Source: a virus. From it: a DNA stretch of 29,528 bases. Below are positions 1-29,528 of the stretch, piece by piece. The DNA lies in IMG/VR virus record IMGVR_UViG_3300008263_000020, positions 1 through 29,528 of that record; one strand, given 5' to 3'. Position numbers and translations under genes: made by a program. Every line of letters starts with the position of its first letter. The first letter of the stretch is position 1. Under the pieces are notes generated by a model, which was not told where the DNA came from, searched no databases, and worked only from the letters and a program-made list of their open reading frames with translations.

Positions 1-153
1 ACTTTTAAATATAAGTTAAAGTTACCATTATTATTTATTGCTAAAAATCATGCAAAAGAAATTCTTGAATATCGTTTGGGTAAAGTAACACCACAAGACG
101 AATTAAGTATTGGAGATATTTTTATGCACGGAAAATTTATTGAAAAAATTTAA
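1..153 (+). CDS. 3' end of an unidentified protein (partial)
   Basis: An open frame enters from the left edge and runs for 50 codons to a TAA at 151-153. The tail contains AKEILEYRLGKV followed by TPQDELSIGDIF and ends in FIEKI. It is directly followed by a strong intrinsic terminator, so it is the last gene of a plus-strand unit. I do not recognise the family, and too little is present to assign a role. Confidence 0.6.
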   Translation, partial: TFKYKLKLPLLFIAKNHAKEILEYRLGKVTPQDELSIGDIFMHGKFIEKI

Positions 154-178
154 AAGTGGTATTATTACCACTTTTTTT
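153..178 (+). terminator. Intrinsic terminator, probably bidirectional
   Basis: Stem AAAGTGGT (153-160) pairs with ACCACTTT (167-174) around the loop ATTATT and is followed by a T run. On the minus strand the same stem is followed by TTTAAATTTTTTC, so it could also end the minus-strand RNA that starts near 252. Confidence 0.85.
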
Positions 179-202
179 TATTGAGCGTTATCGTTAATAT
201 AT

Positions 203-243
203 GGACGTGACGGAGTCTACTCTTCTATTCTCATAGCACGTCC
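203..243 (-). ncRNA. Structured small RNA, family copy 1
   Basis: Read on the minus strand, GGACGUG pairs with CACGUCC (7 bp). Directly inside lies a CUAU-GAGA-AUAG hairpin with a GNRA loop, followed by the conserved block AAGAGUAGACUCC. A Bacteroidota-type promoter at 259-289 fires into it, and the terminator at 153-178 lies downstream, giving a transcript of about 100 nt with no useful open frame. Three related copies occur near 1566, 2862 and 4815. I do not recognise a known RNA family. The RNA nature is inferred from symmetry, covariation and the promoter. Confidence 0.65.
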
Positions 244-258
244 GAATCATTGACAAAA

Positions 259-289
259 CAAAGATAGAAAATAGATTTTAGATATGCAA
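259..289 (-). promoter_or_regulatory. Minus-strand promoter for sRNA copy 1
   Basis: On the minus strand TTG (289-287), 20 bases, then TATCTTTG (266-259) match the Bacteroidota housekeeping sigma consensus. Transcription would start about 7 bases later, just before the structured RNA. Confidence 0.8.
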
Positions 290-331
290 GAAAAAAGTGA
301 AAATAAATTTAAATTTATTTTTATAAAAATG

Positions 332-361
332 TTGTGGGAATGAAAATTATTATTATCTTTG
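332..361 (+). promoter_or_regulatory. Promoter of the 388 gene
   Basis: TTG (332-334), 19 bases, TATCTTTG (354-361). The flanking sequence 315-341 is nearly repeated at 1678-1702 before the 1753 gene, so the two operon heads are duplicates. The promoter lies inside the longer GTG-initiated reading frame from 334, which rules out that start. Confidence 0.85.
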
Positions 362-387
362 AAGAAACAAATAAACACATAGAAATT

Positions 388-615
388 ATGGCAAAGATTA
401 ATTTAGAGAAACACATTTGGGAAGGGTGGACAGTTGGCGATTTTATCAACAACTTGGAACCAATGTTCGATATGATTATGCGTGGTCAATCGTGGAAGAA
501 ACCTTTTACTACAAAACAAGAAGTAAAAGAATGGTGTATGGATATGCAAAGTGGTTATAAGAAACATATACCCGATGTAGTTAATTATTTTGTAGCAAAA
601 GCAAAAATAAAATAA
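388..615 (+). CDS. Small hypothetical protein (75 aa)
   Basis: This 75-residue protein starts MAKINLEKHIWEGWTVGDF and has an aromatic-rich middle (WEGW, QSWKKP, EWCMDM) and a Lys-rich end. The ATG at 388 is chosen because the GTG at 334 lies upstream of the promoter's -7 element (354-361). The leader is A-rich with no Shine-Dalgarno, as usual in Bacteroidota. It is the first gene of an early-looking operon. No family was recognised. Confidence 0.7.
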   Translation: MAKINLEKHIWEGWTVGDFINNLEPMFDMIMRGQSWKKPFTTKQEVKEWCMDMQSGYKKHIPDVVNYFVAKAKIK

Positions 616-622
616 AAAAAGA

Positions 623-654
623 TTTGCATAATAGAAATATTATGCTTATCTTTG
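623..654 (+). promoter_or_regulatory. Hairpin-spacer promoter (possible terminator-promoter hybrid)
   Basis: TTTG (623-626) and TATCTTTG (647-654) flank a perfect inverted repeat: GCATAATA (626-633), loop GAAA, TATTATGC (638-645). The hairpin begins 10 bases after the upstream stop and is followed by the T-rich TTATCTTTGTTT, so its RNA form could also terminate the upstream transcript. Three similar elements with different arm sequences lie at 914, 1278 and 2386. Confidence 0.8.
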
Positions 655-680
655 TTTCATAATCATTAAAACAAAAAGAA

Positions 681-896
681 ATGAAATTAACTACAATTGG
701 AAAAGTCAATCTTGAAAGGGTTGAAGACGGGAACCAAGCATTGATTTGTGAATCAATACCAATAGAAACGGCTGACTCAGACGATGAAAATGGTATGTCT
801 GTTATATTATCGTCTTGGGATGAAGATACAGTCCATACTGATTTGAATTTATTACTTGGTAAAAAAGTGAAAATAACTATTGAAATTATTGATTAA
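681..896 (+). CDS. Small acidic hypothetical protein (71 aa)
   Basis: This 71-residue acidic protein starts MKLTTIGKVNLERVEDGNQ. It has a central acidic patch (ETADSDDENG) and a C-terminal beta-like stretch (KKVKITIEIID). It is preceded by its own hairpin-spacer promoter at 623-654 and an A-rich leader. No family was recognised. Phage proteins this small, acidic and under host-type promoters are often early host-interaction factors, but nothing here proves that. Confidence 0.7.
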   Translation: MKLTTIGKVNLERVEDGNQALICESIPIETADSDDENGMSVILSSWDEDTVHTDLNLLLGKKVKITIEIID

Positions 897-913
897 AAAT
901 AATTGCAAAAAGA

Positions 914-945
914 TTTGGAATAGTGAAGACTATTCCTTATCTTTG
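914..945 (+). promoter_or_regulatory. Hairpin-spacer promoter
   Basis: TTTG (914-917) and TATCTTTG (938-945) flank the perfect arms GGAATAGT (917-924) and ACTATTCC (929-936) around GAAG. It has the same geometry as the element at 623, with a different arm sequence. Confidence 0.8.
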
Positions 946-971
946 TTTCACAAACAATAAAACACAAAACA

Positions 972-1187
972 ATGGAAATTTTATTTTATTTAGTATGTTT
1001 AGGTATAGGTTTAGGTATGGGCTATCTTATTGCACAATCAAATAAACCAAAATGTAACCACAAATGGAAACTTATTGAAAAAGGTGAAGTTTGGAGAGGT
1101 AATATAAACAACATAAGAGGTTGGGTAAAAGTTTACCAATGTGAACATTGTCTTAAAATGAGAAAAGAACAAGTTGAAATAGATTAA
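972..1187 (+). CDS. Membrane-anchored small zinc-finger-like protein (71 aa)
   Basis: Residues 3-21 (ILFYLVCLGIGLGMGYLIA) form one hydrophobic segment. The cytoplasmic-looking remainder carries CNHKW near residue 28 and CEHC near residue 57, spacing compatible with a small zinc ribbon. The protein would sit in the inner membrane with a zinc-binding tail. It has its own hairpin-spacer promoter at 914-945, and a 31-codon frame follows after 3 bases. Function is unknown. Confidence 0.7.
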   Translation: MEILFYLVCLGIGLGMGYLIAQSNKPKCNHKWKLIEKGEVWRGNINNIRGWVKVYQCEHCLKMRKEQVEID

Positions 1188-1190
1188 ACT

Positions 1191-1286
1191 ATGGCAAAGA
1201 TAAGTAAAACTACAAAATATGTAATTGCAAGTATTATGTATATTGAATATTATAGTAGAAAACTTTTTAGTAAAATATTTGGATAA
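1191..1286 (+). CDS. Very small ORF (31 aa)
   Basis: ATG at 1191 opens a 31-codon frame (MAKISKTTKYVIASIMYIEY, then a Lys/Phe-rich end) only 3 bases after the upstream stop, suggesting translational coupling. Its last codons overlap the next hairpin-spacer promoter (1278-1309). The first four residues, MAKI, match the 388 gene. The peptide is basic with a short hydrophobic centre. It is too short to assign and may not be a true gene. Confidence 0.4.
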   Translation: MAKISKTTKYVIASIMYIEYYSRKLFSKIFG

Positions 1287-1309
1287 GTGAAAACTTATCC
1301 ATACCTTTG
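1278..1309 (+). promoter_or_regulatory. Hairpin-spacer promoter driving a non-coding transcript
   Basis: TTTG (1278-1281) and TACCTTTG (1302-1309) flank the perfect arms GGATAAGT (1281-1288) and ACTTATCC (1293-1300) around GAAA. No gene follows. The transcript would be the structured RNA at 1316-1545. Confidence 0.8.
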
Positions 1310-1315
1310 AAGAAG

Positions 1316-1545
1316 AAAATAAAGAAATAAAGATATTGTAGGAAAAGGTCGATATAAAGAGAAGTCTCTGCTGAACCTCGTAGACTTGGGAATGATACAT
1401 CATTACATAATTAGTTTCCCTTTTCCGTTGTAGTTTAACACTAATTATGTTTTGATAAACCTTTTATATCGTAATTGATTTTGGGGAATGTTTCATTAGA
1501 GGTTGTTGTTGGGAATAGGTGTAAACTTATTCCCAATTTCTTTTT
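1316..1545 (+). ncRNA. Candidate pseudoknotted non-coding RNA (about 230 nt)
   Basis: The unit has a promoter (1278-1309) and a terminator (1509-1545) but no credible open frame. Long perfect pairings are visible: CGATATAAA (1350-1358) with TTTATATCG (1463-1471); ACATAATTAG (1405-1414) with CTAATTATGT (1441-1450); AAGTCT (1362-1367) with AGACTT (1382-1387); AATGA (1391-1395) with TCATT (1400-1404). GGAAAAGG (1341-1348), just outside the closing stem, pairs with CCTTTTCC (1419-1426) in the loop of the 1405-1450 hairpin, making a pseudoknot. I do not recognise it as tmRNA, 6S RNA or a known riboswitch. Confidence 0.55.
1509..1545 (+). terminator. Intrinsic terminator of the non-coding transcript
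   Basis: TTGGGAATA (1509-1517) pairs with TATTCCCAA (1528-1536) and is followed by TTTCTTTTT. The minus-strand side lacks a T run. Confidence 0.85.
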
Positions 1546-1565
1546 AATACTTTTCGTTCACGTAT

Positions 1566-1606
1566 AGACGCGTTGGAGTCTAGTCTTCTATTCTCATAGC
1601 ACGTCC
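1566..1606 (-). ncRNA. Structured small RNA, family copy 2
   Basis: On the minus strand GGACGUG pairs with CGCGUCU, with two positions changed to G-U wobbles relative to copy 1. The CUAU-GAGA-AUAG hairpin is identical to copy 1, and the inner block is AAGACUAGACUCC. The wobbles exist only in minus-strand RNA; on the plus strand the same positions are A-C mismatches. The promoter is at 1619-1648. A minus-strand terminator is less clear than for copy 1. Confidence 0.65.
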
Positions 1607-1618
1607 TTAGCGACATAA

Positions 1619-1648
1619 CAAAGATAGTAATAATATTGACTTGTGCAA
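1619..1648 (-). promoter_or_regulatory. Minus-strand promoter for sRNA copy 2
   Basis: Minus strand TTG (1648-1646), 19 bases, TATCTTTG (1626-1619). The initially transcribed region TTATGTC is shared with copy 3. Confidence 0.8.
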
Positions 1649-1693
1649 CAAAAATATGAAAAAAAATAAAAAAAAATTATTTTCATAAAAGTG

Positions 1694-1723
1694 TTGTGGG
1701 AATCAAATTTATTTATATCTTTG
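1694..1723 (+). promoter_or_regulatory. Promoter of the 1753 gene
   Basis: TTG (1694-1696), 19 bases, TATCTTTG (1716-1723). It falls inside the longer GTG-initiated frame that begins at 1696, so translation must begin further downstream. Confidence 0.85.
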
Positions 1724-1752
1724 TTCTATTATTAATCTTAAAAAACAAAGTT

Positions 1753-2367
1753 ATGGGTTACACAACTGATTTTATCGGAACGTTCAAATTGAACAAACAA
1801 TTAACGCCTAAAATGGCGCAATACTTAAAACTATTCAACGAAACTCGTAGAATGGGTAGAAATACTGATGAGGTATTTGGTATTCAAGGTGAATTCTTTG
1901 TATTTGGTGGTGGTAGTTTTGGACAAGACCGAGAAGAAAACGTGATTGACTTTAATACACAACCAAGCACACAACCAAGCCTTTGGTGTCAATGGTGTCC
2001 TACTGATGACCTTATGGGTATAGAATGGGACGGAGGAGAAAAGTTTTATCATTATACTGATTGGTTAGTTTACCTTATTCACAAAATATTAGCGCCAAAC
2101 GGATATGTGTTGAATGGTGTTGTTACGTGGCAAGGTGAAGAAACTGGTGATGTAGGGGAAATCATTGTTGAAAACAATAGAGTGTTTGAGCAACCATGGA
2201 AAGGTAGTAAAACAGAAATAACCCCACAAAGCGCTACAAAGTATCATTATGGTAATGGTGGTTTTAATTATATAAGTGATTATATGCGAACTGATGTTGT
2301 GTTAATATTAGACGGAACTGATGTTGAATTACCAAACACTTTTGGTGGGTTATTAGAAACTAACTAA
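1753..2367 (+). CDS. Conserved phage/bacterial hypothetical protein, MGYTTDF family (204 aa)
   Basis: The start ATG at 1753 gives MGYTTDFIGTFKLNKQLTP, followed by a YLKLFNETRRMGRN block, then LWCQW near residue 75 and WDGGEKFYHYTDWLVYLIH. I recognise this as a widespread uncharacterised family, usually about 150 residues; here an extra C-terminal section of about 50 residues (after FEQPWKGSK) is present. The frame upstream to 1696 overlaps the promoter and is not translated. Function is unknown; the conserved Trp and Asp/Glu residues suggest an enzyme or ligand-binding fold, which is inference. Confidence 0.8.
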   Translation: MGYTTDFIGTFKLNKQLTPKMAQYLKLFNETRRMGRNTDEVFGIQGEFFVFGGGSFGQDREENVIDFNTQPSTQPSLWCQWCPTDDLMGIEWDGGEKFYHYTDWLVYLIHKILAPNGYVLNGVVTWQGEETGDVGEIIVENNRVFEQPWKGSKTEITPQSATKYHYGNGGFNYISDYMRTDVVLILDGTDVELPNTFGGLLETN

Positions 2368-2385
2368 AAAAATAATTAAAAAAGA

Positions 2386-2417
2386 TTTGGATAATCGAAA
2401 GATTATCCTTATCTTTG
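2386..2417 (+). promoter_or_regulatory. Hairpin-spacer promoter
   Basis: TTTG (2386-2389) and TATCTTTG (2410-2417) flank the perfect arms GGATAATC (2389-2396) and GATTATCC (2401-2408) around GAAA. Compared with the 1281 element, the last two arm positions changed together on both sides. Confidence 0.8.
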
Positions 2418-2445
2418 TTTCACAAACAAATTAAATATAAAACAC

Positions 2446-2670
2446 ATGTTAAATAATATAACAAGTTACAATAATCCTCCGAAAATTGGAGATAAAGTTG
2501 TTGTCCAAACCCATTTTGAGGGTAAAAAAATATGCGTTGTTGATAGAATTGATAACAAAAAAATCCATTTTAAAAATAAAAGTTTTGGGTTGGAGGTTAA
2601 TCTTGATAGGGTTTTTAGTTTATTAGAAACATATCGAGGTGCAAAGTTTTTTTACCAATCTTTTAATTAA
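2446..2670 (+). CDS. Small hypothetical protein (74 aa)
   Basis: This 74-residue basic protein has the block PPKIGDKVVVQTHFEGKKI, then VVDRIDNKKIHFKNKSF. The alternating pattern suggests a small beta-barrel (SH3- or KOW-like), by pattern only. It is preceded by a hairpin-spacer promoter and followed closely by a 30-codon membrane ORF. No family was assigned. Confidence 0.65.
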   Translation: MLNNITSYNNPPKIGDKVVVQTHFEGKKICVVDRIDNKKIHFKNKSFGLEVNLDRVFSLLETYRGAKFFYQSFN

Positions 2671-2680
2671 AAAATTATTT

Positions 2681-2773
2681 ATGTTAGGCAAAATCGTTTA
2701 TTTAGCAATCCTATTTGGAGGGTTAGCAATGTTTAAAATAGTATGTAATCAATTAGATAAAAGAAAAAACTAA
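2681..2773 (+). CDS. Tiny membrane peptide (30 aa)
   Basis: ATG at 2681 opens a 30-codon frame: MLGKIVYLAILFGGLAMFKI followed by a charged tail VCNQLDKRKN. It is one hydrophobic segment flanked by Lys/Arg, typical of a small single-pass membrane protein. It lies 10 bases after the upstream stop and before an intrinsic terminator (2806-2834), so it is the last gene of the operon. Function is unknown. Confidence 0.5.
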   Translation: MLGKIVYLAILFGGLAMFKIVCNQLDKRKN

Positions 2774-2805
2774 ATTGTGTTTGTTTAGTGTTTTGATTGA
2801 TAGAG

Positions 2806-2834
2806 AAGTGGCGACATTGTTTGCCACTTTTTTT
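2806..2834 (+). terminator. Intrinsic terminator
   Basis: AAGTGGC (2806-2812) pairs with GCCACTT (2823-2829), followed by a T run. It ends the 2446-2773 operon. Confidence 0.85.
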
Positions 2835-2861
2835 ATGCCGTGTTGATTGACGTTCACATAT

Positions 2862-2936
2862 GGACGTGTCGGAGTCTAGCAACTAGCTGACGTAGTTGCA
2901 CAACGGAGTCTAGTCTTCTACTCTCGTAGCACGTCC
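2862..2936 (-). ncRNA. Structured small RNA, family copy 3 (expanded)
   Basis: On the minus strand GGACGUG (2936-2930) pairs with CACGUCC (2868-2862). The capped hairpin is CUAC-GAGA-GUAG, a compensated change from CUAU/AUAG. The block AGACUAGACUCC is followed by a 34-nt insertion that duplicates the 9 bases GGAGTCTAG (plus-strand 2871-2879 and 2905-2913) and adds a 7-bp hairpin, GCAACTA/TAGTTGC (2879-2899). The promoter is at 2949-2978. Confidence 0.65.
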
Positions 2937-2948
2937 TTGATGACATAA

Positions 2949-2978
2949 CAAAGATAGTAATAATATTCATATATGCAA
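2949..2978 (-). promoter_or_regulatory. Minus-strand promoter for sRNA copy 3
   Basis: Minus strand TTG (2978-2976), 19 bases, TATCTTTG (2956-2949). Confidence 0.8.
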
Positions 2979-2997
2979 AATTATTTATATAAAATAG

Positions 2998-3027
2998 TTG
3001 TTTATTTAAAAATTATTCATACCTTTG
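2998..3027 (+). promoter_or_regulatory. Promoter of the 3057 gene
   Basis: TTG (2998-3000), 19 bases, TACCTTTG (3020-3027). It is divergent from sRNA copy 3 and carries no perfect inverted repeat in the spacer. Confidence 0.85.
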
Positions 3028-3056
3028 TTCTAATAAACATTTAAAATTAAAACACA

Positions 3057-3383
3057 ATGGAAACTCACGCACTAATTAGAGATATGGAAATTTTAAAAAC
3101 CCATATACAAATGACATTTGAAGAAATGTTATATAAACAAGATGAATTTATTATATTTGATGAACTTGATTTAGCAACTGATACACCAGATGATTACCTT
3201 GAAATGAGAAATGAAATTAGTGGCAACGTCTTTGATGTTCACCCACTCAAAGTATCAAAAGAGGGAATTGAAGTAGTTGAGGCTGACGGAAGTTTTACAA
3301 AGCACACAATTAAAATATGGGATTTGTCAATCGAAGATAGAATAAATTTATTACAATTAATGGAAAATTGTTTGGTAGATTAA
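3057..3383 (+). CDS. Acidic hypothetical protein (108 aa)
   Basis: This 108-residue protein is strongly acidic. The N-terminal half is helical-looking (ILKTHIQMTFEEMLYKQDEF), followed by an acidic block (FDELDLATDTPDDYLEM), a beta-like centre (IEVVEADGSFTKHTIKIWDL) and a C-terminal helix (EDRINLLQLMENCLVD). The ATG follows the promoter by 30 bases. The next promoter begins inside its last codons. No family was recognised. Confidence 0.7.
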   Translation: METHALIRDMEILKTHIQMTFEEMLYKQDEFIIFDELDLATDTPDDYLEMRNEISGNVFDVHPLKVSKEGIEVVEADGSFTKHTIKIWDLSIEDRINLLQLMENCLVD

Positions 3384-3402
3384 AAACTAATTACTATCTT
3401 TA
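3371..3402 (+). promoter_or_regulatory. Promoter of the 3421 gene (weaker match)
   Basis: TTTG (3371-3374), 20 bases, TATCTTTA (3395-3402). The last base departs from TAnnTTTG. The -33 lies in the end of the upstream gene. Confidence 0.55.
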
Positions 3403-3420
3403 CAGAAACAAATAAACACT

Positions 3421-3984
3421 ATGAGAAAATTAAACGAGTTTTTAGATTTTAGTGAAAAACTTTATTTAAACCATTATTTTGGTGAATCATTATTGGTATT
3501 ACATGGAATATCATTTGGTGTTAAAATTGGTAAACAATTAAAACTTAAATGGGGTGATTTTATCAACGAAAAAGGACACGTAAAAGACTTTATCACTATT
3601 GATGGGAGAAGAATACCTTTGAGTGCTAAATGTAAGCATAAAACCGTTGTGATATATAGATTATTACAAGATAAAGTTAAATTAAATGATTTTGTTTATA
3701 CAACAAAAAAGGGTGTTTTATTATCAACTTGTAATTTATCAAAAAATTTAAAAAGACTTGCACAAAAAATATACAATGTTGAATACGATGAATTAACATC
3801 ATCATCATTGGAAAAAGTGTGGGCGTTATCAATCATTGAACTTAATGGTTATGATAAATCAATCTTTATCTTTTTAAAAGATTATATGGGGAAAAGAACC
3901 ACAAACGAATTAATTGATTTTGTTGGTGTAAAACCCAAAGAAAAAAACCTTATACGTTTTGATTTAATTGATGAAATTTATTAA
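3421..3984 (+). CDS. Degenerate tyrosine-recombinase-like protein (187 aa)
   Basis: The layout resembles the catalytic domain of a tyrosine recombinase: VLHGISFGVKIGKQLKLKW (about residues 26-44) sits where integrases have the GLRxxE-L-L-W box; RRIPLS follows like the KTxxxxxI/L strand region; LTSSSLEKVWALSIIELNGYD replaces the HxLRH box; and FLKDYMGKRTTNELIDF resembles the LGHxxxxTTxxY end. The Arg, His and Arg expected for catalysis appear to be replaced, so activity is unlikely; a DNA-binding or structural role is more plausible. The assignment rests on pattern recognition only. Confidence 0.5.
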   Translation: MRKLNEFLDFSEKLYLNHYFGESLLVLHGISFGVKIGKQLKLKWGDFINEKGHVKDFITIDGRRIPLSAKCKHKTVVIYRLLQDKVKLNDFVYTTKKGVLLSTCNLSKNLKRLAQKIYNVEYDELTSSSLEKVWALSIIELNGYDKSIFIFLKDYMGKRTTNELIDFVGVKPKEKNLIRFDLIDEIY

Positions 3985-3998
3985 AAATAACCAATAAA

Positions 3999-4030
3999 TT
4001 TGGTGGTTTCGTTTTTTATTACTATCTTTG
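3999..4030 (+). promoter_or_regulatory. Promoter of the 4055 gene
   Basis: TTTG (3999-4002), 20 bases, TATCTTTG (4023-4030). A TTG start at 4028 would lie within this element, so the ATG at 4055 is used. Confidence 0.85.
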
Positions 4031-4054
4031 AAGAAACAAATAAACACAAACACA

Positions 4055-4255
4055 ATGAGAACAATTACTGAAAAAGCAATCGAAAAGTTTTTAAACGCTG
4101 AAACTTTTAAAAGTGGCAACACAAGTGTAGAAGAAACGGCAACTACAAAGGAAAGGTTAAATGGTTTACCTAACGTGCATATAAAACAAATCAAAGGTAA
4201 ATGGTTTCTGAATGATGTTGAATGGGACGGAAAATTAATTGATGTAAATAACTAA
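4055..4255 (+). CDS. Small hypothetical protein (66 aa)
   Basis: It starts MRTITEKAIEKFLNAETF and ends with a compact block (IKQIKGKWFLNDVEWDGKLI) rich in aromatic and charged residues. The leader AAACAAATAAACACAAACACA is typical of these early genes and lacks a Shine-Dalgarno. It is probably cotranscribed with the 4327 gene through the hairpin at 4265-4300. No family was recognised. Confidence 0.65.
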   Translation: MRTITEKAIEKFLNAETFKSGNTSVEETATTKERLNGLPNVHIKQIKGKWFLNDVEWDGKLIDVNN

Positions 4256-4264
4256 ATGGTAAAC

Positions 4265-4300
4265 GGCAACCGATGTACAGAAATCTGTACATTGGTCGCC
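4265..4300 (+). other. Long intercistronic hairpin without U-tract
   Basis: Bases 4265-4280 pair with 4285-4300 around the loop AAAT: 16 positions with one A-C mismatch and one G-T wobble, including GATGTACAG and CTGTACATT. No T run follows (CCACACCACC does), so it is not a standard terminator. It lies between two cotranscribed genes and may protect or process mRNA, or bind a regulator as DNA. Confidence 0.75.
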
Positions 4301-4326
4301 CCACACCACCCTAATAACAAATTATT

Positions 4327-4539
4327 ATGAGTTATCAAATAAAAAGAGAATGCTGGAATGAAAAAACCTATAATGGTTACACCGACAACCCATATTGGCG
4401 AATAGACTTTAGAGGTTTATCTTTTGGTTTAACTGACAATGGCGAACTATGGTCAATAGGGAATTTAAAAATAACACCCACCAATATTGATGATATAAGA
4501 AATATCATAAGCGAATGTAAATTATCTATAACAATATAG
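4327..4539 (+). CDS. Small hypothetical protein (70 aa)
   Basis: This 70-residue protein is rich in Trp, Tyr and Gly: RECWNEKTYNGYTDNPYWRI, then FRGLSFGLTDNGELWSIGNL and a C-terminal helix (NIDDIRNIISECKL). No promoter is visible between it and the 4055 gene, so the two probably share a transcript, ended by the terminator at 4546. No family was recognised. Confidence 0.65.
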   Translation: MSYQIKRECWNEKTYNGYTDNPYWRIDFRGLSFGLTDNGELWSIGNLKITPTNIDDIRNIISECKLSITI

Positions 4540-4545
4540 ACAATC

Positions 4546-4580
4546 AAATAAGACTATGACAATAGTCTTATTTCTTTTTT
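4546..4580 (+). terminator. Intrinsic terminator
   Basis: AAATAAGACTA (4546-4556) pairs with TAGTCTTATTT (4563-4573) around TGACAA, followed by CTTTTTT. The minus-strand open frame ending at 4554 has its stop inside this stem. Confidence 0.85.
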
Positions 4581-4715
4581 ACCACTATTATATCCACACC
4601 ACAACCATATAAACCCCATACTTAATCCAGCATAGAACCATACAACGCAATGTAGTATGCGTAGTAGTAAACTACTCACACCAAAAGTCAAAGCATAACG
4701 CTTGAATTTTGACAA
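4554..4715 (-). other. Minus-strand transcription unit: small hydrophobic ORF or fifth non-coding RNA
   Basis: A good minus-strand promoter (4718-4748) fires into a frame that stays open to 4554. It encodes up to 53 residues with a hydrophobic core (SSLLLRILHCVVWFYAGL, then MGFIWLWCGY) and a KKE tail. No ATG stands at the front: starts would be TTG 4715, TTG 4691 or GTG 4679. The 5' part of the RNA also forms an 11-position hairpin with one mismatch (CAAAATTCAAG with TTTGACTTTTG). It could be a membrane peptide or a structured RNA; I cannot decide. Confidence 0.3.
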
Positions 4716-4717
4716 CA

Positions 4718-4748
4718 CAAAGATAGTAAATTATTATAGAATAACCAA
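4718..4748 (-). promoter_or_regulatory. Minus-strand promoter
   Basis: Minus strand TTG (4748-4746), 20 bases, TATCTTTG (4725-4718). Same class as the sRNA promoters. Confidence 0.75.
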
Positions 4749-4814
4749 ATAAAATAGCATAAAAAAAAATTAAATTATTTTTAAAAAAAACTTGCATATT
4801 AAAAAATAAAACCC

Positions 4815-4853
4815 AGGTCGGAGTCTACTCTTCCATTCCCACGGCACGTACCT
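4815..4853 (-). ncRNA. Structured small RNA, family copy 4 (diverged)
   Basis: On the minus strand the capped hairpin is CCGU-GGGA-AUGG, still a GNRA loop, with one G-U pair that would be A-C on the plus strand. The block AAGAGUAGACUCCG is conserved. The outer stem is reduced to AGGU/ACCU. The downstream minus-strand sequence GGGTTTTATTTTTT could terminate it. The promoter is at 4867-4897. Confidence 0.55.
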
Positions 4854-4866
4854 TAATTGTACACTA

Positions 4867-4897
4867 CAAATATAGGAAGGATAAATTTAATATGCAA
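4867..4897 (-). promoter_or_regulatory. Minus-strand promoter for sRNA copy 4
   Basis: Minus strand TTG (4897-4895), 20 bases, TATATTTG (4874-4867). Confidence 0.75.
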
Positions 4898-4900
4898 GCA

Positions 4901-5009
4901 AAAGTTATTAACAATTCAATTTTTTTTATTGTTAATAACTTTGAGTGAATTATTTTTAATTTTTTGTTGCAATAGTCAATTTAATGTGTAACTTTGTCAA
5001 AGTTATTAA
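4901..5009 (+). repeat. Inverted repeat plus third copy: candidate operator
   Basis: Bases 4901-4915 (AAAGTTATTAACAAT) and 4928-4942 are perfect 15-bp inverted arms around a T-rich 12-base loop. A third direct copy of AAAGTTATTAA lies at 4999-5009, just after the -7 element of the 5029 gene. The inverted pair lies between the divergent promoters. The arrangement fits a repressor binding both upstream and at the transcription start. Confidence 0.5.
4967..4996 (+). promoter_or_regulatory. Promoter of the 5029 gene
   Basis: TTG (4967-4969), 19 bases, TAACTTTG (4989-4996). An operator-like AAAGTTATTAA overlaps the expected start of transcription. Confidence 0.8.
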
Positions 5010-5028
5010 TCATTAAAACTTTTAAATT

Positions 5029-5613
5029 ATGAAAACTCAAACACAACAAAACAATTTACTTGCTATCGGTAAAACTATTAAAGGAACAACTTTTGTAGGC
5101 ACAACTTATAGAAACGCACAAGGCGAATTAAGTAAACAACTAATTGTTTCGGGGATTAGTTACGAAAATTGTTTAATGAATGATTTTAATTCATTACAAG
5201 CAAATCAAAGTACTATCTTTGAAAAACTTGAAAAAGATTATAGTATTGAATTAATTACACAAGCCTATAATAATCTTTATTCAAGCCTTGAAAAACGACT
5301 TTCAACACCCGAAACGAAAGCAAAGTTGTTAGCCGAAAAAGATAGCACAATAGTACGTTCACAAGCACAAATTGACGCTTATGTTCACCTTGCCAAAGGT
5401 ATTAAAAAACATATCGAAACAAACGAAATTCACGTTTTCGGTTTAGTGGTTAAAAAACGTATAATTGAGCCTATTGAATACAAACCTACTAAAAGTAAGG
5501 AATTGACAATAGTACAAAACAAAATAAAAAAACTTTGCGATTTTAAGCAAAGTAAATATAAAACTTTTGTTTTCCAACAAGGCGAATTTAAAATGCAAGG
5601 TTTAACCTTGTAA
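5029..5613 (+). CDS. Conserved hypothetical protein of Bacteroidota mobile elements (194 aa)
   Basis: This 194-residue protein starts after a standard leader. Features are GTTFVGTTYRNAQGELSKQ near residue 19, SYENCLMNDFNSLQ, a helical centre (QAYNNLYSSLEKRLSTPETK), then IVRSQAQIDAYVHLAKGIKKH and VFGLVVKKRIIEP, with a Lys-rich C-terminus. The pattern resembles an uncharacterised family I have seen in Bacteroidota phages and plasmids, where its role is unknown. It is a single-gene unit with its own promoter, possible operator and strong terminator, so it is probably individually regulated and well expressed. Confidence 0.75.
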   Translation: MKTQTQQNNLLAIGKTIKGTTFVGTTYRNAQGELSKQLIVSGISYENCLMNDFNSLQANQSTIFEKLEKDYSIELITQAYNNLYSSLEKRLSTPETKAKLLAEKDSTIVRSQAQIDAYVHLAKGIKKHIETNEIHVFGLVVKKRIIEPIEYKPTKSKELTIVQNKIKKLCDFKQSKYKTFVFQQGEFKMQGLTL

Positions 5614-5623
5614 CAAAAAAATT

Positions 5624-5654
5624 AAGGTATGCAAATTTGCATACCTTTTTTTTT
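5624..5654 (+). terminator. Strong intrinsic terminator
   Basis: AAGGTATGCA and TGCATACCTT form a 10-bp stem around AATT (5624-5647), followed by a T run to 5654. Confidence 0.9.
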
Positions 5655-5694
5655 GCTTTATATCTTTATTTATAATCATTCTAAATAACAAAAT

Positions 5695-5726
5695 AGCCGT
5701 TTTTATACGTTTTAAGCCGTTTTTAT
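5695..5726 (+). repeat. Short direct repeats in non-coding region
   Basis: AGCCGTTTTTAT occurs at 5695-5706 and 5715-5726 (20-bp period). Related AACAGCC motifs in the opposite sense follow at about 5784-5800. This begins a 430-base stretch (5655-6088) in which I see no gene. The spacing is iteron-like. Confidence 0.5.
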
Positions 5727-5802
5727 GTTATTAGGTATATCAATATATTACTTTTAGATTAAAGTTGTTTAAATAGGCTAAAAACAGCCTAAAACAGCCA
5801 TA

Positions 5803-5858
5803 CCCAGCCCTCCCTCCATACAGCCCTCCCCGTAACCCCCCTCCCGTTACGTCCCCCC
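5803..5858 (-). other. G-rich tract on the minus strand (G-quadruplex potential)
   Basis: Eight runs of three or more C occur on the plus strand within 56 bases (5803-5805, 5808-5810, 5812-5814, 5824-5826, 5828-5831, 5836-5841, 5843-5845, 5853-5858). CGTAAC and GTTACG flank one block as an inverted repeat. In such an AT-rich genome this is exceptional. The minus strand could form one or two G-quadruplexes. Confidence 0.7.
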
Positions 5859-5888
5859 GTATGCGACCATATGGTACCCATGATGATA

Positions 5889-5984
5889 TTCGTGAAATTT
5901 TTTTTGGGAAAATTTTTTCATTTCATTTTTTAGGTCTTCGTGAAATTTTTTTTGGGAAAATTTTTTCATTTCATTTTTTAGACC
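5889..5984 (+). repeat. Two tandem 48-bp repeats
   Basis: Unit 5889-5936 is repeated at 5937-5984 with changes only near the end (GGTC against GACC). Each begins TTCGTGAAATTTTTTTTGGG and contains GAAAATTTTTTC-type A/T symmetry. The repeat is non-coding. Confidence 0.9.
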
Positions 5985-6067
5985 CCTATTATAAAAAAAT
6001 TTTTTTCTAGGAAATTTCCAAATAAAAAAAGAGGACCCCCTATTTTAAAAAATTTTTTTCTAGGAAA
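5983..6067 (+). repeat. Second direct-repeat pair, about 31 bp
   Basis: A block starting CCCCTATT and ending TTTCTAGGAAA occurs at 5983-6014 and 6037-6067, with one indel and one substitution. The copies are 54 bases apart and end 22 bases before the HNH gene's stop. They may mark an insertion scar or replication/recombination structure. Confidence 0.8.
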
Positions 6068-6088
6068 AAATGGCGGCAAAAAGTTGAC

Positions 6089-6769
6089 CTATGGATTTTG
6101 GTTAAAATTATAATCGTATAATATTTTCACATAGTTAAGAAAATCTGTTTCTGTCAATTCATTTTTCATAGTGTTAACGATTGACACAGTTAGGGCGACA
6201 TTATCTTTTGTGTATCCTTTTTTAGAATCGATTCTATCTATGGACATGCTATTAATATTCATCTTTGTATTTTCCGACCCAATGGAAGTTGTGTCTAGTG
6301 GTTGACCGCTATATTTGCATTTATAATCTTGTTCTATTAGGAGTTTATTTATAAATTCTTCATCTATATCGAATTCCAATTTTTTTATTTTGGCTCTATG
6401 TTTTGCGGATAGGATTCTACATTTTATAACATTGTTTTTGGCCCATTTATGTTGTCTTAGTAGGTATTTCTTTTTATCCACATCTGATAGGTTACTATAT
6501 TTTTCTGAAGATTCTTTTGACAAGCATTCTTTGCATCTTTTTTTATTTCTTGCATAGAATTTTGTTATATCTGTTTCACCACATATTGCGCAGCTGCAAA
6601 ATAATTTTGTAGCTCCTTTCAATATTTTATTTAGCGTATGTGTTGTGATATTATATTTTTCCATCAAATCTTTTTTAAGCAGATTTGTGTTTATGAATTC
6701 ATCAATAATTGTTTGTTTGAATTTTTCATTGATAAATCTTTTATTTTTTGCATCGAATAATGGTTCCAT
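6089..6769 (-). CDS. HNH homing-type endonuclease (226 aa)
   Basis: The N-terminal part has a helix-turn-helix-like stretch (KKDLMEKYNITTHTLNKIL, about residues 32-50). A zinc knuckle with CAICG and RCKEC follows (about 60-83). The C-terminal nuclease domain contains CKYSGQPL and the highly typical SIDRIDSKKGYTKDNVALT, then VNTMKNELT, as in phage free-standing HNH enzymes that cut DNA and spread by homing. It lies alone on the minus strand beside a repeat-rich non-coding region, consistent with a mobile gene. No host-type TAnnTTTG promoter is visible upstream. Confidence 0.85.
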   Translation of the reverse strand: MEPLFDAKNKRFINEKFKQTIIDEFINTNLLKKDLMEKYNITTHTLNKILKGATKLFCSCAICGETDITKFYARNKKRCKECLSKESSEKYSNLSDVDKKKYLLRQHKWAKNNVIKCRILSAKHRAKIKKLEFDIDEEFINKLLIEQDYKCKYSGQPLDTTSIGSENTKMNINSMSIDRIDSKKGYTKDNVALTVSIVNTMKNELTETDFLNYVKILYDYNFNQNP

Positions 6770-6814
6770 AATATAACTTTTTAATAATATTATATCGTCA
6801 TATAAACTAAGTCA

Positions 6815-6822
6815 ATATTTAT
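6815..6822 (+). promoter_or_regulatory. Late-promoter-like ATATTTAT motif
   Basis: ATATTTAT followed by AAATAAAA, 18 bases upstream of a short open frame at 6841. Same motif class as those before 9785(-), 13010, 13384, 14121, 16750, 17378, 20098(-), 24193 and 26175. Confidence 0.35.
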
Positions 6823-6840
6823 AAATAAAAAAAAAACACA

Positions 6841-6876
6841 ATGAAAAAACTTGTAAAAAGAAAAATTACTGTGTAG
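6841..6876 (+). other. Eleven-codon ORF, possible gene remnant
   Basis: ATG at 6841 opens MKKLVKRKITV and a TAG stop. It begins like a normal phage gene after an A-rich leader and an ATATTTAT motif but ends at once. It may be a leader peptide or the stump of a gene disrupted near the HNH insertion. The next gene's promoter lies inside it. Confidence 0.3.
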
Positions 6877-6881
6877 TTTTG
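6851..6881 (+). promoter_or_regulatory. Promoter of the 6896 gene
   Basis: TTG (6851-6853), 20 bases, TAGTTTTG (6874-6881). Transcription would start only a few bases before the ATG at 6896, giving a nearly leaderless mRNA. Confidence 0.65.
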
Positions 6882-6895
6882 ATAAAAACATTTGT

Positions 6896-7558
6896 ATGGA
6901 ATTTAAGATTAAAGAATACGATTTAAGATTTATCGTTGACAAAGATGTTGTTTTAAGACATGATACAAACGTATCATTAACTCCTACCCCACCTACAAGC
7001 AGAGAAGATTTTTATTGGATTGATTCAATCACTGATGACGCTTTGGGATTTATGTATGGTTTATATGGCATTGATGGAAGACGACATGCTGGTGATTTAT
7101 TTCCTTTGTTGCCAATCATTGTTTCAAATGATTTATTAAACAACAATGATTTGTTTTATGTTAACGGTGTTATACATGAGGTTAACGGATTATATATGGA
7201 TGAGGGTGAGCAGTGGAAAGTTATTGATGAGAACGGTGGTTATTTTTATGAGCATGAAGTTTTCAAAGTTATTGCAACACCAGACCAAATTGGTTGGGTT
7301 TATAATGAGGGTCCGCCACACGACCACAATTATAATTGGGTTGACTCTAGATTTTTGGAAACGGTTCATAACAAATTATTTGTTAACTGTGTTAAGGATA
7401 ATTTAAAGATTACCATTGTTGTTGATGAGGAATGTTCAACTGGTGGTGATGATGAATGTAGGGGTGAATTAAGTTTGGTTCCACATTTGCATGATGGCAA
7501 AGTAATTATTGATGGATATGGATTATTAAAAAATTCTTCATCAGTATTTGTTTATTAG
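6896..7558 (+). CDS. Hypothetical acidic protein (220 aa)
   Basis: This 220-residue protein shows a proline-rich segment (SLTPTPPTSRED, about residues 27-38), a YGLYGIDGRRHAGDLFPLLP block, and many Asp/Glu, Tyr and Trp residues. A short Cys-bearing acidic loop (EECSTGGDDECRG, about 180-192) could bind metal or form a disulfide. There is no signal peptide or membrane segment. It is a single gene with its own promoter, and the next promoter starts inside its last codons. Family unknown. Confidence 0.75.
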   Translation: MEFKIKEYDLRFIVDKDVVLRHDTNVSLTPTPPTSREDFYWIDSITDDALGFMYGLYGIDGRRHAGDLFPLLPIIVSNDLLNNNDLFYVNGVIHEVNGLYMDEGEQWKVIDENGGYFYEHEVFKVIATPDQIGWVYNEGPPHDHNYNWVDSRFLETVHNKLFVNCVKDNLKITIVVDEECSTGGDDECRGELSLVPHLHDGKVIIDGYGLLKNSSSVFVY

Positions 7559-7578
7559 AAAAAAGTTTTTTACATTTG
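7547..7578 (+). promoter_or_regulatory. Promoter of the 7598 gene
   Basis: TTTG (7547-7550), 20 bases, TACATTTG (7571-7578). The -33 lies in the 3' end of the upstream gene. Confidence 0.8.
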
Positions 7579-7597
7579 CGCCATAATATAAATTATC

Positions 7598-8800
7598 ATG
7601 GAAAAAAATAATGATTTCACTTCGGTATTGATATCTGAAAAATTGTCGCCTCATATTTCATCATTGGTAGACATATACAAACAAGACAAAGTTAAAGCTA
7701 GGGTTATTCACGCTGAGAGGAAGAATACCGTATCTTATTCAAATGATTTTGTATATTCATTTGAATATAAGAACAAAGATTTTAGGGTTGTTAATTTTAA
7801 CGAAAATATATACTTTACCAAAAAAGGTGTAATGTATAGAAGAAAATCTTCGCCATATATTATCATATACAAACACGCTGCCAAATCTTTTTATTTAAAA
7901 AGGAGTGGTAGAATAAAACCTATGTTGGTAGGTGAGTTGTTTCAGTATTTAAGTAACGCTAATTTGTATAATTACATACTGAATAAATTTGGTTGGGTTC
8001 GTAATTTATATGATGTTGATGATTGCAGACATTTAACGTTGGGTACTATAATGAAGAAAAAATTGTTTAATCGTGAAAAGATTATAAAACATGTATATGG
8101 TGTTAATCACAATGTTGCAAAAGTATTATCAGAAGCTAGAAATACAGATAACAACATTTCGTTTATTTGGAAGCAGTATAAACATCTGTTAATAAATTTG
8201 GATTCATTAACGCCAACTTTTTTCAAGAACAATATGGATATTTTGCATGACATGTTTCGTTATGCTGAAATGTTTGGTGAAACAATAAATGTTAAATGGA
8301 AAAGAAAGCGATTGGTTGAGGAGCATGATAAAATGTATCGAAGATATGTTGATATCATATTGGAGTTTGAACCTTTGACTGAATTAAAGATAAGACAAGT
8401 TTATAAAGATTTTCAAGCGTTTACAAACTTTGAGATGTTAACTACGAACCACCAACTTATTGAGGAAGGCAAGAAGCAAAACCATTGTGTTGGTACTTAT
8501 GTTGGTCAAGTTAATTCTGGTTCGTGTGCAATTTTTAGAATTGGTGAATATACGATGGAAGTTAGATTTGAAAAGCGTGCTGAATGGGATAATACATTAA
8601 ATAAATTTATACCACAAAATAAGAAGTTGCATTTGAATCAACTTAGAGGGTATAGAAATAAAAACGCACCAGAAGAGTTGCAAACGGTTGTCGAGCAAGC
8701 GGTGAATGATTTTAATAATACATTTGATTTAACAAAGTATGAAAACGAACAAGCATTCGTATCGTATAGTTTTAATCAAGATGATGATTTACCATTTTAA
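7598..8800 (+). CDS. PcfJ-like protein (400 aa)
   Basis: The C-terminal third carries the hallmark of the PcfJ-like family: NHCVGTYVGQVNSGSCAIFR near residues 294-313 and LHLNQLRGYRNKNAPEEL near 343-360, separated by beta strands (YTMEVRFEKR). The N-terminal 280 residues are Lys/Arg-rich and contain aromatic strands. PcfJ-like proteins occur on conjugative plasmids and in many Bacteroidota phages, but their biochemical role is not established. The gene has its own promoter and ends at a terminator shared with the convergent minus-strand gene. Confidence 0.85.
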   Translation: MEKNNDFTSVLISEKLSPHISSLVDIYKQDKVKARVIHAERKNTVSYSNDFVYSFEYKNKDFRVVNFNENIYFTKKGVMYRRKSSPYIIIYKHAAKSFYLKRSGRIKPMLVGELFQYLSNANLYNYILNKFGWVRNLYDVDDCRHLTLGTIMKKKLFNREKIIKHVYGVNHNVAKVLSEARNTDNNISFIWKQYKHLLINLDSLTPTFFKNNMDILHDMFRYAEMFGETINVKWKRKRLVEEHDKMYRRYVDIILEFEPLTELKIRQVYKDFQAFTNFEMLTTNHQLIEEGKKQNHCVGTYVGQVNSGSCAIFRIGEYTMEVRFEKRAEWDNTLNKFIPQNKKLHLNQLRGYRNKNAPEELQTVVEQAVNDFNNTFDLTKYENEQAFVSYSFNQDDDLPF

Positions 8801-8805
8801 AAAAT

Positions 8806-8833
8806 AAAAGGAGGGTTTATAGCCCTCCTTTTT
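8806..8833. terminator. Bidirectional intrinsic terminator
   Basis: AAAAGGAGGG (8806-8815) pairs with CCCTCCTTTT (8823-8832). T runs lie on both sides. The convergent minus-strand gene's stop codon sits in the loop. Confidence 0.9.
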
Positions 8834-9785
8834 GTTTTCTTGCTAATATTTTAGCTTTTTTGGCAGCACGTTCAGCGTCCATTCTAGCTTTACGTTCTTC
8901 TCCAGTTTCTTTAGATGGGTCAACCAAACTTCTTTCAGTTCTTCCAACACCTAATGCTTGTAAATATTTATCTATATCTGTTTCACCAGAGTCAAAGAAT
9001 TTATCTATTTCTCTTTTAGATGGCTCATCACCAGTTAATTCTTTGTATTTCATTCTAAAATTATGATTTTTTAGAGTGTTAGCATTTTGGTTTTTAAATT
9101 TTTCAGTACTTGTCGCATCACCGAATGTTGTATAAGCGTCAAATTTACCATTATTCTTTATAACAAAATATAAAATATCATCACCATAATTTAAAAGACA
9201 TTTTAAAGCACCATCAGATGCTGGTGAACCAGGTTTAATATATCTTACATCTTCTTCAGTTTGTGGGTCTTGAGAATTTATAAAGTTTAATATTTGTGGA
9301 TTGTTAAATGCTTCTTTATTAACTGAACCTAAACTTTCTTTAACAGCTGAAAAGTATTCTATATTAGCTGTCATATCTTCTTCAGTTGATTGAACGTCAC
9401 GTCTAGTTATAGCTACACTAGTTCTAGGACCATCAACACCGTGTTCTATACCTCTACCAGCAGCAATAGTTATTTCCATATAAGAACCAGTAACTTTAGT
9501 TATACCAATATTTTTTTCTCTAACTCTAGCTGACGCTATCATATTACCTACTCTAACATAACCATTTGGGTGAACTACGTATGTATAGATATATTGACCA
9601 TCTTCTGGTTCGTTAAAATATTGTTTTAGGTCATCATTTTTAGATGAGTGTGGACCAAACATTTCGTATGCTTTAGAAATTTTAAACATTGTTCTAAACA
9701 CATCAGCGTCATCTGAGTCAAATCGACTTTTTGCTTCTAACATGTTTCTTAACGATTCTTTTATTAATTTTTTAATATCTGTCAT
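8817..9785 (-). CDS. Candidate virion protein with capsid-targeting-like N-terminus (322 aa)
   Basis: I place the start at the ATG at 9785 (MTDIKKLIKESLRNML), because the upstream in-frame ATG at 9812 would lie inside the ATATTTAT promoter-like motif (9801-9808). The first 9 residues are amphipathic and contain I-K-E, matching the I/L-x-E cleavage rule of T4-type prohead proteases. The remainder is soluble, with VVHPNGYVRVGN and ISARVREKN-like strands, and ends in an Arg/Lys/Ala-rich helix (RKARMDAERAAKKAK). Family unrecognised; packaging in the capsid is inferred from the N-terminus and promoter type. Confidence 0.7.
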   Translation of the reverse strand: MTDIKKLIKESLRNMLEAKSRFDSDDADVFRTMFKISKAYEMFGPHSSKNDDLKQYFNEPEDGQYIYTYVVHPNGYVRVGNMIASARVREKNIGITKVTGSYMEITIAAGRGIEHGVDGPRTSVAITRRDVQSTEEDMTANIEYFSAVKESLGSVNKEAFNNPQILNFINSQDPQTEEDVRYIKPGSPASDGALKCLLNYGDDILYFVIKNNGKFDAYTTFGDATSTEKFKNQNANTLKNHNFRMKYKELTGDEPSKREIDKFFDSGETDIDKYLQALGVGRTERSLVDPSKETGEERKARMDAERAAKKAKILARKQKGGL

Positions 9786-9800
9786 TGGTGTTTTTATTTT

Positions 9801-9808
9801 ATAAATAT
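9801..9808 (-). promoter_or_regulatory. Late-promoter-like ATATTTAT motif
   Basis: Minus-strand ATATTTAT followed by AAAATAAAAACACC and the ATG at 9785. Confidence 0.4.
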
Positions 9809-9827
9809 ACAAAAGTTAGTATAAATG

Positions 9828-9858
9828 TTTGATTTATTAAATTTATGAAGTATATTTG
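9828..9858 (+). promoter_or_regulatory. Promoter of the 9874 gene
   Basis: TTTG (9828-9831), 19 bases, TATATTTG (9851-9858). A TTG start at 9856 would lie inside the -7 element and is rejected. Confidence 0.8.
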
Positions 9859-9873
9859 ATTAAAAGTAAAAAT

Positions 9874-10374
9874 ATGCATATAAATTGTATTATAGATTGG
9901 GAAAGGTATCATGAATTAAAAGGTACTAAACTTGTAGATTTAAAAAACGCTAAATTAAAGACAGCTGAAGAATACATGGAAGATTTTAAATTATTTCAAG
10001 ACCAATATACCATAATGTTTTTCTGCGACCCAGAAATAAAAGAATCTTTTTATTTACATGAATATGAAAAATGGTATATAATAAATGGAAAGAAATATGA
10101 TTCTAATTCACTTAATTTTAGAGAAAATTGGGAGTTGCTTATGTATGCTGTTGAACGTATAGAGGGTATGGGTTATTTTAGCACTATTGAAAAGTTCAAA
10201 GATTTGAACATACATAGAATGTGGTTCAATTCATCAGAAACTTTTGAAGAGTTTGCTGCTGGAGCAAGGGGTAGTACTAAAAAAGAAGCAATATATGAGG
10301 CTGTGCTAGATTTTTGTAAAGTTTATATCGATTTATACAAAGATAAAATATTAGAAAATGGTGGAAAATTATAA
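9874..10374 (+). CDS. Conserved Bacteroidota-phage hypothetical protein (166 aa)
   Basis: It starts MHINCIIDWERYHELKGTKL. The C-terminal part has the recognisable layout NWELLMYAVERIEGMGYFST, then GSTKKEAIYEAVLDFCKVYID, a fold common among small Bacteroidota-phage proteins of unknown function. The first residues and the HELKGTKLVDLKNAKLKT section are Lys-rich. The 10358 gene starts inside its end (17-base overlap), so the two are translationally coupled. Confidence 0.75.
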   Translation: MHINCIIDWERYHELKGTKLVDLKNAKLKTAEEYMEDFKLFQDQYTIMFFCDPEIKESFYLHEYEKWYIINGKKYDSNSLNFRENWELLMYAVERIEGMGYFSTIEKFKDLNIHRMWFNSSETFEEFAAGARGSTKKEAIYEAVLDFCKVYIDLYKDKILENGGKL

Positions 10375-10732
10375 GATAACCGAAGAAAACGCATCTGGTA
10401 ATTGTCCAGAGTGTGGTCATTCATGGGATAAAGGTGATGTTATGGAGTATTTAAAATCTTCATTCCATAAGGTAAGTGATGAAGATTTATTAAAAAAGGC
10501 TAAAAGAGATTATAATTGGACACCAGAGAGTCCAAGAAGGTTCAGTCATTTGATTTATATTGAACCTTCAGATGGTGATTATGATTTCACTGGTCAGAAT
10601 GGATATTACCAATGTCCTAATTGCAACGTTGCATGGGATGACATTGATGGGACTAGAACTGAAAAGTTTAAACAAAGGCTTGTTAAGCATGATGAAATGA
10701 CCAAGTTGATTGAAAAATTAAGAAAAAAATAG
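10358..10732 (+). CDS. Zinc-ribbon protein (124 aa)
   Basis: Two CPxC motifs, NCPECGHSW (about residues 15-23) and QCPNCNVAWDDIDG (about 86-99), form a split zinc ribbon around a middle with KRDYNWTPESPRRFSH. The C-terminus is a charged helix. Both motifs read like transcription-factor or nuclease ribbons, but no catalytic domain is present. Its start overlaps the upstream gene, so the pair forms one operon. A DNA- or RNA-binding role is inferred. Confidence 0.75.
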   Translation: MVENYKITEENASGNCPECGHSWDKGDVMEYLKSSFHKVSDEDLLKKAKRDYNWTPESPRRFSHLIYIEPSDGDYDFTGQNGYYQCPNCNVAWDDIDGTRTEKFKQRLVKHDEMTKLIEKLRKK

Positions 10733-10744
10733 TTTAACCTTTAA

Positions 10745-11371
10745 TTATTTTTTAGGAGGCCTTTTGGTTGTACTTTTTGGTTTTAACACAGCAGCTATTT
10801 TTGCTTTTGGGTGAACTTTCTTTTTACCATCAGTTGTTTTCTTTTTCTTAGGTTTTTTCTTATAGGTTTTAACTTCAAAGATACGTTCTTTAAAGGGTTT
10901 CAATTTTATGTTGTAAGGTTCTTTTTCCAGCAGACTGATATCTAACGTCCATTCATGTTTAGAACGTTCTTTATGGACCTCAAATGACTCTAATATATGT
11001 TTCTGAATTGCTTCAATTGACCAGTTATTGACTTTGGCCAATTGGACGTAGCATACTTTTTCAGACCCCATGGCGATTGCTCTACCTATGTGTTTGGTCA
11101 TGTGGCAGAAGGGGCATAGTGATATAAGTCCAACTAATTTTTGGATATGGTTTTCATCATCATATTCCCAAATTTCGTGACATTCAACGTTATGTTTTTT
11201 ACCTTGGTTTTTGCCAGTGTCGCCACAGATTTCACATTTATTGTTAGCAGCAGCGTAAGATATTTTTCTTATTTTGTCCCATTCTTCTGTTTTAACAGTT
11301 GTTCTAACGTTTGAGTAATGACACGTTGTTGGGATAAGTTCGACCAATAATTGTTTTTTTGATTTTGCCAT
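10745..11371 (-). CDS. HNH-family protein with Lys-rich tail (208 aa)
   Basis: The core matches a known HNH-type family: CHYSNVRTTV near residue 17, ISYAAANNKCEICG (zinc Cys 46 and 49), VECHEIWEYDDENH (about 63-75), LISLCPFCHMTKHIG (Cys 86 and 89, His 90 and 94), and SKHEWTLDIS. HEIW-HIQKL-CPxCH-KH supplies the nuclease and zinc positions. After about residue 165 a tail very rich in Lys, Pro and Thr follows, unusual for the family. The gene converges on the 10732 gene and shares the upstream region with the divergent lipoprotein gene. Confidence 0.8.
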   Translation of the reverse strand: MAKSKKQLLVELIPTTCHYSNVRTTVKTEEWDKIRKISYAAANNKCEICGDTGKNQGKKHNVECHEIWEYDDENHIQKLVGLISLCPFCHMTKHIGRAIAMGSEKVCYVQLAKVNNWSIEAIQKHILESFEVHKERSKHEWTLDISLLEKEPYNIKLKPFKERIFEVKTYKKKPKKKKTTDGKKKVHPKAKIAAVLKPKSTTKRPPKK

Positions 11372-11409
11372 AATAAAAAATAATGTTTTTAAAAAAAATG
11401 TAAATAAAA

Positions 11410-11439
11410 TTGTTTTATTAAAAAATATTATTACATTTG
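11410..11439 (+). promoter_or_regulatory. Promoter of the lipoprotein gene
   Basis: TTG (11410-11412), 19 bases, TACATTTG (11432-11439), then an A-rich leader. Confidence 0.8.
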
Positions 11440-11453
11440 TAAAAAAAAAAGTT

Positions 11454-12038
11454 ATGAAAAAAATATTTTATTTATTTTTAGTTTTACTTTTATTTTCTTG
11501 TGAAAAAGAAAGTAAATTTGCTAGTGACACATATAAAAATAATTTCATACTAGAAAAAGATTCAAAAAGTATATCTAGGTGGGGAAAGTTTTTAGTTATT
11601 GGTGGCACTATGTTTATAAATAATCATGAAACTGGTGAGATGATTAAGTTTAGTCACTTTGATAGTTTAAAAACGGTGTCTAGTTTAAGATGGGGTGGCC
11701 CCTACTTCGACATTGAGACTATTGAAAAAGACAAGACGACTTATTCATTTTACAAACCGATTAATTACCCAGGGAATGGTCGTTTAATTATAAACGATGA
11801 CAGTACAAAACATTACATGGTTAATTATATGGGGATGAACACCACAATTATTGAGGACCCAATTCATGGTATGACTGAACAATTACTTGGCGGTAGTTCT
11901 AGACCTTATACGTTATATGTTATAGATTATGAAAATAAAATATTAGGTTTACGTATCAATCAAATTGAGTGCAGCATTGATGGGTATAACTGTAATACTT
12001 GGAATGAAATAAAATTAAAAAAGATTGAGGAGTGGTAA
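11454..12038 (+). CDS. Phage-encoded lipoprotein (194 aa)
   Basis: The N-terminus MKKIFYLFLVLLLFSCEKES is a clear type II signal peptide: Lys-Lys, a hydrophobic core, and lipobox LFSC with Cys16 as the lipidated residue. The residues after Cys (E-K-E) resemble the acidic/lysine export signal of Bacteroidota surface lipoproteins, so it may sit on the outer face of the outer membrane. The mature part is beta-rich with SRWGKFLVIGG and DYENKILGLRINQ. It has its own host-type promoter. By position and type it could be a superinfection-exclusion or receptor-masking factor, but no homologous family was recognised. Confidence 0.8.
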   Translation: MKKIFYLFLVLLLFSCEKESKFASDTYKNNFILEKDSKSISRWGKFLVIGGTMFINNHETGEMIKFSHFDSLKTVSSLRWGGPYFDIETIEKDKTTYSFYKPINYPGNGRLIINDDSTKHYMVNYMGMNTTIIEDPIHGMTEQLLGGSSRPYTLYVIDYENKILGLRINQIECSIDGYNCNTWNEIKLKKIEEW

Positions 12039-12281
12039 TTATAAGTTTAAGTATTGTTTAACTGATTGTTTAGCGATTTCGTCACGACAATAAAATACTA
12101 GTTTAAGAATAGATAACAAGTTATTCCTTAATTTAATATGCGATTTTTCATCACTTAAAAAATAAATGCTACCGTTATCTAAAACTATCGCTCTTTTAAA
12201 ACGTGTCTTATCTTTTATTCTCATAATAGGGTAGTTACGTTTTAAAAAATTAATAATTAGTTTGTATTCGGTATCATGCAT
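12039..12281 (-). CDS. Small hypothetical protein, paralogue of 12695 gene (80 aa)
   Basis: It starts MHDTEYKLIINFLKRNYP and ends LVFYCRDEIAKQSVKQYLNL. The opening (LIINFLKRNYP against TIILSFLDKEFP) and ending (LVFYCRDEIAKQSVKQYL against IVFCPPLHNEYVLEIVKQYL) match the 12695-12949 protein, so the two are paralogues. It abuts the convergent lipoprotein gene (stop codons adjacent) and follows a 24-codon frame at 12284-12358. Function unknown. Confidence 0.65.
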   Translation of the reverse strand: MHDTEYKLIINFLKRNYPIMRIKDKTRFKRAIVLDNGSIYFLSDEKSHIKLRNNLLSILKLVFYCRDEIAKQSVKQYLNL

Positions 12282-12283
12282 TT

Positions 12284-12358
12284 TTAAAAAATATTATGGT
12301 CACCTATGTGGTTATCCCATTCATCAATAATAACAATATCTAAAACTTCATTTTCCAT
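12284..12358 (-). CDS. Tiny ORF (24 aa), uncertain
   Basis: The minus-strand ATG at 12358 opens MENEVLDIVIIDEWDNHIGD and ends after HNIF, 2 bases upstream of the 12281 start. It is acidic and well placed to be translationally coupled to that gene. Its short length makes it uncertain. Confidence 0.3.
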   Translation of the reverse strand: MENEVLDIVIIDEWDNHIGDHNIF

Positions 12359-12389
12359 ATAAATAAATATGATACTTAAATAAAAGATT

Positions 12390-12698
12390 ATGCAAAAGTT
12401 TAATAATTATGTTTTTTTAAGTTTATGTGAGATAACATATAAACTATATAAGAAGTCTCATTATATGACTTATGTTAATTATTGCAAGACGTTTAACGTT
12501 TCTATCAAAACAAATAACTTAGATAAAAAAGAAACTGAACATTTGATTAAAATATTTGATTACATAGGCAAAATATATGGGTTTTCAGATGCTGAGAGTT
12601 TTGATTATTTAACAAAGTTTTTTAATTTGGATAATTTGATTGATTTTCAGAAGTGTGTTGAAGCTGATATAATCGCTAATGGTGACATATTTGATTAA
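12390..12698 (+). CDS. Hypothetical protein (102 aa)
   Basis: This mostly helical protein is rich in Tyr, Phe and Lys: LSLCEITYKLYKKSHYMTYV, then KETEHLIKIFDYIGKIYGF and YLTKFFNLDNLIDFQKC. There is no signal or membrane segment. It overlaps the convergent 12695 gene by 4 bases. I see no clear promoter, only AT-rich sequence upstream. Family unrecognised. Confidence 0.6.
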   Translation: MQKFNNYVFLSLCEITYKLYKKSHYMTYVNYCKTFNVSIKTNNLDKKETEHLIKIFDYIGKIYGFSDAESFDYLTKFFNLDNLIDFQKCVEADIIANGDIFD

Positions 12699-12949
12699 GC
12701 ATAGTAAGGTTTTACTTTGATTAATCCTTTTTTGTAGTTTTCTTTTTTGTCTTTTAAATATTGTTTTACAATTTCTAAAACATATTCATTGTGTAACGGT
12801 GGACAAAAGACAATTCTAGTCAAGTCCATCAATTTATTTATTGCGGTTTGCTCTGACCTTTTTTGACCGCAGACATAGATGTAAATAGCTGGGTGTGAAT
12901 CTGGAAATTCTTTATCTAAAAAACTTAATATAATTGTTTTATCTGTCAT
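12695..12949 (-). CDS. Small hypothetical protein, paralogue of 12039 gene (84 aa)
   Basis: It starts MTDKTIILSFLDKEFPDSHP and has IYVCGQKRSEQTAINKLMDL in the centre and FCPPLHNEYVLEIVKQYLKD near the end, followed by a Lys-rich tail. The ends align with the 12039-12281 protein. The two genes lie on the same strand on either side of the convergent 12390 gene, suggesting a duplication with an inserted or retained gene between. Function unknown. Confidence 0.65.
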   Translation of the reverse strand: MTDKTIILSFLDKEFPDSHPAIYIYVCGQKRSEQTAINKLMDLTRIVFCPPLHNEYVLEIVKQYLKDKKENYKKGLIKVKPYYA

Positions 12950-12972
12950 TGATTTTTTGAATTATATGTTGT

Positions 12973-12980
12973 ATATTTAT
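12973..12980 (+). promoter_or_regulatory. Late-promoter-like ATATTTAT motif
   Basis: ATATTTAT followed by AACTATAACAAAAAATAAAA, 29 bases before the thioredoxin ATG. Confidence 0.35.
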
Positions 12981-13009
12981 AACTATAACAAAAAATAAAA
13001 TTTAAGTAA

Positions 13010-13333
13010 ATGGCAATAGACGTTACAAACAACAATTTTGAAGATGTTTTAAAAGATAAAAACATCACAGTATTAGACTTTTGGGCCCCATGGTGTGGAC
13101 CTTGTAAAATGCTGCTTCCAGTGATTGATTCTTTATCTGAATCTAACAAAGATAATAACGTTACTATCGGTAAGGTTAATGTCGATGAAAACATTGATAT
13201 AGCACAAAAATATTCAATTAGGGGTGTACCAACTGTTATTTTTATGGACAACAAGGGTGAGGAGCTAAATCGAGTTGTGGGTTATAAAGATGAGAAAAGT
13301 TTTCAAGAAATAATCAACCAATTATTAAACTAA
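13010..13333 (+). CDS. trxA: Thioredoxin (107 aa)
   Basis: This is a full-length thioredoxin. FWAPWCGPCKM carries the redox pair Cys29 and Cys32 in the classical WCGPC site, with Asp23 upstream; the cis-proline loop is GVPT with Pro74, and VNVDEN precedes it. The size of 107 residues is normal. It is a cytoplasmic disulfide reductase; in phages it may serve ribonucleotide reductase or replication. No signal peptide is present. It is preceded by an ATATTTAT motif and followed by its own terminator, so it is a single-gene unit. Confidence 0.93.
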   Translation: MAIDVTNNNFEDVLKDKNITVLDFWAPWCGPCKMLLPVIDSLSESNKDNNVTIGKVNVDENIDIAQKYSIRGVPTVIFMDNKGEELNRVVGYKDEKSFQEIINQLLN

Positions 13334-13359
13334 AAAAAGGCCCCACAAGGGGCTTTTTT
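13334..13359 (+). terminator. Intrinsic terminator after thioredoxin
   Basis: GCCCC and GGGGC around ACAA, extended by A/T pairs with one bulged G and followed by TTTTTT. Confidence 0.9.
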
Positions 13360-13371
13360 ATTTTAATTAAG

Positions 13372-13379
13372 ATATTTAT
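13372..13379 (+). promoter_or_regulatory. Late-promoter-like ATATTTAT motif
   Basis: ATATTTAT ends 4 bases before the ATG at 13384 and follows a terminator, so the gene needs a start signal here. A leaderless transcript would result. Confidence 0.45.
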
Positions 13380-13383
13380 AGAT

Positions 13384-13722
13384 ATGAAAAAGAAAATTTT
13401 AATAACAGAATCTCAATGGAAAACTCTTAAACAAAATTTATATGAGGCTAACGCTCATGCGCATATGGTTAAGACGTTAAAAGAGTTTTTAGACAATTAT
13501 TATGAGCGAGTTGATACATACGTTAGAGAGGGTGGAGAATACTTTGATAAAATCATGATAAAGAACAAAATTGATGAAGAGTTAATGTCTGTAAAATCAT
13601 TGTATGAGTATATGAATTATAAGTTTGACGTTAATGAAGAATTTATAAAACAAGTGATTAGAGATTGGGTGTCTGGTAATATTAACGATAATTATCAATT
13701 AACTAAAAACGTATCATTATAA
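13384..13722 (+). CDS. Small protein with capsid-targeting-like N-terminus (112 aa)
   Basis: The N-terminus MKKKILITESQWKTLKQNLY contains I-T-E within the first nine residues, matching the I/L-x-E site used by T4 prohead protease and resembling the targeting peptides of T4 internal proteins. The remainder is helical and charged (HMVKTLKEFLDNYYERVDTY, then EFIKQVIRDWVSG). The 13727 gene follows 4 bases after the stop. The protein is likely packaged in the head, by inference. Family unknown. Confidence 0.65.
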   Translation: MKKKILITESQWKTLKQNLYEANAHAHMVKTLKEFLDNYYERVDTYVREGGEYFDKIMIKNKIDEELMSVKSLYEYMNYKFDVNEEFIKQVIRDWVSGNINDNYQLTKNVSL

Positions 13723-13726
13723 TGAG

Positions 13727-14041
13727 ATGAACCTTAAATCTAAAATAAAGAAAATACTTAGAGAAAACTATGGAAATTTCACTACGAAATTAGAAACTGA
13801 GTATGAATATAAGTTAACTGAAAATCTAATTAACAACAGTAAAAAGATTGAATGGTTGACTTATAACCAAGTTATTTTAGAGATTAAAAACTCATTAAAT
13901 GATATGATTAAAGTAAAAGAATTGCAATACAAACTCACAGATAATCTAGACCCTAACGCTGTTTGTATTGAAGTAATTGAGTCATTAAATTTTTTAAATC
14001 CAGAGCTAGAAAGGCTATATTATAAGATTAAAAATTTTTAA
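13727..14041 (+). CDS. Small protein with capsid-targeting-like N-terminus (104 aa)
   Basis: It starts MNLKSKIKKILRENYGNF: a basic amphipathic helix ending in L-R-E, the strongest form of the shared N-terminal motif in this window. The body is helical. Its C-terminal half aligns by eye with the 14121 protein (ILEIKNS / IEEIKKD, then VKELQYKLTDNLDPNAV / INEVKYRFSDGENHNEV), so the two are paralogues. It is cotranscribed with the 13384 gene. Probably packaged; function unknown. Confidence 0.65.
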   Translation: MNLKSKIKKILRENYGNFTTKLETEYEYKLTENLINNSKKIEWLTYNQVILEIKNSLNDMIKVKELQYKLTDNLDPNAVCIEVIESLNFLNPELERLYYKIKNF

Positions 14042-14081
14042 TTTTATATCCAAAATTCTATAGCTAAACCTAATGATTTTG

Positions 14082-14089
14082 ATATTTAT
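14082..14089 (+). promoter_or_regulatory. Late-promoter-like ATATTTAT motif
   Basis: ATATTTAT followed by TAGTAAATAAC, 31 bases before the 14121 ATG. Confidence 0.35.
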
Positions 14090-14120
14090 TAGTAAATAAC
14101 TTTTATTAATAAAATTAGCG

Positions 14121-14465
14121 ATGACAACAAAAAAACATTTATTAAATCAGTCAAACAAGAAAAATCGTACATTTTTAGATAAAGCTTATAACACATACAT
14201 TAGTAATATTTTAGATACAATTGATGAGGATAAGGCTGGCAGATGGGAGATATATGAATTGATTATCGAAGAGATTAAAAAAGACACAAAAAGGGACTAT
14301 ATAAACGAGGTAAAATATCGTTTTAGTGATGGTGAAAACCACAACGAAGTCATGTTAGAAATCATAAATAGAGAAAGCGAAAACATCAACGATTTGGTTT
14401 GGTTCTTGAAAAAGAGAATTGAAGAATTTATTGATGAAGATTATTTTAACGAATTTCTAAAATAG
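14121..14465 (+). CDS. Hypothetical protein, paralogue of 13727 gene (114 aa)
   Basis: This 114-residue, highly charged helical protein starts MTTKKHLLNQSNKKNRTF. It lacks the I/L-x-E head found in its relative but shares the YELIIEEIKKD and EVKYRFSDGENHNEVMLEI blocks with the 13727 product. It has its own ATATTTAT motif. The first 20 residues are basic and probably flexible. Function unknown. Confidence 0.65.
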   Translation: MTTKKHLLNQSNKKNRTFLDKAYNTYISNILDTIDEDKAGRWEIYELIIEEIKKDTKRDYINEVKYRFSDGENHNEVMLEIINRESENINDLVWFLKKRIEEFIDEDYFNEFLK

Positions 14466-14467
14466 GA

Positions 14468-14498
14468 TTGATAAAATCATTTGTTTTTAGTATATTTG
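14468..14498 (+). promoter_or_regulatory. Promoter of the LRR gene
   Basis: TTG (14468-14470), 20 bases, TATATTTG (14491-14498). Confidence 0.8.
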
Positions 14499-14514
14499 AT
14501 TAAAATAATTTTAT

Positions 14515-15933
14515 ATGGAACAAATTAACGTTAAAGATAGATTAACTTTTTTAGCTGAAATGTTTGATGTTTTTGAATGTGACTCTAAAGAAAATCAAAC
14601 AAACGTAACTAACAAATTAGAACAGTTGGTTAAAGATGGTTACACACCAAATTTGATTAAATCAAGTTTTGGTGAAGTGATTGGTATTTTATCTGAAAAA
14701 ATTAATGAAAAAGAACGTAAATTAAAAACTGTTAGCGTTTGTTCGTCAGTGTTTTCAGATATGATTAGTGCTGACCCAACAGACAATAAAATCTACTTGC
14801 AATGGATGTTAAATTTATTTACTAGATTAATCAAAGATGAGAAACCATCTAGTATTGACATTGCTGTTAGATTGGTTATGGAAGATTTACCACAAGCAAA
14901 TAAATACTTAACCGTATTTGAAGATAATAAAAGGAAACGAAAATTTAAAGAATTGTGTAACGGTAGTTACATTTTAAAAGACGTTAAAGACCCAACGGAT
15001 ATTAACCAATATAAGTCTTTATCACAATTGTTTGATGCTGTTGACCCTTTTATTGAAAAGACTGCAAGTGCGTTAGAAAGAACGCTTTTAAAGTTTGTCG
15101 AAATAGGTCAAGCCGAAATTCCAGTAAGGGATAGAAAGTTCACGTTGTTTATTCCTAAAACAACTGAAGCTAACGTTGCTTTTGATGATTTTGCTAACTG
15201 GTGTACAGCTAGGAAAGGTAATGGTATGTTTAAAAACTATACTGAAAATTATAAAAAACCTAACGGTGATAAATCTAATATTTATATTATAGTACCAAAC
15301 GAATTCTTTGAAGGTAAAACTAGTGATGTGTTTCAAATTCATTTTGAGACTAATCAGTTAAAGGATAGACATAATGGTCAAAATGTAAGTATTTTTGAGA
15401 AAGTATTAATGGAAAGTGAAGGTATTACTAATTTCTTTTATGAGGAATTGATTGGTATGGCCAAGTCGCATAAGAAAGGTATTGAGAACAATGTTTATTT
15501 AGATTATTTAATTAAATTTGGTTTTGCTGAAAGTCTTTTTGAGTTGATAGAAGACACAACGCCAACGATAAGATTTATGACTAGAGAAATACCTAAGTTG
15601 CCAGATATTAGTAAGTTTAAAACGTTAGACCAATTAATTATCTGTAACGCTAAAATGGTTGAGCTGCATCCGTCTATTGGTAATTTAAATAAATTAGAAA
15701 TGCTTGTATTAACTGAAAATAAAATTAAGTCGTTACCAAAAGAGATTGGTAACTTAAAGAATTTACAGTTTTTAAATATTATTGGAAATCCGATAGTGGA
15801 GATTCCAGACGAAATTAAATATTTAGACAAATCGAATGGTGGGTCTTTATATAGAATAGGTGTAAAAGAAGATGACATAGGGTCTGAAAACTTCAAAAAA
15901 TTAAAGAGGTTGTTACCAACAACTTTAATTTAA
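14515..15933 (+). CDS. Phage protein with C-terminal leucine-rich repeats (472 aa)
   Basis: Residues about 360-445 form three to four leucine-rich repeats of the bacterial type (LDQLIICNAKMVELHPSIGN, LEMLVLTENKIKSLPKEIGN, LQFLNIIGNPIVEIPDEIKY). The N-terminal 350 residues belong to a phage-type domain with FANWCTARKGNGMFKNY (about 226-242) and IYIIVPNEFF, which I have seen next to such repeats in other Bacteroidota phages. LRRs usually bind proteins. It is expressed from a host-type promoter, not the late motif, so an intracellular protein-interaction role is more likely than a virion role. Confidence 0.75.
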   Translation: MEQINVKDRLTFLAEMFDVFECDSKENQTNVTNKLEQLVKDGYTPNLIKSSFGEVIGILSEKINEKERKLKTVSVCSSVFSDMISADPTDNKIYLQWMLNLFTRLIKDEKPSSIDIAVRLVMEDLPQANKYLTVFEDNKRKRKFKELCNGSYILKDVKDPTDINQYKSLSQLFDAVDPFIEKTASALERTLLKFVEIGQAEIPVRDRKFTLFIPKTTEANVAFDDFANWCTARKGNGMFKNYTENYKKPNGDKSNIYIIVPNEFFEGKTSDVFQIHFETNQLKDRHNGQNVSIFEKVLMESEGITNFFYEELIGMAKSHKKGIENNVYLDYLIKFGFAESLFELIEDTTPTIRFMTREIPKLPDISKFKTLDQLIICNAKMVELHPSIGNLNKLEMLVLTENKIKSLPKEIGNLKNLQFLNIIGNPIVEIPDEIKYLDKSNGGSLYRIGVKEDDIGSENFKKLKRLLPTTLI

Positions 15934-15937
15934 AAAT

Positions 15938-15962
15938 AAGGGGGCCTATGAGCCCCTTTTTT
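15938..15962 (+). terminator. Intrinsic terminator after LRR gene
   Basis: GGGGC and GCCCC around CTATGA, with A/T extension and TTTTTT. Confidence 0.9.
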
Positions 15963-15978
15963 ATTTAAAAAAAATGTT

Positions 15979-16485
15979 ATGAAATGGATTAGAAACGGAA
16001 AAACTATTGATGAACCAATAGTAGATTATTTAGAAAAATTATTACAAGAAGAATTAGACAAAGGTTATACATTAAAAGTATCTATTGGAACTGACTCTCA
16101 AAAGGTAAGTAAAGGTGAATATAAATTTGCTACAGTAATATTAATTAGCACCTCTGAAGATTTAGGTGGTGTTGTTGTTGGTCGTGGTGGTATGATTATA
16201 TCAACTACTTTCTTTAATACATTTAAAAATACTGATAAAGAATTAGTTAATGAACGTATGGTGTTTGAGGTTGGAAAATCTATTGAGATAGCTTATGAAT
16301 TAGCACCATTGTTAGATTTGTATGAAATACCATTAGAAATCCACGCTGACATAAACCCAGACCCAGCTCATGATTCTAACAAAGCTTTACAACAAGCTGT
16401 TGGTTATATATTAGGTATGGGTTATGAATTTAAAATAAAACCAGATGCATGGGCAGCTTCAACAGCTGCTGATAAAAAATGTTGA
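15979..16485 (+). CDS. RNase H-like protein, DUF458/YkuK family (168 aa)
   Basis: The motif VSIGTDSQKV (Asp39) at the first strand, a central FATVILIS strand, NERMVFEVGKSIEIAYEL and EIHADINPDPAHDSNKAL (second acidic site, about residues 120-136) match the YkuK/DUF458 family, an RNase H-fold group. It ends GYEFKIKPDAWAASTAADKK, the usual family end, so it is full length. The predicted role is nucleic-acid hydrolysis or binding; the true substrate is unknown. It is followed closely by a 51-residue gene. Confidence 0.8.
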   Translation: MKWIRNGKTIDEPIVDYLEKLLQEELDKGYTLKVSIGTDSQKVSKGEYKFATVILISTSEDLGGVVVGRGGMIISTTFFNTFKNTDKELVNERMVFEVGKSIEIAYELAPLLDLYEIPLEIHADINPDPAHDSNKALQQAVGYILGMGYEFKIKPDAWAASTAADKKC

Positions 16486-16525
16486 TTTTTTAAAATATTA
16501 TTATTATTTTTATAAAAAAAAATAT

Positions 16526-16678
16526 ATGGGTAGATATAGTTTAAGATTAATAAATGGTGAAATAATCCATACAATTACAGCAGAATCTATGGATGATGCT
16601 ATTGAAAAATTTTGTTTCAAAAAGAAGTTTGATAGAGAGTCTTTATTAGATTTATTTATTGTAATAAAAGAAATTTAA
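16526..16678 (+). CDS. Small hypothetical protein (51 aa)
   Basis: The start is chosen at the ATG at 16526 (MGRYSLRLINGEIIHTITAE). The frame extends back to 16445, but that part overlaps the end of the YkuK-like gene and encodes an unlikely Tyr/Lys run. The compact fold ESMDDAIEKFCFKKKF resembles small DUF-type proteins with a strand-helix pattern. Function unknown; probably cotranscribed with the 15979 gene. Confidence 0.6.
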   Translation: MGRYSLRLINGEIIHTITAESMDDAIEKFCFKKKFDRESLLDLFIVIKEI

Positions 16679-16706
16679 TTTTTTAGTAACTTTTTAAAAA
16701 AGTGAT

Positions 16707-16714
16707 ATATTTAT
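16707..16714 (+). promoter_or_regulatory. Late-promoter-like ATATTTAT motif
   Basis: ATATTTAT followed by TAAATACAAATAAG, 35 bases before the 16750 ATG. Confidence 0.4.
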
Positions 16715-16749
16715 TAAATACAAATAAGATTTAATTAAACCTTAAAAAT

Positions 16750-16956
16750 ATGTCAAACGGTAAAAAAATTGTTACTATTAAAGAATCTAAATTAATAGAT
16801 TTGATAGATAATATTGTTAATGAAGCGGTTGCTATCAAAAAACAAGAATGGATTCAAGAAAACGTTAAAGTTAATGACGATAAAACTGCTATTTTAGAAA
16901 GTAAAATTGCTAAATTAGAAGCTAAGTTCAAAGCTTTGACTGAAAACAAGAAATAA
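16750..16956 (+). CDS. Small coiled-coil protein with capsid-targeting-like N-terminus (68 aa)
   Basis: MSNGKKIVTIKESKLIDLID contains I-K-E at residues 10-12. Two helices follow (LIDLIDNIVNEAVAIKKQEW and AILESKIAKLEAKFKALTEN); the second has clear heptad spacing of Ile, Leu and Phe, a coiled coil. Size and head resemble T4 internal proteins or scaffold fragments. It has its own ATATTTAT motif and ends at a shared bidirectional terminator. Packaging is inferred. Confidence 0.65.
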   Translation: MSNGKKIVTIKESKLIDLIDNIVNEAVAIKKQEWIQENVKVNDDKTAILESKIAKLEAKFKALTENKK

Positions 16957-16983
16957 TATCTATCGTTTAGTTAAAAAATTAAA

Positions 16984-17012
16984 ATAGGTTGGGGACTACT
17001 CCAACCTTTTTT
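16984..17012. terminator. Bidirectional intrinsic terminator
   Basis: AGGTTGG (16986-16992) pairs with CCAACCT (17001-17007), with T/A runs on both sides. The stop of the minus-strand gene lies in the loop. Confidence 0.9.
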
Positions 17013-17328
17013 GTTTATAGTCATTCAATCTTCTAAGATAAGATTCAAACCCAGTATCACCAGACATAAACCATTCTAACTCTTTTGCTCTAAACGCAGC
17101 GTCTTTAAGTGTCGCTACCAGTGATTTTATTTCTGTTAAGATTTCTTCTTTTTGTTCTAGTGTTGCACCTTCAAAATAATCAGCTTCTCTCATTGGTATT
17201 TCATAACCAGTTCTTTCAACTGACCAATCTTGGGTCATGAATTTACCATCATTTTCAAATTCTCTATCTATTTCTTCAGCTAAATCATCGATAGTATGGT
17301 ACTTATATTGATAATGTCCTCCACTCAT
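16996..17328 (-). CDS. Conserved hypothetical protein, MSGGHYQYK family (110 aa)
   Basis: It starts MSGGHYQYKYHTIDDLAEEI and ends ELEWFMSGDTGFESYLRRLN, the signature of a widespread uncharacterised family in phages and bacteria. The centre has an ATLEQKEEILTEIKSLVATL helix. It has the normal family length. No enzymatic motif is known to me. It is divergent from the ATPase/GNAT gene and convergent with the 16750 gene. Confidence 0.8.
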   Translation of the reverse strand: MSGGHYQYKYHTIDDLAEEIDREFENDGKFMTQDWSVERTGYEIPMREADYFEGATLEQKEEILTEIKSLVATLKDAAFRAKELEWFMSGDTGFESYLRRLNDYKQKRLE

Positions 17329-17351
17329 ATTTTTTTTTCTTAAAATTACAA

Positions 17352-17359
17352 ATATTTAT
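17352..17359 (+). promoter_or_regulatory. Late-promoter-like ATATTTAT motif
   Basis: ATATTTAT followed by TAATAAAAACAATG, 18 bases before the ATG at 17378. Confidence 0.4.
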
Positions 17360-17377
17360 TAATAAAAACAATGTTTT

Positions 17378-18067
17378 ATGCAACAAATTATTGAAAAGTT
17401 ACAAAGAGAAACCACACCACTAACATCAGTCGTTGAAAGAGATGAATTTATAGCCGCTAGCGAAACAGCGTTTGATTGTTTATTTGATGGTACTTCAACA
17501 TTTTATCCATGGAAGCTACCGACTAAACTGCCTAAGAATTTTAAAATAGGTGTAATCGTAGGTTCTAGCGGTTCTGGTAAATCAACAATATTAAAAAATT
17601 TTGGGATTGAGGAATCACCTATATGGGATAACAATAAATCAATCATTTCACACTTTGATTCACCAGAAGATGGAATCAACAGATTAGGTTCTGTAGGTTT
17701 CAATTCTATACCTTCATGGTATAAACCTTACAATGTATTATCCAACGGTGAGAAATTTAGGGCTGATTTAGCACGTAAGATTAAATCAAATGCTGTGATT
17801 GATGAGTACACCTCAGTCGTTGATAGAAATGTCGCTAGAGCGGCCTCTGTTGCGTTATCTAGATATGTTAAGAATAATGATGTTGCAAACATTGTAATAT
17901 CCACTTGTCATATGGATGTCGTTGAGTGGTTGGAACCAGATTGGGTTATCAATACGGACACTGGTGAATTAGTGGACGGTTTTTTTTTGTCCGCCCAGAA
18001 ATCAATATCAAAATATATCGCACAACAAATGATGGTTGGGGAATGTTTAAAGACCATCACTATTTAG
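17378..18067 (+). CDS. ABC-type ATPase, N-terminal part of an ATPase-GNAT protein
   Basis: Residues 62-70 are a Walker A (GSSGSGKST), 121-130 an ABC signature (LSNGEKFRAD), 138-149 a Walker B (NAVIDEYTSVVD), and a switch His lies near 178 (ISTCHMDVVEW). There is no membrane part. In related proteins (ABC-type ATPase fused to an acetyltransferase) the chain continues directly into GNAT. Here the frame ends at 18067 after about 25 residues that look like out-of-frame sequence following a T9 run (17980-17988). A -1 shift at that run joins it to the GNAT frame, for about 364 residues in all. Confidence 0.8.
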   Translation: MQQIIEKLQRETTPLTSVVERDEFIAASETAFDCLFDGTSTFYPWKLPTKLPKNFKIGVIVGSSGSGKSTILKNFGIEESPIWDNNKSIISHFDSPEDGINRLGSVGFNSIPSWYKPYNVLSNGEKFRADLARKIKSNAVIDEYTSVVDRNVARAASVALSRYVKNNDVANIVISTCHMDVVEWLEPDWVINTDTGELVDGFFLSAQKSISKYIAQQMMVGECLKTITI

Positions 18068-18471
18068 ATTCAAGCATAAATAAAGCGTCTAGATGTTATG
18101 TTGCAGTGTGGGAAGATACTGTTATTGGTTTTTTATCGTCAATAACTATGCCTAGTGGTACATTAAAAAACGCATGGAGGGGTCATAGAGTTGTTGTGCT
18201 GCCAGATTTTCAAGGAATGGGTATAGGTGTTAGATTTATTGAAGCAGTCGCTCAAATACACTTAGATGAAGGTCATAGATTTTTTAGTAGGAGTTCACAC
18301 CCTAAGATGTATGATTACATGATTAAATCTAAAAGATGGAAACCAACATCTAAAAATAAAAAATTAAGGACTGACGTAACGCATGATAAATTATTCAATA
18401 ATCATTATGTTGATAATAAAAGGATTTGTGGAAGTTTTGAATATATTGGTGAAATAAAAAAGGAGGTCTAA
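18043..18471 (+). CDS. GNAT acetyltransferase part of the ATPase-GNAT protein
   Basis: The frame is open back to the T9 run at 17980-17988, and its upstream residues (RPEINIKIYRTTNDGWGMFK) read as natural continuation of the ATPase chain. HHYLDSSINKASRCYVAVW and VVVLPDFQGMGIGVRFIEAV carry the fused-family signature and the acetyl-CoA loop (QGMGIG). If translated separately it would start at the ATG at 18043. It ends at a bidirectional terminator. The substrate is unknown; related proteins are proposed to couple nucleotide hydrolysis with acetylation. Confidence 0.75.
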   Translation: MFKDHHYLDSSINKASRCYVAVWEDTVIGFLSSITMPSGTLKNAWRGHRVVVLPDFQGMGIGVRFIEAVAQIHLDEGHRFFSRSSHPKMYDYMIKSKRWKPTSKNKKLRTDVTHDKLFNNHYVDNKRICGSFEYIGEIKKEV

Positions 18472-18484
18472 AACCTCCTTTTCT
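18460..18484. terminator. Bidirectional intrinsic terminator
   Basis: AAGGAGGT (18460-18467) pairs with ACCTCCTT (18473-18480), with flanking A and T runs. Confidence 0.9.
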
Positions 18485-19689
18485 TATTTAGTGTAATTAA
18501 TATCTGGTGATTGTGGTGTTGGTGCATTCAACGGAACCAATGTATCATTCATCACAGTTATTTTCTTATATGAATCGTTAGCGTATTTTGCTGCTAATCT
18601 ATCTTGTTCTGCTTTAATCTCTGCTGGTTTTAAAACGTGGTCATAAGGTACCAAGCATGTATTTCTTATATTTTGAGAGTTTTGTTTAGAATATTCTAAA
18701 CTACCAGCGTCATCGTATACGTATTTGTACATAATTTCAGTATCTGCTTTATTGCATGATACAGCACCAGCAGCTAAAGAACAAACAACAACCACATTAC
18801 GTAAAGCTTCTTTAAAACCTTCATTTAGTTCACCAACTTTTTCTTTGCTACATGTAATTGGTTCGCCAGCCATATAAACTTGTGTGTCAGATGGTAACCC
18901 TAATCTTTGTAGTTCTGCTTGAATTTGTTGTTGAACTTGTTGGTTTTCTAAATTTTCTCTAAGTAATTTTTTAACCAAACTTTTTGATTCATTTGTTTTT
19001 TCTTTTTTACCCCAATACTTTTTAGCTTCTTTTTCCATTTTTTCTATTCTATTATAATAATCTGGAAATTCAGATACATGGTCTTCAGCAATTTCAGTTT
19101 GTTTTTCTTCATCGTCTGTATGTTCAGACTCAATCTTTTTTCCTTTTTTTATTTGGTCTTTAACCATTTTTGTTGTAACACCAAATTTATCTGCAATATC
19201 TTTTGGTGACATATTATCAGCCTTACCCCCTTTTAATTTGTTTGATTCGTTAAGATTTTTTAATTTTCTTTTTTCCATAATTTTTCTTATTAAAGAAACT
19301 GTTAATAAAAATACAGTCCCACCTGGTAACATAAACACAGCACCATAACCTAAACTTTTAAGAAGAGTTTTTAGGTCATCCCCCATTTTCTTCCTTTGTT
19401 CTTTTGTTAAGTTTTCACCAGTTTTTACCGCTTTTACTATTGTTTTAAATGCGTCTGATGTGTTTACTGCGTTATCTTTGATTGAATCTTTTATAGCAAC
19501 TATACCATCAAACATTTTTTTACGACCTATAGTAACCAAGCTTTCATCTAATTCTTTTTGCTCTGATTTAACATTGATAGCTAACGCTGCTAAATAATCA
19601 TTAACATCACCAGTCGTACAACCTACTGGTTTTGCATTTTTTTTAGCACCTTTTTTATATACACATTTACCTCTTGCTTCGTATGGCAT
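18484..19689 (-). CDS. Mosaic virion-like protein with DUF5661-like segment and internal cleavage motif (401 aa)
   Basis: Parts in order: PYEARGKCVYKKGAKKNAKP (residues 2-21), a small phage N-terminal domain with two Cys; a hydrophobic stretch GYGAVFMLPGGTVFLLTVSL (about 114-133); a segment with IESEHTDDEEKQTEIAEDHV and FPDYYNRIEKMEKEAKKYWG (about 185-225), resembling DUF5661; then SKSLVKKLLRENLENQQVQQ (about 235-254), the same L-R-E head seen at other proteins' N-termini; finally a second hydrophobic piece VVVVCSLAAGAVSC. It looks like two packaged proteins fused, which prohead protease could separate at L-R-E. Boundaries are approximate. Confidence 0.65.
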   Translation of the reverse strand: MPYEARGKCVYKKGAKKNAKPVGCTTGDVNDYLAALAINVKSEQKELDESLVTIGRKKMFDGIVAIKDSIKDNAVNTSDAFKTIVKAVKTGENLTKEQRKKMGDDLKTLLKSLGYGAVFMLPGGTVFLLTVSLIRKIMEKRKLKNLNESNKLKGGKADNMSPKDIADKFGVTTKMVKDQIKKGKKIESEHTDDEEKQTEIAEDHVSEFPDYYNRIEKMEKEAKKYWGKKEKTNESKSLVKKLLRENLENQQVQQQIQAELQRLGLPSDTQVYMAGEPITCSKEKVGELNEGFKEALRNVVVVCSLAAGAVSCNKADTEIMYKYVYDDAGSLEYSKQNSQNIRNTCLVPYDHVLKPAEIKAEQDRLAAKYANDSYKKITVMNDTLVPLNAPTPQSPDINYTK

Positions 19690-19693
19690 AATT

Positions 19694-20098
19694 TTATTGA
19701 TACACTTCTGGGTGTAGTCTACCCCATTTTCTTATTATAACACCAGCGACAGCGTTAGCTTCATTTTCGATATCACTACCATCAGCACCATCCATCTCTG
19801 GGTTTGTTATTCTACCTTCTAAATTTTGTTTATGGTGAACTAATTCATGAGCAATTGAGCGACAAATATCTATGATTGCTCTATCTTTAACATATATTTT
19901 AACACGATTATCACCATTATTGTAATACGCTGTTGTTCTTAAATCTGGTGTTCTTTCAAACGCTAATTCAATTTTAATGTCATCATCAATATCTAATTGT
20001 TCTTTAGCAAAATTTACGAAATCAGCAACATCTCTAACATCAGTTTCATCTTTTGTTAAAAGTCTTTCTCTTAATAATTGTTTAATTGTTGGTTTCAT
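19694..20098 (-). CDS. Zinc metallopeptidase with capsid-targeting-like N-terminus (134 aa)
   Basis: The start is the ATG at 20098 (MKPTIKQLLRERLLTKDETD), because the upstream in-frame ATG at 20122 lies beyond the ATATTTAT motif. The head has L-R-E at residues 9-11. SIAHELVHHKQ supplies the HExxH zinc site (His84, Glu85, His88), and the Glu-rich helix DIENEANAVAG about 25 residues later offers a third ligand, as in gluzincins. A peptidase carried in the head could act in the host after injection or process virion proteins. The genes at 18484 and 19694 are adjacent (4 bases apart). Confidence 0.75.
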   Translation of the reverse strand: MKPTIKQLLRERLLTKDETDVRDVADFVNFAKEQLDIDDDIKIELAFERTPDLRTTAYYNNGDNRVKIYVKDRAIIDICRSIAHELVHHKQNLEGRITNPEMDGADGSDIENEANAVAGVIIRKWGRLHPEVYQ

Positions 20099-20102
20099 AC
20101 AT

Positions 20103-20110
20103 ATAAATAT
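20103..20110 (-). promoter_or_regulatory. Late-promoter-like ATATTTAT motif
   Basis: Minus-strand ATATTTAT, 4 bases before the ATG at 20098 and immediately downstream of the clpC terminator. The gene therefore needs a start signal here. Confidence 0.5.
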
Positions 20111-20113
20111 AAA

Positions 20114-20140
20114 AAAACCCACAAAAAAATTGTGGGTTTT
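20114..20140 (-). terminator. Intrinsic terminator of clpC
   Basis: AAAACCCACA and TGTGGGTTTT form a 10-bp stem, followed on the minus strand by a T run. Confidence 0.9.
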
Positions 20141-20145
20141 AATTA

Positions 20146-22659
20146 TTATTTAGTTTTTTTGGTTTTTCCTTTCTTTATTATTAGTTCTTCTTTCTTCTCA
20201 TTGTATGAAACTTCTATTGTTTCACCTTCTTTAAAGTTTTCATTTAAAATTTCATCAGCCACTGGGTCTTCAACATAGTGTTGGATAGCTCTAGCTAACG
20301 GTCTAGCACCATATGCTTCATCGTAACCTTGTCTACCTAAAAATTCTATTGCTTCATTAGTTATGGTTAAATTATAACCCATTTCGTTTACTCTTTTTTC
20401 TAAATTATTTATCTCTAAATAAATAATTTTATGAATATCATCTTGTTGTAAACCTCTAAAAATAATTGCTTCATCAATACGATTTAAGAATTCTGGTTTG
20501 AATTTCTTTTTAAGTGCTTTTTCGATAATTGAGCGAGCCTTATTTTCTTCACCAACAATTGACGCAGCAGTTTCAAAACCCATTGTTTTACCAAATGAAT
20601 TAACTTCTTTTACACCAATGTTTGAAGTCATAATAATCAATGCATTTTTGAAATTAACTTTACGACCTAAACCATCAGTTAAATGACCTTCATCTAATAA
20701 TTGTAACATTAAGTTGAATACATCTTCGTGAGCTTTTTCAATCTCATCAAATAAAATAACACAATGTGGTTTTCTTCTAACTTTTTCAGTTAACTGACCA
20801 CCTTGGTCATAACCTACGTAGCCTGGAGGTGGACCAACAAGTCTAGATACTGAATGTTTCTCCATGTATTCAGACATGTCAATTCTAATCAACGATTCTG
20901 GGTCACCGTAAACGTGTTCAGCCAATAATTTAGCCAAAAGAGTTTTACCAACACCAGTCGGACCTAAGAAGATAAATGAACCAACTGGTTTATTTTTATC
21001 TTTGATACCAATACGGTTACGTTTGATGGCTTTGATTACTTTTACAACTGCATCATCTTGACCGATTACTTTACCCATCAACTCTTTATCCAAGTTCATT
21101 AATCGTTTACCTTCTTGAGTTGATATCTTAGTCAATGGAATACCAGTCATCATAGATACAACTTCAGAAATAATATCAACACCTACTTCAGTAACTTTTT
21201 TATCTAAAGTTGATTGCCATTCAGTCATAGCTTTTTCTAATTCTTCATCAACTTTTCTTTCACCATCTCTAAGTTTAGCAGCGTCTTCATATCTTTGAGC
21301 TTTAACTACTTCGATTTTTTGTTCGTTAATTTCTTTCTTTTTAGCTTCTAATTCTTTGATGTTGTCTGGTTTTTCGATACCAACATTTGTTGTTGCACCA
21401 GCTTCATCTAACACGTCAATAGCTTTATCTGGCATACTTCTATCCATGATGTATCTAGCAGATAGTTTAACACATTCTTCGATAGCTTCGTCAGTATATT
21501 TTACTCTATGGTGTTTTTCGTATTTTTCTTTAATGTTTGTCAAGATAATTTTAGTTTCTTCCAATGATGGTTCTTCAACCAATACTTGTTGGAAACGTCT
21601 TGTCAAAGCACCATCTTTTTCGATGTTTTCACGGTATTCATCCAACGTAGTAGCACCAATTACTTGCAGTTCTCCACGTGCTAACGCTGGTTTAAAGATA
21701 TTTGATGCGTCTAATGAACCAGAAGCATTACCAGCACCAATAATTGTATGTAACTCGTCAATAAACAATACTACATCTGGGTTTGCTTTACATTCTTCTA
21801 AGATAGCTTTCATTCTTTCTTCAAATTGTCCACGGTATTTTGTACCAGCAACAATTGACGCTAAATCTAAACTGTAAATCTTTTTGTTGATAAGGGTTCT
21901 TGGTGCGTTACCATCTTTGATAAGTTGTGCTAACCCTTCAACTATTGATGTTTTACCAACGCCTGGTTCTCCAATCAATACTGGGTTGTTTTTCTTTCTT
22001 CTAGAAAGAATTTGTGAAACACGTTTGATTTCATTTTCACGACCAACAACTGGGTCAATCTCACCTTTCTCAACAGCTTTTGATACGTCTCTACAGAAGT
22101 TATCCAATACTGGAGTTTTAGATTTGGTTTCAGAAACTTTTGCTTTCTTTTTAAAACTTTCTGTTTCCTCATTATCATCATCAATAGAACTGTTAGTAAA
22201 TTTATCACCAGATGGTGATTCTAATTTAACAATTCGTCTAAAGTCATAATAGTTTAACCCAATCTTTCCTAAGAACTCAGAAATGTTATTTTTATTATTT
22301 AACATGACTAACAATATATGTTGTGTATCAATCATGTTATGATTTAACTCTTCACATTGTTTTTCTAAATCTTTTATTAACGTTTTAGTTTCATCTGAAA
22401 AAGGTAACGTTTTTCTAGTGCTAGTATAGCCTCTAGGGGTTAAATCATTTTTTCTAATAAAATCAGAAAACTTGTCATACAAATCTAAAACATCTATTTT
22501 GAAATGTTCCTTCAATATTTTTGTACACGTATTATCATTGTCTGATAATAACGATAAAAGTATATGTTCTGGTCTTACTTTTATATCTTCAAAAACTTTG
22601 GCTTCAACAGCTGATTTGCTCATAATCTGTTTTACTTTTGGGTAAACTTCTCTATTCAT
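20146..22659 (-). CDS. clpC: ClpC-type AAA+ unfoldase (837 aa)
   Basis: This is a full-length two-ring Clp ATPase. The N domain (1-145) has two repeats. AAA1 has GEPGVGKT at 230-237, Walker B LFIDE near 298 and the sensor ALTRRF. A short middle domain (about 433-490) contains a UVR-like stretch ([20 protein letters not shown]), as in ClpC and unlike the long ClpB domain. AAA2 has GPTGVGKT at 566-573 and [14 protein letters not shown] near 636. MGF at 693-695 stands where ClpC/ClpA have the ClpP-docking loop. It unfolds proteins for degradation. No clpP is in the window, so it may use the host ClpP. It is transcribed from a host-type promoter. Confidence 0.92.
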
Positions 22660-22689
22660 AATTTATAATTAATTTAATTGAATTATTCG

Positions 22690-22720
22690 CAAAAATACAA
22701 ATAATTATTTAATTAGTCAA
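22690..22720 (-). promoter_or_regulatory. Promoter of clpC
   Basis: Minus strand TTG (22720-22718), 20 bases, TATTTTTG (22697-22690). It lies nearly back to back with the promoter of the 22769 gene. Confidence 0.75.
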
Positions 22721-22722
22721 TC

Positions 22723-22753
22723 TTGACTTCTAAGATAAATATTAGTATATTTG
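22723..22753 (+). promoter_or_regulatory. Promoter of the 22769 operon
   Basis: TTG (22723-22725), 20 bases, TATATTTG (22746-22753). Confidence 0.8.
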
Positions 22754-22768
22754 TATAAAAAGTAAATA

Positions 22769-23011
22769 ATGAATTCAAATATGATACCAACCTTTCATAA
22801 GGTTGAACTGTTGGTTAGAACCATTGTAAACGAAGTAGTTATGCCGTCTTTAACCAAGCTTGAGTTTGAAGATGCCGCTATGGTTATAACTGGTAACTAC
22901 ATGATAATCACCACCAAAGAAACAATCATAGAAACAAATGAGGTGGTTCAAACATCTAAAATATTTCATTTAAATGAAATAAAATCTTATAGAACACATA
23001 ATAAAAAATAA
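22769..23011 (+). CDS. Small hypothetical protein (80 aa)
   Basis: It starts MNSNMIPTFHKVELLVRTIV and contains VNEVVMPSLTKLEF and a beta-like MVITGNYMIITTKETI section. It is the first gene of a plus-strand unit with the KTSC gene and thyA, under a host-type promoter. No family was recognised. Confidence 0.65.
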   Translation: MNSNMIPTFHKVELLVRTIVNEVVMPSLTKLEFEDAAMVITGNYMIITTKETIIETNEVVQTSKIFHLNEIKSYRTHNKK

Positions 23012-23026
23012 ATAAAATAAAGAAGT

Positions 23027-23494
23027 ATGATTTTAAAAAGAAAAGAAAAAGAAGGTGTGATTAAAGCGATTTATTCATCATCAAACATTTGCGCATCAGT
23101 TTATAACACAGTTACAAATGAATTAACAATTATTTTTAGTAACGGTGGTCAATACAAATATACTGATGTTGCTAAAACTGATTACATGCGTTTTGAGACA
23201 GCTGATAGCCAAGGTTCAGTATTAAACACTCACATTAAAAAATATACTACTAGTAAATTAGATAACGTAGACACAACTGAAATTTTAAAAGAAGTTGAGC
23301 AACTTAAAGACCAAGAAGAACCTCAAGTAACGCCAGATGTTGCGGTTAAAGATATGTTACAAAATATGAGTGATATTATCAGTAACTATTTGAAAAATGG
23401 TAATGTGACTACAACATCGTTGGCTGGATTGAAAGATAAAATTTCAACTTTTGAAAAAGTTAAAAATTTAAAACCAGAAATTGTTCATGAATAA
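23027..23494 (+). CDS. KTSC-domain protein (155 aa)
   Basis: Residues 17-77 match the KTSC domain: [20 protein letters not shown], then [44 protein letters not shown] is a small domain often found next to RNA-related enzymes, with unproven function. A helical tail (about 95-150) with a LKDQEEPQ acidic linker is added here. The next gene's ATG overlaps its stop (ATGAATAA), so expression of thymidylate synthase is coupled. Confidence 0.8.
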
Positions 23495-24146
23495 TCTAGA
23501 TAAAGCTTATACAGATTTATTAAAAGACATTTTAGAAAATGGTACTCGCAAAGGTGATAGGACTGGAACGGGTACCATTTCTGTCTTTGGGAGACAAATT
23601 CGTCATAAAATGAGTGATGGTTTCCCTCTTCTTACAACAAAGAAGATGTATATGAAAGGTATTGTAACTGAACTATTATGGTTCTTACGTGGTGACACCA
23701 ACATCAAATATCTTGTTGATAACAATTGTCATATTTGGGATGGTGATGCGTATAAAGCATATCAAAGAGGATTCAAAGAAAAACATTATCTAAAACCTAC
23801 ATCAACAAAAGAAGAATTCATCCACAAAATTAAAACAGATGTAGATTTTGCTGAGAAGTGGGGTGATTTAGGTCCAGTGTACGGAAAGCAATGGAGAAGT
23901 TGGGGTGGTATAGATACAGACTCATTTTTAAATACAGATAATATTGAAGACCCATTATTAGGGGGAAGAGGTTTATTTTTTAAAGAATATGAGATAGACC
24001 AAATCGCAAACCTAATCCGTGACCTTAAAACAAACCCAGATTCAAGACGTTTGATGGTGTCAGCGTGGAATCCAGCCGATTTACCTATTACCGATTATCG
24101 AACAGATGATGAACTTTATAATGATTATTTAAAAGATATTGAGTAG
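23487..24146 (+). CDS. thyA: Thymidylate synthase, N-terminal fragment (219 aa)
   Basis: The start ATG at 23487 overlaps the KTSC stop. The fragment has the dUMP-phosphate Arg (GDRTGTGT, Arg25), [35 protein letters not shown], an insert of the Lactobacillus casei type ([20 protein letters not shown]), [31 protein letters not shown], and then a short non-homologous tail to TAG at 24146. It stops just before the catalytic LPPCH, which lies in the separate frame at 25281. The enzyme makes dTMP from dUMP; whether the two halves reassemble is unknown. Confidence 0.9.
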
Positions 24147-24162
24147 TTTTTAATTTTATTAT

Positions 24163-24183
24163 ATATTTATAATAAAAGGAGGT
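24163..24183 (+). promoter_or_regulatory. ATATTTAT motif and strong Shine-Dalgarno before the endonuclease
   Basis: ATATTTAT (24163-24170) is followed by AAAGGAGGT (24175-24183), 10 bases before the ATG from the end of GGAGG. A perfect Shine-Dalgarno is unlike the other genes here and suggests the endonuclease gene came with its own expression signals. Confidence 0.65.
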
Positions 24184-24192
24184 AATATCATT

Positions 24193-25044
24193 ATGGTTAT
24201 TTATAAAACGACAAATTTAATTAATGGGAAATTTTATATCGGTAAAGATAAACACAATAACCCAAACTATCTAGGTTCTGGTAAAATTTTGAACCAAGCT
24301 ATATCAAAATATGGTAAAGCAAATTTCAAAAAAGAAATACTAGAAGAATGTGAAGATTATAATGTTTGGTTAGAACGAGAAAAATATTGGATTAAAGAAT
24401 TATCAGCGACTACCTATGGTTATAACATAGCAGAAGGTGGGTTAGGTGGTGATACAATATCAAATCATCCAAGAAAATATGATATTGGAAAGAAACACTC
24501 TGAATGGATGGAAGAAAATAATCCAACTAGAGGTAGAGTTAGAACTAAAGATGAAATTGATATGTGGAGACAAACTTATGGCGATAAGTCAGTAGGTTCT
24601 AATAATTCAATGTTTGGAAAAACTCATTCAACTGAAACTAAACAATTACAATCTGAAATTCGTAAGGATTGGCACCATAATTTATCCATCGAAGAACGTG
24701 AATTAATAAATAAAAAAATAAGTGAAGCAAATAAAGGTAAAGATGGTTATTGGTTAGGAAAAACTAATGAAAAACATTCTGAATGGATGAAGGAGAATAA
24801 TCCATTTAAAGGAAAAACACATACAGTTGAAGTTAGGGATATGTTAAGTAAGATTAATTCTAAACCTAAAAGTGAAGAACATAAGAATAATATTAGTAAT
24901 AATTCACCTAATAATAAAATATGTGTTATCGAAGGAGTCACATATCGTAGTGTTGCTGAAGCCGCTAGACAATTAAATTTATCAGAAAATACCGTAAGAG
25001 GTAGAGTTAAAAATAAAAATTTTAAAAATTGGAGTTATGAATAA
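24193..25044 (+). CDS. GIY-YIG homing endonuclease (283 aa)
   Basis: Residues 2-17 hold the GIY-YIG core (VIYKTTNLINGKFYIG), with the second helix ISKYGKANFKKEILEEC and the catalytic Glu region WLEREKYWIKEL. Several NUMOD3-like DNA-binding repeats follow (NNSMFGKTHS near 140, NNPFKGKTHTVEVRDML, PKSEEHKNNIS), and a NUMOD1-like end (VTYRSVAEAARQLNLSENTV). This is the layout of I-TevI/Seg relatives that cleave their target gene and copy themselves in. It sits between the halves of thyA. Confidence 0.9.
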   Translation: MVIYKTTNLINGKFYIGKDKHNNPNYLGSGKILNQAISKYGKANFKKEILEECEDYNVWLEREKYWIKELSATTYGYNIAEGGLGGDTISNHPRKYDIGKKHSEWMEENNPTRGRVRTKDEIDMWRQTYGDKSVGSNNSMFGKTHSTETKQLQSEIRKDWHHNLSIEERELINKKISEANKGKDGYWLGKTNEKHSEWMKENNPFKGKTHTVEVRDMLSKINSKPKSEEHKNNISNNSPNNKICVIEGVTYRSVAEAARQLNLSENTVRGRVKNKNFKNWSYE

Positions 25045-25291
25045 AAGAGTTTATAAAGAATGGGAAGAAATTTATCCACTAACCTTAGTTAATTTACGTT
25101 TTGGTGGGTATATTGTGTTTAACGCTGAAGAAGATTCTGGGTTTGTGCAATCAGTAAATACTGAAGAAGTTTGTTATGAATTAAATGATTGGTTAGAAAG
25201 AGAAGTTGACCCGTGCCTATATGGTGTAGGTAAGACCATTATGGAAGCAATGAATAATTTATTAGAAAAAATGAATAGTTATGGAAACTAA
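25037..25291 (+). CDS. Small hypothetical protein between endonuclease and thyA C-half (84 aa)
   Basis: The ATG overlaps the endonuclease stop (8 bases) and the protein's stop overlaps the start of the thyA C-half (11 bases). It contains YPLTLVNLRFGGYIVFNAEE and PCLYGVGKTIMEAMNNLLEK, a compact alpha-beta pattern I have met in other phages as a hypothetical. It may be a passenger of the endonuclease cassette or an original neighbour of thyA. Tight overlaps imply translational coupling of the three frames. Confidence 0.7.
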   Translation: MNKRVYKEWEEIYPLTLVNLRFGGYIVFNAEEDSGFVQSVNTEEVCYELNDWLEREVDPCLYGVGKTIMEAMNNLLEKMNSYGN

Positions 25292-25901
25292 AAAATTAAC
25301 AAAAGAAGAGTTTTTAGAGAAATTAAAAACAGATAAAGAATTTTATAAAAAATATGGTAGAAAAAATATAACTGAAGGTAAACAAGTACTTCCACCTTGT
25401 CATTATTCGTGGCAAGTTTATACACGAGAGTTGAGCCAAGAAGAAAGATACAATTGGTATATAAAAACAAATAATAAAAATGTTAGTAGGAGTAGTAATC
25501 AGTTTGATATGGATGATATATTAAACACCAATAATATCCCTAAACGAGCAATCTCATTAATGTGGAATCAACGTTCAGTAGATACATTCTTAGGTTTACC
25601 ATTCAATATTGCATCTTATGGGTTGTTATTGGAAATAATTGCTAAAGCAGTTAATATGGTGCCAGATGAATTAATTGGTAATTTAGGTGATACACACTTA
25701 TATTCAAATCATGTTGAACAAGCAAGAGAACAGATTTTTAGAGAACCATATTCATTACCTAATTTGGTCTTTGGTAAAACAGATGAGTTTTTTAAATCAT
25801 TGGGTGAAGATTTAAGTTTAATAACACATTTGGATAACACTGATTTTGTTATTGAGAATTATCAATCACACCCAACAATAAAAGCACCATTATCAAATTA
25901 A
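25281..25901 (+). CDS. thyA: Thymidylate synthase, C-terminal fragment (206 aa)
   Basis: QVLPPCHYSWQVYTRELS carries the catalytic Cys40; LMWNQRSVDTFLGLPFNIAS and LGDTHLYSNHVEQ complete the active site, and the chain ends SHPTIKAPLSN. The first 36 residues are not the expected sequence: residues 7-35 align with the internal insert of the N-half (TKEEFLEKLKTDKEFYKKYG against [20 protein letters not shown], then GKQ in both). The fragment seems to derive from a second thyA copy with an internal deletion. It cannot work without the N-half. Confidence 0.88.
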   Translation: METKKLTKEEFLEKLKTDKEFYKKYGRKNITEGKQVLPPCHYSWQVYTRELSQEERYNWYIKTNNKNVSRSSNQFDMDDILNTNNIPKRAISLMWNQRSVDTFLGLPFNIASYGLLLEIIAKAVNMVPDELIGNLGDTHLYSNHVEQAREQIFREPYSLPNLVFGKTDEFFKSLGEDLSLITHLDNTDFVIENYQSHPTIKAPLSN

Positions 25902-25913
25902 AAATAAATTTAT

Positions 25914-26114
25914 ATGCCAGAAAGAAGTGATAATTATAGCGACTTAACACCTCATCACAGAAGAAGAAAAAAGGTTAACGTTAGATTTCCAAACGAATCT
26001 TTTTTTGAAGAAATTGAGGTTAACATGAGTGAATTCAAACCAACAACTGAATTTGATGATGAAGTATTTGGATGGTATGGTGATATATACATATCAATAA
26101 AGAAAGACAAATAA
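25914..26114 (+). CDS. Small hypothetical protein (66 aa)
   Basis: It has a basic N-terminus with DLTPHHRRRKKVNVRFPNES and an acidic C-terminal half (EVNMSEFKPTTEFDDEVFGW). It lies 12 bases after the thyA C-half and before a terminator, so it is the last gene of that unit. No family was recognised. Confidence 0.6.
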   Translation: MPERSDNYSDLTPHHRRRKKVNVRFPNESFFEEIEVNMSEFKPTTEFDDEVFGWYGDIYISIKKDK

Positions 26115-26139
26115 AAAGCACCCAAAAGGTGCTTTTTTT
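26113..26139 (+). terminator. Intrinsic terminator
   Basis: AAAAAGCACC pairs with GGTGCTTTTT around CAAAA, followed by more T. Confidence 0.9.
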
Positions 26140-26150
26140 ATTTTTATACA

Positions 26151-26158
26151 ATATTTAT
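26151..26158 (+). promoter_or_regulatory. Late-promoter-like ATATTTAT motif
   Basis: ATATTTAT followed by TAATAAATAAAATAAA and the ATG at 26175. It follows a terminator, so a start signal is needed here. Confidence 0.5.
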
Positions 26159-26174
26159 TAATAAATAAAATAAA

Positions 26175-26420
26175 ATGGCAAAAATAAATGAAGTACATAG
26201 TGTAATAGTACCAGCTAATGCTCCGAATTTAACTGCGCATACCTATTCTGAAATATATGGTGGCTCTACTGGTTGTTCTATAGTTATTAATGGTGTTTCA
26301 CTAAACATGGGTAGTTCATCTAGTATTTTTATTAACGTTGGTAGCGTTAGTGGTGGTACTGGTTGTTACTTATTAGGTGTAAATAAAGATGTACATTTAG
26401 GTAGCACATCTTTTATGTAA
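26175..26420 (+). CDS. Small beta-rich, probably virion protein (81 aa)
   Basis: The sequence is low in charge and rich in Gly, Ser, Val and Thr (SEIYGGSTGCSIVINGVSLN, SSSSIFINVGSVSGGTGCYL), typical of small structural beta proteins of phage capsids or baseplates. It is placed right after a terminator and late-type motif and before a large virion-like gene. The exact role is unknown. Confidence 0.65.
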   Translation: MAKINEVHSVIVPANAPNLTAHTYSEIYGGSTGCSIVINGVSLNMGSSSSIFINVGSVSGGTGCYLLGVNKDVHLGSTSFM

Positions 26421-26438
26421 AAAATATAATTTAAACAT

Positions 26439-27539
26439 ATGAAAAATAAAATTTTAATTAATCCAATTGGTCTTAAAGGTAATGAATTACATGAACGCCA
26501 ATTATCTCTTATGGGTATTAAACCTATAAATGAAAACGAAAATAAAAGCAATCATGCTGTTGAATTAACTAAAATTGGTCCAGACGGTAACGCATATGCA
26601 ATCGTTAGAGAAAACCATGAATATTATATTAAAAAAACTTCTAAAACTACTGGTTTAGTGTTGGAAGATTTTAAATATATTGGTGGTTTACAAAACAAAA
26701 AAGATGAGTCTTACCCATCTTATGCAAAAGCTATCAAGCAATTAAATTTAAAATTCAAATCGTTGGCTGAATCATTCAATAGAGGTGGTGATATCAATGT
26801 ATTTGAAGATGATAATTTATTAGAACACCACCCATTGAAAGCTGATATGACACTTTCAGCTACAAAAGGTATTGGTGATAATCAAGAATATGTTGTTGAT
26901 AAAGCTGGTACTCCATTAACAAACAAAGCTAAAGAAGGTAAAGCTGAAGGTCAATTTGGCGACAACGTTGCTGATAAAGACGTTGATGATGAATTTGAAA
27001 AAGTTAAAGTTAGTGAAGGGTTTGCTGGGTATGGTTTTCAACAAGAAGGTATGTTTGGTAATGACATGGAAATGACTGAAGAAGAAATGGCTATTCAAGA
27101 AATAATGGATAGAATGGCAGAAGAAGAAAAAGAAATGTCAAATAAACAAAAAGATTTAGCAGCTTTAGGTGGTGACCCACATAAAATTGATGGACCAGAT
27201 TTTGCTGCATTAAGAGCTGGAGCTAAGTTAGAAGAAGATATGGCTTTAGCACCTAGTAAATCTGACCCAGAGTGGGCGTTAACACAAACATTAAAATTTT
27301 ATCAAGATTTATATGATATGGCACCTAATGAAGGTTTATTATCTTTATTAAATGATACAGAAGCTAAATTAGCTGAATTAAGACAAAAATTAGGTGCAGA
27401 TACTGTTTCAACTAAAAGCGATGTTGGGCCATATGGACATAGTTTAGAAGAAACTATTGAGGAATCAATCAAAAGATTAGATACTTTACTAGAAGGTGAA
27501 TTAAAAAAAAAAGTAACAACGTTAACAAAAAAGAAGTAA
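26439..27539 (+). CDS. Large acidic virion-like protein, N-terminal part (366 aa)
   Basis: The N-terminus has KNKILINPIGLKGNELHERQ, with L-H-E and later I-N-E cleavage-like sites, then GPDGNAYAIVRENHEYYIKK and EDFKYIGGLQNKKDESYPSY, a conserved phage block. A Met/Glu-rich helix follows (EMAIQEIMDRMAEEEKEMSN). The frame ends KKKVTTLTKKK just after an A10 run (27503-27512). The -1 frame continues without a stop into the next 529 codons, so this is probably the first part of an 887-residue protein. A head-internal or scaffold role is inferred. Confidence 0.7.
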   Translation: MKNKILINPIGLKGNELHERQLSLMGIKPINENENKSNHAVELTKIGPDGNAYAIVRENHEYYIKKTSKTTGLVLEDFKYIGGLQNKKDESYPSYAKAIKQLNLKFKSLAESFNRGGDINVFEDDNLLEHHPLKADMTLSATKGIGDNQEYVVDKAGTPLTNKAKEGKAEGQFGDNVADKDVDDEFEKVKVSEGFAGYGFQQEGMFGNDMEMTEEEMAIQEIMDRMAEEEKEMSNKQKDLAALGGDPHKIDGPDFAALRAGAKLEEDMALAPSKSDPEWALTQTLKFYQDLYDMAPNEGLLSLLNDTEAKLAELRQKLGADTVSTKSDVGPYGHSLEETIEESIKRLDTLLEGELKKKVTTLTKKK

Positions 27540-29101
27540 ACGAAGTAAAATATAAGCTGAAAGTTGATGCTCCAGCCCCAGCGGCTCAAGCACCTACTCC
27601 AGCTGAACCAACTACAGAACCAGCTGATGAAGCTGGTTTTGGCGATTTTGGTGATGACGAATTTGATTTTGGTGATGATACTGAACAACCAAAAGATGAT
27701 AAACCATTCGATGATGAAAAATTTGATGCTGGTGTTGAAGCTAATGAGGAAACTGACCCAGAAAAGTTTATACAACAACTTGCTGGTAAGTTAGGTCAAT
27801 CATTAAGAGATTTAACAGAGAAAAAAGGTAGCCCAGATTTTGAGTTAGAGAAGTTTGCTATTAATTCAGTTATTTCAGCAACACATACTTCTGAAATGGA
27901 CGAAGAAGATAAAAATGATATAATCAAAAAAATTAATAGTTCCATCGATGATTCTGGCGATTTTGGCGACTTCGGTGGTGGCGATAGTGGTGATGATTCA
28001 AATGATAATTTTGGCGATGAAGAAGAATTACAAGAAGGTAAATTCTTATTAGATAAAAACGAAATTAAAAGAAGTAGTTTATTCGCACCAAAAGGTAGTA
28101 AAGAAGCTGAATTTAAACATGATGATAATATAAATGAAGAATCTAAAGGTTTATGGGCTAATATACACGCTAAAAGAAAAAGAGGTGAAGCACCAGCAAA
28201 AAAAGGTGATGAAGATTATCCAGATAAAAAACAATGGGACAGATTGACAAAAGAAAACGAAGAAGAGGGTTCTCCGACTAGATATATGTTCTTTAGCAAT
28301 TTAGAACAAATCAGAAGACAAGCTGGTTTATTATTAGATTTAGATGAAGATAAAATTGAAGCGATTTTAAATAGCGGTCATGATTGGGCTGCTGACCATA
28401 TAGCAACAGCAAAAGAAAGTTTTGACCAAGTATTCGATTTCTTAATGAATGAAACTAAAAGTGGTGATGCATGGAAGTCTGTTGATATTGAAGACCATGA
28501 AGATTATAATTCAGAATGGTCAAAACCTATGCAAGTATCTTCTGATATCCCAGTTTCAAGCGATTTAGCTTACCATATTCAAAACGAAATTGCGTTAGGT
28601 GAATCAGTATTTAGATATGGTTCAGATAAGTTCATGGCGTTGCTTAAAGAAGTTAAATCATTATATAGTAAAGGGTTAATAACATTAAATGAAAATGATG
28701 CATTTATTGTAAACGATTTTGATTTAGGTTATCTACAAGTTGGTAATGATAAAATTAAAATGAACTTTATTTTTGAAGAGGTTAATGATGAATTGTTAAA
28801 TGAGGCTGAATACCAAGGTAAAAAAGTTGAAATAGGTAAACCAAAAAGAGGTGGTTCTAAAAAATTCTATGTTTATGTAAAAAACCCTAAAACTGGTAAA
28901 GTTAAAAAAGTATCATTTGGTGCTAAATCTGGTGGTGGTAATTTAGCGGTTAAATTAAAAGACCCTAAAGCTAGAAAAGCGTTTGCTGATAGACATAATT
29001 GTGAACAAAAAAATGATAAAACAAAAGCTGGATACTGGGCTTGTCGTTTACCAAGATACGCTAAATTATTAGGTTTATCTGGTGGCGGTAAATGGTGGTA
29101 A
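27512..29101 (+). CDS. Large acidic virion-like protein, C-terminal part (about 529 aa)
   Basis: The frame is open from the A10 run: SNNVNKKEVNEVKYKLKV, a Pro/Ala/Glu linker, FGDFGDDEFDFGDD, a helical domain (FIQQLAGKLGQSLRDLTEKK), a second acidic Gly/Asp linker (27956-28030), and a C-terminal domain with VYVKNPKTGKVKKVSFG, then RHNCEQKNDKTKAGYWACRL, known from the ends of T4-like phage structural proteins. An internal ATG at 27896 exists but has no leader and would cut a domain, so fusion with the upstream frame is favoured. Confidence 0.75.
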   Translation, partial: SNNVNKKEVNEVKYKLKVDAPAPAAQAPTPAEPTTEPADEAGFGDFGDDEFDFGDDTEQPKDDKPFDDEKFDAGVEANEETDPEKFIQQLAGKLGQSLRDLTEKKGSPDFELEKFAINSVISATHTSEMDEEDKNDIIKKINSSIDDSGDFGDFGGGDSGDDSNDNFGDEEELQEGKFLLDKNEIKRSSLFAPKGSKEAEFKHDDNINEESKGLWANIHAKRKRGEAPAKKGDEDYPDKKQWDRLTKENEEEGSPTRYMFFSNLEQIRRQAGLLLDLDEDKIEAILNSGHDWAADHIATAKESFDQVFDFLMNETKSGDAWKSVDIEDHEDYNSEWSKPMQVSSDIPVSSDLAYHIQNEIALGESVFRYGSDKFMALLKEVKSLYSKGLITLNENDAFIVNDFDLGYLQVGNDKIKMNFIFEEVNDELLNEAEYQGKKVEIGKPKRGGSKKFYVYVKNPKTGKVKKVSFGAKSGGGNLAVKLKDPKARKAFADRHNCEQKNDKTKAGYWACRLPRYAKLLGLSGGGKWW

Positions 29102-29113
29102 AAAAATAAAATT

Positions 29114-29528
29114 ATGGGAAAAAAACCTTATATAGAAACTAGAAAAGGAAACGTAATCAATCGTGTTTTTGATGCCAATGTTAATGAATCTGAATTAACA
29201 TGGCATCGAGACCGAGAAGATAGGTTAGTTACGATATTGAATGAAAATGATTGGATGATTCAATTTGATAATGAATTACCTAAAAAATTAAACGTTAATG
29301 AAAGTATTATTATACCCAAAAATACTTATCATAGAGTTATAAAAGGTAAAAACGAATTAAAAATTAAAATTGTTGAAGGTGATATAAAAGACTTGAAACT
29401 TTTAGAAAAAAATAGTAAATTAGATAAAAACTATTTAGCTATGAAATTACACGAAACATTTCACAATTCAGAACCAATGGTTGAACCACAAGTAAAACCA
29501 AAGGTTGAACCTAAACCAAATGAAGTTC
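29114..29528 (+). CDS. Cupin-like phage protein (partial, 138+ aa)
   Basis: ATG at 29114 opens a frame that runs off the right edge. LTWHRDREDRLVTILNENDW (about residues 29-48), then QFDNELPKKLNVNESIIIPK and YHRVIKGKNELKIKIVE form a compact double-stranded beta-helix of the type seen in T4-like cyanophage proteins, with WHRDxEDR in the place of cupin ligands. The tail becomes Pro/Lys/Glu-rich (EPQVKPKVEPKPNEV). It follows the virion-like gene by 12 bases. Function unknown. Confidence 0.7.
   Translation, partial: MGKKPYIETRKGNVINRVFDANVNESELTWHRDREDRLVTILNENDWMIQFDNELPKKLNVNESIIIPKNTYHRVIKGKNELKIKIVEGDIKDLKLLEKNSKLDKNYLAMKLHETFHNSEPMVEPQVKPKVEPKPNEV

Follow-up and report, generated by a model that had tools for sequence, protein, structure and literature searches.

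The window analyzed here, a 29.5-kb phage fragment from IMG/VR (29,528 nucleotides), carries four promoters with a perfect hairpin between their -33 and -7 boxes, and these elements are most probably composite terminator-promoters placed between co-directional phage genes. The first 6 kb of the window hold a cluster of small plus-strand genes, several of which have a Bacteroidetes-type promoter of their own. The Flavobacterium sigma-A promoter consists of a -33 TTG and a -7 TAnnTTTG, the latter covering positions -12 to -5 (PMC9723704). Elements whose stem is confined to the -33/-7 spacer and whose -7 box is a putative U-tract are hereafter called type I. The arms, loops, and boxes that a sequence-only reading had placed at 623-654, 914-945, 1278-1309, and 2386-2417 proved exact, and all four 8-bp hairpins are perfect (Table 1). 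The combination of perfect 8-bp arms and a 4-nt loop immediately preceding TAnnTTTG occurred four times in the window versus never in 200 Markov-shuffled windows, and a reversed-pattern control for the same motif gave no match in the window. Pairing extends outward in three of the four elements, where AAAGAT and the ATCTTT of the -7 box pair beyond a 2x2 T.T loop; the RNA of those three is predicted to fold into a 6-bp helix, a 2x2 U.U loop, an 8-bp helix, and the tetraloop (-14.5 to -16.9 kcal/mol). No Rfam match was found in the window. The element at 1278 is atypical, with a 9-bp stem, TACC in the -7 box, and no AAAGA outer arm. It is also the exception to the earlier statement that the elements lie right after an upstream stop codon, which holds for those at 623, 914, and 2386 (7, 17, and 18 nt past the stop); at 1278, the stop TAA of a 31-aa ORF falls inside the 5' arm. 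The promoters at operon heads (332, 1694, and 2998) had been said to lack a perfect repeat, and inspection found none there.

Table 1. Type I elements of the window, neighboring genes, operon-head promoters, and an ordinary terminator for comparison
Feature	Position	Strand	Outer arm	-33 box	Hairpin arms (5' / 3')	Loop	-7 box	Remark
Type I element 1	618-654	+	AAAGA 618-622	TTTG 623-626	GCATAATA 626-633 / TATTATGC 638-645	GAAA	TATCTTTG 647-654	
Type I element 2	909-945	+	AAAGA 909-913	TTTG 914	GGAATAGT 917-924 / ACTATTCC 929-936	GAAG	TATCTTTG 938-945	
Type I element 3	1278-1309	+	none	TTTG 1278	GGATAAGT 1281-1288 / ACTTATCC 1293-1300	GAAA	TACCTTTG 1302-1309	9 bp including flanking T/A
Type I element 4	2381-2417	+	AAAGA 2381-2385	TTTG 2386	GGATAATC 2389-2396 / GATTATCC 2401-2408	GAAA	TATCTTTG 2410-2417	
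Gene upstream of element 1	388-615	+						orthologues in G024, G027
Gene between elements 1 and 2	681-896	+						
Gene after element 2	972-1187	+						phrog_7696
31-aa ORF	1192-1287	+						stop inside 5' arm of element 3
Gene upstream of element 4	1753-2367	+						phrog_38666
Gene after element 4	2446-2670	+						putatively driven by element 4
Operon-head promoter	332-361	+					TATCTTTG 354-361	no hairpin
Operon-head promoter	1694-1723	+					TATCTTTG 1716-1723	no hairpin
Operon-head promoter	2998-3027	+					TACCTTTG 3020-3027	no hairpin
Ordinary terminator	154-177	+						stem GTGGTA..TACCAC, T8

The comparison set comprised 17 contigs or contig parts, the window included, in which every TTTG-N20-TANCTTTG site was taken; pairing statistics were computed over 334 distinct promoter 32-mers with no selection on pairing. 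Related contigs are among those counted, so p-values are guides only, and gene calls are simple ORFs. All eight positions were paired in 24 of the 334 distinct promoters versus 0.59 expected when the 3' arms were dealt out anew, and at least seven were paired in 38 versus 4.5 in shuffles (maximum 12 over 500 shuffles). When the arms were slid by 1-3 nt, no promoter reached seven pairs, versus 89 in register. These statistics, together with the Markov shuffles, ruled out a chance origin of the hairpins. The symmetry is not absent from relatives: the element is present in at least 16 other IMG/VR contigs, some of them near-duplicates, as found by scans of the collection. That pairing and not sequence is conserved, as had been proposed from the window, holds over this larger set for pairs 2 and 4-8 of the type I stem, which are of varied Watson-Crick types among contigs, but not for pairs 1 and 3, which are invariant G-C and A-T. 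After one orthologous gene, each of three phages has its own arm pair, perfect in every case (GCATAATA/TATTATGC in the window, GCATAATC/GATTATGC in G024, and GGAATTGT/ACAATTCC in G027), and the gene downstream differs among them. GNRA loops were found in 29 of 40 distinct hairpins versus 29 of 250 sequences at the same place in other promoters, a linker T in 37/40 versus 153/250, and TATC in 35/40 versus 151/250. AAAGA stands upstream of 79% of the hairpin promoters versus 3% of the others, and the outer six pairs, which run through the -7 box, are complete in 73 of 89.

The location of the hairpin promoters follows the genes upstream of them. For 82 of the 92 unique hairpin promoters, the distance from a co-directional stop codon is -12 to +28 nt, most commonly 12 to 19 nt, and at nine of the other ten a short co-directional ORF ends, the shortest of which could be chance. 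Divergent positions account for 59 of the 269 promoters with at most four pairs; an apparent set of divergent hairpin promoters was an artefact of gene calling. By folding, promoters without a spacer hairpin were more structured when co-directional than when divergent (-10.0 versus -6.4 kcal/mol). This extra structure behind co-directional genes is partly due to a second class, type II, a geometry missed by the sequence-only reading, whose hairpin-promoter layout was otherwise confirmed. Type II has the A-tract/hairpin/T-tract anatomy of a terminator, with the 5' arm before the -33 box, the TTTGG of that box in the hairpin loop and 3' arm, and the T-tract as promoter spacer. An example lies at G016:4619 (AAAAAAAAGTGACAATAC tatttg GTATTGTCACTTTTTTTT CTTATCTTTG), and others at G017:6115, G035:13217, and about 30 more distinct sites. 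Stems of type I or II were found at 99 of 265 co-directional versus 4 of 71 divergent promoters (p=3e-8, as a guide). At 138 of the 265 co-directional promoters there was no stem of at least 8 bp anywhere near, so insulation would not be universal.

For a repeat read as duplex DNA, one strand should show G.T and A.C departures with equal frequency. The coding strand of near-perfect distinct type I stems has nine GT/TG departures and no AC/CA, and that of type II stems 49 versus 9 (wobble was scored as a mismatch in the search); with related contigs included these counts are not fully independent, and their direction is alike in both classes. The G.T bias and the mostly GNRA loops together indicate RNA from the plus strand of the element. 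The hairpin occupies about -33 to -14, relative to a -7 TAnnTTTG at -12 to -5, so the only transcript that can contain it is that of the upstream gene, which marks the type I hairpin as a putative RNA element at the 3' end of that transcript.

The best indirect evidence that the elements may do terminator work is their exchange with ordinary terminators. Orthologues of the gene at 1753-2367 occur in G022, G035, and G024. This gene ends in a type I element in the window and G022, in a type II element in G035, and in an ordinary T7 terminator (AAGTGGGAAATTACTCCCACTTTTTTT) in G024, where no co-directional promoter follows within the stretch read. The gene after the element differs between the phages that carry these orthologues, and the one at 2446-2670 is absent from the orthologous place in G022. 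Type II shows full intrinsic-terminator anatomy, namely a stable hairpin and a T-tract after a stop codon. In type I, hairpin and stop codon are present and the T-tract is borderline, being TTATCTTTG and not a T-run. On the d'Aubenton-Carafa score, whose scale was trained on E. coli, type I is borderline (median -2.4), the four window elements scoring +0.7, +0.7, -10.7, and -21.5 and the ordinary terminators of the window +26 to +34. The earlier idea that the -7 region serves as U-tract is upheld in that the region is U-enriched, remains borderline on this E. coli-trained score, and leaves termination as something we infer. T is enriched in the linker, the -7 box, and the first downstream base relative to non-hairpin promoters, which suggests selection for a U-tract within the limits of a promoter; TATC also serves pairing with the AAAGA arm, an alternative source of the enrichment. 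Because the U-tract TTATCTTTG is borderline, termination at type I may be partial, which would fit the data equally.

As composite terminator-promoters, the elements would work as follows. RNA polymerase leaving the upstream gene would transcribe the 8-bp hairpin, usually GNRA-capped, and then UUAUCUUUG, at which it would pause or terminate. As a duplex, the same DNA would act as a promoter of the Bacteroidetes sigma-A type, in which the hairpin forms the spacer between -33 TTTG and -7 TAnnTTTG and the latter box doubles as U-tract. Type II would fit a complete terminator into such a promoter in the reverse arrangement, with the -33 TTTGG in the loop and 3' arm and the T-tract in the spacer. 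Each small gene of a dense cluster would thereby be insulated. This reading, first put forward from the sequence alone, withstood all the checks applied. RNA-type covariation on the coding strand, the position after stop codons, and the U-richer downstream tract support it, as do the exchange with ordinary terminators at orthologous ends and the full T-tracts of type II.

Alternatively, though with a rather low probability, the hairpin might be a non-terminating RNA processing or mRNA 3'-end stabilising element (e.g., an RNase III site), its overlap with the promoter being mere compaction of signals on a read-through transcript. RNA-like pairing in the upstream transcript that continues through the -7 box, with most outer arms complete (73/89), would suit such a role, as would the structure of 8 bp, 2x2 U.U loop, and 6 bp and a U-tract that is weak for a terminator. 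However, the tract after the stem is T-enriched over non-hairpin promoters, type II elements with full T-tracts occupy like sites, and orthologous ends swap with ordinary terminators. We consider it very unlikely that the repeat is a dyad operator for a dimeric phage regulator in the promoter spacer. Its perfect 8-bp symmetry between -33 and -7 and its recurrent arm words (GGATAAGT and GGAGAATT) recall such a site, but the arms change in concert, the orthologous site included, with no conserved half-site, and the hairpins are tied to the orientation of the upstream gene; moreover, an operator should tolerate GT and AC equally, as opposed to the 9 versus 0 and 49 versus 9 found.

The N4 virion promoter has a template-strand DNA hairpin near -11 with a 3-nt loop and no host-type boxes, and the N4 polymerase reads the template strand. 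The idea that hairpins extruded from promoter DNA are read by a phage N4-type virion RNA polymerase, raised by the sequence-only reading as its alternative, draws on the likeness of a phage promoter with a hairpin and a short purine-rich loop. It is disfavoured to the point of being barely credible: wobble is biased to the non-template strand, where each tolerated G.T corresponds to a template-strand A.C, the hairpin is bordered by canonical -33/-7 host boxes, a gene end precedes almost every copy, and most promoters in the same contigs lack a spacer hairpin. Template-strand pairing, the -11 position, and the absence of host boxes thus set N4 apart from the present elements. Equally improbable is a recombination module only, with repeated spacers as shuffling homology and pairing as a by-product. 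Different genes do follow orthologous elements and DNA homology does end near promoters twice as often as at random points, but these ends are equally enriched at hairpin and non-hairpin promoters, and homology would keep sequence rather than pairing.

Fusion of terminator and promoter is known from T4-like phages, and the layout described here appears to be new. The promoter-early stem-loops (PeSLs) of those phages are reportedly composite promoter-terminator cassettes that combine a stem-loop with an early promoter among small co-directional genes, and they are said to lie in a variable region where gene content changes at PeSLs. By these accounts, the likeness is a stem-loop and a promoter fused in a small intergenic element. 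On the other hand, in the scanned parts of Phi1 and T4 overlapping stem-loops straddle the -10 box, e.g., GGGAGTAT(GCTATA)ATACTCCC, or else an ordinary terminator stands upstream of the -35 box, whereas here the stem lies wholly between the boxes or, in type II, the loop is the -33 box and the T-tract the spacer, and the promoters are Bacteroidetes-type and not sigma-70. No sequence relation to PeSLs was seen. Different genes follow orthologous elements here, but the ends of homology show no preference for hairpin promoters over others. One protein of the window, itself a fragment, matches a portion of a protein from Flavobacterium phage immuto, a phage with T4-like gp20/gp23. The best reading is that the element would work like a PeSL, nested differently and in another promoter system. 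Ordinary intrinsic terminators share the A-tract, hairpin, and T-tract after a stop codon, in full with type II, and differ in that here a promoter box lies inside the loop, arm, or tract and the type I tract is TTATCTTTG. Bacteroidetes/Flavobacterium sigma-A promoters share the boxes and their spacing of about 20 nt (PMC9723704) and differ in that here the spacer is a perfect inverted repeat with conserved pairing. PeSLs are attributed to Arbiol et al. 2010 (doi 10.1093/gbe/evq006) and Comeau et al. 2014 (doi 10.1093/gbe/evu129), as cited in PMC4503421, and in the literature searched no promoters with terminators nested as here were found.

Judging by promoter type, the carriers, all uncultured, would have Bacteroidetes-type hosts. 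Neither tblastn of two neighboring genes nor blastn of the elements found a cultured carrier, and phage immuto has no such elements. The parts examined of the crAss-like cr111_1 and of the huge phage LR745206 have the promoter type and no perfect spacer hairpins of the type I kind. A host origin was rejected: among 84,980 bacterial and archaeal genomes scanned, only a single Bacteroidales MAG had the strict pattern, in two small contigs that may be phage DNA binned with it.

Other elements were observed in the window and in further contigs. A short RNA family with the core AGAGTAGACTCC(G/A)AC occurs on the minus strand of the window at about 189-262, 1560-1626, 2851-2956, and 4813-4875, and also in G002, G017, G018, G022, G024, G027, G030, and G035. 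It comprises 71 distinct sequences in the examined contigs, two of them probably chance (G008 and G034), and has no Rfam match in the window. These RNAs typically lie right behind a TAnnTTTG promoter, at times type I, the stems preceding the core show signs of covariation (GUACC/GGUAC, GUUG/CAAC, and UGUC/GACA), and hits of a strict pattern are confined almost entirely to this phage group. A non-coding plus-strand stretch of about 215 nt (1330-1545), bounded by the 1278 promoter and a terminator at about 1512-1548, is 82% identical in G022, with compensatory changes in the helices GGAAAAGG/CCTTTTCC and AUAUAAAG/CUUUUAUAU; the helices interleave in a pseudoknot-like manner, and the stretch has no Rfam match. 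Another non-coding stretch, at 5889-5981, holds two identical 45-nt direct repeats (TTCGTGAAATTTTTTTTGGGAAAATTTTTTCATTTCATTTTTTAG). At L087:5470 (-), L040:1062 (-), L039:6351 (+), and similar sites in other viral contigs, the spacer dyad lies within a longer outer repeat that encloses both boxes (TTTCACAAA ... TTTGTGAAA; CCCCACA ... TGTGGGG), which makes a further variant. In the type I elements at G030:82534 (-) and G022:40609 (+), the 5' arm can also pair with a segment upstream (ATAATTCAAA/TTTGGATTAT and GATTGTGCAAA/TTTGCATAATC, respectively), and because of this second partner two exclusive folds are possible.

In E. coli, reinitiation after intrinsic termination has been demonstrated in vitro (PMC6978380). 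By analogy, it is conceivable, if unlikely, that a polymerase, on letting go of its RNA at the element, already sits on the following promoter and initiates anew from it; on that doubtful view, the fusion would hand polymerases from gene to gene, more than save space. As composite terminator-promoters, these elements would be stretches of about 40 nt constrained twice, as duplex promoter and as RNA terminator, in two geometries within one phage group. With both geometries at hand, one can ask directly which positions of the promoter are free to vary and whether a polymerase that has terminated can be used again in place. Type I may escape terminator finders that rely on T-runs, and the elements might serve as compact insulated promoters for Bacteroidetes genetics. 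For the phages themselves, they would mean that in a compact genome opposite signals can overlap this far.
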